Positions 1 to 59,127 of a stretch of DNA of 59,127 nucleotides are shown in pieces. The stretch's first letter is position 1. Each line of letters opens with the position of its first letter. The notes under the pieces were generated by a model. That model searched no databases, had not been told where the DNA came from, and saw nothing but the letters and a program-made list of their open reading frames with translations. The stretch is taken from contig MKTV01000005.1 in NCBI GenBank assembly GCA_001898425.1, positions 22,547 to 81,673 on the forward strand. The letters are read 5' to 3'. This DNA is from Rhodospirillales bacterium 69-11. Lineage in GTDB: Bacteria; Pseudomonadota; Alphaproteobacteria; Acetobacterales; Acetobacteraceae. The translations under genes and the position numbers were made by a program.

Positions 1-406
1 GCAGGATCACCTCCAGCGCCTCGGCGTACATCGCGGGCGTCGCCTCGGGATCCAGGCCGTAATAGCGTAGCTCGATCGGCGAGATGCCGCGGCCCACGCC
101 CAGCAGCAGGCGCCCGCCGCTCATCTGGTCGAGCATGCAGATTTCTTCGAGCAGCTTCAGCGGGTGATAGAGCGGCAGCAGGTAGACGAGCGGGCCGAAA
201 CGGAGCTGCCGCGTGCGCTGGGCGATGGCGGCGAGCCAGACGCCGGGGGACGGCGCCACGCCCAGCGGCGTCGCGTGGTGTTCGGCCACGTGATAGCCGT
301 AGAACCCGGCGCGGTCATACGCCTCGATCAGCGAAAGGCGTTGTTCGAAGAACCGGTCGAGCGGCGCGCGGCCGCGATCCATGTGGTCGAAGACGCCCAG
401 CCGCAT
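1..406 (-). CDS. LLM-class flavin-dependent oxidoreductase, C-terminus cut by window edge
   Basis: This is the N-terminal 135 or so residues of a bacterial luciferase-like monooxygenase; the rest lies beyond base 1. The reading frame from the ATG at 406 gives a start MRLGVFDHMDRG, then GYHVAEHHATPLG, a segment with RFGPLVYLLPLYHP, and LLEEICMLDQMSGGRLLLGVGRG. That order (AEHH, then PLYHP, then LDQMSGGR and GVGRG) is typical of the luciferase-like family, a TIM barrel that uses reduced flavin (FMNH2 or F420H2) to oxidise a small organic substrate. The substrate cannot be read from sequence. The gene is followed on the same strand by nothing in the window and lies 117 bp from the fixK stop, so an operon link with fixK is possible but unsupported. 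Confidence 0.85.
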   Translation of the reverse strand, partial: MRLGVFDHMDRGRAPLDRFFEQRLSLIEAYDRAGFYGYHVAEHHATPLGVAPSPGVWLAAIAQRTRQLRFGPLVYLLPLYHPLKLLEEICMLDQMSGGRLLLGVGRGISPIELRYYGLDPEATPAMYAEALEVIL

Positions 407-523
407 CCGACGTTCCCCCGCCCGCCGGCGCCACGCGGGCCTCCGGTCCTTGGGCTGGGACCATAGGGGCCCAACGTCGCGGCTGCCAAGCGAGGCGTCG
501 CCGGCGCGCCGCCGGTGCGACGG

Positions 524-1225
524 TCAGTGGCGGGTCTCGCAGGCGAGGTCGAGCAGGGTGGAGCGGTCCAGCAGCCGCAGTCCGGTGCGGGAGACCTGGA
601 TCATGCCTTCGCGCTTCAACGCGGCCAGCACGCGGCAGACGGTCTCGACGGTGAGGCCCAGGTGGTCCGCGATGTCGGTGCGGCTCATCGGCAGGTCCAG
701 CAGGCCGCGGCCGGTGGCCGGCATCCTGCGGTCGAACTCCAGTACGAAGGAGGCGAGGCGTTCGGTCGCGGTCTTTCGGCCCAGCAGCAGCGTGCGCTCC
801 TGCGTCGCCCGCAGGTGCTCGAGCGCGAGCTGGCGGAGGCGGCGGGCCAGCACTGGGCGGCTCTCCGCCAGGGCTTCGACCATGCGGCGCGGATAGCGGC
901 GCAGCACCGTCTCGGTCACGGTCTCGACGGCGAAGGAGTGCGTGTCGAGTTCGTCCAGGCCGAACACGTCCCCGGCCAGCAGGAATTCGCCGACCTGCCG
1001 GCGTCCGTCCTCCATCAGCCGGACCGTGCGGACGCAGCCGCTGACCACGCGATAGCAGAACTCCGCGGCATCGCCCTCGGCATGGATCTCGTGGTCGCGT
1101 CCGATCCGCAGCGTGGTGCCGAACTGTTCCAGGAGGTCGAGCGGCTCCGGGGTCGGCGTGGCGGGCGCGGCGGTCGAGAGGGCGCGGGTGGCTTTGGCCT
1201 GGGGCGCCTGGATGGAAACGTGCAT
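524..1225 (-). CDS. fixK: Crp/Fnr-family transcriptional regulator, FixK-like
   Basis: A 233-residue regulator with an N-terminal cyclic-nucleotide-binding-type beta roll (about 31-120), a long dimer helix (about 125-150) and a C-terminal Crp-type helix-turn-helix (about 178-215, RTDIADHLGLTVETVCRVL). It lacks the N-terminal cysteine cluster of true Fnr, so it should not sense O2 itself; FixK proteins of alphaproteobacteria are of this kind. Cys197 lies inside the recognition helix (ETVCR); I recall that Bradyrhizobium FixK2 has a redox-sensitive cysteine at a comparable place. The ATG at 1225 is preferred over the overlapping GTG at 1228 because AGGAGA sits just upstream. It is divergent from fixJ, and the 115-bp gap holds TACGTA palindromes that fit FixJ control. 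Likely targets in the window are the TTGAY-N4-RTCAA boxes before the FixT-like gene and napE. Confidence 0.88.
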   Translation of the reverse strand: MHVSIQAPQAKATRALSTAAPATPTPEPLDLLEQFGTTLRIGRDHEIHAEGDAAEFCYRVVSGCVRTVRLMEDGRRQVGEFLLAGDVFGLDELDTHSFAVETVTETVLRRYPRRMVEALAESRPVLARRLRQLALEHLRATQERTLLLGRKTATERLASFVLEFDRRMPATGRGLLDLPMSRTDIADHLGLTVETVCRVLAALKREGMIQVSRTGLRLLDRSTLLDLACETRH

Positions 1226-1297
1226 CACTCTCTCCTGACGGCTGGTCCGAAATCGTGGCTCGACCTCTACCCGGCTGGCGGTGGGCCCGAAATTCGG

Positions 1298-1323
1298 TTA
1301 CGGCCGTACGTAACCCTACGTAG
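1298..1323. promoter_or_regulatory. Paired TACGTA palindromes, candidate FixJ-binding site
   Basis: TTACG (1298-1302) and CGTAA (1309-1313) form an inverted repeat with a 6-bp spacer. It overlaps GTACGTAA (1306-1313) and is followed by the perfect palindrome CTACGTAG (1316-1323). FixJ sites in rhizobial fixK promoters contain a GTAMGTAG core, which these closely resemble. The block is about 75-100 bp upstream of fixK and 18-43 bp upstream of fixJ, so it could serve fixK activation and fixJ autoregulation. The binding claim is inference. Confidence 0.5.
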
Positions 1324-1340
1324 TGACCGGAGGAGGGCCG

Positions 1341-1967
1341 ATGGACGGGTCCGCAGTGGTCCATGTCGTGGACGACGACGATGCGGTGCGTGACTCGCTC
1401 GCGTTCCTGCTGGAATCGTCGGACTTCACGGTCCGCACCTACGCCTCGGCGGCGGATTTCCTGGCGGTCGCCGGCACGTTCCGGACCGGCTGCGTGCTGA
1501 CGGACGTGCGGATGCCCGGCATGGACGGGCTCACCCTGCAGAAGCAGCTCGTGGCGCGCGGCTGCCGCCTGCCGGTGATCGTGATGACGGGGCACGGCGA
1601 CGTCCCGATCGCGGTCCAGGCGCTGAAGAACGGCGCGAGCGACTTCCTGGAGAAGCCGTTCGACGACGCGGCCCTGCTGGCCGCTGTGCGCGGCGCGATG
1701 GCCGAAAGCCTGCGGGCCGAAGAGGCCGCCGCCGGGGCGGCCGAACTGACGGAGCGGCTCGCGGCCCTGACTCCGCGCGAGCGGGAGGTGCTGGAGCGCC
1801 TGGTGGCGGGCCAGGCCAACAAGACCATCGCCTTCGACCTCGGCACCAGCCCGCGCACGGTGGAGGTGCAGCGGGCGCGGGTGATGGAGAAGATGGGCGC
1901 GCGCAGCCTCGCCGAACTGGTGCGCATGTCGCTCGTGCTGGAGGGCGTGGCGCGCCCCCCACGCTGA
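1341..1967 (+). CDS. fixJ: Two-component response regulator FixJ
   Basis: A 208-residue response regulator: receiver domain (about 6-120) with acidic pocket DDDD at 11-14, phospho-acceptor Asp55 in LTDVRMPGMDG, a Thr in VMTGHGD and Lys in FLEKPFDD, then a LuxR/FixJ-type helix-turn-helix (about 142-200, LTPREREVLERLVAGQANKTIA). FixL phosphorylates FixJ under low oxygen and FixJ-P activates fixK. The ATG at 1341 is chosen because GGAGG lies at 1331-1335; an in-frame GTG at 1323 lies inside the palindromic operator. It is the first gene of a fixJ-(fixT-like)-fixL set. Confidence 0.92.
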   Translation: MDGSAVVHVVDDDDAVRDSLAFLLESSDFTVRTYASAADFLAVAGTFRTGCVLTDVRMPGMDGLTLQKQLVARGCRLPVIVMTGHGDVPIAVQALKNGASDFLEKPFDDAALLAAVRGAMAESLRAEEAAAGAAELTERLAALTPREREVLERLVAGQANKTIAFDLGTSPRTVEVQRARVMEKMGARSLAELVRMSLVLEGVARPPR

Positions 1968-1980
1968 CCCGATGCGCCGG

Positions 1981-1994
1981 TTGACCTAGGTCAA
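1981..1994. promoter_or_regulatory. FNR/FixK-type box upstream of the FixT-like gene
   Basis: TTGAC-CTAG-GTCAA is a perfect inverted repeat matching the FNR/FixK half-site TTGAY with a 4-bp spacer. It begins 13 bp after the fixJ stop and is 83 bp upstream of the start of the receiver-only gene at 2077, a reasonable distance for activation. It suggests that fixK product feeds back on this gene and on fixL behind it. Confidence 0.7.
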
Positions 1995-2076
1995 GGATGG
2001 CGGGCGCACGGTCCCCCATCATCGCTCCGGTTGGCCTTTCCCCGCGGGAAGGGGAATGGGTTGCTGGAGATCATCT

Positions 2077-2445
2077 ATGCACGGAAGTGCAGGAACCGTG
2101 GTGGCGGTCGTCGACGACGACGAAGGCGTGCGGGAGTCGCTACGCTTCCTGCTCGAGACCGCAGGGTTTCGTGTCGAGACGTTCGCGTCGGGCGACCAGT
2201 TCCTCGCCACCTGCCGCCGTGACCGCGCCTGCCTGGTGGTGGACCAGAACATGCCGCAGCTGACCGGCATCGAGCTGCTGCAGCGGCTGCGGGCGCGGGG
2301 CTGCAACTTGCAAGTCGCGCTGATGACCGGCTCGCCCTCCCACGACCTCACCCGCCGTGCGCGGGAGCTGGGGGCTGCCATGGTGCTGGAGAAGCCGCTG
2401 CAGGACGACGCGCTGCTCCAGTTCGTCTGCCGAGCGGCGCATTGA
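2077..2445 (+). CDS. Receiver-only response regulator, FixT-like FixL inhibitor candidate
   Basis: A 122-residue stand-alone receiver domain with no output domain. The acidic pocket (DDDE, 13-16), the phospho-acceptor Asp56 (LVVDQNMPQ), Thr84 (LMTGS) and Lys106 (LEKPL) are all present. It carries four cysteines (46, 52, 76 and 118), while the neighbouring FixJ receiver has only two. In Caulobacter, FixT is a single-domain receiver, activated by FixK, that inhibits FixL, and I recall it being reported to bind an Fe-S cluster through cysteines. Size, gene position between fixJ and fixL and the FixK-type box at 1981 all fit that role. Start: ATG at 2077 with GGAGA at 2066-2070; an upstream in-frame ATG at 2056 lacks this. 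The alternative is an ordinary phosphate-sink receiver. Confidence 0.7.
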
Positions 2446-2489
2446 CGAAGGGGGCTTGCCGGCCCCTGCGTCTTGCGTATTCATCGCGC

Positions 2490-3638
2490 ATGGCGCGGGT
2501 TCTGGAAGGTGAGGCGGGAGACAGCAGTGGCGAATCCGCCCTGCTGAGATCCATCCTGGACACCGTTCCGGATGCGATGGTGCTCATCGACCAGGCCGGC
2601 GTGATCCTGTCGTTCAGCGCCGCCGCCGAACGCCTGTTCGGCTACACGGCCGCCGAGGTGCGCGGCCAGAACGTCAGCATGCTGATGCCATCGCCCTATC
2701 GGGAGCAGCACGACGCCTATCTCGCGCGCTATCTCGCCACCGGGGAGCGGCGGATCATCGGGACCGGCCGCGTCGTCATCGGGCTGCGGCGGAACGGCAG
2801 CACGTTCCCGATGGAACTCTCGGTCGGCGAGGTGCGGCAGAACGGCACGCGCCTGTTCACCGGGTTCGTCCGCGACCTCACGGAACGGCAGCAGACCCAG
2901 GCGCGGCTGCAGGAGCTGCAGGAGGATTTGCTGCACGTCTCCCGCCTCCGCGCCATGGGGCAGATGGCGGCGGCGCTGTCGCACGAGCTGAACCAGCCGC
3001 TGACCGCGACCACGAACTACCTGCGCGCGGCGGAGCGCATCCTGGACGGGGACGCGCCGGACCTCGGGCGCATCCGCCAGGCGATCGGGCTCGCGGCACA
3101 ACAGACGCTGCGCAGCGGGGAGATCATCCGCCGCCTGCGGGCCTTCGTCGCCCGGGGCGAGGTGGCACGCCATCCGGAAGCGATGGCCAAGCTGATCGAG
3201 GAGGCGAGCGCGCTTGCCCTGGTCGGTGCGAAGGAGCGGGGCGTCGCGGTCAGCCTGCACGCCGAACCGGGCCTGCCCACCGTGCTGGTGGACCGGGTGC
3301 AGATCCAGCAGGTGCTGCTGAACCTGATCCGCAATGCGGTCGAGGCGATGGAAGGCAGTGCCGAACGGCGGCTGGTGGTCGAGGCGAGCCGGTTCGAGAG
3401 CATGGTCGTGGTGATGGTCTCCGACACCGGCACAGGCATTCCCCCGGCGATCGAGGCGCAACTGTTCCAGCCCTTCGTGACCACCAAGCGCGAGGGGATG
3501 GGGATCGGCCTGTCGGTCTGCCGCACCATCGTGGAGGCGCATGGCGGGCGGCTGTGGGCCGAACCCAACCCGGCGGGCGGGACCATCTTCCGCTTCACCC
3601 TGCCGGTGCCGGCAGTGGTGGCGCCGCCCGAGGACTGA
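2490..3638 (+). CDS. fixL: Oxygen-sensing heme-PAS histidine kinase FixL
   Basis: About 382 residues, soluble, no membrane segment. A single PAS domain (about 20-135) has the FixL heme signature: proximal His74 in [12 protein letters not shown] and Arg94 in IIGTGRVV, exactly 20 residues apart as in Bradyrhizobium FixL (His200, Arg220). A short coiled coil leads to the HisKA domain with phospho-acceptor His165 ([12 protein letters not shown]) and a HATPase domain with the N box ([12 protein letters not shown]), DTGTG and GMGIGLS motifs. O2 leaving the heme should turn on autophosphorylation and transfer to FixJ. Rhizobial relatives often have membrane helices or a second PAS; this one has neither. 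The start is uncertain: ATG 2490 has no clear ribosome site, and a TTG at 2442 overlapping the previous stop would add 16 residues. Confidence 0.93.
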
Positions 3639-3675
3639 GCCGGTCGGAGCACCCGGAGTCGTCTCCTTAGTAGGT

Positions 3676-3691
3676 GAATACTCTCGTATTC
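3676..3691. promoter_or_regulatory. Dyad GAATAC-N4-GTATTC upstream of the coiled-coil gene
   Basis: A perfect 6-bp inverted repeat with a 4-bp spacer in an unusually AT-rich patch (about 3667-3720) between fixL and the gene at 3763. It may be an operator or part of the promoter; no regulator is assigned. Confidence 0.35.
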
Positions 3692-3730
3692 TGAGAAAAT
3701 GCTGGTTTTTCGGACGGGGCTGTGGTGGTC

Positions 3731-3745
3731 TTAACGGATCGTTAA
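3731..3745. promoter_or_regulatory. CtrA-type box TTAA-N7-TTAA
   Basis: TTAA (3731-3734), CGGATCG, TTAA (3742-3745) matches the consensus of the alphaproteobacterial master regulator CtrA. It is also the core of a perfect palindrome, GTCTTAACG-GAT-CGTTAAGAC (3728-3748). It ends 17 bp before the start codon at 3763, so CtrA bound here could repress or, if transcription starts close to the ATG, activate. Such AT-rich 15-mers are rare at this base composition. Confidence 0.55.
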
Positions 3746-3762
3746 GACCTTTGGAGCAGGCG

Positions 3763-4341
3763 ATGCCGGCCACGTCGAGCGCCCAGATCATCATGTTCAC
3801 GTCCCGACCGCCGGCAAGCGGACGGGGGCCGGGGGCGGAGCGTCCTGCCGCGGCCGCCGATGCGGCGCAACCATCGGGGACGGTCACCGACATGGCGGCC
3901 GTCGCGCTTGCCCGCCGCGGCGGGCAGCCGGCAGCCCGGACCGGGGCGCAGCCTGGCGAGCTGCCGGACCGCCCGCGGGACGGTGCGATCGCGGCCGAGA
4001 GCGGCCGTGAGGCCGAAGCGCCCACCGGCGCGATGCCGGCCGCCGATCCGGCCGCGGATCCGGGCGTCGATCCGGCCGGGGATGCCGGGCGGGAGCGGCT
4101 GGCGCAGGCGCTGGCCAAGCTCGAGGCCGCGCTCGCGGAGCAGCGCGCCGCGGTGGCCGGCTGGCGCGGCGCGATCGCCGACCTCTCGACCTCGGTGCAG
4201 ACCTTGCGCGGCAGCGTGCACGGCTACCAGGGCAGCCTCGGCACGCTGAACGGCAAGATCGCCGGTCTGCGCGCACAGAGCGAGCGGCTGGAGCAGTGGG
4301 CCGACGCCGCCCTCGCGCGCGGCGATCGCCCCACCGGCTGA
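3763..4341 (+). CDS. Hypothetical Ala-rich protein with C-terminal coiled coil
   Basis: 192 residues, family not recognised. The first 105 residues are low-complexity, rich in Ala, Pro, Gly and Asp, probably disordered, with acidic AADPAADPG-type repeats near 88-105. The last 85 residues form a likely coiled coil (about 110-140, RLAQALAKLEAALAEQR) followed by a Ser/Gly/Leu segment with heptad-like spacing. There is no signal peptide or membrane segment. The ATG at 3763 is preferred because GGAGCAGG lies at 3753-3760. The CtrA-type palindrome directly upstream suggests cell-cycle or motility-linked expression, and the convergent asd gene ends 10 bp away. Function unknown. Confidence 0.7.
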   Translation: MPATSSAQIIMFTSRPPASGRGPGAERPAAAADAAQPSGTVTDMAAVALARRGGQPAARTGAQPGELPDRPRDGAIAAESGREAEAPTGAMPAADPAADPGVDPAGDAGRERLAQALAKLEAALAEQRAAVAGWRGAIADLSTSVQTLRGSVHGYQGSLGTLNGKIAGLRAQSERLEQWADAALARGDRPTG

Positions 4342-4354
4342 CGGGCCCCGTCAG
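4338..4354. terminator. Palindrome spanning two convergent stop codons
   Basis: CTGACGGG-C-CCCGTCAG is a perfect inverted repeat that contains the TGA of the plus-strand gene ending at 4341 and the TGA of asd ending at 4351 on the other strand. It could act as a bidirectional terminator hairpin, but the one-base loop is too tight without melting inner pairs, and neither side has a T run. Confidence 0.35.
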
Positions 4355-5502
4355 ACCACCAGCTTCTCCGCGATCTGCACCGCGTTCAGCGCCGCCCCCT
4401 TCAACAACTGATCCCCCGCCACGAACAACGCGATCGACCGTCCGCTCGGATCGCTCACGTCCTGGCGGATCCGGCCCACCAGGATCTCGTCCTGCCCCGA
4501 TGCCTCGCGCGGCATCGGGAAATGATTGTGCGCCACGTCGTCGACCAGCCGCACCCCCGGCGCGGTCGCCAGCCGCGCCCGCACCGCATCCGGCGTGATC
4601 GGGTCGGCGAATTCCACCGTCAGGGCGATGGAGTGCGCGCGCAGGACCGGCACGCGGATGCAGGTCACGCCGATGCGCAGCTCCGGCTCGCCCATGATCT
4701 TCCGCATCTCGCGGATGACCTTGGTCTCCTCGTCATTGTAGCCGGTCGCCGGATCGACCTGCGTGTCGTGGCTGAACAGGTTGAACGCATAAGGGTGCGC
4801 GAGCACGCGCGCCGGATAGTCGCGACCCTCCAGATACGCCTCGGTGCTCTCGCGAAGCTCCTCCATGGCCGCCGCCCCGGCCCCCGACGCCGCCTGGTAG
4901 GTCGCGGCGATCACCCGCCGGATCGGGTTCACCCGGTGCAGCGGCCAGAGCGGCACCGACGCGACGATCGCCACGCAGTTCGGATTGGCGATCACCCCGC
5001 GATGTGTGCCGATATCCGCGGCGTTCACCTCCGGCACCACCAGCGGCACGTCCGGCTCCATGCGGAAGGCCGAGGAGTTGTCCACCACCACCGCGCCATG
5101 CCGAACCGCCACCGGCGCGAACTGGCGCGACGTCGCGCTGCCGGCCGAGAACAGCACGATGTCGAGTTCGGCGAGCGCGGCCTCGGTCAGCGCCTCGACC
5201 TTCACCGGCTCCTGCCGGAACAGCAGGGAGCGGCCGGCGGAGCGCGGGGAGGCGAACAGGCGCAGGCAGGACAGCGGGAAGCGCCGCTGCTCGAGGCAGA
5301 GCAGCAACTCGCCGCCGACCGCGCCCGTGGCGCCGACGATCCCCACGCGCGGCGCCCTGGCGGCGGAGGCGGTCGCGGCGGACGGACCGCCCGCGGGCGA
5401 TCCGCCCCCGGACGGTCTGGTGCCGGACGGTCTGGTGTCGGACCGTCTGGGACCGAACGGTGCGAGGGCTGACGGGTCGGGGGAGGGGGGCTGGGTACTC
5501 AT
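4351..5502 (-). CDS. asd: Aspartate-semialdehyde dehydrogenase
   Basis: Reduces aspartyl phosphate to aspartate semialdehyde with NADPH, the branch point to lysine, diaminopimelate, methionine, threonine and isoleucine. The NADP-binding motif is GIVGATGAVG (54-63), the catalytic cysteine is Cys176 in NPNCVAI, and the C-terminal half carries RVPVLRAHS. The protein is 383 residues against about 340 usually. The extra 50 N-terminal residues are a Pro/Ser/Gly-rich tail encoded partly by a roughly 15-bp tandem repeat (about 5408-5460, giving TRPSG units). The start at 5502 has AGAGGA about 10 bp upstream, so the tail is probably translated, although a later start cannot be excluded. The gene is monocistronic here; the leader at 5545-5690 suggests attenuation. 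Confidence 0.94.
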   Translation of the reverse strand: MSTQPPSPDPSALAPFGPRRSDTRPSGTRPSGGGSPAGGPSAATASAARAPRVGIVGATGAVGGELLLCLEQRRFPLSCLRLFASPRSAGRSLLFRQEPVKVEALTEAALAELDIVLFSAGSATSRQFAPVAVRHGAVVVDNSSAFRMEPDVPLVVPEVNAADIGTHRGVIANPNCVAIVASVPLWPLHRVNPIRRVIAATYQAASGAGAAAMEELRESTEAYLEGRDYPARVLAHPYAFNLFSHDTQVDPATGYNDEETKVIREMRKIMGEPELRIGVTCIRVPVLRAHSIALTVEFADPITPDAVRARLATAPGVRLVDDVAHNHFPMPREASGQDEILVGRIRQDVSDPSGRSIALFVAGDQLLKGAALNAVQIAEKLVV

Positions 5503-5544
5503 GGGACTCCGTTCCTCTGACAGGGCCGGGGGGAACGGGTCGGA

Positions 5545-5580
5545 ATAAGAAAAGCCCCGAACCGTCTCCGGCGGGGCTTT
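5545..5580 (-). terminator. Intrinsic terminator in the asd leader (candidate attenuator)
   Basis: On the minus strand AAAGCCCCG (5580-5572), a 12-base loop and CGGGGCTTT (5559-5551) form a perfect 9-bp stem followed by TCTTATT, a good U-rich tail. It lies about 45 bp upstream of the asd start and no other minus-strand gene precedes it (napE diverges), so it can only stop transcription entering asd. This is the expected shape of a transcription attenuator. Confidence 0.65.
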
Positions 5581-5603
5581 CGGGGTGCGCTATGTCGGGC
5601 CGG

Positions 5604-5690
5604 TCACCGCGCGCACGCCGAAGCAGCCCCGAAGGGACGCTTCATAATCGGCGTGTGATTGACGACGTGGCGGGACATGTCCGGGAACAT
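5604..5690 (-). CDS. Candidate 28-residue leader peptide of asd
   Basis: A short open frame starts at ATG 5690 (28 residues) or at internal ATG 5678 (24 residues) and stops at 5604, some 24 bp before the terminator stem. It contains HVVNHTPIMK, which packs Asn, Thr, Ile, Met and Lys codons together: aspartate-family amino acids whose supply depends on asd. The ribosome site is weak (GGCAGGT). A hairpin within it (GAAGC with GCTTC, about 5620-5643) could be an alternative pairing partner. The peptide and its role are inference. Confidence 0.35.
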   Translation of the reverse strand: MFPDMSRHVVNHTPIMKRPFGAASACAR

Positions 5691-5738
5691 ACCTGCCCGC
5701 CGCGCCCCCGTAAATCACGGACCCTTCGGCCGGCGCCG

Positions 5739-5752
5739 TTGATTTGGATCAA
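5739..5752. promoter_or_regulatory. FNR/FixK box of the nap operon
   Basis: TTGAT-TTGG-ATCAA is a perfect match to the FNR/FixK consensus, 59 bp upstream of the napE start, which is suitable for a class II activation site near -41. With fixLJ-fixK encoded 1-4 kb away, FixK is the obvious candidate activator. Confidence 0.82.
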
Positions 5753-5811
5753 CGCAAACAAGCATTCTCCATGCCTATTACTGCCATCGGAACGGCAGGA
5801 GCCCCCGACCG

Positions 5812-6015
5812 ATGCAGAGCGATCCGCCCCGCGCGACCGGTGCCACGAGCGGCAGTGCGGTCCGCCGCCAGGAACTGTTCGTCTTCCTGCTGCTGGCGGT
5901 GTTCGCCTGGCCCGTGCTGACGGTGGGCTTCGTCGGCGCGTACGGCTTCGCGGTCTGGATGAGCCAGCAGGTCTATGGGCCGCCCAGCTACGGGAGCGGC
6001 GGTCATGGCCACTGA
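5812..6015 (+). CDS. napE: Periplasmic nitrate reductase accessory membrane protein NapE
   Basis: 67 residues with the NapE signature RRQELFVFLLLAVFAWP followed by one transmembrane segment (about 24-48) and a short Gly/His-rich tail. NapE is a small inner-membrane protein of nap operons whose exact role is unsettled. It is the first gene of napEDABC, 59 bp after the FixK box; napD starts inside its last codons. Confidence 0.88.
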   Translation: MQSDPPRATGATSGSAVRRQELFVFLLLAVFAWPVLTVGFVGAYGFAVWMSQQVYGPPSYGSGGHGH

Positions 6016-6340
6016 TCCGGGGCCGACCGACTCCGGTGCCGGTCAGCCGGTCGCCGACGGGCCGGCCGCGAGGGGGCGGACCGCTGCGCATGGCGCGGGG
6101 CACGTCGCCTCGGCCGTCGTGTCGGTGCGTCCCGCGGAGGCAGCCGCCCTGGCCGCCCGGATCGCCACGCTGCCCCAGACCGAGATCCACGCCGTGTCCG
6201 GCAGCCGCATCGTCGTCGTGATGGAGGGGCCCGATGCGCGGGCCCTCGCGGACCGGCTGGATGCGATCGCCGCGCTGCCCGGGACGCAGGCCGCGGCCTT
6301 GGTCTTCGAACAAGCACTCGAACCGATGGATGCCGCATGA
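6005..6340 (+). CDS. napD: NapD, cytoplasmic chaperone for NapA
   Basis: 111 residues. The last 78 or so have the NapD fold pattern: [11 protein letters not shown], then [17 protein letters not shown], then RIVVVMEG. NapD binds the twin-arginine signal of NapA and holds it back until the molybdenum cofactor is inserted. The first 30 residues are a Gly/Ala/Pro-rich extension not usual in the family. The start at 6005 overlaps the end of napE, and the stop overlaps the napA start (ATGA). Confidence 0.88.
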
Positions 6341-8838
6341 CCCTCGCCCGACGCGACCTCATCAAGGCGCAGGCCGCCGCGATCGCCGCCGCCGCCGCCG
6401 GCGTCGCGCTGCCCGCCACGGCGCAGCCCGTCACGGGCGGGCGCGCGGCGCTGGAGATCAAGTGGTCGAAGGCGCCCTGCCGCTTCTGCGGCACCGGCTG
6501 CGGCGTCATGGTCGGCGTGAAGGACGACCGCGTCGTCGCGACGCACGGCGACACGCTGGCCGAGGTCAATCGCGGCCTCAACTGCGTGAAGGGCTATTTC
6601 CTCTCGAAGATCATGTACGGCGCCGACCGGCTCACCACGCCGCTGCTGAGGAAGCGTGACGGGGTCTATGCCAAGGACGGCGCGTTCGAGCCGGTCTCCT
6701 GGGACGAGGCGTTCGACGTCATGGCCGCCCAGGTCAAGCGCATCCTGAAGGAGAAGGGGCCGACCGGGATCGGGATGTTCGGCTCCGGCCAATGGACGAT
6801 CTGGGAAGGCTATGCCGCGACCAAGCTGATGCGCGCCGGGTTCCGCTCCAACAACCTCGACCCGAACGCGCGGCACTGCATGGCCTCGGCCGCCTTCGCC
6901 TTCATGCGCACCTTCGGCATGGACGAGCCGATGGGCTGCTACGACGATTTCGAGCAGGCCGACGCGTTCGTGCTGTGGGGCTCGAACATGGCGGAGATGC
7001 ACCCGATCCTGTGGACGCGCATCACCGACCGCCGGCTCTCGACGCCGGACTGCAAGGTGGCGGTGCTGTCGACCTTCACGCATCGCAGTTCGGACCTCGC
7101 CGACATCCCGATCGTGTTCAAGCCGGGCACCGACCTCGCGATCCTCAACTACGTCGCGAACCACATCATCACCACCGGCCGCGTGAACAAGGCGTTCGTG
7201 CGCGAGCACACGCTGTTCCTGAAGGCGCAGACGGATATCGGCTACGGGCTGCGGCCCGACGACCCGCGGGAGAAGCGCGCCACCGGTGCGAAGGATCCGG
7301 CGGCCACGACGCCGACCGACTTCGACAGCTACGCCGCCTTCGTGTCCGACTACACGCTGGAGAAGGTGGCCGCGCTGAGCGGGGTGGAGCCGAACCAGCT
7401 GCACGCGCTGGCGGAGCTCTACGCCGATCCGAAGCGCAAGGTCGTCTCGTTGTGGACGATGGGCTTCAACCAGCATGTCCGCGGCGTCTGGGCCAACCAG
7501 CTCTGCTACAACCTGCACCTGCTGACCGGAAAGATCAGCGAGCCGGGAAACGGGCCGTTCTCGCTCACCGGCCAGCCCTCGGCCTGCGGCACCGCGCGGG
7601 AGGTCGGCACCTTCTCCCACCGCCTGCCGGCCGACATGGTGGTCACCAACCCCGCGCACCGGAAGCATACCGAGGAGCTGTGGGGACTGCCGGACGGCTT
7701 CCTCAATCCCGTGCCCGGCTATCACGCCGTGCAGCAGGACCGGATGCTGAAGGACGGCAAGCTCAACTTCCTCTGGGTGCAGGTGAACAACAACCTGCAG
7801 GCGGCGCCCAACAGCGCCAACGAGACCTGGCGCGGCTACCGCAACCCCGACAACTTCATCGTCGTCTCCGACGCCTATCCCACCGTGACCGCGAAGGCCG
7901 CCGACCTGATCCTGCCGTCCGCGATGTGGGTCGAGAAGGAAGGCGCGTACGGCAACGCCGAACGCCGCACGCATTTCTGGCACCAGCTCGTCACCCCGCC
8001 GGGGGAGGCGCGGTCGGACGTCTGGCAGCTCGTGGAGTTCAGCAAGCGGTTCACCACCGACGAGGTCTGGCCCGCCGAGACGCTTGCCGCGCACCCGCGC
8101 TTCCGCGGCAAGACGCTGTACGAGGTGCTGTTCCGGAACGGCACCGTGGACCGGTTCCCGCTCACCGAGATCGAGAGTGGTTACGCCTGTGACGACTCGC
8201 AGCGTCTCGGCTTCTACCTGCAGAAGGGCCTGTTCGAGGAATACGCGAGCTTCGGGCGCGGCCACGGTCATGACCTGGCGCCGTTCGACACCTACCACCA
8301 GGTGCGCGGACTGCGGTGGCCGGTGGTCGACGGCAAGGAAACCCGCTGGCGGTATCGGGAGGAGTTCGATCCCTACGTCAAGCCTGGTCAGGGCCTCCGC
8401 TTCTACGGCCGCCCCGACGGCCGAGCGGTGATCCTGACCGCGCCGTACGAGCCGCCGGCTGAGAGCCCCGATGCGGAATACGGCTTCTGGCTCGTCACGG
8501 GCCGCGTGCTGGAGCACTGGCATTCCGGCTCCATGACGATGCGCGTGCCCGAACTGTATCGCGCCTTCCCGGGCGCCCGCGTCTTCATGAACCCGCTCGA
8601 CGCCCGCCGGCTCGGCATCAACCAGGGCGCGGAGGTCGAGGTGATCTCCCGCCGCGGCCTGATCCGCAGCCGCATCGAGATCCGCGGCCGCAACCGCATG
8701 CCGCCCGGCGTGGTCTTCGTCCCGTGGTTCGACGCGAGCCAGCTCATCAACCAGGTGACGCTCGACGCCACCGACCCGATCAGCAAGCAGACGGACTTCA
8801 AGAAATGCGCGGTGAAGATCGTGCCGGTGGTGGCGTGA
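6337..8838 (+). CDS. napA: Periplasmic nitrate reductase catalytic subunit NapA
   Basis: 833 residues, the usual NapA length. A Tat signal with twin arginines (ARRDLIK, residues 4-10) ends near ATAQ. The 4Fe-4S cluster is bound by Cys48, Cys51, Cys55 and Cys83 ([13 protein letters not shown]). The molybdenum ligand is Cys181 in ARHCMASA. The bis-MGD-binding domains follow, including [16 protein letters not shown] and a C-terminal molybdopterin dinucleotide domain ([14 protein letters not shown]). It reduces nitrate to nitrite in the periplasm with electrons from quinol via NapC and NapB. Reading frames overlap with napD and napB (ATGA at both ends), so the operon is translationally coupled. 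Confidence 0.97.
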
Positions 8839-9497
8839 TGGACCGGACCGCCCCTGCCGCCCGCGGCGAGCCCGCGTCCGCGTATCGTGACGCGCCCGCG
8901 CCCACACCCTGGTGTCATGGCCGGGCTTGGCCCGCTCCCATCTGTCATGGCCGGGCTTGGCCCGGCCATCCACGGATGTTCTCACGTTTGCGCAGGAAGC
9001 CGTGGATGGCCGGTACAAGCCCGGCCATGACAGATGGAGCGGGGGCGCGGCGCCTCACCCTGCTGGCCCTTTTCGCCCTCCTTCTCTGCCTCGCCATCCC
9101 GGCGCACGCCCAAGTCCTGACTGACACGCCGCGCCTCTCGGGCAACACGCCGCCGACGCAGCCCATGAAGGCGCCGCCGGTGCCGCCCATGGTGACCAAC
9201 GACGTGCGGCAGATGCGCAACTACCCGGAGCAGCCGCCCGTCATCCCGCATGCGATCGACGGCTACCAGCTCACGCTCAACACCAATCGCTGCCTGAGCT
9301 GCCACGCCCGCCAGTTCACGCCGGGATCCGGCGCGCCGATGATCTCGGTTACGCACTTCATGGACCGCGACGGCCAGGTTCTGATCGACGTCACGCCGCG
9401 ACGCTACTTCTGCACCGCCTGCCACGTGCCGCAGGCCGACGCGCCGCCGCTGGTGCAGAACACGTTCCGTGACTCGCTCTCGACCGGCGGGAAGTGA
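8838..9497 (+). CDS. napB: Periplasmic diheme cytochrome NapB with a repeat-derived N-terminal insert
   Basis: Electron-transfer subunit of NapA. The mature part has two c-type heme motifs, CLSCH and CTACH, and the NapB context ([31 protein letters not shown]). Starting at the ATG that overlaps the napA stop gives 219 residues. Residues 25-66 are encoded by a palindromic repeat (8912-9035) read in frame, giving [11 protein letters not shown] and [12 protein letters not shown]. Only after that comes the signal peptide ([21 protein letters not shown], cleavage before Q). The 70-residue lead before the hydrophobic core is abnormal. Translation may instead begin at ATG 9027 ([13 protein letters not shown]), inside the right arm of the repeat, although no ribosome site is evident there. 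Confidence 0.92.
8912..9035. repeat. Palindromic dispersed repeat, copy 1, inside napB
   Basis: Two left units of GTCATGGCCGGGCTTGGCCC (30-bp period), a centre with CCATCCACGG and CCGTGGATGG facing each other, and a right arm ending AAGCCCGGCCATGAC. Related copies lie at 41127-41456 and 51549-51852. The copy keeps the napB frame open. Confidence 0.88.
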
Positions 9498-9501
9498 TCC
9501 G

Positions 9502-10128
9502 ATGCGACGCATCTGGTCCGTCGCCCTGTGCGTGTGGGGCATCATCCGTCGCCCGGCCACCGGGCTCAGTCTCGGCTTCCTCACCCTGGGCGGGTTCATC
9601 GCCGGCGTGGTGTTCTGGGGCGGCTTCAACACCGCGCTCGAATACGCGAACACCGAGCAGTTCTGTGTGAGCTGCCATGAGATGCGGGACAACGTGTATC
9701 CGGAGCTCGCGCAGACGGTGCATTTCTCGAACCGCTCCGGCGTGCGGGCGAAATGCGCGGACTGCCACGTGCCGCACGACTGGACCTACAAGATCGCCCG
9801 CAAGATGCAGGCCTCGAAGGAAGTGTGGGGCGCGATCTTCGGCACCATCGACACGCGCGAGAAGTTTCTCGCGAAACGGCGTGAGCTCGCCGGCCATGAA
9901 TGGGCGCGGCTGAAGGCGAACGACAGCCTGGAATGCCGCAACTGCCACAGCGCCGTGGCGATGGACCTGACGAAGCAGGCGCCGCGTGCGGCGACGCTGC
10001 ACAGCCGCTACCTGCTGACCGGGCAGCGAACCTGCATCGACTGCCACAAGGGCATCGCCCACCAGTTGCCCGACATGACGGGCGTGCCGCCCGGCTGGTC
10101 CGACGAGCAGGCGGCGCTGGGACACTGA
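9502..10128 (+). CDS. napC: Tetraheme quinol dehydrogenase NapC
   Basis: 208 residues of the NapC/NirT family. One N-terminal membrane anchor (about 18-42) is followed by four heme motifs: CVSCH, CADCH, CRNCH and CIDCH. It takes electrons from membrane quinol and passes them to NapB. The ATG at 9502 is preferred over an upstream GTG at 9469 that lies inside napB. It is the last gene of the nap operon; napF, napG and napH are absent from the window. Confidence 0.95.
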
Positions 10129-10184
10129 CGGCCGCGCGCGACCCGATCGCCTGCCGCGCGCGACGCGATCGCGCCGGCCGCGCC

Positions 10185-11417
10185 CTACCCGATGGCGCCG
10201 GCCGCGCGCAGGTCGGCGACGTCGGCCTCGCTCAGCCCGATCCATTGCACGAGCACGCCGTCGGTGTGCTCGCCCAGCATCGGGGAGGCCCCGACGCGCG
10301 CCGCCTTGCCGTCCACCCACACCGGCCAGGCCGGCATCTTGAAGGGCCGGTACTGCGGATGCTGCATCACCTGCATGATGCCGCGCTGCTCGAAGCTGGG
10401 CTCGTCGTGCAGCTCCAACGTGTCGAACACCGCGCCGGCGGGCACGCCCACGGCGCCGATCGCGCGCATCGCCTCCTGCTTCGTGTGCCGGCGGGTCCAG
10501 GTCGCGATGATCTCGTCCACCTCGGCCTCGCGCGCGAGCCGGTCCGCGGGCGTGGCGTAGCGCGCATCGCCGACCAGGTCCTCCCGCCCGACCAGCGTGA
10601 GCAACCGGCCCCAATGTTCGGGGTTCGCGCGGCTGGTCATGATGTAGACCCAGTCGTTCGGGCCGCCGGGCGCGCAGGGATACAGCCCCATCGGCGCGTT
10701 GTTGATGCCCACCACCTTGCTGCCGCCGCGCTGCGCCGGCTTGCCGGTGAACGCCTGGGTGGCGAAGTTGATGCGCATGTAGTGCAGCATCGCATCCTGC
10801 ATCGCGACCTGCAGCCGCCGCCCCTTCCCGCTGCGCTGCCGGTCGTACAACGCGCCCAGGATGGTGATGGCGAGCAGCATGCCGGTGCCGGTGTCGCCCA
10901 GCGAGAAGCCCGGCCGGGTCGGCGGCCCGTCCGGATCGCCGGTCACGCTGAACGTGCCGCCGCAGGCCTGCGCGATCATGTCGAACGCGAGGTTCTTCTC
11001 GTACGGGCTGCCCTCACCGAACCCCTTCACCTGCGCATAGATGATGCCGGGATTGAGCGCCTGCACCACGTCCCAGCCGAGACCCAGGCGCTCGATCGCG
11101 CCGGGCGCGAAGTTCTCCACCACCACGTCGGCCTTGCGCAGCATGTCCTTCACCAACGCGAGGCCCTGCGGCGATTTCAGGTTCACCGTGACCGACTTCT
11201 TGTTCGCGTTGAACACCTGGAAGTAATACGGGTCGTCGTCGGGCTGGCCCGCCCGCAGCCGCCGGCCGGGATCGCCCAGCTTCGGGTTCTCGATCTTCAC
11301 GACCTCGGCGCCCAGCCAGGCCAGGGCCTCGGTGCAGGCGGGGCCGGCCTCGAACTGCGTCAGGTCGACGATGCGGACACCCGACAGCAGGCCCAGTTCC
11401 GTGGTGACGTCGGACAT
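10185..11417 (-). CDS. Class III (CaiB/BaiF) CoA-transferase, formyl-CoA transferase-like
   Basis: 410 residues with the family III CoA-transferase pattern: GVRIVDLTQFEAGPACTEALAWLGAEVVKIE near the N-terminus, ENFAPGAIERLGLG, and GDTGTG carrying the conserved catalytic Asp, followed by a long C-terminal dimer domain. These enzymes move CoA between carboxylic acids through an aspartyl-CoA intermediate. The pattern resembles formyl-CoA:oxalate CoA-transferase, but oxalyl-CoA decarboxylase is not nearby, so the substrate is unassigned. The ATG at 11417 has an AGAGGA ribosome site; the open frame continues far upstream without one. The methyltransferase behind it runs the same way with a 125-bp gap. 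Confidence 0.9.
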   Translation of the reverse strand: MSDVTTELGLLSGVRIVDLTQFEAGPACTEALAWLGAEVVKIENPKLGDPGRRLRAGQPDDDPYYFQVFNANKKSVTVNLKSPQGLALVKDMLRKADVVVENFAPGAIERLGLGWDVVQALNPGIIYAQVKGFGEGSPYEKNLAFDMIAQACGGTFSVTGDPDGPPTRPGFSLGDTGTGMLLAITILGALYDRQRSGKGRRLQVAMQDAMLHYMRINFATQAFTGKPAQRGGSKVVGINNAPMGLYPCAPGGPNDWVYIMTSRANPEHWGRLLTLVGREDLVGDARYATPADRLAREAEVDEIIATWTRRHTKQEAMRAIGAVGVPAGAVFDTLELHDEPSFEQRGIMQVMQHPQYRPFKMPAWPVWVDGKAARVGASPMLGEHTDGVLVQWIGLSEADVADLRAAGAIG

Positions 11418-11542
11418 GGCGTGTTCCTCTCCCGTTGCGGCGCATGGCCTTTCCGGGAAGCGTGCCATGCCGGCCCCGCGCCGGCCAGCGCGCCGGCCAC
11501 CTGTCGGCCAGCGCCGCGGGTCGTGCGGGGCGGGGCGGCCGA

Positions 11543-12370
11543 TCAGCCCGGCTTGACCAGCAGGGCCGCGATCAGCCGCAATCGCCCATCCTCCATCGCG
11601 CGCTGCGCATTGCGCAGCCGGTCCCGGAAGCTCGGTCCCATCACCAGATGCAGGCCGAGGGCGGGCGGCGCCTCGCCGGCGCGAGCCCGCGCCCGTTCGG
11701 CAGCGCTCTCGGCAAGCGACAACTCGGACGTATCCGCCCACTGCGCCACCCGGAACCCGGCGCTCTCGAGCAGGCGGCGCGTGTCCTCCGGCGTGCGCAG
11801 GAAGCTGATCTCCGGCCGGTCCGCCCACATGACGGGGAAATCGAGCGGCGCGCCCGTCCCGGTAGCGACGTCCTGGATCGCGAGCCGGCCGCCGGGGCGC
11901 AGCACGCGGAACGCCTCTGCATAGTAGGCAGCGCGATCGGCGATGTTCATCGCGACGTTCTGCGACCACGCGGCGTCGAAGCTCGCGTCCGGGAAGGGCA
12001 GGGACACCGCCGATCCCACCTGGAACCGCACGCGATCCTGCAGGCCGACCGCTTCCGTCAGCCCCGTGGCGGTGGCGACGAAATCGGGCGTCAGGTCCAC
12101 TCCGGTGACCGTGCATCCGAATGTCTGCGCCAGGTAGCGCGCCGGCCCGCCCAGGCCCGAACCGATATCGACCACCTGCATGCCCGGGGTCGGAGCGAGC
12201 CAGGCGGCCAGTTCCTCGGTCGCGCGGCGGCGCCGCGAGTGGAACTCGTCGATCGGAGCGAGATCCTCGATGCTCAACCGCGCCATGTCCTTGCCCGCGG
12301 CGCGGAGCGCGTCGAGCAGGCGTGTGAGCAGCGCGGGCTGGGCGTAATGTTGCGCGACGGTGTCGTTCAT
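11543..12370 (-). CDS. Class I SAM-dependent methyltransferase
   Basis: 275 residues with a Rossmann-fold methyltransferase core: motif I VVDIGSGLGGPARYLA (about 70-85), VTGVDLTP (motif II), LPFPDASFDAAWSQNVAMNI and FRVLRPGGRLAIQD. The layout (short N-terminal helix region, LPF.D..FD, VLRPGG) is that of ubiquinone/sarcosine-type methyltransferases acting on small molecules. The substrate is unknown. The ATG at 12370 has AAAGGA upstream. Its promoter must lie in the 225-bp gap shared with the divergent glycosyltransferase. Confidence 0.87.
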   Translation of the reverse strand: MNDTVAQHYAQPALLTRLLDALRAAGKDMARLSIEDLAPIDEFHSRRRRATEELAAWLAPTPGMQVVDIGSGLGGPARYLAQTFGCTVTGVDLTPDFVATATGLTEAVGLQDRVRFQVGSAVSLPFPDASFDAAWSQNVAMNIADRAAYYAEAFRVLRPGGRLAIQDVATGTGAPLDFPVMWADRPEISFLRTPEDTRRLLESAGFRVAQWADTSELSLAESAAERARARAGEAPPALGLHLVMGPSFRDRLRNAQRAMEDGRLRLIAALLVKPG

Positions 12371-12474
12371 GACCGATCCTTTTCGCTGATGCGACGGCAT
12401 CTCGGTATTTGAGGCGGTTCTCAACGAATGAGTGTATCTCGGCGCGTCTTTGCTACCATAGGTGTCGTCTTTGC

Positions 12475-12503
12475 TTGACACGCTGCGCCTGCGTGAGAGA
12501 TTC
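12475..12503 (+). promoter_or_regulatory. Possible promoter of the large glycosyltransferase
   Basis: TTGACA at 12475-12480 followed after 17 bp by AGATTC, a weak -10. It lies in the 225-bp divergent gap (12371-12595), which also holds GCTACCAT twice (within about 12451-12518). Nothing else clear is visible in the gap. Confidence 0.3.
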
Positions 12504-12595
12504 CGCTACCATCGTATTCCGTTCCACGAGCGAAGCTGCCGCTCTGCCGGACGGCATGCCTCATTCCAGCCGCCGCGCCAGCGGAAGGGACTCTG

Positions 12596-15500
12596 ATGCC
12601 GCCAGGAGACCCGCCCGGGAAGTCGGGCGCCGCGATGTTTGCGCAAGCCTTCGCCGGCTTCTTCGATGCCGAATGGTATTGCGAGCGCTACGCCGACGTG
12701 GCCGGGTCGGGGGCCGATCCGCTGCACCATTTCGTGCATCACGGGCTGGCCGAGGGCCGCGACCCGAACCGCTGGTTCGACTCCCTCTGGTACCAGTCCC
12801 GCTACCCCGACGTCTCCGCCGGTTCCGCCAATCCCCTGGTGCATTACCTGCAGATCGGCGCGGCGGAGCTCCGCAATCCGCACCCGCGCTTCGACGCCGC
12901 CTGGTACGTGGACCAGCATCCGGAGGCGGCGGCCAACCCGCTGCTGTACCATTCGCGCGTGGGGGAACGGGCGGGCTGGCCCACCGAACAGGCGATCACC
13001 ATCGCCGACTACCTGCCGGTCGCCCCGCATCCGGTCCGCATGCCGCGCGGCGTGTCCGTCGACGTCGTCGTGCCGGTCTACAAGGGCCTGGCCGAGACGC
13101 AGCGCTGCCTGAATGCGGTGTTCGCGGATCCTGATCGGCCGCCCGGCCGGATCATCGTGATCGACGATCACTCACCCGAACCCGAATTGTCGGCCTGGCT
13201 CGACGAGCTGGCCGCTTCGCGGCGGATCTTCCTGGTCCGCAACATGCAGAACCTCGGCTTCGTCGCGTCGGCCAATCGCGGCATGGTCTCGGCCGGCGAT
13301 CATGACGTGGTGCTGCTGAACAGCGACACCGAGGTGCCGCCCGGCTGGCTGGTCCGCCTCGCCGCCCAGGCCTATGCCGGCCCGCGCATCGCCTCCGTCT
13401 CGCCGTTCTCGAACAACGCGACGATCTGCAGCTATCCGCGCGAGGAAGGCGGCCCGATCCCGTTCGGCCTGTCGCTGCGGGAGGTGGACGATGCCTGCCG
13501 CACGGTGAATGCCGGCCGCAGCATCGCCGTGCCGACCACGGTCGGGTTCTGCATGTATATCCGCCGCGACGCCCTGACGGCGCTCGGCGGCTTCGACGAG
13601 AAGCGGTTCGGCCGCGGCTATGGCGAGGAGAACGATTTCTGCATGCGCGCCCGCGCGCGCGGGTGGGAGAACCGGCTGGCCTGCGACCTCTTCGTCTTCC
13701 ATGAGGGCAATGTCAGCTTCGGCCCGGAAGGCGGCGCGCTGGCCGCCAAGAGCAGCGCGTTGGTCTGCCAGCGCTACCCGGACTACGACGACCTCGTCCA
13801 ACGCCATGTCTCGCTGGACGAGGTCGGCCCCTTCCGCTTTGCGGTCACGCTGGGCCTGTTCGGCGCGTCGCGCCTGCCCAAGCTGCTGTTCGTCGTTCAT
13901 GACCTTGGCGGCGGCGTGAGCCGTCACGTGCAGCATCTGGTCGCGCGCCTCGCCGGCCGCGCGCACTGCCTGCTGCTTGCGGCGACCGCGCGCGGCACCG
14001 AGTTGTCGGTGCCGGCGATCGAGGGGCATCCCCGCCTCACCCTGCCGCGCGACCGCGCAGACGAACTGCTGCTGCTGCTCGAGCATGCCGGGGTCGCGCG
14101 GGTCCACATCCACCACACCATGGGCGTCGACCTCGACCTCCGCCGCCTCATCCATCGGCTCGGTGTGCCCTTCGACGTCACCGTGCACGACTACTATGCG
14201 CTCTGCCCGCAGGTGAACCTGCTGCCCTGGCCCGACCAGCCGCATTGCGGCGAGCCGGGCCCCGCGACCTGCAATGCCTGCATCGCCGGCCGGCCCTCGC
14301 AGGGCGCGCGGGAGATCCTGGCCTGGCGGCGCGAGCAGGCCTGGATGTTCCTGGAAGCCGACCGGGTGCTCTGCCCCAGCGAGGATACGCGGCAGCGCCT
14401 GGTCCGCCATGGCATCGGCGCACGCGCGATCGTCGCGCCGCACGAGCCGGTCGCGGAGACAGAGTGGCGGGTCGCGGCGCCGCCGCTGCGCGGGCCGCTG
14501 CGCGTGGCCGTGCTGGGCGTGCTCGCCAACCACAAGGGCGCGCACGCGGTCGCGGCGGTGGCGGAGACCGCCGATCCCGGGGAGCTGCGCATCGACCTGA
14601 TCGGATCGGTGGAACAGGATTTTCCCGGCGACGCCGAGGCCCTGCTGCACCCGACCGGTCCGTACCAGGAGGCGGAGCTCCCGGCGCTGCTCGCGCGGCT
14701 CAAGCCCCATGTCGTGTGGTTCCCCGCCACCTGGCCGGAGACGTTCAGCTACACGCTGAGCGCCGCGCTGGCGGCCGGGCTGCCGGTGGTGGCAACGGCG
14801 ATCGGCGCATTCCCCGAACGCCTGGCCGACCGCCCGCTCACCTGGCTCGCGGATCCGCGCAGCACGACCGAGGACTGGCTCGCCCTGTTCGGCCAGGTGC
14901 GCGGCGCGCTCAAGGCGCAACGCGGCGCGGCCACCGCCCCGCGCGCGCCGGCGGCGGATTTCTACGCCACCGCCTATCTCGCCGCGCCCGGCGCGCCACG
15001 CGGCCTGCGCGACCTGCGCGAGCCAAGCCGGACCAGCGTGGTGGTGATCCCGGAGCGGCTGGACGGCCGGGTGATCAGCCCCTGCGCCTATATCCGCCTG
15101 CTCCAGCCGCTCGACCATCCGGCGATCGGCGGCGGCCTCGACATTGTGGTCGCGAGGGCCGAGGAGGCGCTCGACTATCGCTGCGACCTGATCCTGACCC
15201 AGCGCTACGGCGTGCCCGACCTCGCGACCGCGAACGCGCTGGCGAAGCATGCGCGGGAGACCGGGGCGGCGCTGGTCTACGATCTCGACGACGACCTGCT
15301 GAACGTGCCGCCGGCCCATGCCGACGCGACGGAACTGCGCCCCAAGGCGCGGGTCGTGGAGCGGATGCTGCGGCTCGCCACCGAGGTCTGGGTGTCGACC
15401 GAGGCGCTCGCCGCCGCCATCGCGCCGGTGCGGGCGGGCGCGCGGGTGATGCCGAACGCGCTCGACGAGCGGATCTGGACCCGCCCGCCGCGCCTGCCCC

Positions 15501-16132
15501 GTCCGCCGGGCACGCCGCTGCGGATCCTGTGCATGGGCACGGGCACGCATGGCGATGATTTCGCGATGATCCAGCCGGGGCTCGAGCGGCTGAAGGCGAC
15601 GCTGGGCGACCGCGTGACCATCGACATGCTGGGCGTCACCGCACAGCCCGACCTGCCGCCCTGGGTGAACCGGCTGGGACTGCCGGTCGTGCCCGCCGCG
15701 TCCTACCCGGGCTTCGTGCAGTGGATCACGACGCAGCCGGCCTGGGATGTCGGGCTCGCACCCTTGCGCGACACGCCGTTCAACCGGGGCAAGTCGCCGA
15801 TCAAGACGCTGGACTACGCCGCGCTGGACCTCGCGGTGCTCGCCTCGGACGTGGCGCCGTATCGCGGCTCGCTGGCAGATGGACGGGGCGGGATGTTGCT
15901 GCCGGCCGACCCGCAGGCCTGGTTCGCGGCGCTGAGCGGGTTGCGCCGCGATCCCGATCGGCTGCGGCGGCTGGCGGAGGGGGCGCATGCCGCGTTCCTG
16001 GCCGAGGGCACGCTGGCCGGCCGCGCCGCGCACTGGCGGGCGGCGCTGCAGGCGGCGCGGGAGACCGCCCTCGCGGTCGCGGAGCCGGCCCCGCGCAAGC
16101 GGCGGACGCGGCTGCTCGCTGCCAGAGCCTAG
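12596..16132 (+). CDS. Three-module glycosyltransferase (repeat domain, GT2, two GT4-like domains)
   Basis: 1178 residues. Residues 15-140 hold three copies of a motif of the type FD..WY...YPDV....NPL.HY...G, common at the front of polysaccharide glycosyltransferases. A GT2 module follows (about 155-410): VSVDVVVPVYKG, DDHSPEPE, LLNSDTEVPPGW and FGRGYGEENDFCMRA. A second module (about 427-790) begins KLLFVVHDLGGGVSRHV and has VHDYYALCPQ and NHKGAHAV, fitting GT4. A third (about 812-1160) begins SVVVIPERLDG and has YDLDDDLLNVPP and KTLDYAAL, again GT4-like. One chain may therefore add several sugars to a surface polysaccharide. The donor sugars are unknown; the rml operon 14 kb away could supply rhamnose. 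Start ATG 12596 has GGAAGGG upstream; ATG 12635 is possible. Confidence 0.9.
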   Translation: MPPGDPPGKSGAAMFAQAFAGFFDAEWYCERYADVAGSGADPLHHFVHHGLAEGRDPNRWFDSLWYQSRYPDVSAGSANPLVHYLQIGAAELRNPHPRFDAAWYVDQHPEAAANPLLYHSRVGERAGWPTEQAITIADYLPVAPHPVRMPRGVSVDVVVPVYKGLAETQRCLNAVFADPDRPPGRIIVIDDHSPEPELSAWLDELAASRRIFLVRNMQNLGFVASANRGMVSAGDHDVVLLNSDTEVPPGWLVRLAAQAYAGPRIASVSPFSNNATICSYPREEGGPIPFGLSLREVDDACRTVNAGRSIAVPTTVGFCMYIRRDALTALGGFDEKRFGRGYGEENDFCMRARARGWENRLACDLFVFHEGNVSFGPEGGALAAKSSALVCQRYPDYDDLVQRHVSLDEVGPFRFAVTLGLFGASRLPKLLFVVHDLGGGVSRHVQHLVARLAGRAHCLLLAATARGTELSVPAIEGHPRLTLPRDRADELLLLLEHAGVARVHIHHTMGVDLDLRRLIHRLGVPFDVTVHDYYALCPQVNLLPWPDQPHCGEPGPATCNACIAGRPSQGAREILAWRREQAWMFLEADRVLCPSEDTRQRLVRHGIGARAIVAPHEPVAETEWRVAAPPLRGPLRVAVLGVLANHKGAHAVAAVAETADPGELRIDLIGSVEQDFPGDAEALLHPTGPYQEAELPALLARLKPHVVWFPATWPETFSYTLSAALAAGLPVVATAIGAFPERLADRPLTWLADPRSTTEDWLALFGQVRGALKAQRGAATAPRAPAADFYATAYLAAPGAPRGLRDLREPSRTSVVVIPERLDGRVISPCAYIRLLQPLDHPAIGGGLDIVVARAEEALDYRCDLILTQRYGVPDLATANALAKHARETGAALVYDLDDDLLNVPPAHADATELRPKARVVERMLRLATEVWVSTEALAAAIAPVRAGARVMPNALDERIWTRPPRLPRPPGTPLRILCMGTGTHGDDFAMIQPGLERLKATLGDRVTIDMLGVTAQPDLPPWVNRLGLPVVPAASYPGFVQWITTQPAWDVGLAPLRDTPFNRGKSPIKTLDYAALDLAVLASDVAPYRGSLADGRGGMLLPADPQAWFAALSGLRRDPDRLRRLAEGAHAAFLAEGTLAGRAAHWRAALQAARETALAVAEPAPRKRRTRLLAARA

Positions 16133-16141
16133 CCGTCGGGC

Positions 16142-16191
16142 GCCTGATCGGCGGGCGCGCGATCGCCGGCGCCATGGATCACGCGATCAAG
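16142..16191. repeat. Short hairpin repeat related to the 62-bp element
   Basis: GCCTGATCGGCGGGCG..., with ATCACGCGAT at the right end, closely matches the 62-bp units at 44914-45037. It fills the 66-bp gap between the glycosyltransferase and the P-type ATPase, two convergent genes, and may work as a transcription stop. Confidence 0.6.
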
Positions 16192-16198
16192 CGAGGGG

Positions 16199-18568
<2,370 letters not shown>

Positions 18569-18642
18569 GTCGATCGTCTCCTGCATCTGCCGCGTCGCGT
18601 CCGGCACGTGAGCCGCGTGCCTCTGCGGGGCGTCTTGCAACG

Positions 18643-18655
18643 TGTAGCCACTACA
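18643..18655. promoter_or_regulatory. MerR-type operator in the ATPase promoter
   Basis: TGTAG-CCA-CTACA is a perfect dyad in the gap between the P-type ATPase and the divergent MerR gene. On the ATPase strand it reads CTGTAGTGGCTACA, the classical MerR/ZntR spacer dyad, with TTGCTC as a candidate -35 just upstream. A second, imperfect copy (CCTGCAG...CTACAGG) sits at about 18718-18735, next to the regulator start. Confidence 0.72.
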
Positions 18656-18748
18656 GGAGCAAGCCCGATCCGCGCGGGCTCGCTTGATCCGCGCCGCGCG
18701 CCAGCCGACATGAGGTACCTGCAGCGTCTACAGGAGCGGGAGCGGGTG

Positions 18749-19201
18749 ATGGAGGCGGCGGAATACGCGATCGGCGACCTGGCGCGCCGGACCGGCACGA
18801 AGGTGGAGACGATCCGCTGGTACGAACGGAACCAGCTCATGCCGCAGCCGGCGCGGACGGCCGGGGGGCGCCGCGTCTACACGCGGGCGCATCTGGACCG
18901 GCTGGCCTTCATCCGGCACGCCCGCGAGCTGGGCTTCCCGCTGGACGACGTCCGCGCCCTGCTGCGCCTGACGGATGCGCCGGAGCATTCCTGTGCCGAG
19001 GCGGACCGGATCGCGCGGGGGCACCTGACCGCCGTGCGCGGGCGCATCGCGCGGCTCCGGGCGCTGGAGGCGGAACTCGCGCGCATGGTCGCCGATTGCG
19101 GCCAGGGGCGGGTGGCCGATTGCCGGGTGATCGAGGTGCTGGCGGACCACAGCCACGCCAATTGCCTGCACACCGACGGGCATGGCGGGCCGGAGGTCTA
19201 G
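18749..19201 (+). CDS. MerR-family metal-responsive regulator (CadR/ZntR/PbrR type)
   Basis: 150 residues. The MerR helix-turn-helix and wing occupy 5-75 (AIGDLARRTGTKVETIRWYER, GRRVYTRAHLDRLAFIRHARELGF). A dimer helix follows (about 80-115). Cysteines fit the metal-binding scheme: one in EHSCAEAD, then CGQGRVADC in the C-terminal loop. A His/Cys-rich tail (DHSHANC, DGHGG) resembles CadR. It should twist the promoter of the divergent ATPase when Zn, Cd or Pb binds. ATG 18749 has AGGAG 12 bp upstream; an in-frame ATG at 18710 would add 13 residues. Confidence 0.9.
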   Translation: MEAAEYAIGDLARRTGTKVETIRWYERNQLMPQPARTAGGRRVYTRAHLDRLAFIRHARELGFPLDDVRALLRLTDAPEHSCAEADRIARGHLTAVRGRIARLRALEAELARMVADCGQGRVADCRVIEVLADHSHANCLHTDGHGGPEV

Positions 19202-19246
19202 AGCATTTCCGGCTCGATTTCGCTCTCGCGCCGGATTGGAGCAGGG
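19198..19246. repeat. TAGAGC-TTTCCGGC type short repeat
   Basis: TAGAGCATTTCCGGC followed by a Ser/Arg-like CG-rich arm and GCCGGA. It resembles the hairpin at 45039-45080 and starts at the stop codon of the MerR gene. Probably an intergenic palindrome acting as a terminator between convergent genes. Confidence 0.45.
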
Positions 19247-19266
19247 GATCCGGCACCCGGCCGCGC

Positions 19267-22200
19267 TCAGAACCGCAGGACGAGCGAGCCCGCGACGGCG
19301 TTGTCCTGCGCGCGTCCGCCGAACTGTCCGCCATAGCGCAGGCCCAGCCCGACATTCGGCGCGATCGCCGCCTGCACGCCGAACCCCAGCACCGCCTGGT
19401 CGGTCTGCAGGGCGACGCCGTTGGTGGCGAAGCCGACGCCCGCCAGCGCGAGACCGGTCTGCGGCACGGTGTTGCCGATCGTGTGCTGCCACCCGACCGA
19501 GGCGTCGAGCGTCAGCACGGCGCCGGCAATCTCCAGCGGCAGGCTGCCGCGGGCACCGAGGGTGGAATAGCCGTTGGACTGCACCGCCCCGCTGCCGGTG
19601 ACCGCCGCGGCGCCACCGGCCTCCCCGAAGCTCGAAGTCGAGACGCGCACGACCGCGAGCTGGGCGAAGGGCTGGACCACCCCGCCGGCGAGCGGGCGGT
19701 CGAGATGCAGGTCGACGAAGGCCTGCGCAGTCGAACCGTGCAGCGTGGCGCGGTCGGCGTCGCTGAACCCGGGGAACTGCACGACGCGGCTGGTCGAGAT
19801 GTCGTGGTAGCTGTAGCTCGCCCCCAGCGAGAGCCCGACCGCGCCGAAGCGGCGGCCGCCATAGGCGCCGAAATGCGCGGTGGTGGCGTCGCCGTTGCTG
19901 GCGCCCCCGTCGGTGTTCAGGAAGGACCGGTCGAACCCGGTGACGAGGCCCGCGCGCCAGTCCTCGCCCAGCATGGCGTCGACGCCGATCAGATAGCCGC
20001 CGATCGAGCGGTTCAGGCTGCTGGCATTGCCATCGCTGCCGGTGGACCCCCAGGCCCCCAGCGCCTGCTGCCACACGGTCGCGCGGGAGCCTGGGGCGGC
20101 GGCCTGGCTGTCCGGCCCGCCGGCGACCGGTCCCGGCGCGAAGGCCTGGCGCAGCCGCGCGTCCAGCGTGTCGCGCAGGTAGAAGGATTGCTGCTGCAGC
20201 GCCGTCTGCAGCGAGCCGTAGATCGAGGCGGACAGGCTCGTGAGCGCGGCGGGGGCGGTCTGGTAATCCAGCAGCACGAGCGGCGGCACCAGCGGATCGG
20301 CGTCTGGCAGCGCGTCCACGGCACCGCCGGCGCGGACCTGGTTGGTGGTCTGCCCGGCCGAGGCGAAGCTGGCGCCGCGCCCGATCGTCACGCCGACCGC
20401 GTTCGCGCCATAGGCGAGGCTGGCGGCCAGGAACGGGTAGGCGGCGCCGTAGGGGCCGCTGACGCTGCCGAATTGGCCGGCGATGCCGCCCGCGGCCTGC
20501 AGGATCGTGTAGCTGCCCAGGGCCGGCGTGGTGCCTGCCGCCGGGATCAGCAGCAGCGTGGCGTCCCCGAGGGTCGCGGTGGCGCCGGTGGTGATCCGGT
20601 CGCTCCGCCCCGGCGCGCCGAGTTCGGCCGCGTAGGTCGCGCCCTGGGTGAAGGTGACCGGGCCGGCGGCGGCGATCGTGCCGATCGAGTTGCCCGGCGC
20701 GACGGTGCCGCCGATCGTCAGGCTGCTGCCGTAGCGGCCATTGCCCGAGAGCAGGCCGTTGGCGATCACCGGCCCGGTGACGAGGCCGTTGTTGACCACC
20801 GTGCCGCCGGCGGCCTGGGTGAGTGCTCCGGTGAGGGTGCCGGTGTTGGCGAACGCGCCGCCGCTCAGGACGTCGACCGGGGCGGTGATCACTCCGGTGT
20901 TGCCGAGTTGGCCGGACACGGTCGTGGCGCCGCTCATCGTGCCGGTGTTGCTCAAGGTGCCGCCGCCGAGGACGCCGACCGGTCCGGTGATCATCCCCGC
21001 ATTGGCGAGCTGGCCGGCGACCGTGGTGGTGCTGCCGAGGCTCCCGGCATTGGTCAGGGCACCCCCTGCGGCGACCTGCACGGTGCCCGGTAGGATCCCC
21101 GTGTTGATGCCGCTGCCGGCGATCGTCACGGCGCCCTGGATCAGGCCGGCATTGGCGAAGCCCGCCCCGGCCGGCACCACGACGGTCGCGTTCACCCCCG
21201 CGCCCTGCGCGACGGACAGCGCGCCCACCAGCGGCGAGGTGGCGGCGAGCAGCCCCTGCTGCACCGCGGTCCCGCCCGTGTAGCTGAGCGGGCCGGTGAG
21301 GGTCAGGGTCGCGGCGCCGGTCTTCACGAGGCCGCCCGGCCCACCGATCGCGCCGGACAGCGTCGTGTCGGCCAGGGTCTGGACCGTGCCGCCGCCGGCG
21401 CCGAGTGTGATGCTGCGCGCGGAGGTGAGCGTCGCCGTCGTCTGCAGCGTGCCCTGCTGCAGCGTGAGGCCGCCGGACGGGGCGCCCAACAACGCATCGC
21501 GCGCGATCGACAGCGTCGCGCCGCCGGTCACGACCGTGCCGCCCGCATAGCTGTTGGCCGGGTTGGTGATCCAGGCGAAGGGCAGGTTCGACTCGACCGA
21601 CGGCAGGCTCGCGAGATCCTGGGAGGGGAACAGCGACAGGGATTGCGGCTGGCCGAGGATGAGCGTGCCGCCCCCGGTCACCACGAGCTGTCCCTGGCCG
21701 GTGATGGTGGCGTTCAGCGTGAGCGTCTGGCCCTGCGTGTCGAGGATGCCGCCGCCCGTCGTTGCGCCGTACGGGATGCTGAGCTGCACGCCGGTCGCGC
21801 TGGCGATCTGCGCCGGCTGCAGCACGCCGTTCTTCACGATGAAAAAGTCGTCCACCAGCGTCCATTGCGGGTCGACGCCGCCGACGCCCGCGGGATTGGC
21901 CGACGCCCAGAACTGGCTCTCCAGCCAGTTGTTGGCGCTGTTCACGTTGATGATCTGGTAGCCGTACGTGTTGGCGACCTGGACCTGGCTGAGCGACAGC
22001 ATCGTCGTGTTGGACCACGTCGTGCTGCCGCCGCCCGCGAATTGCGGGGTGACCTGGTAGGTCAGGCCGCAACTGGGCGGCGCGCCGGGCTGGCTGCAGA
22101 ACCGCGCGAAGGTCTCGTAGGTGCCGCCTGCGCCGTTGACGATGTAGGCGACGCCGTCGTTGTACAGCCGCTCGTAGCCGTGCACGTGGCCCGCGAGCAC

Positions 22201-23331
22201 GAGGTCGACCTTCCCGCCGTCGAACCACTGCATGTAGCTGGTGGCGAGATGGCCGTCGCCGTCGCTGTGGCTGGGCCCTTCCTCGGGCGCGGAGCTGGTG
22301 GCGACCGGCTGGTGCATCTCCACGATGTTCCACGTCGCGGTGGAGGCGGCGAGCGCGCGGCTGAACCACTGGCCCTGCGGCGAGGCGGCGAGGTTCGTCG
22401 CCGAACTCCCGGCGTTCTGCATGTCGATCGTGGCGAGGCCGCCCTGCAGCACCTCGTTCGGATCGTTGGACAGCGAGAAGACGTGCACCGAGCCGGGCCC
22501 GCTGCCCTGCTGCGTGTCGTACCAGCGGAGCGAGCCGGACGGGCTCTGCGCGTTGGGTGGGGTGGCGAGGGCCGCGAAGTAGGTCTCGTAGTTGTCGGCG
22601 CCGACCGGCGTGTTGGGCGCGCCGAACACCACCAGGCTGTGCTCGACGGCGCCGGGGAAGAGCTGGCCCAAGGTGGCGGCGTTCGCCTCGATGTTGGCGG
22701 CGAGCGTCAATACCTGCGCCGCGGCGGCCTGGGCCGCGGTGTAGAAGCCGTTGGGATTGGAAAGGCCGGGACCGATTCCGTAGCTCGTGCTGTACGGATA
22801 GGTCGGGTAGCTGAGCGGCTGGCCCGTCTCGGCGTTGACCTGTACCTGCTCGTGCCACCAGTCGTGGTCGCCGATCGCGGGGAAGAACCGCGTGGTGGCG
22901 CCGCCATTGGGCACGGTGGCGCTCTGCTGCATGTAGGGGCCGTACAGGCTGCCAATCGCCGTCGTGTAATACCCGGCCGGGGCGGGGCTGAGGGTGAACG
23001 GCATCTTGTTGCCGGCGAACGGCGAACCCGCCAGCTCCGCCGGGCCGTAGATCAGGTCGCCCAGGCCCAGGATGTAGGCGGGGCCTTTCCCGGTGAGCGC
23101 CGCGGCCACCCCGGTCGCGGCCTGTGCGATGACGGGCACCTCCGGAGGCGAGGCGGTGGAGCCGAAATCGCCCACCACGCCGAAGGTCTGGTCGGCCCGA
23201 GCGGGGATGGACGGAACGGCGATGGTCAGCGTGGCCGCGAGCGCGAGGGGGGCGGCAAGCGCGCGGGCGGGGCGGGCGCGTGCCGCGGGCGTGCGGCATC
23301 CGCGCGCGGGCGGGTGGTTCTGCGACACCAT
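19267..23331 (-). CDS. Autotransporter with calcineurin-like metallophosphoesterase passenger
   Basis: 1354 residues. A signal peptide (about 1-46, cleavage after ARA) is followed directly by a metallophosphoesterase domain: GDFG (Asp55), GLGDLIYG (Asp92), GDHDW (Asp155, His156, in place of the usual GNHE), EMHQP (His340) and AGHVHGYER (His382, His384). This is the purple-acid-phosphatase/calcineurin pattern. After about residue 480 comes a beta-helix stalk (TGGGTLIL, YAGGTVVTGGATL) with imperfect 20-25-residue repeats around GTLSNTGTMSG (about 730-860). The last 280 residues are an autotransporter beta-barrel ending in Phe (LVLRF). The enzyme would be carried across the outer membrane and displayed or released. 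ATG 23331 has GGAA upstream; ATG/GTG codons further up lie inside the operator palindrome. Confidence 0.9.
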   Translation of the reverse strand: MVSQNHPPARGCRTPAARARPARALAAPLALAATLTIAVPSIPARADQTFGVVGDFGSTASPPEVPVIAQAATGVAAALTGKGPAYILGLGDLIYGPAELAGSPFAGNKMPFTLSPAPAGYYTTAIGSLYGPYMQQSATVPNGGATTRFFPAIGDHDWWHEQVQVNAETGQPLSYPTYPYSTSYGIGPGLSNPNGFYTAAQAAAAQVLTLAANIEANAATLGQLFPGAVEHSLVVFGAPNTPVGADNYETYFAALATPPNAQSPSGSLRWYDTQQGSGPGSVHVFSLSNDPNEVLQGGLATIDMQNAGSSATNLAASPQGQWFSRALAASTATWNIVEMHQPVATSSAPEEGPSHSDGDGHLATSYMQWFDGGKVDLVLAGHVHGYERLYNDGVAYIVNGAGGTYETFARFCSQPGAPPSCGLTYQVTPQFAGGGSTTWSNTTMLSLSQVQVANTYGYQIINVNSANNWLESQFWASANPAGVGGVDPQWTLVDDFFIVKNGVLQPAQIASATGVQLSIPYGATTGGGILDTQGQTLTLNATITGQGQLVVTGGGTLILGQPQSLSLFPSQDLASLPSVESNLPFAWITNPANSYAGGTVVTGGATLSIARDALLGAPSGGLTLQQGTLQTTATLTSARSITLGAGGGTVQTLADTTLSGAIGGPGGLVKTGAATLTLTGPLSYTGGTAVQQGLLAATSPLVGALSVAQGAGVNATVVVPAGAGFANAGLIQGAVTIAGSGINTGILPGTVQVAAGGALTNAGSLGSTTTVAGQLANAGMITGPVGVLGGGTLSNTGTMSGATTVSGQLGNTGVITAPVDVLSGGAFANTGTLTGALTQAAGGTVVNNGLVTGPVIANGLLSGNGRYGSSLTIGGTVAPGNSIGTIAAAGPVTFTQGATYAAELGAPGRSDRITTGATATLGDATLLLIPAAGTTPALGSYTILQAAGGIAGQFGSVSGPYGAAYPFLAASLAYGANAVGVTIGRGASFASAGQTTNQVRAGGAVDALPDADPLVPPLVLLDYQTAPAALTSLSASIYGSLQTALQQQSFYLRDTLDARLRQAFAPGPVAGGPDSQAAAPGSRATVWQQALGAWGSTGSDGNASSLNRSIGGYLIGVDAMLGEDWRAGLVTGFDRSFLNTDGGASNGDATTAHFGAYGGRRFGAVGLSLGASYSYHDISTSRVVQFPGFSDADRATLHGSTAQAFVDLHLDRPLAGGVVQPFAQLAVVRVSTSSFGEAGGAAAVTGSGAVQSNGYSTLGARGSLPLEIAGAVLTLDASVGWQHTIGNTVPQTGLALAGVGFATNGVALQTDQAVLGFGVQAAIAPNVGLGLRYGGQFGGRAQDNAVAGSLVLRF

Positions 23332-23341
23332 CGACGTTCCG

Positions 23342-23404
23342 ATCCGTTTGTAACGGATTCGATAGCCGTCCCATCGCGCTCTCACAAGCGTTCGTGAGCG
23401 AACG
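23342..23404. promoter_or_regulatory. Operator-like palindromes before the phosphoesterase autotransporter
   Basis: ATCCGTT-TGT-AACGGAT (23342-23358) is a perfect dyad ending 10 bp before the ATG at 23331. CGTTCG-TGAG-CGAACG (23389-23404) is a second. The 10-mer GATCCGTTTG occurs at 23341 and again at 23404. This looks like a repressor-binding region or 5'-UTR hairpins; no regulator is identified. Confidence 0.45.
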
Positions 23405-23525
23405 ATCCGTTTGCGGCGGTTGGCGGGCGGCGTTCCGCGACGTCAGCAGGGGGCAGCGGCGTCCCTCATCGTCGTGGCCGAGCTCGATCCGGCGACCCCT
23501 CCGGGCACCGTGAGGACCGGTGGGG

Positions 23526-23549
23526 ATCCGCGGGTCGAGGCCCGCGGAT
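23526..23549. repeat. Short palindrome ATCCGCGGG/CCCGCGGAT
   Basis: Perfect 9-bp arms with a 6-base loop in the 403-bp gene-free stretch between the autotransporter and emrB. The sequence around it (GGGTCGAGGCCCGCGGATGACGG) looks like a common proteobacterial dispersed palindrome, here directly followed by a tandem repeat. Confidence 0.5.
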
Positions 23550-23559
23550 GACGGAGCAG

Positions 23560-23711
23560 CCCTGCCCCCGGGTGACGGGCGGACCGTACCCGCCGGGGAC
23601 GGGCGGAGCGTGCCCCCGGGTGACGGGCGGACCCTGCCCGCGGGTGACGGGCGGACCCTGCCCCCGGGTGACGGGCGGGCCGTGCCCGCCGGGGACGGCG
23701 GAGCGTGCCCA
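23560..23711. repeat. 24-bp GC-rich tandem repeat, about six copies
   Basis: Unit close to CCTGCCCCCGGGTGACGGGC plus GGA, 24 bp, repeated about 6.3 times with point differences; alternate units read GCCGGGGACGGGC. Because 24 is divisible by 3, open frames run through it on both strands, but they show no start signal or family and are taken as chance. It ends 24 bp from the emrB stop. Confidence 0.85.
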
Positions 23712-23734
23712 CCGACGCGGGCGGGCAGGCGGCG

Positions 23735-25357
23735 TCAGTCCATCGCGGCGTGGGCTGGGTCGGCCTTGGCGGCGCGTTGCGGGCGGCGCATCAGGAACAG
23801 CAGCAGGAGCGAGGGCAGGGTGGTGAAGATCATCATCTTGTAGTCGTCGACATAGGCGATGATCTGCGCCTGCTGGTTCACCACGTGGTCCAGCGCGGCG
23901 AGCGCGTGTGGCGTGCCGCTGCCCCAGTGCTGCTGCACCGCGTCGCCCTGCTGCAGCGCGCGGTTGAACGGGGTCACGCCGGAGGCGATCTCGGCATGCA
24001 GCACCTGCGTGTTGTGCGCCAGCATGGCCGAGGTGACCGACACGCCGATCGCCGCGCCGATGTTGCGGAACAGGCTGAACAGGGAGGCGCCGTCGGTGCG
24101 GTATTGCGGCGCGAGCGTCGCGAAGGCGACCACCTGCAGCGGGATGAACAGGAAGCCCAGGCCCACGCCCTGCACCATGATCGTCAGGATGATGGTCCGC
24201 TGCGACACGTCAGGCGTCCAGCCGGTCATCTCCCAGATCGACCAGACCAGGGCGAGGATGCCGCAGGCCATCAGCTTGCGCGGATCCATCCGCGCGGTGA
24301 GCCGCCCGCCGATCAGCATCGCCGCCATCGTGCCCGCGCCGCGCGGCGCCATCACGAGGCCCGCGGTCTCCACCGGGTAGTTCGCCAGGTTCTGCAGCCA
24401 GGGCGCCATCAGCGACGAGCTCGACACCAGGATCGTGCCGGCCGCGAACATCATCAGCAGGCCGCAGGAGAAATTCCGGTCGCGGAAGATCGCCGGCGGG
24501 ATGAACGGCTTCTTCGCGGTGAACATGTGGACGACGAACAGGTAGATGCCGAGGCAGCCGAGGACGAGTTCGGCCATGATCTCGCCGGAGCTGAACCAGT
24601 CCTGGTTCTGGCCGCGGTCGAGCATCATCTGGATCCCGCCGATCCCCAGCGACAGCACGCCGAAGCCGATCCAGTCGAACCGCATGTTGAAGTTGGGATG
24701 CGAGCGCGGCATGAACACCAGCAGCCCGACGGTCGCCAGGATGCCGAACGGCAGGTTGATGTAGAAGACGAAGCGCCAGTTGTAGAGTTCGGTCAGGTAG
24801 CCGCCCAGCGTGGGGCCGAGGATCGGACCGATCATCACGCCGACGCCCCAGATCGCCATCGCCTGGCCGCGCTGCTCGACCGGGTAGATGTCCATCATCG
24901 TGGCCTGGCTCAGCGGCACCAGCGCCGCGCCGAACACGCCCTGCAGGATGCGGAAGATCACCATCTGGTCGAGCGACTGCGCCGCGCCGCACATCATCGA
25001 GGTGATGGTGAAGCCGACCAGGCAGGCGATGAACAGGTATTTGCGGCCGAACCGCGCGGCGAGCCAGCCGACCGGCGCCGTCATGATCGCGGCCGCGGTG
25101 ATGTAGGAGGTCAGGACCCAGGTGATCTCGTCATAGGTCGCCGACAGGCTGCCCTGCATGTAGGGCAGCGCGACGTTGGCGATCGTCTGGTCGAGCGCCT
25201 GCATCAGCGTCGCACCCACGGTGCACAGCGTGATCAGCAGCCGGTGCGGCACCGGCTCCGACCCGGCCATAGGCGGCGCGGCCGGCGGCGCGGCCGAAGC
25301 GGCGCGCGCGGCCGGCGCGCCGGCGGAGGGCATCGGGGGTGTCGCTGCGGTGGCCAC
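23735..25357 (-). CDS. emrB: DHA2-family MFS efflux pump, EmrB-like
   Basis: 540 residues with about 14 predicted membrane helices. The DHA2 motif LDQTIANVALPYMQ lies in helix 1, GWLAARFGRKYLF is the helix 2-3 loop, and GPTLGGYLTELYNWRFVFYIN is motif C. A 38-residue Ala/Pro-rich cytoplasmic tail precedes helix 1. It exports drugs or toxic organics by proton antiport, paired with EmrA and an outer-membrane channel not present here. The start is a GTG at 25357, 7 bp after the emrA stop, with a weak ribosome site; ATG 25333 is the alternative. Confidence 0.92.
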   Translation of the reverse strand: MATAATPPMPSAGAPAARAASAAPPAAPPMAGSEPVPHRLLITLCTVGATLMQALDQTIANVALPYMQGSLSATYDEITWVLTSYITAAAIMTAPVGWLAARFGRKYLFIACLVGFTITSMMCGAAQSLDQMVIFRILQGVFGAALVPLSQATMMDIYPVEQRGQAMAIWGVGVMIGPILGPTLGGYLTELYNWRFVFYINLPFGILATVGLLVFMPRSHPNFNMRFDWIGFGVLSLGIGGIQMMLDRGQNQDWFSSGEIMAELVLGCLGIYLFVVHMFTAKKPFIPPAIFRDRNFSCGLLMMFAAGTILVSSSSLMAPWLQNLANYPVETAGLVMAPRGAGTMAAMLIGGRLTARMDPRKLMACGILALVWSIWEMTGWTPDVSQRTIILTIMVQGVGLGFLFIPLQVVAFATLAPQYRTDGASLFSLFRNIGAAIGVSVTSAMLAHNTQVLHAEIASGVTPFNRALQQGDAVQQHWGSGTPHALAALDHVVNQQAQIIAYVDDYKMMIFTTLPSLLLLFLMRRPQRAAKADPAHAAMD

Positions 25358-25364
25358 GCGGCGC

Positions 25365-26588
25365 TCAGAACAGATCGTGCAGCGTGCGCTTGTGACCCGT
25401 GTCGATCTCCGCCTCCACGCTCATGCCGGCGCGCAGTTCCGGGTCGGACGGCGCGCGCTCGACCCGGATGCGGATCGGGATGCGCTGCACCACCTTCACC
25501 CAGTTGCCCGAGGTGTTCTGCGCCGGCAGCACGGAGAATTCCGATCCGGAACTGGGGGCGATGCTCTCGACCACGCCGGTCCAGGTGCGGCCGGGATAGG
25601 TGTCGACGGTGACCTCGACCGGGTTGCCGGGCTTGACCCAGGTGAGTTCGGTCTCCTTGGGATTGGCCTCGATCCAGATCCGGTCGGTGGAGACGATGCC
25701 GAAGGCGGCGGTGGAGGCGGCGAGGTACATGCCGGGCTGCACCGTCTCGACCTGGGTGACGACGCCGTCGAACGGCGCGTAGATCACCGTGTGTTCGAGC
25801 TGCCGCTGCGCCTCGTCGAGCCGCGCCTTCGCCTGCAGGTAGTCGGACATGGTGGTGACGTCGACATCCGGGTCGCCGCCCAGCCGCGCGAGCTGCACGG
25901 CGGCGGCGACGCGCAGGGATTCGACGGCCTGCTTGTCCGCCGCCAGCAGGAAGCGGGCGTTGTCGTACTCGACGCGCGTGACCCCGCCGTTGCGCACCAG
26001 GGCCGCGAACCGGTCGTAATTGGCTTGGTCGGAGTCGACCTGCGCCCGCTTGACGTCGATCTCGCGCAGCAGCCGCTGGTATTCGAGCTTCATCGCGTTG
26101 AGCGTGGAGACCATGCCGTTCAGATGCGCGCGTGCGCCCGCCACCGCGATCTCGAACGGCCGCGGATCGAGCCGCAGCAGCACGTCGCCCTTGCGCACGC
26201 GCTGGCCCTCATGGACCGAGACCTCCTTCACCAGGCCGGAGACGTCGGTCGCGACCGCTTCCTTCGCCGCGCGGACATAGGCGTTGTCGATCGCCACCCA
26301 GCGTCCGCCGTTCAGCCACCAGACGCCGGAGCCGATGGCGACGATGGCGATACCACCCAGCATCAGGATCGGGCGGAGCGTGCGGCGCAGGCGCCCGCGG
26401 CGGGTGGCGGACCTATCCCCGGAGCGCGCTGCGGGAGCAGCGGGTTCGCCGACCCGCGCGGCCGGTGCGGCGCTGCCGTCGGTCACCCGCGCCGTGGGCG
26501 CGGCGGTGCCGTCGGAGACGCGCGCGGCGGGCGCGGTGGAGGTCTCGGTGACCCGCGCCGCGGGTCCGGCGGTGGCGGCTTGGGACAT
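25365..26588 (-). CDS. emrA: Membrane fusion protein, EmrA/HlyD family
   Basis: 407 residues. A single membrane helix at about 74-92 is followed by a lipoyl/barrel-sandwich domain (VSGLVKEVSVHEGQRVRKGDVL), a long coiled-coil hairpin and the return half (APFDGVVTQVETVQPGMYLA). It bridges EmrB to an outer-membrane channel. The cytoplasmic N-terminus (1-65) is unusual: about five degenerate 10-12-residue units around APAARVTDGS, which are Ala-rich and low-complexity. The start overlaps the marR stop (ATGA), so the three genes form a coupled operon marR-emrA-emrB. Confidence 0.93.
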   Translation of the reverse strand: MSQAATAGPAARVTETSTAPAARVSDGTAAPTARVTDGSAAPAARVGEPAAPAARSGDRSATRRGRLRRTLRPILMLGGIAIVAIGSGVWWLNGGRWVAIDNAYVRAAKEAVATDVSGLVKEVSVHEGQRVRKGDVLLRLDPRPFEIAVAGARAHLNGMVSTLNAMKLEYQRLLREIDVKRAQVDSDQANYDRFAALVRNGGVTRVEYDNARFLLAADKQAVESLRVAAAVQLARLGGDPDVDVTTMSDYLQAKARLDEAQRQLEHTVIYAPFDGVVTQVETVQPGMYLAASTAAFGIVSTDRIWIEANPKETELTWVKPGNPVEVTVDTYPGRTWTGVVESIAPSSGSEFSVLPAQNTSGNWVKVVQRIPIRIRVERAPSDPELRAGMSVEAEIDTGHKRTLHDLF

Positions 26589-27100
26589 CAGACGGCTTCC
26601 TTCGTTTCGGCCGAGGCCGCTTCCCCGATCCGCGCCTCCGCCTCCGGTGAGTCGCCGGTCCGGCGGGCATGCGCGTCCTGCGCCAGCGTGGTCTTCATGT
26701 GCAGCAGGGTCTCCACCATCACGTCGAGGGCGTCGGCGTCGATGCCCTGGGTCACGAGCTGCGCCATGGCGGTACGCTGGTCGTGGATCTCGTGCAGGAC
26801 GTCATGGGCGGCGGGGCGCAGGTGCAGGCGCCAGATCCGGCGGTCCCGCGGGTCGGGGCGGCGTTCCACCATGCCGCGCGCTTCCAGCCGGTCGATCAGG
26901 CGGGCCACCGTGATCGGCTCCACGTCCAGATATTCGGCGAGTTCCTTCTGGGTGATGCCCGGCTGGCGTTCGAGCCAGAGCAGGATGCCCCATTGTGCGC
27001 GGGTCATGTCGTGCGTCCGCGCCCGCTTGTCCGCGTCGACACGCAGCAGCCGCGCGACGTCGTTCAGCAGGAACAGCAGGTCGCGCTTGAACTCGTGCAC
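26588..27100 (-). CDS. MarR-family transcriptional regulator
   Basis: 170 residues with the winged helix of MarR: ITQKELAEYLDVEPITVARLIDRLEARGMVERRPDPRDRRIWRLHL (about 50-95). Long N- and C-terminal dimer helices flank it, and the last 25 residues are an acidic, Ala/Glu-rich tail. It likely represses its own operon with emrAB until a drug-like ligand binds. GTG 27100 is preferred over GTG 27106 because AGGAG sits 5 bp before it. The imperfect palindrome at 27131-27154 is the likely operator. Confidence 0.9.
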   Translation of the reverse strand: MHEFKRDLLFLLNDVARLLRVDADKRARTHDMTRAQWGILLWLERQPGITQKELAEYLDVEPITVARLIDRLEARGMVERRPDPRDRRIWRLHLRPAAHDVLHEIHDQRTAMAQLVTQGIDADALDVMVETLLHMKTTLAQDAHARRTGDSPEAEARIGEAASAETKEAV

Positions 27101-27130
27101 GGACACTCCTCAGACTTTACCTACCCCGGC

Positions 27131-27154
27131 TGATCATAAGCCGCCTTATCATAA
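27131..27154. promoter_or_regulatory. Candidate MarR operator
   Basis: An AT-rich imperfect inverted repeat, TGATCATAAG-CCGC-CTTATCATAA (core ATAAG/CTTAT), starting 30 bp upstream of the marR start. AT-rich dyads like this are the usual sites of MarR repressors. Confidence 0.5.
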
Positions 27155-27350
27155 CTCTTCCAGCGTCATCGTCATGCAACCGGTGCAGGTCCGCCGCGCA
27201 GTCCGGGTCGAATCGGTGCCGGAACGCGCCGAACCCGCAACCAGGACTTGACCGGCGGGCGGATTCCGCCAGAAGCCTGCCGCGCCGGAGCACCGGCGGC
27301 GGCGCGGCGAGCGGCTTCGACGCGCGACAGCAAGCAGAGGGGAAGCGCAG

Positions 27351-28943
27351 ATGTTGCGACGGGGATTCCTGGCGGGGACGGCCGGCCTGGTGGCGGCCGG
27401 GGCGGGGACGCTGGCGCGGCCGGCAATCGCACAACCGGCGGAGAAGCTGGTCTTCGTGCCGCAGGGCAACCTCGCCAGCCTCGACCCGGTCTGGACCACG
27501 GCGACCGTGACCCGGAACTATGCGTTCCTGGTGTTCGAGACGCTGTACGGCGTGGACGCGAAGCTGAACCCGAAGCCGCAGATGGTGGAGGGCCACACCG
27601 TCTCCGACGACGGCAAGCGCTGGACCATGGCGCTGCGCCCCGGCCTCACCTTCCATGACGGGGAGAAGGTGCTGGCGCGGGACTGCGTCGCCTCCCTCCA
27701 GCGCTGGATGAAGCGCGACGCGATCGGCCAGCTGCTGGGCGCGCGGCTCGACGCGCTGGAAGCGCCGGACGACCGGACCCTGGTGTTCCGGCTGAACAAG
27801 CCGTTCGCCGCGCTGCCCTATGCGCTGGGCAAGACGCAGCCGAGTGCGGCGGTGATCATGCCGGCGCGGCTCGCGGCGACGGATCCGTTCAAGCCGGTGA
27901 CGGAGGCCATCGGCAACGGCCCGTACAAGTTCGAGGCGAAGGAGTTCAACTCGGGCAACCTCGCGGTGTTCACGAAGCACACGGGCTACGTGCCGCGCGA
28001 CGAGCCGCCCGACTTCACCGCCGGCGGCAAGCGCGCCTATATCGAGCGGATCGAGTGGCGCATCGTGCCCGAGGCCGCCACCGCCGCGAACGCGCTGGCG
28101 GCCGGGGAGGTCGACTGGGTCGAGCAGCCGATCCCCGACCTGCTGCCCATGCTGAAGCGCAACGCCGACGTGGTGGTGGATCGGCTCGACCCGTACGGGC
28201 TCTACCCGGTCGGCCGCTTCAACACGCTGCAGGGCCCGACCGCGAAGCAGGGCGTGCGGCAGGCGATCCTGGCGGCGGTCGACCCGGTCGAGGTGATGCA
28301 GGCGGTGGTGGGCGACGATCCCAGCGCCTATCACGCGCCGATCGGCTGCTACCTGTACGGAACGCCGTCGGCGAACGACGCGGGCATGGACCGGCTGGGC
28401 GGCAAGAAGCCGGTGGCCGAGATCAAGGCGATGCTGCAGCAGGCCGGCTATGACGGCGAGAAGCTCGTCCTGCTGCATCCGACCGACCAGCCCTTCTACG
28501 ATGCGATGTCGCAGGTGCTGGCGGCGACCATGAAGCGGATCGGCATCAACGTGGACGACCAGTCGATGGACTGGGGCACGGTGGTCCAGCGGCGCAACAG
28601 CCGCGAGCCGCTGGACAAGGGCGGCTGGTCCATGTTCCCCGCCTCCTTCCCGGCCGCCGACTACCTCGATCCGCTGGGCGCGCCGGCGCTGCGCGGCAAC
28701 GGGCCCAAGGCGTGGTACGGCTGGCCCAGCATGCCGAAGGTGGAGGAGTTGCATTCGGCCTGGCTGGACGCGACCGACGAGGCGACCCGGAAGAAGCTCG
28801 CGGCGGAGATCCAGCTCGACGTGCTCACCTACGCGCCCTACGTGCCGCTGGGCCAGTACTCGCTGGCGACCGCCTGGCGGAAGTCGGTGACGGGGCAGCT
28901 CCGCGGGCCCGTGCCGGTGTTCTGGAACCTGCAGAAGGCATGA
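27351..28943 (+). CDS. ABC transporter substrate-binding protein, family 5 (peptide/nickel type)
   Basis: 530 residues. A Tat-like signal (MLRRGFLAG to RPAIAQ) precedes a family 5 solute-binding fold: LASLDPVWTTATVTRNYAFLVFETLYGVD, MVEGHTVSDDGKRWTMALRPGLTFHDGEKV and VRQAILAAVDPVEVMQAVVG. Family members bind oligopeptides, dipeptides, glutathione or metal chelates in the periplasm. No permease or ATPase genes adjoin, so it works with components encoded elsewhere. GAGGGGAAG lies just before the ATG. The 125 bp after its stop are entirely the repeat at 28949-29067. Confidence 0.92.
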   Translation: MLRRGFLAGTAGLVAAGAGTLARPAIAQPAEKLVFVPQGNLASLDPVWTTATVTRNYAFLVFETLYGVDAKLNPKPQMVEGHTVSDDGKRWTMALRPGLTFHDGEKVLARDCVASLQRWMKRDAIGQLLGARLDALEAPDDRTLVFRLNKPFAALPYALGKTQPSAAVIMPARLAATDPFKPVTEAIGNGPYKFEAKEFNSGNLAVFTKHTGYVPRDEPPDFTAGGKRAYIERIEWRIVPEAATAANALAAGEVDWVEQPIPDLLPMLKRNADVVVDRLDPYGLYPVGRFNTLQGPTAKQGVRQAILAAVDPVEVMQAVVGDDPSAYHAPIGCYLYGTPSANDAGMDRLGGKKPVAEIKAMLQQAGYDGEKLVLLHPTDQPFYDAMSQVLAATMKRIGINVDDQSMDWGTVVQRRNSREPLDKGGWSMFPASFPAADYLDPLGAPALRGNGPKAWYGWPSMPKVEELHSAWLDATDEATRKKLAAEIQLDVLTYAPYVPLGQYSLATAWRKSVTGQLRGPVPVFWNLQKA

Positions 28944-28948
28944 TCGCG

Positions 28949-29067
28949 ATGAGCCTCTTCGCTCATCGGGATCCTGGCGTGGGGTTGGTGGGGCGACCAC
29001 GCCCAAACGAAGACAATACCGCGCGCCGAGGTGATCTGCATGCGAGTCGAACGTTGAGCGCGCCGGT
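28949..29067 (+). repeat. About 120-bp dispersed element, copy A, ending at the crcB start
   Basis: It begins ATGAGCCTCTTCGCTCATCG (a small hairpin), runs through GGCGTGGGGTTGGTGGGGCG and GGTGATCTGCATGC, and ends GAGCGCGCCGGT directly before ATG 29068. An inverted copy about 88% alike by eye lies at 39362-39485 and ends at the start codon of the puuE-like gene in the same relative orientation. Confidence 0.88.
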
Positions 29068-29454
29068 ATGACCATGGGCGGCGTCCTCTGGGTCGCGGCC
29101 GGCGGTGCCCTCGGCAGCGTCGCGCGGTTCTGGCTCGCGGCCGCGGTGGCGGCGCTGACCGGACCGGCCTTCCCCTGGGGGACGCTGCTGATCAATGTCG
29201 GCGGCTCGTTCCTGATCGGCTGGTTCGGCGCGATGACCGGGCTGCGCGGGGCGTGGGACGTGCCGCCCGACATCCGGCTGTTCGTGCTGGTCGGGATCTG
29301 CGGCGGGTTCACCACCTTCTCCTCCTTCAGCCTGCAGACGGTGGAGCTGCTGGAAGCAGGCGAGGTCCTGCGCGCCGGCGGCTATGTCGTGGGATCGGTG
29401 GTGCTGTGCCTGCTCGCGACCTGGGCGGGGCTCGCCGCCGGACGGGGCGCATGA
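29068..29454 (+). CDS. crcB: Fluoride channel CrcB (Fluc)
   Basis: 128 residues with four membrane helices and the Fluc family signature: GGALGSVARFW (helix 1), WGTLLINVGGSFLIGWF (with the conserved Asn of the pore) and GICGGFTTFSSFS (the TFSTF-type phenylalanine-box motif). It lets fluoride leave the cytoplasm. No fluoride riboswitch consensus is visible upstream; the 5' region is a dispersed repeat. The universal stress gene overlaps its stop by ATGA, so the two are coupled. Confidence 0.94.
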   Translation: MTMGGVLWVAAGGALGSVARFWLAAAVAALTGPAFPWGTLLINVGGSFLIGWFGAMTGLRGAWDVPPDIRLFVLVGICGGFTTFSSFSLQTVELLEAGEVLRAGGYVVGSVVLCLLATWAGLAAGRGA

Positions 29455-30251
29455 GCGCGCGCGTCCTCGCGCTGCTGCTCGACCCGGCCGGGGCCGCCGG
29501 GTGCCTCGACGCGGTGGCCGGCGCCTGCCGCGCGCTGCCCGGCGCGCGGGTGTCCGGGCTGCATGTCCGCGCCGATCCGGCCGGCGCGATCATGCCGACC
29601 GAGGAGGTGCTGACGGCGGAGCGCCAGGCCGCGATGGCGGCGGAGGCGGCGCGCGGCGCGGCGGCGATCCGGTCGGCCTGGGAGTCCTGGCCGCACCCGG
29701 AGCTGCGCGCCGACTGGCGGGAGGAGGCGGGCGATCCCGCGTCGCTCGCCCGCGCGGCGGGGGCGTTCGCGCTGGTGGCGATGACGTTGCCGCGACATGA
29801 CGGCCTGCCCGCGCATCGTGCCGCGCTGGATGCGCTGCTGTTCACGGAAGGCCAGCCGGTCCTGGTCGTGCCGGCAGGCTGGACCGGCGGCTTCGGCCGT
29901 CATCTCGCCGCCGGCTGGCGCGACACGGCGGGCACGCGCCGCGCACTGGCCTCCGCGCGGCCCTGGCTGGAAGCGGCGGAGCGGGTGACGCTGCTCGCGG
30001 TGACCGCGGACGATCCCGCCTGGCCCGGGGACGCGCCCGGGTCGCTGGAGGCGGGGCGCGTGGAGCGGCGAAAAATCGACCCGGCGGGGCGGGAGGAGGG
30101 CGATTCGCTGCTTGCGGCGGTGGCGCAGGCCGGTGCTGATGGTTTAGTGATGGGCGCGTACCGGCGCAGCCGGGTGATGGAGTGGATCCTGGGCGGGGTC
30201 ACGCGGCACTGCCTTCAGGCGGCGGCGTGTCCGTTGCTGATGGTCCATTGA
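29451..30251 (+). CDS. Universal stress protein, tandem UspA-like
   Basis: 266 residues. The C-terminal end carries the UspA nucleotide-loop pattern (GADGLVMGAYRRSRVMEWILGGVTRHCLQAAACPLLMVH), close to G-2X-G-9X-G(S/T). The first half has a degenerate Usp fold (VLALLLDPAGAAG..., with LPVLVVPAG-like ending near 140), so two Usp folds are fused. Function is stress adaptation through ATP binding; partners are unknown. Translation is coupled to crcB through ATGA. Confidence 0.82.
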   Translation: MSARVLALLLDPAGAAGCLDAVAGACRALPGARVSGLHVRADPAGAIMPTEEVLTAERQAAMAAEAARGAAAIRSAWESWPHPELRADWREEAGDPASLARAAGAFALVAMTLPRHDGLPAHRAALDALLFTEGQPVLVVPAGWTGGFGRHLAAGWRDTAGTRRALASARPWLEAAERVTLLAVTADDPAWPGDAPGSLEAGRVERRKIDPAGREEGDSLLAAVAQAGADGLVMGAYRRSRVMEWILGGVTRHCLQAAACPLLMVH

Positions 30252-30414
30252 GTCCCCGGCCAGGCCGGTGTTGGTTTGGCTTGGGTGACCACGAGGGGCG
30301 GAACGAACCGCCCGATGCGGGACGGCGACGTCACGTGGCCCCGCCGGGGAGGTTCGGTTTGCATCGGCACATATGCACCGCCACCGGTCGCATCAGGGAC
30401 GGGATTGCCTGCAC

Positions 30415-31470
30415 ATGAAGATTCTTCTGACCGGGGGCTGCGGTTTCATCGGCTCCGCCGTGGTGCGCCACCTGCTGCGCGACACCGGCCATGTGGTGGT
30501 CAACGTCGACAAGATGACCTACGCCGCGTCAGAGGATGCGCTCGAGGAAGGGCGCGGCCATGACCGCCACGTGCTGGTGCGGGCCGATATCGCCGATGCG
30601 GCGGCGATGCGGCAGGTCTTCGCGACGCATGATCCGGACGTGGTGATGCATCTCGCGGCGGAAAGCCATGTCGACCGCTCGATCGATGGCCCGTCCGACT
30701 TCGTGCAGACCAACGTGGTCGGCACGTTCACCCTGCTGGAGGCGGCGCGGCGGCACCATGCCGGCCTGACCGGCGCGCGGCGGACGGCGTTCCGCTTCCA
30801 CCACGTCTCCACCGACGAGGTGTTCGGCGCGCTGGAGGCCGACGACCCGGCCTTCACCGAAGACACGCCCTATGACCCTCGCAGCCCCTATTCCGCGACC
30901 AAGGCGGCCTCCGACCACCTGGTCCGCGCCTGGTTCCACACCTATGGCCTGCCCACGCTGGTCAGCAACACCTGCAACAACTACGGCCCCTGGCAATTCC
31001 CCGAGAAGCTGATCCCGCTGATCACGCTGAATGCGCTCGAGGGCAAGGACCTGCCGGTCTATGGCGACGGGTCCAACATGCGGGACTGGCTCTACGTCGA
31101 CGACCATGCCGCGGCGCTGGTGCGCGTGCTGGAACGGGGGGAGATCGGCGCGACCTACGCGATCGGCGGCCGGCAGCCGCGCACCAACCTGCAGGTGGTG
31201 CGCACGATCTGCGCGCTGCTCGACCAGCGCGTGCCCGATCCCGCCGGCCCGCGCGAGCGGCTGATCCGCTTCGTCGCCGATCGGCCGGGCCATGATTTCC
31301 GCTACGAGATCGACCCCAGCCGCACCGAGATGGCGCTCGACTGGGTCGCGCCGCACGATTTCGAGACGGGGCTCGCCCGCACCGTCGACTGGTACCTGGC
31401 GAACCGCCCCTGGTGGGAGGGCGTGCGCGCCGCGCGCTATGCCGGCCAGCGCCTGGGCACGGCGGCCTGA
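30415..31470 (+). CDS. rmlB: dTDP-glucose 4,6-dehydratase
   Basis: 351 residues, extended short-chain dehydrogenase fold. NAD-binding GGCGFIGS (8-15), [22 protein letters not shown] and the catalytic pair in YSATKAASD are all present, as is [14 protein letters not shown]. It turns dTDP-glucose into dTDP-4-keto-6-deoxyglucose, the second step of dTDP-L-rhamnose synthesis. ATG 30415 is preferred on alignment grounds (MKILLTGG start); an in-frame ATG at 30373 adds 14 unconserved residues. First gene of rmlBACD-GT2. Confidence 0.96.
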
Positions 31471-31653
31471 CATCGGGGTTGGCCGTGGGCCCGCCCCAAA
31501 ACGCCCATTCCTGGCACGTGCCTGGTGGGCTGATCCCGAAACGGCCTTCTTCTTGCATGTCGTTTCGCGAATGGACTTCGCATTGGTTTCGCCCATGACG
31601 TTGCATCACGAGGCCGGCCCGAACGCGATCGGTCCGGAGGGAGACAGCACGCG

Positions 31654-32529
31654 ATGAAAGGCATCCTGCTCGCCGGCGGCTCCGGCACACGGCTGCATCC
31701 GATGACCCTGGCGGCCTCGAAGCAGCTGCTGCCGGTCTACGACAAGCCGATGGTCTACTACCCGCTCTCGACGCTGATGCTGGCGGGGATCCAGGACATC
31801 ATGGTGATCTCCACGCCCGAGGACCTGCCGCAGTTCAAGCGCCTGCTGGGCGATGGCAGCAAGTTCGGCATCCGCTTCGCCTATGCCGTGCAGCCGAAGC
31901 CCGACGGCATCGCACAGGCCTTCCTGATCGCCCGCGACTGGCTGGCCGGCGACGCCTGCGCCCTCGCCCTCGGCGACAACCTGATCCATGCCGATCACCT
32001 GTCCACGCTGATGCGCACCGCGGCGTCCCGCCCGGTCGGCGCCTCGGTCTTCGCCTATCGGGTGCGCGATCCGGAACGCTACGGCGTGGTCGCCTTCGAC
32101 GAGACCGGCCGCGCCATCGAGATCGTGGAGAAGCCGGCCGCGCCGACCTCCAACTGGGCGGTGACCGGCCTCTATTTCTACGACAAGCACGTCAACGACA
32201 TCGCGCCGCAGATCCGCCCCTCGCCGCGCGGCGAGCTCGAGATCACGGACCTCAACCACGTCTATCTCGAGATGGGCACGCTGCACGTCGAGAAGCTCTC
32301 GCGCGGCTGCGCGTGGCTCGACGCCGGCACGCCCGACAGCCTGTTGCAGGCCGCGACCTTCGTGCAGACCATCCAGTCGCGCACCGGCATGCTGGTCGGC
32401 TCCCCCGAGGAGGTCGCGTTCCGCATGGGCTACATCGATGCGGACGCCTTGCGCGCCCATGCCCGCGGTCTCGGCAAGACGGATCTCGGCCGCGCGCTGC
32501 TCGAGCTCGCCGAGGGAGAAGCGCTGTGA
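31654..32529 (+). CDS. rmlA: Glucose-1-phosphate thymidylyltransferase
   Basis: 291 residues with nucleotidyltransferase motif [31 protein letters not shown] at the N-terminus, LALGDNLIH, and EIVEKP with the allosteric-type C-terminal region. It makes dTDP-glucose from dTTP and glucose-1-phosphate, the first step to dTDP-rhamnose. GGAGGGAG precedes the ATG. A 183-bp gap separates it from rmlB; that gap holds GGCACGTGCC (31513-31522) but no recognisable gene or terminator. Confidence 0.97.
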
Positions 32530-33077
32530 ACGTCGAACCGCTCGCCATCCCCGACGTCAAGCTGGTCACGCCGCCGAAATTCGGCGACTCCCGCGGCTTC
32601 TTCTCCGAGACCTGGAACGGCAAGCGCTTCGCCGCCGCCGGGATCGAGGGGCCGTTCCTGCAGGACAACCACGCCTTCTCCGCCGAACGCGGCGTGCTGC
32701 GCGGGCTGCACTGCCAGGTCGGGCCGAACGCGCAGGGCAAGCTCGTGCGCGTGGTGCGTGGCGCGATCTGGGACGTGGCGGTGGACGCGCGGCGGGAGTC
32801 ACCCACGTTCGGCCGCTGGGTGGGCGCCGAGATCAGCGCCGCGAACTGGCGGCAGATCTGGGTGCCGGTCGGGTTCCTGCACGGCTACGTCACGCTCGAG
32901 CCCGACACCGAGGTGATCTACAAGGTGACCGGCGAATACGACAAGGCGGCGGAGCGGGGCGTGATCTGGAACGACCCCGCGATCGGCATCGACTGGCCGA
33001 TCGACCCGGCGATCGTCACGCTGTCCGACAAGGACAAGATCCTGCCGAACCTCGCCGGGTGCGGGACGTTGTTCTGA
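32526..33077 (+). CDS. rmlC: dTDP-4-dehydrorhamnose 3,5-epimerase
   Basis: 183 residues, cupin fold. [13 protein letters not shown], the catalytic His in [23 protein letters not shown], and [23 protein letters not shown] are all typical. It epimerises C3 and C5 of the 4-keto-6-deoxy sugar. The GTG start at 32526 overlaps the rmlA stop by GTGA, so the two are coupled. Confidence 0.96.
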
Positions 33078-33080
33078 GCC

Positions 33081-33968
33081 ATGGGTCCGATCCTCGTCAC
33101 CGGCGGCACCGGCCAGCTCGCCCGCGCGCTCGATGCCGCCGCCCCCGACCGCGTGCGCCGCGTCGGGCGGCCCGATTTCGATTTCGACCGGCCGGAGACG
33201 CTCGATGCGCGCTTCGCGGCGATCCGCCCGGCGCTGGTGGTCAACGCCGCCGCCTACACCGCCGTCGATGCCGCCGAGGATGACGCGGAGGCCGCCTATC
33301 GCGCCAACCGGGACGGGCCCGCGACGCTCGCGCGGCTCTGCGCCGAAGCGGGGATCCCGCTGATCCACGTCTCCACCGACTACGTGTTCGACGGCGCCAA
33401 GGGTGCGCCCTACGTGGAGACCGATCCGGTTTCCCCGCAGGGCGTGTACGGCGCGAGCAAGCTCGCCGGCGAGCAGGCGGTGCTGGCGTCCGATGCGCAG
33501 GCGACGATCCTGCGGACCTCCTGGGTCTATGCGGCCGAGGGCAAGAACTTCGTCCGCACCATGCTCACGGTGGGCGCGACGCGCGACCGGCTGACCGTGG
33601 TCGCCGACCAGCGCGGCTGCCCGACCACCGCCGCCGACCTCGCCGCCGCCATCCTGGCGATCGCCGACCGCATCGCCGCGAGCGGCTGGCGGCCGGACTA
33701 CGGGGGCGTGTTCCACGCCGCCGGCAGCGGAGAGACCACGTGGTTCGGCCTCGCCACCGCGACGTTCGAGGAAGCGGCCCGCCACGGCGCCAAGGTGCCG
33801 GAGGTGGCGCCGATCGCCACCGCCGACTGGCCGACCAAGGCGAGGCGCCCGGCCGACTCCCGGCTCGATTGCGGCAAGCTCGACGCGGTGTTCGGCATCC
33901 GGCTGCCGCCCTGGCGCGACAGCCTGGTCCGCACCATCGACGCGATCTACGCGCAGCCTCGCGGCTGA
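33081..33968 (+). CDS. rmlD: dTDP-4-dehydrorhamnose reductase
   Basis: 295 residues. NADPH-binding ILVTGGTGQLARAL, VNAAAYTAVDAAEDD, HVSTDYVFDG and the catalytic YGASKLAGE motif identify RmlD. It reduces the keto sugar to dTDP-L-rhamnose, completing the pathway. It starts 3 bp after rmlC, and the glycosyltransferase starts 3 bp after its stop. Confidence 0.96.
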   Translation: MGPILVTGGTGQLARALDAAAPDRVRRVGRPDFDFDRPETLDARFAAIRPALVVNAAAYTAVDAAEDDAEAAYRANRDGPATLARLCAEAGIPLIHVSTDYVFDGAKGAPYVETDPVSPQGVYGASKLAGEQAVLASDAQATILRTSWVYAAEGKNFVRTMLTVGATRDRLTVVADQRGCPTTAADLAAAILAIADRIAASGWRPDYGGVFHAAGSGETTWFGLATATFEEAARHGAKVPEVAPIATADWPTKARRPADSRLDCGKLDAVFGIRLPPWRDSLVRTIDAIYAQPRG

Positions 33969-33971
33969 GGG

Positions 33972-34958
33972 ATGAGCACGCCCGCCCCCATGCGGGTCGC
34001 GATCCTGCTGTCCACCTTCAACGGCGCGCGCTTCCTCGGGCCGCAATTGCACAGCCTGCTGGGCCAGACGCACCGCGACTGGGTGCTGTACTGGCGCGAC
34101 GACGGCTCGACCGACGGGACGGTGCCGCTGATGCAGGCGTTCCTGGCGCGCCTGCCGCCGTCCCAGGCGGTCGTGCTCGAGGCGGGGGAGCGGGTGGGGC
34201 TCACCGAGAGCTTCCTGCGGCTGCTGCGGGCGGCGACGCGAGACGGGCTGCCCTTCGCCGCCTTCGCCGACCAGGACGATCTGTGGCTGCCCGAGAAGCT
34301 CGCCCGCGCCGTGGCGGCCTTCGAGCCGGTGCGCCCCGGTGTCCTCGGCCTGTATTTCGCGCGGCAGGTGCTGGTCGATGCCGACCTGCGGCGGATCGCG
34401 ATCTCCTTCCCGCTGCGCCGCCCGCCCGGGTTCCCCACGGCGCTGACCCAGAACGTCGCGACCGGCTGCACCGTGGTGATGAACCGCGCGGCGATGGAGA
34501 CCGTGGCGGCGAGCCGCGCGCCCGCCGCCTGCCTGCACGACTGGTGGAGCTACCTGGTGGTGGCCGCCGGCGGCGGCGTGCTGCTGGCCGACCCGGAGCC
34601 GGTCGTGCTGTACCGGCAGCACACCGGCAACGTGGTGGGCGCGCCCACCAGCCTGCTGCGCCGCGGCGTCGCCGCGCTGCGCCGCGGACCGGCCGCGTTC
34701 ATGCGCATCTTCCGCCAGAACGTCGCCGCGCTGATCGACCAGCCGGCGCTGCTGACACCCGCCGCGCGGGCCGACCTGCTGAGCGTCGCGCAGGCCCTGC
34801 AGGGCGGCCACCTCGCGCGGCTGCGGGCGCTCCGGCACCCGGGGCTGCGGCGGCAGACCTGGGCCGAGACGCTGGTCTTCCAGCTCTGGTTCGTGCTCGC
34901 CCCGCGCGACGACGCCGCTTCTGACCAAACCGTGAGGCCGGCTCTCCGGCGATCGTGA
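33972..34958 (+). CDS. Family 2 glycosyltransferase, rhamnosyltransferase-like
   Basis: 328 residues. A GT2 fold starts with RVAILLSTFNGARFL and continues with YWRDDGSTDGT, FADQDDLWLPEKLARA (the DXD-type metal site), TQNVATGCTVVMNRAA and LHDWW. It is close in pattern to WcaA/RfbF-like rhamnosyltransferases, and its place 3 bp behind rmlD suggests that it uses the dTDP-rhamnose made by this operon. The acceptor is unknown. Last gene of the operon. Confidence 0.9.
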   Translation: MSTPAPMRVAILLSTFNGARFLGPQLHSLLGQTHRDWVLYWRDDGSTDGTVPLMQAFLARLPPSQAVVLEAGERVGLTESFLRLLRAATRDGLPFAAFADQDDLWLPEKLARAVAAFEPVRPGVLGLYFARQVLVDADLRRIAISFPLRRPPGFPTALTQNVATGCTVVMNRAAMETVAASRAPAACLHDWWSYLVVAAGGGVLLADPEPVVLYRQHTGNVVGAPTSLLRRGVAALRRGPAAFMRIFRQNVAALIDQPALLTPAARADLLSVAQALQGGHLARLRALRHPGLRRQTWAETLVFQLWFVLAPRDDAASDQTVRPALRRS

Positions 34959-35048
34959 AGCCGGCCCCGGTGCAGACCGGTTGCCCTGTCGCAATATCGC
35001 CGTCCGTGAGTCCGGTTCTTCCGGACGAAACGGGCATGGGGATGAACA

Positions 35049-35726
35049 GTGCTGACACGAGCGAATTTCCTCCGCGGGGCGGTCGCCGCCCTTCCGCTGC
35101 TGGCGACCGGCCGCGTGGCGCTGGCCCAGTCGGACCAGCAGGCGGTGATCGACGGCGCCCGCAAGACGCTGGCGGACCTCCACCGTGACAAGGCCTTCGG
35201 CAACGCCCGCGCGCTGCTGCGGAAGGCCGAGGCGGTGATGATCGTGCCCAAGCTGTGGAAGGGCGGGTTCATCGTCGGCGGCGAAGGCGGCGAGGGCGTG
35301 CTGATGGTGCGCGGCAAGTCGGGCTGGAGCGACCCCGCGTTCTACGCGATCGGCTCCGCCTCCTTCGGGCTGCAGATCGGCCTGCAGCAGGCCGAGATGG
35401 TCATGCTGGTGATGACCCAGAAAGGCGTGCAGGCGCTGCTGCGGGACGAGTTCAAGTTCGGCGCGCAGGCCGGGATCGCGGTGGCGAACCTGGGATCGGG
35501 CGTCGAAGGCGCGATCGGCGGCGCGTCGCCGCCCGACATCGTCGTCTGGTCGTCCGGGACCGGCGTCTATGGCGGCCTGACGCTCGAGGGCTCGTTGATC
35601 AAGCCGCAGCCCGAGGACGACCGCGCGTTCTACGGCCGGCCGGTGACCACGCGTGAGGTGCTGTATGGCACGACCCCCTCCGCGAAGGCCGCCGGCCTGC
35701 GCCAGGCGCTGACGGGTCTGATGTGA
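35049..35726 (+). CDS. Secreted SYLF-domain (Ysc84-like) lipid-binding protein
   Basis: 225 residues. A signal peptide (about 1-26, ending ALAQ) is followed by the SYLF domain: KAEAVMIVPKLWKGGFIVGGEGGEGVLMVR, FYAIGSASFGLQIGLQQAEMVMLVMT and a Gly-rich end. In eukaryotes the domain binds phosphoinositides; the role of the bacterial secreted forms is unclear, probably envelope-associated. The start is GTG 35049, because the nearby ATG at 35042 is out of frame. Monocistronic. Confidence 0.88.
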   Translation: MLTRANFLRGAVAALPLLATGRVALAQSDQQAVIDGARKTLADLHRDKAFGNARALLRKAEAVMIVPKLWKGGFIVGGEGGEGVLMVRGKSGWSDPAFYAIGSASFGLQIGLQQAEMVMLVMTQKGVQALLRDEFKFGAQAGIAVANLGSGVEGAIGGASPPDIVVWSSGTGVYGGLTLEGSLIKPQPEDDRAFYGRPVTTREVLYGTTPSAKAAGLRQALTGLM

Positions 35727-35731
35727 AACCA

Positions 35732-35797
35732 GGGCGGGCGAGATTTCCGCGGACCCTCGCTTGCAGGCATGCGAGGACCATGGTAATTCGCCCGCCC
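35732..35797. other. Nested stem-loop between the SYLF gene and tRNA-Gln
   Basis: Outer arms GGGCGGGCGA (35732-35741) and TCGCCCGCCC (35788-35797) pair perfectly. Inside, CCTCGC (35755-35760) pairs with GCGAGG (35771-35776). It could be a factor-independent stop for the SYLF gene (no T run is seen), a processing signal for the tRNA 10 bp downstream, or a small structured RNA. Confidence 0.5.
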
Positions 35798-35806
35798 GCC
35801 GTCCTT

Positions 35807-35880
35807 TGGGGGATAGTTTAGCGGTAAAACTCCCGGCTCTGACCCGGGCATCCTTGGTTCGAATCCAGGTCCCCCAGCCA
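35807..35880 (+). tRNA. tRNA-Gln (anticodon CTG)
   Basis: A full cloverleaf: acceptor TGGGGGA/TCCCCCA, D arm with TAGCGGTAAAA, anticodon stem CCCGG/CCGGG with loop CTCTGAC (anticodon CTG, reading CAG), T arm with GGTTCGAATCC, discriminator G and an encoded CCA (35878-35880). The 100 bp after it contain three or four short copies of CCAGCGTTC, the first overlapping the tRNA 3' end. Confidence 0.96.
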
Positions 35881-35983
35881 GCGTTCCGCGCCGGCCAGCG
35901 TTCTCCACCAGCCAGCGTTCCCGACCGGCCCGCGCGACCAGCGCTCTCATGCTCCGCCGGCCGGTTCGGCCCCCGGTGGCCAG

Positions 35984-37774
35984 TCAGGTACGGGCCGCCG
36001 CCAGCCACAGCGTGACCGTGCAGCCGCGCCCCGGACCGTCGCTCCAGATCTGCAGCGTCCCGCCCGAATCTTCGGCGAATGCGCGCGCCATCGCGAGGCC
36101 CAGGCCCGTGCCGCCGGTGCCGGCGCGCGTGGTGAAGAACGCCTCGCCCACCCGCGCCAGCGTCGCGCGGTCCATGCCGATCCCGGTATCCGTCACGGCA
36201 ATCCGCACGTAGCGGCCCGGCTGCAGCCCGTCCGAACCGGTGTCGGCCGCCTGGACCTGGTCGGGCGCGACGGTGATCGTCACGGTGCCGCCCTCCGGCA
36301 TGGCCTGCGTCGCATTCAGCCCGAGATTCAACAGCGTCGCCTGGAACTCGGCATCGTCGCCCTGGACGAGCGCCGGCAGGCCGGTGGGAGCCATCTCGAG
36401 CCGGACCGCGTGCGCGGATCCCAGCGTGCGGCGCATCAGGTCCGTGGCGGCCTCCATGGCCGGCCGCAGCGCGAGCGTCGGGGTCTCGCCTGCCGGCGGG
36501 GGCGCGTCCTGCGCCATGCGCAGCATGCGCTGCGTCAGCCGCTCCGCGCGTTGCGCCGACTCGGCGATCATCTTCAGCACGACGCGCGCGCGTGACAGCT
36601 CGCCCCGGTCGATCGCCTGCTGCGCGAGCTCCGCCCCACCGATCTGCGCCTGGACGGCGTTGCGGAAATCATGGGCGACGCCGGCGACGACGCGGCCCAG
36701 TGTCTCCAGCCGCTGCCCGCGGCGGAACGCGGCCGCCATCTCCGCGCGGCGGTCGGCCTGCTCCGCCGCCTGCAGCAGCGCCATCTCCTCGCGCCGCGCA
36801 TGCGTGCTGACACGCCAGGTCAGCAGCAGCAGCAGCGCCATGGCGGCGACGGTGATCAGCACCATCATCTCGAACCCTTCCCGCCACTCGGACCGGACAT
36901 TGTCCCAGCGCACCGCGTAGCCGATCGAGAGCGGCAGGCCCTCCACCCGCGCCGCGCCGTGCAGGAAGCGCGGATCGGACCACAGCCGCACGGAGGCTGA
37001 GGCCTCCCCGCCGGCGTCATGCCGCGCATCCGCGGCGTTGCGCGGCACGACCTGTCCGGCCGATCCGCGCGGATAGGCTGCGACCGCGCGCCCATCCGTA
37101 CGGGTCAGCGTGATCTCGTCGTCGGGGTTCTCGACCACGTCCCGATAGAAGGTCTCGAAGCTGGCCGCGGTCAGCGTCGCCCACAGCACGCCGCCATCCG
37201 GCTGCCCGGCCGCGAGGCGCGGAAGACTGAGCCGCACCGCCGCCGCGGCATCGGTGGCCGCACCGATCCGCTGGATCGCCGCTGTCGGGCCCGTGGCCGG
37301 GACGCCGGGCTCCTCCGTCGCGCCGGGTGCCCCCGCGACCGGCGGGACGGCGTGCTGGGTGTCGTAGAGCGGGATGCCATCCGGCCCGACGATGCCGACC
37401 GCCTGCGTGCTGATGCCATCCGCCATGCCATGCAGGAACGCCGCGACCGCGCGGCTTCGCGCGATGTCGGGCCAGTCCATCCCGGCGATCCGCTGCTGGA
37501 CCGCCGTGAGCACGGCCTGCTGCGTCGCGAAGGTCCGCGCCGCGTTCTCGCGCAGCATCTGCACGGTCTGCACGATGCGCGCGCGTTCCATGTCCTTCGT
37601 CGCGGTCCAGGATACGAACCCGCTGAGGGCGAGCAGCATCACCGGGATCAGGATCGCGCCGCACCAGAGCGGCCAGAATCGCGTGGCGGCGTGCGTCGGG
37701 CGGTCGGGCGGCGGAGGCGGGCTCAAGGCCGAACCCACGGCGTCGGGGCCGGGTGCATGCTGGCAACAAAGCAT
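35984..37774 (-). CDS. Membrane sensor histidine kinase with periplasmic dCache-like domain
   Basis: 596 residues. A first membrane helix (about 33-55), a long periplasmic region (about 56-300) with the layout of double-Cache sensors of the DctB type, and a second helix (about 305-325) are followed by a coiled coil. The kinase core has phospho-acceptor His368 (VAGVAHDFRNAVQAQ), the N box LLNLGLNATQAMP, DTGIGM and GTGLGLAMA. HDFRN is typical of kinases signalling to NtrC-type or stand-alone receivers. No response regulator gene adjoins, so it is an orphan. Ligand unknown. The start ATG 37774 lacks a good ribosome site. Confidence 0.88.
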   Translation of the reverse strand: MLCCQHAPGPDAVGSALSPPPPPDRPTHAATRFWPLWCGAILIPVMLLALSGFVSWTATKDMERARIVQTVQMLRENAARTFATQQAVLTAVQQRIAGMDWPDIARSRAVAAFLHGMADGISTQAVGIVGPDGIPLYDTQHAVPPVAGAPGATEEPGVPATGPTAAIQRIGAATDAAAAVRLSLPRLAAGQPDGGVLWATLTAASFETFYRDVVENPDDEITLTRTDGRAVAAYPRGSAGQVVPRNAADARHDAGGEASASVRLWSDPRFLHGAARVEGLPLSIGYAVRWDNVRSEWREGFEMMVLITVAAMALLLLLTWRVSTHARREEMALLQAAEQADRRAEMAAAFRRGQRLETLGRVVAGVAHDFRNAVQAQIGGAELAQQAIDRGELSRARVVLKMIAESAQRAERLTQRMLRMAQDAPPPAGETPTLALRPAMEAATDLMRRTLGSAHAVRLEMAPTGLPALVQGDDAEFQATLLNLGLNATQAMPEGGTVTITVAPDQVQAADTGSDGLQPGRYVRIAVTDTGIGMDRATLARVGEAFFTTRAGTGGTGLGLAMARAFAEDSGGTLQIWSDGPGRGCTVTLWLAAART

Positions 37775-37811
37775 GCCGCGCGGCGGGGTGGAAGCTGGGG
37801 GGTAAGTCTGC

Positions 37812-38474
37812 TTAGAGACAGGCGCAGTCTCGGAGTTTCGCGATGGCGCGGCTGGCGGCGGTGGTCACGCAATCCATGAACCGCACGGTCGGACGCAGGC
37901 GCGGCCCCATGCCCGCGAGTGCCGCGCCGCCCAGCACCACGGTGTCCGCGCCGGCTTCGGCCAGCGCCGCGGCGGCGGCGTCGAGCGCGGCGATCAGCCG
38001 GTCGGGATGGCGTGCCACGTCGAGGCCGGTGCCGTCGAGGGCGCGCACCTCGCGGCAGAGCGGTGCGGCGGCATGCGGGCGCAGCCGTTCCTCGAGCAAG
38101 GGCTTCCAGTCGGGTCCGACCGTGAGGACGGCGAAGGGCCGGCCGGCCTCCGCGGCCGCATCGAAGCAGGCCTCGGCCAGGCCGATCACGGGCACCTTGC
38201 CCACCCGGTCCCGCAGCGCCTCGAGGCCGGGGTCGCCGAAACAGCCCAGGATCACCGCATCGGCGCCGGGTTCGGCCCGCTGCCACGCGTCGAGCGCCGC
38301 GTAGGCGCCGATGAGGTAGCTGACGCGGCTCGCGATCACGGGCACGCCGAATTCCGCGGTGACGCCGCGCACGTCGATCGTCTCGCCGCACTGGGTCTGG
38401 ACCTGGGCGACCATCGCCGCGGTCATCGCCGCGGTGGTGTTGGGATTGATCACCAGCAGCCGCCTCGGGGTCAT
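37812..38474 (-). CDS. Asp/Glu/hydantoin racemase family protein, probable allantoin racemase
   Basis: 220 residues with the hydantoin-racemase pattern: LLVINPNTTAAMT at the N-terminus, ADAVILGCFGDPG holding the first catalytic Cys, PVIGLAEA, and GADTVVLGGAALAG where the second catalytic Cys would be expected. That second site reads GGA rather than GCA, so one of the two racemase cysteines may be missing. Family members interconvert hydantoin or allantoin enantiomers (HpxA type). The start overlaps the stop of the PuuE-like gene by ATGA, which favours allantoin as substrate. Last gene of the ureide operon. Confidence 0.75.
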   Translation of the reverse strand: MTPRRLLVINPNTTAAMTAAMVAQVQTQCGETIDVRGVTAEFGVPVIASRVSYLIGAYAALDAWQRAEPGADAVILGCFGDPGLEALRDRVGKVPVIGLAEACFDAAAEAGRPFAVLTVGPDWKPLLEERLRPHAAAPLCREVRALDGTGLDVARHPDRLIAALDAAAAALAEAGADTVVLGGAALAGMGPRLRPTVRFMDCVTTAASRAIAKLRDCACL

Positions 38475-39364
38475 GGCGGGGGAAACCGTGCGATCCAGTG
38501 CCGCGCGATCGCGTCGCGGCGGGCGAACCAGGCCCCGCCGCGGTCGTGCATGTGGCGCAGCACGCGCTCGAGCCCGGCGATGCGGCCGGCACGTCCGATC
38601 ATGCGCAGATGCAGGCCGACCGAGAGCATGCGCGGCGTGTCGGCGCCTTCCTGCCACAGTCGGTCATAGGCGTCGTTCACATATTCGGCGAAATCGGCGG
38701 CGGTGACGAAGCGCTGCTGCCCCTGGTGGAAATGCATGTCGTTGGTATCGAAACTATACGGCAGCACGACGTGGCGCGTGGCCCCGAGCTCGACGAAGAA
38801 GGGCAGGTCGTCGCTGTAGGCGTCGCTGTCGTAGAGGAAGCCGCCGTGTTCGAGCAGCAGCCGCCGCGTGTTGGGCGACGGGGCGGAGCGCGTATGCCAT
38901 CCGACCGGCGCGACGCCGCACGCGTCGCGGATCGCGGCGACGGCGCGGGCGATGGTGGCGCGTTCCTGCGCTTCTTCCATGTTGGCGTGGCGTTCCCAAC
39001 GCCAGCCATGGCAGGCGATCTCGTGCCCGCGCGCGAGCGCGTCGCGTGCGAGCCACGGGGACCGGGCGATCGCGCGGCCGCAGGCATTGAGCGTCGAGGG
39101 CGCGCCGGCCGCGTCGAGCGCCGCCATGATGCGCCAGTAGCCGACGCGCGTGCCGTACTCGAAATGCGTGTCGCGGCAGGGATCGGGCGCGTCGCGTACC
39201 TCGTCGTTGACCTCGTACACGCCCTCGTTGCGTTCGTCGCCGTCGATGATGGACAGCTCCGCGCCTTCCTCGACGTTGACGACGAAGGAGACCGCGACGC
39301 GGGCGCCCCCCGGCCAGCGCGGATCCGGGGGATTGGGGCCGTAGCCGTAGAAATCGCGCATCAT
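38471..39364 (-). CDS. puuE: PuuE-type polysaccharide deacetylase family, probable metal-independent allantoinase
   Basis: 297 residues of the polysaccharide deacetylase fold. The pattern is that of PuuE: FYGYGPNPPDPRWPGGARVAVSFVVNVEEGAE, GHEIACHGWRWE, GWHTRSAPSPNTRRLLLEHGGFLYDSDAYSDDLPF, LPYSFDTNDMHF and MLSVGLHLRMIGRAGR. PuuE opens allantoin to allantoate without a metal. It is coupled to the racemase gene and lies behind an ABC importer, which fits ureide use. The closest alternative is another amide or imide hydrolase of this fold. Its whole 5' region (39365-39488) is the dispersed element copy B, ending at the start codon. Confidence 0.82.
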   Translation of the reverse strand: MMRDFYGYGPNPPDPRWPGGARVAVSFVVNVEEGAELSIIDGDERNEGVYEVNDEVRDAPDPCRDTHFEYGTRVGYWRIMAALDAAGAPSTLNACGRAIARSPWLARDALARGHEIACHGWRWERHANMEEAQERATIARAVAAIRDACGVAPVGWHTRSAPSPNTRRLLLEHGGFLYDSDAYSDDLPFFVELGATRHVVLPYSFDTNDMHFHQGQQRFVTAADFAEYVNDAYDRLWQEGADTPRMLSVGLHLRMIGRAGRIAGLERVLRHMHDRGGAWFARRDAIARHWIARFPPP

Positions 39365-39485
39365 ACCGGCGCGCTCAACGTTCGACTGGCATGCAGATCA
39401 CCTCGGCGGGCGGTATTCTCGTTGGCTTGGGCGTGGCCGCCCCACCAACCCCACGCCGGATAGCGATGAGCAAGGAGGCTCATCG
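39362..39485 (-). repeat. About 120-bp dispersed element, copy B, ending at the puuE start
   Basis: Inverted relative to copy A at 28949-29067 and about 88% alike by eye. It fills the gap between the permease stop (39489) and the PuuE-like gene, and reads, in the gene's direction, from ATGAGCCTCCTTGCTCATCG to GAGCGCGCCGGT-ATG. Confidence 0.88.
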
Positions 39486-39488
39486 GCA

Positions 39489-40280
39489 TCAGACGCCTGC
39501 CATGCGGTCGAGCCCGACCAGTCGCTCGCCCAGGACCAGCACCAGCACGGTGAGGCCGATCATCAGCGTGGACACCGCGGCGATGGTGGGATCGGGGGAC
39601 TCGCCGATGTACTGCAGGAGCTGGATCGGCAGGGTCTTGTGGTAGACGTCGGTGAGGAAGATCGACACCGGGTAGTTGTCGACGGAGCTGATGAAGCCGA
39701 ACAGCCCGCCCGTCAGGAAGGACGGCGCCAGCACCGGCACCATCACCTGCAGCACCGCGCGCGGCCAGGACAGGCCCAGCGTGCGCGCCGCGTCGAGCAG
39801 GGTGAAGTCGAACAGCGACAGCCCGCCCATCAGCGTGCGCATGACGTAGGGCAGCACGACCAGCACATGCGCGAGCAGCAGGGTCGGCAGCGCCGCGTGC
39901 AGGCCGAGGCTGCGGAAATACTGCAGCAGCGCGATCCCGAGGACGAGGCCGGGCAGCATGAGCGGGGAGACGAGGAAGGTGGCGATCGCCTCCCGCCCCG
40001 GGAAGCGTCCGCGCACCACCGCGATCGCGGCGAGCGTTCCGAGAACGAGGGAGACCACCGTGGCGATGGCGGCGACCTCGAGCGAGAGCAGGACGGACGG
40101 CACCAGCCCGTCGAGCTGCGCGATCTGCCGGTACCAGGTGAGGGAGAGCGTGTCGTGCGGCAGCTCGAACACCGGCGAGGGCGAGAGCGAGACCGCGACG
40201 GTGACCGCGAGCGGCGCCAGCAGGAACGTCACGCTGGCGGCGAGCATCAGCCAGGACAATGCGAGGCCGGCGCGCTTCAT
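39489..40280 (-). CDS. ABC transporter permease, PotC-like
   Basis: 263 residues with six predicted membrane helices and the cytoplasmic EAA-type loop (LLDAARTLGLSWPRAVLQVMVPVLAPS). It matches the second permease of spermidine/putrescine-type (PotABCD, Fe3+/2-aminoethylphosphonate) importers. It overlaps the preceding permease gene (ATGA). Substrate inferred from context to be a ureide. Confidence 0.9.
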   Translation of the reverse strand: MKRAGLALSWLMLAASVTFLLAPLAVTVAVSLSPSPVFELPHDTLSLTWYRQIAQLDGLVPSVLLSLEVAAIATVVSLVLGTLAAIAVVRGRFPGREAIATFLVSPLMLPGLVLGIALLQYFRSLGLHAALPTLLLAHVLVVLPYVMRTLMGGLSLFDFTLLDAARTLGLSWPRAVLQVMVPVLAPSFLTGGLFGFISSVDNYPVSIFLTDVYHKTLPIQLLQYIGESPDPTIAAVSTLMIGLTVLVLVLGERLVGLDRMAGV

Positions 40281-41113
40281 CGGCCGCGCCCCGTGAACCG
40301 GCGGGAGAGGGCGGCGCTTGTGATGATGGTTGCGACCGAAAGCACCAGCAGGGTGACGCCGGCGACCGATCCCTTCCCGGGGTCCTGCAGATAGAGGAAC
40401 GAGGTCGCGATCATGGTCGGCAGCGTCTGGTAGGTGTCGCCGATCAGCAGCGTGGGAATGACGTAGGCGGCGATCGACAGCGAGAAGACGAGCGTGATGC
40501 CGGCGATCAGGCCGGGCAGGGTGAGGCGCAGCGTGACGGTGAGGAAGGCGTGCAGCGGCGTGCTGCCCAGGGTCGCGGCGGCGTCGGTCAGGCGCGGGTC
40601 GAGCTGGCGCACGACGGAGAACAGCGGCAGCACCATGAAGGGCAGGAAGATGTTGGTGATGCCGATCAGCAGCCCGGCTTCGGTGAACAGCAGCCGCAGC
40701 GGCGCGTCGGTGAGTCCGACGGCCTGCAGTGCCTGGTTGATCACGCCGTTCCCGCGCAGCAGCACGGTCCAGCCGAACGCCTTGACGATGACGCTGACCG
40801 AGAGCGGCAGCAGCAGCGCCGCGATCAGCGCCGATTGCAGCAGTCCGCGGGTGCGCGCGAGTGCGAAGGCGGCCGGGTAGCCGAGGATGGTGCAGAACAG
40901 CGTGCACAGCACGGCGACGCGCAGTGTGCGTCCGATCACGCTCCAGTTGTACGCGGTGGCGAAGAAGCGCGCGTAGTGCGCGAGGGTCCATCCGCTGCGG
41001 TCATGCAGGCTCTCGGCCAGGAGCACGCCGAGCGGGAGGGCGAAGAGGAGGAGGAAGTAGAGGGTGGCGGGCAGGCTGAGGAGCCCGACGTTGGCGGGGC
41101 GGATGCGTCTCAT
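40277..41113 (-). CDS. ABC transporter permease, PotB-like
   Basis: 278 residues with six membrane helices and the EAA-type loop (LTDAAATLGSTPLHAFLTVTLRLTLPG). First permease of the same importer. The start ATG 41113 is separated from the ATPase stop (41463) by 349 bp that are almost entirely a palindromic repeat array, so an otherwise tight operon has been split by repeat growth. Confidence 0.9.
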   Translation of the reverse strand: MRRIRPANVGLLSLPATLYFLLLFALPLGVLLAESLHDRSGWTLAHYARFFATAYNWSVIGRTLRVAVLCTLFCTILGYPAAFALARTRGLLQSALIAALLLPLSVSVIVKAFGWTVLLRGNGVINQALQAVGLTDAPLRLLFTEAGLLIGITNIFLPFMVLPLFSVVRQLDPRLTDAAATLGSTPLHAFLTVTLRLTLPGLIAGITLVFSLSIAAYVIPTLLIGDTYQTLPTMIATSFLYLQDPGKGSVAGVTLLVLSVATIITSAALSRRFTGRGR

Positions 41114-41126
41114 GGTGATGGCGCGC

Positions 41127-41456
41127 GTGTCATGGCGGGTGGAGGTACCGCGCCACGTGTCATGGCCGGCGACGGCTTCGCCCTTCGTGTCATGGCCGGC
41201 GACGGCTTCGCCCTTCGTGTCATGGCCGGCGACGGCCGGCCATCCACGACTTTCCCCGGCAGCACCATCGAAGTCATGGATGGCCGGCCTGCGCCGGCCA
41301 TGACACGGAGGGCGAAGCCTGCGCCTTCGTCGGCCATGACACGGAGGGCGAGGCCTGCGCCTTCGCCGGGCATGACACGGAGGGCGAGGCCTGCGCCTTC
41401 GCCGGGCATGACACGGAGGGCGAGGCCTGCGCCTTCGCCGGCCATGACACGGAGGA
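41127..41456. repeat. Palindromic dispersed repeat, copy 2, expanded, inside an ABC operon
   Basis: The left side has about three 30-bp units of GTGTCATGGCCGGCGACGGC. The centre has GGCCGGCCATCCACGA facing TCATGGATGGCCGGCC. The right side has about four 36-bp units of GGCCATGACACGGAGGGCGA. Same core as the copies at 8912 and 51549. It fills the gene-free stretch between the ATPase and permease genes. Open frames here are chance products of the multiple-of-3 period. Confidence 0.9.
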
Positions 41457-41462
41457 CGCCGC

Positions 41463-42593
41463 TCATCCCGCCACCTGCGGGAACAGCAGCGTGTCCTCGG
41501 CGCGCCACGACACCAGCAGGTCCGACCCCGGCACCACCCGCTCCCCCGCGTCGTTGGAGGTCTCGATCACCACCCGGTCGCCTTCGCCCGCCACGCCGTG
41601 CACCAGGCAACTGCGCCCCAGGAACGTCCGGTCGGCGACGCGGATCGTGGCCGTGTTCCCGCCCGCCGCCGCACCCGCGCCAGCGCCGCTCTGCGCGGCG
41701 CCAGCCCCGGCGCCGATCGCGACCTTCTCCGGCCGCACCGCCACGACGACCCGCGCGCCACGCACGAACTGGCCGCGCACGCGCACCGGCCCGAGTGCCG
41801 TCACCACCTCCAGCATGGCGCCATCCACCCGCTCCACCACGCCGTGCAGCATCGTCGACAGGCCCACGAAATCCAACACGAACGGCGACGCGGGCCGGTC
41901 GTAGATCGCGCGCGGGCCGTCCAGCTGCTCGATCCGGCCGGCATTCATCACTGCGATCCGGTCGGACAGCGCCAGCGCCTCCTCCTGGTCGTGGGTGACG
42001 AAGATCGCCGTCATGCGCAGCGTGCGCAGCAAGGTGCGCAGCTCCACCTGCATCGTCTCGCGCAGCTTGCGGTCGAGCGCCGACAGCGGTTCGTCCAGCA
42101 GGATCAGCGCCGGGTTCACCGCCAGCGCGCGCGCCATCGCGACGCGCTGCTGCTGCCCGCCGGACAGCTGCGTCACCGGCCGGTCGGCCAGATGCGCGAG
42201 CCGGATCATCTCGAGCCCGCGGGCCACGCGCTGCGACGCCTCCGCCTTCGGCACGCGGCGGGCGCGCAGGCCGAAGCCGATGTTCTCGGCCACCGTCAGA
42301 TGCGGGAACAACGCGTAGTTCTGGAACACCACACCCACGTTGCGCTTGTGCGGCGGCAGGCGGCCGAGCTCGCGGCCGGCGAGCGTGACCCGGCCGGCAT
42401 CCGCGGTGAGCAGCCCGGCCAGGATGCGCAGCAGCGTCGTCTTGCCGCAGCCCGAAGGACCGAGGAGGGAGATGAACTCCCCCTCGGCCACGTCGAGCGA
42501 CAGCGCATCCAGCACCGTCGCGCGGCCGAAGCGCTTGGCCACGCGGTCGATCTGCAGATACGCGCGCTGCGGCGGGACGACGCCGTCCGGCAT
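41463..42593 (-). CDS. ABC transporter ATP-binding protein, PotA-like
   Basis: 376 residues. Walker A GPSGCGKTT, Q loop VVFQNYALFPHLTV, signature LSGGQQQR, Walker B LILLDEPLSALD and the H-loop THDQEEA are intact. A C-terminal TOBE domain (about 260-376) with an Ala/Gly linker follows. It powers the PotB/PotC-like permeases. It starts 1 bp after the stop of the binding-protein gene. Confidence 0.94.
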   Translation of the reverse strand: MPDGVVPPQRAYLQIDRVAKRFGRATVLDALSLDVAEGEFISLLGPSGCGKTTLLRILAGLLTADAGRVTLAGRELGRLPPHKRNVGVVFQNYALFPHLTVAENIGFGLRARRVPKAEASQRVARGLEMIRLAHLADRPVTQLSGGQQQRVAMARALAVNPALILLDEPLSALDRKLRETMQVELRTLLRTLRMTAIFVTHDQEEALALSDRIAVMNAGRIEQLDGPRAIYDRPASPFVLDFVGLSTMLHGVVERVDGAMLEVVTALGPVRVRGQFVRGARVVVAVRPEKVAIGAGAGAAQSGAGAGAAAGGNTATIRVADRTFLGRSCLVHGVAGEGDRVVIETSNDAGERVVPGSDLLVSWRAEDTLLFPQVAG

Positions 42594-42594
42594 G

Positions 42595-43638
42595 TCAGGC
42601 CATCACCTCGTTCCATTTCTGGAGCCAGGCCGCGCGGTTCTTGTTCACGTTCGCCCAGTCCGGGGAGAACGGGTCGCCGGGGTTGATGAAGCCGGCCGGC
42701 AGCATCACCGCGGGATTGGTCGGCAGCACGTAGGATTTCTCGACCAGGATCTTCTGGATCTCGGGCGAGAGGAACGCGTCGATGAAGGCGTCGGCCCCGG
42801 CCTCGTTCGGCGCGCCCTTCACCTTGCAGATGCCGGACGGCATCGCGAACACACCCTCCTTCGGCGCGGCAAGGTCGACCGGCGCCCCGGCGGCGGCGCG
42901 GATCAGCGTGTAGCTGGAGAACTGGCCGGCCATCATCGTGGCCTCGCCGGATTCCAGCAGGTTCTCCGCCTGCGGCTGGTTCGTGTAGACGGTCAGCACG
43001 TTGGGCTTCAGCGCCGCCATGCGCTTGAACCCGGCCTCCATCTGGTACTGCGCCTCGGCATAGGGCTTGCCCGTCTCCATCGCCGCGGCGACCAGCAGCG
43101 TCCACAGCCCCTCGGTGTTCTGCAGCGACGGCAGCACGACCTTGCCCTTCGCCGCCGGCTCCCACAGCGCGGCGTAACTCGGCACCCCGTGCGGCAAAGC
43201 CTTCTTGTTGTAGGCGACGCCGGCCCAGGGCTGCTGGTAGTTGGCCCAGGCGCCGTCGAGATGGACCGCCGCCGGCTTGATCTTGCCGAGGTTCGGCACC
43301 GCGGACGGGGAGAGCTTGGCGAGCAGCCCCTCCTCCCACGCGATCATCATGATCGGGTCGTCCATCAGCACGACGGACATCTTGGGCGCGCCCTTGTCGG
43401 CCCGCAGCTTCTCGAGATTCACCAGCGAGCGGGTGCCGTCGAAGACGACCTTCACGTCGAGCTTCTTCTCGATCACCGGGAAGACGAACTGCTTCATGTA
43501 GCCCGCCATGCCGGCGGCACCGCCCACCACGAGGTCGCGCGGTTCGGCACGCAGGAGGGCAGGGGCGGCAAGGTTGCCAGCGATGGCGGCGAGGCCGGTC
43601 TGGAGCACGCGGCGTCGGGTGGGAGCTGGGTGGCGCAT
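42595..43638 (-). CDS. ABC transporter substrate-binding protein, PotD-like (family 1)
   Basis: 347 residues. A Tat signal (TRRRVLQTGLAAIAG, cleavage near LLRAEP) precedes a two-lobed binding protein of the spermidine/putrescine-Fe3+ group (YMKQFVFPVIEKKLDVKVVFDG, WAGVAYNKKALP, YTNQPQAENLLESGEATMM). First gene of the operon SBP-ATPase-permease-permease-PuuE-racemase. The context suggests allantoin or a related ureide or amide as ligand. Divergent from the GntR-type regulator. Confidence 0.92.
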   Translation of the reverse strand: MRHPAPTRRRVLQTGLAAIAGNLAAPALLRAEPRDLVVGGAAGMAGYMKQFVFPVIEKKLDVKVVFDGTRSLVNLEKLRADKGAPKMSVVLMDDPIMMIAWEEGLLAKLSPSAVPNLGKIKPAAVHLDGAWANYQQPWAGVAYNKKALPHGVPSYAALWEPAAKGKVVLPSLQNTEGLWTLLVAAAMETGKPYAEAQYQMEAGFKRMAALKPNVLTVYTNQPQAENLLESGEATMMAGQFSSYTLIRAAAGAPVDLAAPKEGVFAMPSGICKVKGAPNEAGADAFIDAFLSPEIQKILVEKSYVLPTNPAVMLPAGFINPGDPFSPDWANVNKNRAAWLQKWNEVMA

Positions 43639-43688
43639 GATGTGCGGTCCTGTTGCGGGCGCGGACGCTCCGCGCATGCGCTCTGAAA

Positions 43689-43727
43689 TGCAATCGGCGT
43701 ACCGTATGAGAATCGCATGGGATTGCA
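43689..43727. promoter_or_regulatory. Inverted repeat in the divergent promoter region
   Basis: TGCAATC (43689-43695) and GATTGCA (43721-43727) are perfect 7-bp arms 25 bp apart, in the 246-bp gap between the binding-protein gene and the divergent regulator. Candidate operator for that regulator; nothing else stands out in the gap. Confidence 0.4.
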
Positions 43728-43884
43728 AGCACGTGCGGACAGCTCTCGCAGTCGACCATCCGATCCTGCCAGCTAAGGGTGCCGTAAAATCGGGCAGCCG
43801 CATGGAATGCGCGCTGGCTTGCCCGGTCGCCTTCGCTGTTTCAGTATGGGGACACCGTTTCATCCCGAAGGCGCGCCGGAGCCG

Positions 43885-44913
43885 ATGTCCGATCCCGAAA
43901 CCCGCCTGCGCTGGGTCACCGAATACGAGCGGACCGGACAGGCCGCCGCCGTCTGCGCCGCCTTCGGCATCTCGCGCCCGACCCTGCGCAAATGGGTCGA
44001 GCGCTTCCGCACCCTCGGCCCCGCCGGCCTGCAGGAGCGGCCGCGTACCCCGGCCCGCAGCCCCAACCGCAAGATCCATGCCGCCGAAGAGGCCCTCATC
44101 CTCCGACTCCGCCGCGACCGGCGGCTCGGCCTCCACCGCCTGCGCCGCGAGCTGCGCGAGGCGCACGGGCTCACCGTGTCGGCGGACACGATCCTGAAGG
44201 TGCTCCGCCGCGGCGGGGAAGGCCGCCTGCCCGACCCGGCGCCGCCCCCGGCCGACCCGCCGCCGCTGCCCGCCGCCGCGCGGCCCGACGGGCTCGCCGG
44301 AACCATCACCGACCTGATCACCAGCGGCGCGCTCCGCCCCGGCGACAAGCTGAGCGAGGCCGCGCTGGGCGCCCGCTTCGGCGTCGGCCGCACCCTGGTG
44401 CGGGAGGCGCTGAAGCAGCTCGCGGTCGGCGGCCTCGTCGTGCTGCAACGCAACCGCGGGGCCTTCGTCGCCCAGCCCACGCGGCAGGAGATCGAGCAGG
44501 CCTATGCCGCACGCCGGCTGATCGAGGGCGCGCTGGTGGACGACGTCGCCTGCCACTGCACCGCGCATGACGTGCGGCGGCTGCGGCGCCACGTGGACGC
44601 GCAATCCGCAGCCCTGGCCGCCGGCCGGCGGGGCGACGTGGTGCGGCTGCTGACCGAGTTCCACCTGGTGATCGCCGGCCTTGCGGAGAACCAGGTCCTG
44701 GCCGGACTGCTCGCCGACCTCGCCGCGCGCACCTCGCTCGCGATGATGCTGTACGACGATGGCGGGCATGGCTGCGCGATCGAGGAGCACGCGCGGATGG
44801 TGGACCTGCTCGCCGCCGGCGATGCGGTCGGCGCGCGGCGGCTGATGCTGCGCCATCTCAGCACCAACCAGGGCCGCATGCAGGACGCGGCGCAGGGCCG
44901 GCCGGGGGGCTGA
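43885..44913 (+). CDS. Fused regulator: transposase-type double HTH plus GntR/FCD
   Basis: 342 residues with an unusual domain order. Residues 1-115 match the paired helix-turn-helix at the front of IS481-type transposases: RLRWVTEYERTGQAAAVCAAFGISRPTLRKWVERF, then GPAGLQERPRTPARSPNRK, then RLGLHRLRRELREAHGLTVSADTILKVLRR. After a Pro-rich linker (about 118-140) comes a GntR winged helix (about 142-205, ITSGALRPGDKLSEAALGARFGVGRTLVREALKQLAVGGLV) and an FCD ligand domain (about 212-330). The catalytic DDE part is absent. It probably controls the divergent ureide operon. ATG 43885 has GGAG upstream; ATG 43849 is possible. Confidence 0.85.
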   Translation: MSDPETRLRWVTEYERTGQAAAVCAAFGISRPTLRKWVERFRTLGPAGLQERPRTPARSPNRKIHAAEEALILRLRRDRRLGLHRLRRELREAHGLTVSADTILKVLRRGGEGRLPDPAPPPADPPPLPAAARPDGLAGTITDLITSGALRPGDKLSEAALGARFGVGRTLVREALKQLAVGGLVVLQRNRGAFVAQPTRQEIEQAYAARRLIEGALVDDVACHCTAHDVRRLRRHVDAQSAALAAGRRGDVVRLLTEFHLVIAGLAENQVLAGLLADLAARTSLAMMLYDDGGHGCAIEEHARMVDLLAAGDAVGARRLMLRHLSTNQGRMQDAAQGRPGG

Positions 44914-45037
44914 ACTAGCGCGTGATCGGCGGAGGCGAACTCGCCGGAGCCGTGAATCACGCGATTGAACAATGCACTAGCGCGTGATCGGCGGAGGCGA
45001 ACTCGCCGGAGCCGTGAATCACGCGATTGAACAATGA
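44914..45037. repeat. 62-bp tandem repeat, two copies, each a hairpin
   Basis: Two nearly identical 62-bp units (44914-44975 and 44976-45037), each with CGCGTGAT and ATCACGCG as arms and CTCGCCGG near the loop. A relative is at 16142-16191. They follow directly on the stop codon of the fused regulator and face the convergent pqiC gene. Confidence 0.9.
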
Positions 45038-45038
45038 G

Positions 45039-45080
45039 CTAGAGCGTTTCCGGCGGCGAAAGCGAGCCGGAGATACTCTA
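45039..45080. terminator. Hairpin at the pqiC end, TAGAG...CTCTA
   Basis: TAGAG-CGTTT-CCGGC and GCCGG-AGATA-CTCTA are matching arms, overlapping the pqiC stop codon (45078-45080). A similar sequence is at 19198. It is probably a stop or stabiliser at the 3' end of the pqi transcript. Confidence 0.5.
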
Positions 45081-45677
45081 CCGCCCGGCCTCCCGCGCGG
45101 CGATCGCGTCCGCGAGCCGCCCCAGCGCCTGGCTCATGCCGGCCGCCATGGCCTCGGGGCCGGGCCCCGCGTCCAGCTGGATGGTGATCGGCGTGCTCGT
45201 CACGTGGCGCGCATCCGGCGCACCGACGAGCCAGTCCGCCTCCATCACCACGTGCCCGGCCGCATCGGCGCTGAACTGCTGGAAGTTCACCGCGACCTGG
45301 CGCGCGCCGGCGCGGGGCGTCGGGTCCCCCGGCGCCAGCACGCGGTCGGCCCCCATCCGCTGGCGCAGATCGGCGGTGAGCGCGCGGCGGATGAGCTCGT
45401 CCAGCGGCGCGATCCAGCGCGCGCGGTCGGACACCTCCATCCGCGGCCCGTCGCCGCGCGTCACCAGCGAGACGCGGTCGAGCGCGCCGGGAATGCCGAT
45501 CCGCCCGACCTGCAGCGGCGGTCCGGCCTTGGCGGCCGGCGCGGGTGTGGCGGCACCCTGCGGCGAGGCTGCGGCGCCGGCGGGCGGAACGGGGGTGAGG
45601 GTGAAGAACTGGCTCTGCGGGCTGCTGCCGCAGGCCGCGAGCAGCAGGACGAGCGCGAGCGCGGTAAGCGGCTTCAT
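45078..45677 (-). CDS. pqiC: PqiC-like outer-membrane lipoprotein of the Pqi system
   Basis: 199 residues. A lipoprotein signal with lipobox LAAC (about residue 16) precedes an ABC-type transport auxiliary domain (QFFTLTPVPP, then VGRIGIPGALDRVSLVTRGDG, RWIAPLDELIRRAL, QVAVNFQQFSADAAGHVVMEADW). In E. coli, PqiC sits at the outer membrane as the end of a PqiA-PqiB lipid conduit. The start overlaps the pqiB stop (ATGA). Confidence 0.88.
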   Translation of the reverse strand: MKPLTALALVLLLAACGSSPQSQFFTLTPVPPAGAAASPQGAATPAPAAKAGPPLQVGRIGIPGALDRVSLVTRGDGPRMEVSDRARWIAPLDELIRRALTADLRQRMGADRVLAPGDPTPRAGARQVAVNFQQFSADAAGHVVMEADWLVGAPDARHVTSTPITIQLDAGPGPEAMAAGMSQALGRLADAIAAREAGR

Positions 45678-47383
45678 CGGGCGTCTCCCTTGCCGCGCAG
45701 CAATGCCTCGGGGTGGCGGTCGAGATAATCGGCCAGTTCCCGCAGGCTGCGCGCCGCGCGGCTGAGTTCGTAGAGCGTGTCGCCGACGCTGCCCGTGGTC
45801 GGGCCGGTGCCGGCGAGCGTCGAGGTGCTCACCAGCCGGCGCGCCGCCGCGACGGTGTTCTCGGCCTCCCGCGCGGTGCGCCGCACGGCGTCCAGCGCCG
45901 GCCCGACCTGCGTGCGGGCCTCGCGCGTGATGGTCTCGGCATTGGCCATGCTGCGCTCGAGATGGTCGAGGCTCCGGCTGAGCGCGGGATCGGCGGTGAG
46001 CGTCGCGATGTGCCGCGTCGCGTCGTGGATCTCGGCGGCGATCTGGTCGAGCGGCATGGCGTCGATCTTGCCCACCACGCCGCCCACGTTCGCGAGCAGG
46101 CTGTCGATGTCGGTGCCGGACGCGGTCGGGATCTCGGGCGGGGTGCCCGCGCCGAGGGTCGCAGCGGGGGCGTTGGGGACGAAGCCGAGTGCGATGGTCT
46201 TGCCGCCCACCAGCGGGATCGAGGCGGCGAGCTGCGCCCGCAGCCCCTGGCCGATCAGGGTCCGCAGCAGCGCGTCCATCTGCGGCCGCGGATCCGCCGC
46301 CCAATGCGCGCCGTCGGTCAGGGCGATCGTATGCGGATCGAGCGCGATCGCGGCGGTGACGGCGAGCGTGCCCGCCTGCGGGTCCCATCGGAGCGCGCTG
46401 TCCTCGACGGTGCCGACGCGCGAGCCGGCGAGCGTCACCGCGGCGCCCTGGGACAGTCCGCCCGCCTCTTTGGCCGGGAACACGACCCGGTAGCGCACCG
46501 CCTCCGCCCCCGGCGCGTGCTCCGCCGCGTCCTGGCTGGGATAGAGCGTGAACGCGGTGTCGGGCTTCGCCGGCGGGTCGTGCCGCGCCGCGGCGGGTGT
46601 CTCGAACGCGATCGCCCCCTCCACCAGCGCCGGGAGGGACTGCATCGCCAGGCTGGGTCCGTTCGGCCCCATGGCGACCTGCACCGGCCCGGCGTTCCAG
46701 AACCGCGTGCCGGGATGGATCAGCTGCTGGTGCGGCGCGTCGATCATGATGTCGATGCGGAACTTGCTCCCATGCGGCTGACCACCATCCGGCTGGTCCG
46801 AATCCGTCTCCAGGGTCGTGTCGGCCACGCGCCCGACCGACATGCCGTGGTAGTACACCACCGACCCCCGGCTCACGTTCCCCAATGTTGCGGTTTGTAG
46901 TGCGAAATGCGTGACATGGGCGTCGTAGGCGTTGACCGGCCGCTGGGCGAGGCCCTGGTACGAGCCCGCCGCGTCACCGGGATGTGGTTCGATCGCGATG
47001 AACGGTCCGGAGATCACCGATTTGAGCGAGGAGAGGTTCGTCAGCGACGGGGTCTCGCCCTGGATCCAGAACCGCGTCCCCGGCCCGAGGTGACCCGCGA
47101 GCTCCGGATCGAGCGACAGCTGCACCTTCACCGTGTGCAGATCGGATTGCAGCGCCACCTTGCTCACGCTGCCGACCTCCATCCCCTCATACTTCACCTT
47201 GGTGTCGTTGGCCTTCAGGCCTCCGGCGGTCGGGAAGACGACCGTGACGCTGGGGCCGCCCTGGGACAGCTGCTGGAAGGCGAGATAGCCGACGATCGCC
47301 AGCGCCGCGATCGGCACGGCCCAAATCCAGGCGAACCGATGCCCCTCATGCGCCACCGCCTCGGGATGGTCCTGCTCGGTCAT
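45674..47383 (-). CDS. pqiB: MCE-domain protein PqiB
   Basis: 569 residues. One membrane helix near the N-terminus (about 17-40) is followed by three MCE domains: about 44-135 (VTVVFPTAGGLKANDTKVKYEGMEVG), about 155-275 (ALQTATLGNVSRGSVVYYHGMSVG) and about 285-390 (YRVVFPAKEAGGLSQGAAVTLAGSRVG). A long helical C-terminus follows. In E. coli, PqiB forms a hexameric tube across the periplasm for lipid movement. It overlaps pqiA and pqiC by ATGA on each side. Confidence 0.93.
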   Translation of the reverse strand: MTEQDHPEAVAHEGHRFAWIWAVPIAALAIVGYLAFQQLSQGGPSVTVVFPTAGGLKANDTKVKYEGMEVGSVSKVALQSDLHTVKVQLSLDPELAGHLGPGTRFWIQGETPSLTNLSSLKSVISGPFIAIEPHPGDAAGSYQGLAQRPVNAYDAHVTHFALQTATLGNVSRGSVVYYHGMSVGRVADTTLETDSDQPDGGQPHGSKFRIDIMIDAPHQQLIHPGTRFWNAGPVQVAMGPNGPSLAMQSLPALVEGAIAFETPAAARHDPPAKPDTAFTLYPSQDAAEHAPGAEAVRYRVVFPAKEAGGLSQGAAVTLAGSRVGTVEDSALRWDPQAGTLAVTAAIALDPHTIALTDGAHWAADPRPQMDALLRTLIGQGLRAQLAASIPLVGGKTIALGFVPNAPAATLGAGTPPEIPTASGTDIDSLLANVGGVVGKIDAMPLDQIAAEIHDATRHIATLTADPALSRSLDHLERSMANAETITREARTQVGPALDAVRRTAREAENTVAAARRLVSTSTLAGTGPTTGSVGDTLYELSRAARSLRELADYLDRHPEALLRGKGDAR

Positions 47384-48576
47384 GAACGCGCCGCGTCCCA
47401 CATCAGCCGCGGATCGAAGGCGCGGGCGGCGAACATCGTCAGCACGACCACCGCGAGGAACGCCGGCGCACCGGCGGCCGCCCGCACCGCCACGATCGAC
47501 TGGAACTGCATCAGCGGCAGGAACACGGCGATCGTGTAGACGTCGACGTTGGACCAGCGGCCGATCTCGGCGATGCCGCGGTAGAGCCGGGTGCGCAGCA
47601 CCAGCCGCCGCGTCGAGCCGTGGCGGGCCGACCAGATCAGCCAGGTCAGGCCGATCAGCTTCAGCAGCGGGATGCCGATGCTGGCGGTGAACACGATCAG
47701 GCCGATGGGCCAGAATCCCGCGCTGACGAGTTCCTGCACGCCGCGGATGATCGTGTGCGTCTGCTCCTGCCCGAACTGCACGTTCACGCTCAGCGGCAGC
47801 CAGTTGGCCGGCAGATAGAGCAGGTATCCGGCGCCGACCAGCGCGGTCGCCACGGTCAGGGAGCCGGGCCGGCGCGGATGCACCCGCGCGCGGCAGCGCG
47901 GGCAGGGGCGTCCCGCGGCGCTTCGGGGCAGGACCAGCTGGCATTCCTGGCAGGCGATGTCCCCCGCGCCGCCGGGGGAGGGCGTGCCGATCGCCTGCCA
48001 GATGGCGCGGCGGTCCAGGCTCGCGCGGGTCAGCAGGGTCAGGAACGCGACAGCGATCAAGGCCCAGCCGCCGGGTCCGATCTCGACCGGCATGCGCGAG
48101 GCCACCCGGCCGTAGCCGATCCCCGCGCCGATCAGGAACACGTCCACCATCGCCCAGACATCCAGCCGTTCGGCCCAGCGGAAGGCCGGACCGGTCCAGT
48201 TCGGCGGGGCGCCGCGCCCGAAGCGCAGGGTCAGCAGCACGGCTGACAGCAGTCCGAAGCGCAGGAACGGCAATACCACCGCCTGCAGCGCGACGATCAC
48301 GGCGAGCAGCGGCCAACCCTCCGCCCACATCCAGGCGACGCCCGATCCCAGGCGGGAGCTGCGGTCGATGCCGGCGACGGAGAAATGGAGGAGGGTCAGG
48401 AGATTGGCCGGGAACAGCAGGAACAGCGTGGCGAGCGATAGCGCGAGCGCGGTGTCCCGCCCATTCGGATTCCGGCGCGCGAGCGTCCCGTCGCAGCGGC
48501 AGCACCGCAGCCCGAACCCGGCGCGACCGTCCGGACTCCGCTGGATCGTTCCGCAATCCCCACAGGCGAGAAGCAT
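47380..48576 (-). CDS. pqiA: PqiA-like inner-membrane protein
   Basis: 398 residues. Two halves, each with a zinc-ribbon (CGDCGTIQR...CCRCDG; CQECQLVLP...CPRCRARVH) followed by four membrane helices, as in PqiA/paraquat-inducible protein A. It is the inner-membrane partner of PqiB. ATG 48576 is chosen because it places the first CxxC at residues 5-8 as in relatives; the open frame runs further up without a ribosome site. First gene of pqiABC. Confidence 0.92.
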   Translation of the reverse strand: MLLACGDCGTIQRSPDGRAGFGLRCCRCDGTLARRNPNGRDTALALSLATLFLLFPANLLTLLHFSVAGIDRSSRLGSGVAWMWAEGWPLLAVIVALQAVVLPFLRFGLLSAVLLTLRFGRGAPPNWTGPAFRWAERLDVWAMVDVFLIGAGIGYGRVASRMPVEIGPGGWALIAVAFLTLLTRASLDRRAIWQAIGTPSPGGAGDIACQECQLVLPRSAAGRPCPRCRARVHPRRPGSLTVATALVGAGYLLYLPANWLPLSVNVQFGQEQTHTIIRGVQELVSAGFWPIGLIVFTASIGIPLLKLIGLTWLIWSARHGSTRRLVLRTRLYRGIAEIGRWSNVDVYTIAVFLPLMQFQSIVAVRAAAGAPAFLAVVVLTMFAARAFDPRLMWDAARS

Positions 48577-48786
48577 CGTTTCCGGTCCGGCTGACGCGAC
48601 CCGAACGCCTTCGGGAACAAGCGGTTCGCAGCGGTGCCGAGCGGGCGCGTCACGGCCGCGTGTCTCGGTGGGCCATCGTTCGTGGTGTCGTCTGCCATCG
48701 CCAGAAATCGTTTCCCGGCGCGCAAGCGACGTCGCACCCTGCGGTGATCCCCTCGCCGCCATCGACCGTCCGTTCGGAGGCTCGCC

Positions 48787-49869
48787 ATGACCACACCGTC
48801 CTCTCCGCTGGCCCGTGCCGAGGCGTTCTGCAGGCGCTTCGGCCTGCGCGTGCCGATCCTCGCCGCGCCGATGGCGGGGGCGTGTCCGGTCGGCCTCGCG
48901 GTGGCGGTGGCCAATGCCGGCGGCATGGGCGGGATGGGCGCGCTGCTCAGCACGCCCGAGGCGATCGCCGCCTGGGCCGGAGGATTTCGCGGCCAGAGCA
49001 ACGGCGCGTTTCAGATGAACCTGTGGATCCCCGACGCGCCGCCGGTGCGCGACGCGGCGCACGAGGCGCGGGTGCGCGACTTCCTGGCCGGCTTCGGTCC
49101 GTCGGTGCCGCCCGAGGCGGGCGACGCGGCCCCGCCCGATTTCGCGGCCCAGTGCGAGGCGCTGCTGGCGGCGCGGCCACCCGTCGTGTCGTCCATCATG
49201 GGCGTCTTCCCCGCCGCGTTCGTCGCGCGGCTGAAGGCGGCCGGCATCGCCTGGTTCGCCTGCGCCACCACGCTCGCCGAGGCGCGGGAAGCGGAGGCCG
49301 CCGGGGCGGACGCGATCGTCGCCCAGGGGTTCGAGGCCGGCGGCCATCGCGGTGCCTTCGACCCGGCGGCGGCGGATCGCCAGTCCGTGGGGCTGTTCGC
49401 GCTGCTGCCGCATTTCGCGGACCATCTGCGCGTCCCGATCGTCGCCACCGGCGGGATCGGAGACGGGCGAGGCGTCGCCGCCGCCCTGACGCTGGGCGCG
49501 AGCGCGGTCCAGGTCGGCACCGCCCTGCTGCGCAGCCCAGAGGCCGCCATCGCGCCGGCCTGGGCCGCCTCCATCGCCGACCTGCCGCCGGATGCCACCG
49601 CCCCCACCCGCGCCTTCTCCGGCCGGCTGGGACGTGCGGTCGCCACGGACTACGTGCGCGCGGCGGCCGCGCCGGACGCGCCCGTCCCGGCGCCGTACCC
49701 GGTGCAGCGCGGCCTGACCGCGGCGATGCGGGACGCCGCGGCGAAGGCGGGCGACGTGCAGCGCATGCAGGCCTGGGCCGGACAGGCAGCCGCGCTCGCG
49801 CGGGCGGAGCCGGCCGGGGACATCGTCCGCCGGCTGTGGGAAGAGGCAAGCGCGCTGCTTCCTGGCTGA
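48787..49869 (+). CDS. Nitronate monooxygenase-like FMN oxidoreductase
   Basis: 360 residues, TIM-barrel flavoprotein of the NPD/2-nitropropane dioxygenase group. PILAAPMAGACPVGLAVAVANAGGMGGMG (N-terminal FMN loop), ADAIVAQGFEAGGHRG (with the conserved His) and PIVATGGIGDGRGVAAALTLGASAVQVGTALL (phosphate loop) are clear. It may detoxify nitronates or act on another small molecule. CGGAGG lies 8 bp before the ATG. It runs the same way as the GGT gene, 53 bp before it. Confidence 0.92.
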   Translation: MTTPSSPLARAEAFCRRFGLRVPILAAPMAGACPVGLAVAVANAGGMGGMGALLSTPEAIAAWAGGFRGQSNGAFQMNLWIPDAPPVRDAAHEARVRDFLAGFGPSVPPEAGDAAPPDFAAQCEALLAARPPVVSSIMGVFPAAFVARLKAAGIAWFACATTLAEAREAEAAGADAIVAQGFEAGGHRGAFDPAAADRQSVGLFALLPHFADHLRVPIVATGGIGDGRGVAAALTLGASAVQVGTALLRSPEAAIAPAWAASIADLPPDATAPTRAFSGRLGRAVATDYVRAAAAPDAPVPAPYPVQRGLTAAMRDAAAKAGDVQRMQAWAGQAAALARAEPAGDIVRRLWEEASALLPG

Positions 49870-49922
49870 CGGCGCCGGCCGCTGGTGTAGGCTCCTCCCC
49901 ACAACAGGGAGGAAACCGGACG

Positions 49923-51533
49923 ATGACCCAGGCCATGGTGTCGGCCGCGCAACCCGAAGCGGCGGAGGCGGGCGCCGACATCCTGCGCGCCGGCGGCAAC
50001 GTGGTGGACGCGGCGATCGGCGCCGCGCTGGTGCAGACCGCGGTCGATCCGCAGATGTGCGGCATCGCCGGCATGGGCTGCCTGCACGTCCACCTGCCCG
50101 CGCAGGGCATTCACACGACGCTCGACTTCCACGGCCGCGCGCCGCTGGCCGTGCGGCCCGACATGTGGGCCGACCGCATCGTCAAGGAAGCCGATGACGG
50201 CTGGGGCTTCATCCTGCGCGACCGGGTGAACGAGATCGGCTACCAGTCGATTACCACGCCCCGGACGCTCGCGGCGTTCGACACCGCGCTTCGCCGCTGG
50301 GGCACGCGCAGCCTCGCCGACCTGCTGGAGCCGGCGATCGGCTGGTGCGAGGGCGGGTTCCAGGTCCGCCCGCATGTCAGCGAGTTCTGGCATTATCCGC
50401 CGCGCGCGGGGCGGGAGGCCAATCTCGGCATCATCAGCCGCTTTCCCGCGACACGCGCGATCTACCTCCGGCCGGACGGGAAACCCCGCGCCGTGGGCGA
50501 GGTGCTGCGCAACCCGGACATGGGCCGCACCTATCGCCGCATCGCCCAGCATGGCGCGGCCGAGTTCTACCAGGGCGCCATCGCCCGCGAGATCCTCGCC
50601 GACATGCAGGCGAATGGCGGGCTGCTGGGCGCGGACGACCTCGCCACCTGCGCGCCGGAGGAGACCGCACCGCTCTGGGGCAGCTATCGCGGCTGGCGGA
50701 TCGCCACCAACAACCCGCCCGGCGGCGGGATCCAGCTTCTGCAGATGCTCAATCTCCTCGAGCAGTTCGACCTGCGCGCGTTGGGGCACAACTCGCCCGA
50801 GTACATCCGGGTCGTGGCCGAGGCGATGAAGATCGCCACCGCCGACAAGGACGCGAAGGTGGGGGATCCGCGCTTCACCGACGTGCCGGTGGCGGAGCTG
50901 ACCTCCAAGGCCTATGCCGCCGCCTGTGCGGAGCGGATCCGGCGCGGCGAGAAGGCGGTGGTGCCGCGCTTCAATGCCGGCGGGGCGGAGAGCAAGCACA
51001 CGACGCACGTCTGCGTGATGGACGCGGCCGGGAATGCGGCGACGATGACGCACACGCTGGGCCAGCCTTCGGGTGTCGTCACGCCGGGGCTGGGGTTCAT
51101 GTACAACGGGGCGATGGGCGTGTTCGATCCGCGGCCGGGACGGGCGGGCTCGCTGGCGCCGGGCAAGGCGCGGTTCTCGGCGCTGTCACCGACCATCGTG
51201 TTCAAGGACGATCGGCCGGTGCTGGTGCTGGGTGCGCCGGGGGCGACCTACATCACGATGGGCAACCTGCAGGTGATGCTGAACGTGCTGGATCACGGGA
51301 TGGACGCCCAGCAGGCGATCTCCGCCCCGCGCTTCGCCGCGGTGTCGGACACGATCGAGGTCTCCAACCGGATCCTGCGCGCGACGGAGCGCACATTGCG
51401 GGACTGGGGCTATCCGGTGCTGCGGCACGCGCAGAGCTTCCAGTTCGCCTGGGTGCACGCGATCCGCTGCGTCGACGGCGTGCTGGACGGCGGCGCGGAC
51501 CCGGCGACGGGGGGAATGGCGATCGGGGTGTGA
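49923..51533 (+). CDS. Gamma-glutamyltransferase family protein, cytoplasmic form
   Basis: 536 residues, Ntn-hydrolase fold. The autoprocessing nucleophile is Thr360 in ESKHTTHVCVMDAAGNAAT. The large subunit part has ILRAGGNVVDAAIGAALVQTAVDP and NNPPGGGIQLLQMLNLLE; the small subunit has GVFDPRPGRAGSLAPGKARFSALSPTIVF. There is no signal peptide, so unlike classic Ggt it should stay in the cytoplasm, as in YwrD-type or cephalosporin-acylase-like members. GGGAGGAAA precedes the ATG. The substrate is a gamma-glutamyl amide, or an acyl amide, not decided by sequence. Confidence 0.93.
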   Translation: MTQAMVSAAQPEAAEAGADILRAGGNVVDAAIGAALVQTAVDPQMCGIAGMGCLHVHLPAQGIHTTLDFHGRAPLAVRPDMWADRIVKEADDGWGFILRDRVNEIGYQSITTPRTLAAFDTALRRWGTRSLADLLEPAIGWCEGGFQVRPHVSEFWHYPPRAGREANLGIISRFPATRAIYLRPDGKPRAVGEVLRNPDMGRTYRRIAQHGAAEFYQGAIAREILADMQANGGLLGADDLATCAPEETAPLWGSYRGWRIATNNPPGGGIQLLQMLNLLEQFDLRALGHNSPEYIRVVAEAMKIATADKDAKVGDPRFTDVPVAELTSKAYAAACAERIRRGEKAVVPRFNAGGAESKHTTHVCVMDAAGNAATMTHTLGQPSGVVTPGLGFMYNGAMGVFDPRPGRAGSLAPGKARFSALSPTIVFKDDRPVLVLGAPGATYITMGNLQVMLNVLDHGMDAQQAISAPRFAAVSDTIEVSNRILRATERTLRDWGYPVLRHAQSFQFAWVHAIRCVDGVLDGGADPATGGMAIGV

Positions 51534-51548
51534 GTGGGGGGCGCTCGG

Positions 51549-51852
51549 GTGTCGTGGCCGTCCCCAGCGTCGTGGCGGTCCCAGTGTCGTGGCGGTCCCA
51601 GTGTCGTGGCGGTCCCCAGTGTCGTGGCGGCCCGTGTCGCGCCCCCGGTGTCATGGCCGCCGCAGGGCGGCCACCCACGACTTTCCGTGCGGCACGAAGC
51701 CGTGGATGGCCGGCACAAGGCCGGCCATGACACGGGGGCGCGGCACGGACCGGCCATGACACGGGGGCGCGGCACAGGCCGGCCATGACACGGGGGCGCG
51801 GCATAAGGCCGGCCGTGACACGGGGGGGCGGCACAGGCCGGCCATGACACGG
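51549..51852. repeat. Palindromic dispersed repeat, copy 3, expanded
   Basis: The left side has about five units of GTGTCGTGGCGGTCCC (16-21-bp period). The centre has GGCCACCCACGACTTTCC facing GAAGCCGTGGATGGCC. The right side has about five 32-35-bp units of GGCCGGCCATGACACGGGGG. Same core as copies 1 and 2. It fills the 337-bp gene-free gap between two convergent genes. Confidence 0.9.
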
Positions 51853-51870
51853 GAGGGGCGGGGGGCGGCG

Positions 51871-53733
<1,863 letters not shown>

Positions 53734-53764
53734 GGGTGGGTGATCGTGTCAGCGCGGGCCGGGG

Positions 53765-54336
53765 TCAAGGGGGATCGGCCGCCAAGGCGCGCACCGCGTC
53801 GGCCGTCGTAGCGGGAAGCAGGCTCAGCCCCTCGTCGAGCAGGCGCTGCCATGCCTTTCCGCGCCCTCGCGCCTCATGCCAGGCCGCACGCACCTCGTAG
53901 GGCCGGCGCGCCGCCAGCACCTCGAGCAAGGCGGCTGCCTGCGCGAGGTCCTTCTCCTGCTTGCCTCCCTCCCGCCGTTGTCGCGCCACGATCAGCTTGT
54001 GAACGGCGAACCGCTGCGGCGCCGGCACCGCGACCAGGATGCCCGCGCCATGCAGGACGACGGCGGGCTCTGGATCGCGGATCAGAAAATCCAGGAATTG
54101 CAGCGGCTGCGCATTCGTGCCGAGAGCGGGCAACGGACGCGGCTCTTCGCTCTCCCGGCCGCGGTTGGGCGTCAGGAAGTCGACCCGGAGTGGAAATACC
54201 AGTAGCGCCGCCCGCGCACGGTCTTCGCCGTGAAGCCGCCCGGTTCGGGGAAAGAATCCGCGAACGCGGCGGCGCGCACCCGGTCGAGCAGGTCCGCGTA
54301 GACCGTCTGCAGCAGCAGGCCGAGATCGTCGGGCAT
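53765..54336 (-). pseudogene. Nucleotidyltransferase-fold (NTP_transf_8 type) gene with internal deletion
   Basis: From ATG 54336 the frame gives MPDDLGLLLQTVYADLLDRV and on to FTAKTVRGRRYWYFHS, then hits a stop (54171). In the next frame, LRVDFLTPNRGRES, then QPLQFLDFLIRDP and PQRFAVHKLIVARQRR run to 53765. Both halves belong to the GSU2403-like nucleotidyltransferase-fold family, whose members have roughly 150 more residues between WYF and the VDFLTPN motif. The middle, including the catalytic core, has been lost with a frameshift at about 54183-54195. The remaining C-terminal half lacks its own start. Remnant of a gene, perhaps once part of a two-gene mobile unit. Confidence 0.78.
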
Positions 54337-54344
54337 CGTAGTCC

Positions 54345-54374
54345 GTTATACGCCAATCGCGACTGGCGTGTAAC
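54345..54374. promoter_or_regulatory. Inverted repeat between the pseudogene and the Hsp70-like gene
   Basis: GTTATACGCCA and TGGCGTGTAAC are 11-bp arms with one wobble mismatch, separated by 8 bp. It lies 9 bp upstream of the pseudogene start. Candidate operator of the once intact gene, or part of a small mobile element's end. Confidence 0.5.
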
Positions 54375-54461
54375 ACGTCCCGCCCCGGCGTCGCAGGACC
54401 TCTTGCCTCGCCCCCGCCATCTCTCCTAAACCCGCCGCCTTTTTCGCGAGGCAGGCGGCAG

Positions 54462-55730
54462 ATGATCCAGGCGATCGGGATCGATTTCGGCACCACCAAC
54501 AGCGTGGTCGCCCTCCGCCACGACGATGGCCGCGTCACCACGCTGCGCCACGGCACGTCCGACGTGTTCCGCACGGTCCTCTGCTTCTGGGCCGAGCAGA
54601 CGCGCGGCCGCCTGGACCTGCACCACCGCGCCGGGCCGGCGGCGATCGAGGCATATCTCGAGGACCCGCTCGACTCCCGGCTGATCATGTCGATGAAGAC
54701 CTATCTCGCGCAGAAGAGCTTCACCGAGACCAACGTCTTCGGCCGCATGTTCACGCTCGAGGCACTGGTCGCCACGTTCCTGCGCGCCCTGCTCGCCGAC
54801 CTGCCCGCGGCGGCCGATGCCGGAACGCCGGCCGGATCGCGCGCCGGCGCACCCGCCCCGCGCATCGTCGTCGGCCGCCCGGTCCGCTTCGCCGGAGAGT
54901 TCGCCGACGATGCGTTCGGCGCCGGCCGCCTCGCCGCCGCCTGCGCCGAGGCCGGCCTGCCGGACGTCACGCTCATGCTGGAACCCGCCGCGGCCGGCGC
55001 GCGCTTCGCCGCCACGCTCAACGAACCCGCAACCGTGCTGATCGGCGATTTCGGCGGCGGCACCTCCGACTTCTCGCTGCTTCGCTTCGATCCGGCGGCG
55101 GGGGTCACGCCGCTGGGCCACGCCGGCATCGGCATCGCCGGGGACGTCTTCGACTTCCGCATCATCGACCACGCCATCTCCCCCCTGCTCGGCCGCGACG
55201 ACAGCTACCGCGTCATGGGCAAGCAGATGCCGATCCCGGCCGAGTTCTTCGCCGGCTTCGCCCGCTGGCACCGGCTGTCGATGATGCGCGCGCCGCGCAC
55301 GCTGCGCGCCATCGACGAGGTCGCGCGCACCGCCACCCATCCCGAACGCCTGCGCCATCTCCTCGCGCTGATCGAGCACGGGGCCGGGTATGCGCTCTAT
55401 CAGGCGGTGTCCGGTGCCAAGGCCGCGTTGTCGAGCGCCGAGGAGACGGTGCTGCGCTTCCGTCACCAGGAATTCGTGGTCGAGCGCAGGGTGGCCCGCG
55501 CCGAATTCGAGGCATGGATCGCCCCCGACCTGGCGCGCATGGGGGCGACGATCGACCAGGCCCTGGCCGATGCCGGCCTTCCGCCCGCCGCGGTGGATCG
55601 CGTGTTCCTCACCGGCGGCACCGCCTTCGTCCCCGCGGTCCGCAAGCTGTTCGCCGACCGGTTCGGGGCGGAGCGGCTGGTCGGCGGCGGCGAGTTCGTC
55701 TCCGTCGCCGAGGGCCTGGCGCGCGGCTGA
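54462..55730 (+). CDS. Hsp70-family protein, YegD-like
   Basis: 422 residues: an actin/Hsp70 ATPase domain without the peptide-binding domain. Phosphate 1 GIDFGTTNS, connect IVVGRPVRF, phosphate 2 VLIGDFGGGTSDFS, and adenosine FLTGGTAFVP are all present. This length and composition match the YegD group of DnaK homologues, whose clients are unknown. It is monocistronic with a good leader (GAGGCAGGCGGCAG). Confidence 0.9.
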   Translation: MIQAIGIDFGTTNSVVALRHDDGRVTTLRHGTSDVFRTVLCFWAEQTRGRLDLHHRAGPAAIEAYLEDPLDSRLIMSMKTYLAQKSFTETNVFGRMFTLEALVATFLRALLADLPAAADAGTPAGSRAGAPAPRIVVGRPVRFAGEFADDAFGAGRLAAACAEAGLPDVTLMLEPAAAGARFAATLNEPATVLIGDFGGGTSDFSLLRFDPAAGVTPLGHAGIGIAGDVFDFRIIDHAISPLLGRDDSYRVMGKQMPIPAEFFAGFARWHRLSMMRAPRTLRAIDEVARTATHPERLRHLLALIEHGAGYALYQAVSGAKAALSSAEETVLRFRHQEFVVERRVARAEFEAWIAPDLARMGATIDQALADAGLPPAAVDRVFLTGGTAFVPAVRKLFADRFGAERLVGGGEFVSVAEGLARG

Positions 55731-55853
55731 TCCCCGACGCCGTGCGCGCCGGAGGAGACGTGATGCGCGGGACGGAACAGGTTGCCGGACGGCGCGAGAC
55801 CGAATAGGACGCGCCGCGAAACACTGCCCAATCCGACCAGGAGCACACAGACG

Positions 55854-56276
55854 ATGGCGACCGAACGCACCCTCTCGATCATCAAGCCGGACGCGACCCG
55901 GCGCAACCTGACCGGCAAGGTCAACGCCGTGATCGAGGAGGCGGGGCTGCGCATCGTCGCCCAGAAGCGGCTGCACCTCACCGAGAAGCAGGCGGAGGCG
56001 TTCTACGCCGTCCATGCGTCCCGCCCGTTCTATCGCGACCTGGTGACCTTCATGATCTCCGGCCCGGTCGTCGTGCAGGTGCTGGAAGCCGACAACGCGG
56101 TGGCGAAGTATCGCGACGTGATGGGCGCGACCGACCCGAAGAAGGCCGCCGCCGGCACGATCCGCGCGCAGTTCGCCGAGAGCATCGAGGCGAACTCCGT
56201 GCACGGCTCCGACAGTGCCGAGAACGCCGCGAACGAGATCGCCTTCTTCTTCTCGGGCATCGAGATCGCCGCCTGA
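55854..56276 (+). CDS. ndk: Nucleoside diphosphate kinase
   Basis: 140 residues, the normal length. The catalytic His117 lies in [24 protein letters not shown] and [14 protein letters not shown] are typical. It transfers gamma-phosphate between nucleoside triphosphates and diphosphates. ATG 55854 is preferred (ACCAGGAGC upstream). Confidence 0.97.
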
Positions 56277-56340
56277 GGACGAGGCCGCCGGGGATCGGCC
56301 ACGTGCCGGCCCCGGCGTTCCGGCACTTGCCGATCGGGCG

Positions 56341-56928
56341 TCAGGCGGCGCTGGCCGCCCGGAACGCGGTGCGCCCGCAGCGCGCGCCGGCTTGACCGCT
56401 CAGCCGCGTGCTGCGGTCGGTTCCGAATGAATAGCGCGACACGCGCGGTACCCATCTCTCGAACGCCGCATCCGGCAGCCGGTCCGCCATCTGCGCCAGC
56501 AGCGGGGCGAGGAGGCTCTGCACCATGCCGAGCGCGGCCATGCGCGGGGCGAGGGCGGTGCAGCGCCGCAGGAGGGCGACGCAATCCTCCCGCCGGGCCG
56601 CCGTTCGGGCGAGCGCCGGGAACAGCAGTTCGGTCACCTCCGGCGCGCCGATCCGCACGGCGAGCAACAGCATGACCGCCGCATGATCCTGGCCGCGCGC
56701 ATCGTCTTTCGCGGGTGCCGCGCCGGTCGCGGCGCGGTCGCCGTTCATCAGTTCCTCGTAGCAGGCGACGAAGCGCCGGGCGGCGCGCGGCGTCGGGATC
56801 AGCGGGAACAGCAGCGCCGCGACCGCCTCTTCCTCCGGGGTGATCGAGGAGGTCGGGGTCGTGTGCGGCGCGTCCGGTAAGCTGGGGGCCGCGGAGGGGA
56901 GGTCCGACTCCGGCATGCCAGGGCTCAT
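56341..56928 (-). CDS. Hypothetical protein resembling the C-terminal region of large P-loop NTPases
   Basis: 195 residues. No signal peptide or membrane segment. The segment EEEAVAALLFPLIPTPRAARRFVACYEELM (about 33-62), followed by HAAVMLLLAVRIGAPEVTELLFPAL, resembles the part after the ATPase core in KAP-like P-loop NTPases (PLLPTPRAVKRFVNVYRL pattern). No Walker A motif is present here or upstream, so the protein is a stand-alone version of that region or the remnant of a larger gene. The start is uncertain (ATG 56928, or ATG 56916). It is preceded by 255 bp without a gene apart from a strong hairpin at 57087. Function not assigned. Confidence 0.55.
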   Translation of the reverse strand: MSPGMPESDLPSAAPSLPDAPHTTPTSSITPEEEAVAALLFPLIPTPRAARRFVACYEELMNGDRAATGAAPAKDDARGQDHAAVMLLLAVRIGAPEVTELLFPALARTAARREDCVALLRRCTALAPRMAALGMVQSLLAPLLAQMADRLPDAAFERWVPRVSRYSFGTDRSTRLSGQAGARCGRTAFRAASAA

Positions 56929-57086
56929 GGAAATATCCGATTTGCGAATAGGTCGGCGGCAGTCTCCCCATCCGGCCATCGTTCGGCTGTGAGATATGTC
57001 ACAGGGTCGCACCGACTTGCATCGTGTCGAACTATTTTACAGCGTGGGTGTGTCGCCGCGCGCCGGATCAACGCGGCGCCGAACGC

Positions 57087-57123
57087 GACGAGGGCGGCAG
57101 ACCGTTGGTCCACCGCCCTCGTC
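57087..57123. terminator. Strong nested hairpin after the purMN-oxidase subunit genes
   Basis: GACGAGGGCGG (57087-57097) pairs perfectly with CCGCCCTCGTC (57113-57123). Inside it GACC pairs with GGTC around a GTT loop. It lies 60 bp past the stop of the subunit IV gene on the minus strand and is probably its terminator or 3' stabiliser; no T run is seen on either side. The rest of the gap 56929-57183 shows nothing I can name. Confidence 0.6.
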
Positions 57124-57183
57124 TCTGCGGAGCTTTCCCGCCCCAGTCGCGGCTCCGGCGAAGATGCCGTTGCCGATCGCGCC

Positions 57184-57336
57184 TTAGAGGAAGAAGCCCA
57201 TCAGCGCGAGGATGATCACCGCGACGATGACCGCCCCCGTCGTGGCGCCGGTGAACGCGTTCCAGGTGCGGACGCGGTCGGTGACCAGCGCCTCCTGCGT
57301 TTCCGGACCGGTGAAGACTGTACTGTGTTCGGCCAT
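57184..57336 (-). CDS. aa3-type cytochrome c oxidase subunit IV, small membrane peptide
   Basis: 50 residues: MAEHSTVFTGPETQEALVTD, a short cytoplasmic part ending RVRTWNAFTG, and one membrane helix rich in Ala, Val and Ile (about 32-50) ending GFFL. This is the small bacterial aa3 subunit IV family of alphaproteobacteria, a single-helix peptide of the terminal oxidase. The other oxidase genes are not here, so it is displaced from them; it lies 39 bp behind purN on the same strand. Confidence 0.8.
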   Translation of the reverse strand: MAEHSTVFTGPETQEALVTDRVRTWNAFTGATTGAVIVAVIILALMGFFL

Positions 57337-57375
57337 GAGAGACGCCCCGATCCCGTGGTCTTTGATGAGCCTTGT

Positions 57376-58020
57376 TTATTGCACGCGCGCGTCGCGCGGC
57401 AAGGGGTTCGCCAGCGCGGCGGTGGCCGCGGCGGCGCGCGGGGGAAGACCGCTCGCCAGCGCCGCGAGCGCGGCCGGGTAGATCCGGTGCTCCTGCACCA
57501 GCACGCGTGCGGCGAGCGTCTCCGCCGTATCGTCCGGAAGCACCGGCACGGCGGCCTGAGCCAGGATCGGACCCTCGTCCATCACCTCGGTCACCAGGTG
57601 GACCGTGCAGCCGTGCAGTTTCACGCCGGCCGCCAGCGCCCGCTCGTGCGTTTCGAGCCCGGGAAAGGCCGGCAGCAGGGAAGGGTGGACGTTCAGCATC
57701 CGGCCCGCCCACGCGCCGACCAGGAACGGGGTCAGCAGCCGCATGTAGCCGGCGAGGCAGACGAGCTCGACTCCGGCCTCGCGCAGCGCGGCGTCGATCG
57801 CAGCCTCGTGCGCCGGTCGGTTGCGCGGGAAGTCGCGGTGATCGATCGCGCGGGCCGGCACGCCCGCCGCCCTGGCGGTGGCGAGACCCGCCGCATCGGG
57901 CCGGTTGGACAGCACCAGGGCGATCTCGGCCGGAAAGCTGGGGTCGCGTGCGGCGTCCAGCAGCGCCGCCATGTTGGAGCCGCGGCCGCTGATCAGCACG
58001 CCAACGCGGCGGCGCGTCAT
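57376..58020 (-). CDS. purN: Phosphoribosylglycinamide formyltransferase
   Basis: 214 residues. GVLISGRGSNMAALLDA at the N-terminus, the catalytic Asn and His in NVHPSLLPAF, and the catalytic Asp in VTEVMDEGPI identify PurN. It transfers formyl from 10-formyl-THF to GAR, step 3 of purine synthesis. ATG 58020 gives the standard start; the open frame extends upstream into the gap without a ribosome site. It follows purM by 40 bp, the common purMN order. Confidence 0.96.
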   Translation of the reverse strand: MTRRRVGVLISGRGSNMAALLDAARDPSFPAEIALVLSNRPDAAGLATARAAGVPARAIDHRDFPRNRPAHEAAIDAALREAGVELVCLAGYMRLLTPFLVGAWAGRMLNVHPSLLPAFPGLETHERALAAGVKLHGCTVHLVTEVMDEGPILAQAAVPVLPDDTAETLAARVLVQEHRIYPAALAALASGLPPRAAAATAALANPLPRDARVQ

Positions 58021-58060
58021 CGCAGCGCGCTCCCCGCCGCGGTGCGCTCCGGCATCGGGG

Positions 58061-59127
<1,067 letters not shown>

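Follow-up and report, generated by a model that had tools for sequence, protein, structure and literature searches.

What is the role of a lone receiver domain that is encoded between fixJ and fixL and keeps a complete phosphorylation site? Such a gene lies in the window analyzed here, a stretch of 59,127 nucleotides from Rhodospirillales bacterium 69-11 (Acetobacteraceae; contig MKTV01000005.1). To our knowledge, FixT is one of the few receiver-built kinase inhibitors. FixT has been characterized in two distant species, and the acidic pocket is degenerate in both. A preliminary description of the locus proposed a FixT-like receiver behind a FixK box in a FixLJ operon and, with it, a compact circuit in which a possible iron-sulfur or redox input, arising from the four cysteines of the receiver, joins the oxygen (heme) input. 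The receiver part of this proposal is supported and the iron-sulfur or redox part is not. We consider it fairly probable that the protein acts as the negative-feedback lone receiver of a FixLJ-FixK oxygen circuit, resembling FixT and retaining an intact phosphorylation site.

The features of the locus are collected in Table 1. A divergent fixK is followed by fixJ, the FixK box, the lone receiver and fixL, so that the receiver gene is indeed physically inserted between fixJ and fixL. The fixL start was set at the ATG, 44 nt after the receiver stop, with an alternative TTG at 2442 possible. NCBIfam gave FixK as the best family for the fixK product (179.9 bits, under the cut-off of 300). The PAS domain of FixL aligned with Bradyrhizobium FixL (1dp6) over 126 residues, including a His and an Arg that we take to be heme-site residues. 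Downstream of a second FixK-type box, Pfam identified genes for NapD, a molybdopterin oxidoreductase and NapB; given this box, the periplasmic nitrate reductase probably belongs to the same FixK regulon.

Table 1. Positions of the fix features and the second box in the window
Feature	Position	Strand	Remarks
fixK-like CRP/FNR regulator	524..1228	-	divergent from fixJ; Pfam cNMP_binding and HTH_Crp_2
fixJ, receiver and LuxR-type HTH	1341..1967	+	NCBIfam NF006900 FixJ, 279.9 bits (cut-off 255)
FixK/FNR-type box TTGACCTAGGTCAA	1981..1994	+	82 bp 5' of receiver ATG
-10-like hexamer CATCAT	2017..2022	+	22 bp 3' of box; class II geometry
Shine-Dalgarno-like GGAGA	2066..2070	+	6 nt 5' of receiver ATG; from sequence
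FixT-like lone receiver (122 aa) with complete acceptor site; Cys at 46, 52, 76 and 118	2077..2445	+	
fixL: heme-type PAS, HisKA, HATPase	2490..3638	+	Pfam
Second FixK-type box TTGATTTGGATCAA	5739..5752	+	5' of napD-napA-type-napB region; NapD ORF from 5975

The receiver matched Pfam PF00072 (E 1.3e-22) and no other family at E 0.001. Its AlphaFold2 model (pLDDT 90.7) has a receiver fold, and a fold search again returned the receiver fold. D13, D14, D56, T84 and K106 are all present and the DDD pocket is complete, which bears out the description of a single receiver domain with an intact phosphorylation site. With FixT the protein shares the absence of an output domain (Pfam and model), linkage to fixL, fixJ and fixK, and a FixK-type box predicted from the promoter sequence. 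The degeneration of the acidic residues before helix 1 that is described for both characterized FixT proteins was not found, and the CxxCxxCx4C motif of Caulobacter is absent. Against the NCBIfam FixT model (NF051882) the protein scored 36.6 bits, below the cut-off of 150. Because it misses this cut-off and lacks the degenerate pocket, we have not filed it as a FixT equivalog. S. meliloti FixT also fails the cut-off (27.9 bits), and a Caulobacter-genus FixT passes it (188.1 bits). The cut-off is therefore too narrow, and it was dropped as a test of FixT membership.

In order to place the locus, FixL was searched for in 385 genomes of the class (36 with a match) and 200 genomes of the family (50 with a match), and every listed FixL place except the window's own was taken into a survey of 90 loci. 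A receiver was called linked when no more than 600 bp separated it from fixL or fixJ, a limit of our own choosing. By this measure a lone receiver accompanies 60 of the 90 FixL loci, in many gene orders, although parsing was poor or the match weak in a few of the linked cases (L161, L162, L212); the other 30 have none within 600 bp, some of them being cut by contig ends. The commonest order with a receiver is fixL>fixJ>receiver>fixK>, the order of S. meliloti (19/90), and fixL>fixJ> alone is found at another 19.

A quick phylogenetic tree was constructed from few alignment columns with SH-aLRT as its sole support, after three of 131 rows had been dropped (L162_T, L216_J, L026_T); the placement of long-branch rows is accordingly unsure. 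FixT grouped with the lone receivers and not with FixJ, at weak support (84) and on long branches, and more than a dozen surveyed receivers fell outside the FixT/lone-receiver group. A separate deep branch (SH-aLRT 96) holds the fixLJ-linked receivers L198, L201, L202, L205 and L212, some of which have unusual acceptor regions such as ILDPHRQ. The window protein belongs to a clade of 49 rows, which represent 46 different proteins since three pairs are one protein fetched twice; for 11 of the 49, the short locus includes no fixLJ gene. L014-L022, L024 and L029 group tightly within this larger clade; the short loci of these lone receivers contain no fixLJ gene, and their helix 1 differs (VGDVLGGLLE, for example).

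Nested in the clade is a subclade of ten genomes (SH-aLRT 91), namely the window's own, G030, G023, G032, G017, G021, G031, G046, G474 and G548 (rows L005-L012, L175, L176 and L179, with L012 and L175 from one genome). All ten have a divergent fixK followed by fixJ and the receiver. The fixL gene lies directly 3' of the receiver in six, 4 kb downstream in G046 and on another contig in G032 and G031; it was not found in the G017 assembly, which is 84% complete. Five related loci (L177, L180 and L182-L184) share the order of fixK, fixJ and receiver, but their fixL is convergent. None of the five has a perfect box; three have one mismatch and two have two or more.

The perfect TTGAC-N4-GTCAA box noted in the preliminary description was confirmed upstream of the receiver (Table 1). 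This pattern occurs once in the whole window and in none of 100 shuffles of it, and the looser TTGAY-N4-RTCAA has two matches where 0.03 would be expected. A perfect match to the looser pattern stands between fixJ and the receiver in all ten subclade genomes. Across the survey, a box with at most one mismatch was present within 200 bp upstream of 24 of the 60 linked receivers, compared with 3.6% of random stretches, and was missing from the remaining 36. Applied to the other genes, the same criterion detected a box at 1 of 81 fixJ, 6 of 92 fixL and 1 of 59 fixK genes, with upstream stretches measured from the start of the matched domain, such that for fixL and fixK proteins with long N-termini the stretch may be intragenic. 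From these comparisons the FixK box at 1981-1994 looks real.

Promoter geometry points the same way. Among 31 box-bearing receiver promoters, drawn from the survey loci and nine genus loci, 12 carry a hexamer with A2/T6 exactly 22 bp after the box; the maximum at any spacing in 5,000 shuffles, which ignore the kinship of the promoters, was seven. In FNR/FixK promoters of class II, the box is centered at -41.5. The 22-bp spacing would put the box at this position, and the transcription start would then fall near 2029. A promoter and terminator scan detected no sigma-70 site, and a single terminator-like site (2147-2166, inside the receiver gene) is at chance level, with 0.7 expected. The gap between receiver and fixL holds no promoter-like or terminator-like site by a simple scan, from which we infer that the two genes are co-transcribed.

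Loci of this kind are already known, as judged from the accessible portions of the literature: FixT itself, the place of bll2758 in Bradyrhizobium (PMC9104804) and RPA4249 of Rhodopseudomonas palustris, called homologous to FixT (PMC13327599). FixT of C. crescentus is likewise a lone receiver near fix genes in the accessible text of Stein et al. 2020 (PMC7078487). With same-genus loci standing in for the C. crescentus protein, the likeness extends to a perfect FixK-type box upstream in 4/4 loci (L234-L237) and to a Cys at position -4 relative to the acceptor Asp. The window receiver differs in the missing cysteine motif, in its intact acidic pocket and in its position between fixJ and fixL. 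In S. meliloti, we took the unannotated gene at L117:12332-12676 on pSymA to be fixT by its place between fixJ and fixK. Its product has the same Cys before the Asp, and the gene lies directly 3' of fixJ behind a box-like sequence, TTGATCTCGCGCAA, with two mismatches to the pattern. Its acidic pocket, in contrast, is degenerate (VAADQ), the gene order is fixL-fixJ-fixT-fixK, and sequence similarity to the window protein is low.

For Bradyrhizobium and Rhodopseudomonas, the comparison was made with a protein of B. erythrophlei (L130), and bll2758 and RPA4249 were taken from their descriptions. The former is listed as a response regulator in the accessible part of one article (PMC6515984), and its place is seen from a plasmid with fixJ, bll2758 and fixK2'-'lacZ in that of another (PMC9104804). 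The B. erythrophlei receiver also has an intact acceptor site and lies between fixJ and a fixK-type gene, but in the order fixL-fixJ-receiver-fixK. Osp of Rhodobacter sphaeroides, as described in the available sections of PMC9430884, similarly belongs to the lone receivers and exerts feedback by inhibiting its own sensor kinase. Its target, by contrast, is CckA; the acidic pair is missing, and Osp does not become phosphorylated. In our literature searches, neither bll2758 nor an Acetobacteraceae FixT appeared as the subject of a functional study; this negative is weak, as one search was swamped by an unrelated plant gene name. The searches likewise gave no account of such an operon in Acetobacteraceae and no assay of the window receiver or a close relative.

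The mechanism that we favor would proceed as follows. At low oxygen, FixL would phosphorylate FixJ, and FixJ~P would switch on fixK. FixK, binding the box at 1981-1994, would then drive transcription of the receiver and fixL together. The receiver would dock on FixL through a helix 1 resembling that of FixJ and lower FixJ~P. It might do so like FixT, as a block on FixL autophosphorylation, or by taking up phosphate itself, or in both ways. A shared FixK-driven transcript would keep inhibitor and kinase at a constant ratio, and the amount of both would rise with FixK. The sequence itself shows the gene order, the box, the promoter geometry, the intact site and the FixJ-like helix 1; induction by FixK, co-transcription, docking on FixL, inhibition and phosphorylation are inferred. 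Inhibition of autophosphorylation is the mode stated for FixT acting on FixL and for Osp acting on CckA in the accessible text of two articles (PMC7078487, PMC9430884). According to the latter, in the part available, the acidic residues that precede helix 1 are missing from the characterized FixT proteins and from Osp, none of which is phosphorylated. The window receiver is probably phosphorylatable, and its intact site may therefore signify another mode of action.

The proposed docking surface was examined by comparing the receiver with the FixJ of the same locus. Helix 1 is the usual kinase-docking helix of receivers. In eight pairs, identity reached 0.70 in the beta1 loop and 0.69 in helix 1, the highest values, and was lowest in helices 4 and 5 (0.21 and 0.23); for 11 unlinked paralogues, helix 1 identity was 0.43. 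Helix 1 is as similar to other FixJ proteins (0.68) as to the receiver's own (0.69), and in 19 wider pairs it reached 0.45, below the beta1 loop (0.50). These values suggest that the likeness reflects shared ancestry or constraint and not pairwise co-evolution.

A pure phosphate sink, in which the receiver competes with FixJ for phosphate from FixL~P and then releases it by hydrolysis, leaving autophosphorylation uninhibited, is possible but in our judgment somewhat doubtful. It overlaps with the favored explanation, where the mode stays open. The FixJ-like helix 1 would suit it, as would the position of the gene adjoining fixL on the same strand in 6/10 subclade genomes and the invariance of D13, D14, D56 and K106 in all 49 clade rows. 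This invariance argues that phosphorylation matters in the clade. However, the acceptor Asp is absent in 9 of 95 receiver rows of the wider tree, all outside the clade of the window protein. Parsimony on this poorly resolved tree counts at least five losses, and most of the genes concerned still lie beside fixLJ. Phosphorylation thus looks dispensable for the role of the family, and the repeated loss argues that its basic job can be done without it. Invariance in the clade and loss elsewhere would both fit FixL docking as the core activity.

We regard as unlikely a phospho-dependent adaptor for some other target. In this reading, FixL would phosphorylate the receiver, whose target would then lie elsewhere than in the FixL-FixJ loop, a protease or an enzyme being examples. 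The intact and invariant acceptor site would suit such a function, and helices 4 and 5 have diverged from FixJ as expected of a protein that no longer dimerizes and binds something else. Against it, the surveyed loci, which were scanned only for fixK, fixJ, fixL and lone receivers, gave no evidence for another partner.

The distribution of the lone receiver invites a tentative evolutionary proposal, which we hold with a little less than even confidence: FixLJ may be a three-part system by origin, with a FixK-induced, phosphorylatable lone receiver as the ancestral third component. The phospho-dead FixT proteins of Sinorhizobium and Caulobacter would then be derived by loss of the pocket, with gain of the Fe-S motif in Caulobacter. 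Linked receivers at 60/90 FixL loci, the multiple Asp losses with the genes mostly kept and the weakly supported grouping of FixT with lone receivers are consistent with it. If it is true, the window gene represents the intact state in a living organism, and a single FixK-driven promoter supplies both the brake and the kinase. Whether such inhibitors arose from phosphate competitors could be tested directly in a clade that combines an invariant, intact site with a FixK-boxed receiver-fixL pair.

The four cysteines are exactly where they had been reported (46, 52, 76 and 118), and the statement that Caulobacter FixT binds an Fe-S cluster and inhibits FixL agrees with the accessible text of PMC7078487. 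The adjacent FixJ receiver was said to mostly lack these cysteines; in fact its only two cysteines, C51 and C75, are the counterparts of C52 and C76, which leaves C46 and C118 as specific to the window receiver. Four is not an extreme number, as at least four cysteines occur in 7/60 fixLJ-linked lone receivers (one of the seven, L162, being badly aligned). Among the 49 clade rows, Cys is found at position 46 in one, at 52 in 47, at 76 in three and at 118 in one. The closest relative, 82% identical, keeps C52 and C76 and has R at 46 and H at 118. Cys at position 52 is also the usual residue of FixJ (32/34 rows) and hence no evidence for a metal site; in the wider tree, the Cys four residues before the acceptor Asp is absent from 4/95 receiver rows.

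Compared with the Caulobacter motif (C53-x2-C56-x2-C59-x4-C64, the last Cys being four residues before the acceptor Asp), C52 is the counterpart of C64 and the sole match, C46 is one residue off C59, and C76 and C118 have no counterpart. Of the single Cys mutants of C. crescentus FixT, only C64S was impaired in repression, and C64 is called broadly conserved, in the accessible text of Stein et al. (PMC7078487), which also states that the full motif is absent outside Caulobacter. Five Caulobacter-genus loci exceeded the NF051882 cut-off, four with the motif (L234-L237) and one without (L238). The four cysteines of the motif are likewise missing from the near miss L239; even within this genus, therefore, not every FixT carries the Fe-S motif.

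An Fe-S or redox sensor, in which C46, C52, C76 and C118 would hold a cluster or form disulfides and signal the oxygen or redox status to FixL, draws on the presence of four cysteines within 122 residues, on the cluster bound through four cysteines by C. crescentus FixT (PMC7078487, in the part available) and on the match of C52 to C64, but we judge it very improbable, as C46 and C118 occur in no other clade row, C76 is rare, two of the four are missing from the closest relative and the spacing is unlike a motif that itself is said to be confined to Caulobacter and is missing from L238 and L239. The four-cysteine cluster was rejected on this lack of conservation, which is one of the grounds for refutation named in the preliminary description.

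If the circuit has a thiol input, FixK is a better candidate for it than the receiver. The window FixK has a Cys in its recognition helix (ETVCR) that is kept in 10/10 subclade genomes. At the same position, 59 surveyed FixK proteins have Cys in 17 and Ser in 37, with no motif match in five. The protein aligned to FixK2 (4i2o) at E 3.7e-42, with the ETVCR Cys facing a Ser; we took this chain to be the C183S form whose structure is mentioned in the available text of PMC9104804. According to the same text, C183 of Bradyrhizobium FixK2 is sensitive to oxidation and its C183D mimic is a poor DNA binder. The redox input of the circuit would thus more likely lie in FixK, whose conserved Cys aligns with C183 of FixK2, than in the receiver.

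Genome-wide, the box pattern was found at 14 places, compared with one for a reversed control pattern. Six of these are copies of TTGACCGCSGTCAA on contig C28, which were rejected as FixK boxes and lie beside ParA-type and RepB-type genes (Pfam), leaving eight. The six copies are near-identical palindromes in L226 (C28, 3186-4360), of which five read GTTGACCGCGGTCAAC, and fit parS-like partition sites of a plasmid-type replicon. The 14-mer of the receiver promoter recurs unchanged at L229:1500-1513, 89 bp before an OmpW-family gene. Finally, the divergent region between fixK and fixJ contains a conserved stretch at about 1289-1322 (GAAATTCGG ... CCGTACG ... TACGTA), which recurs in varied form in most of ten aligned relatives and is possibly a FixJ site or a shared promoter.
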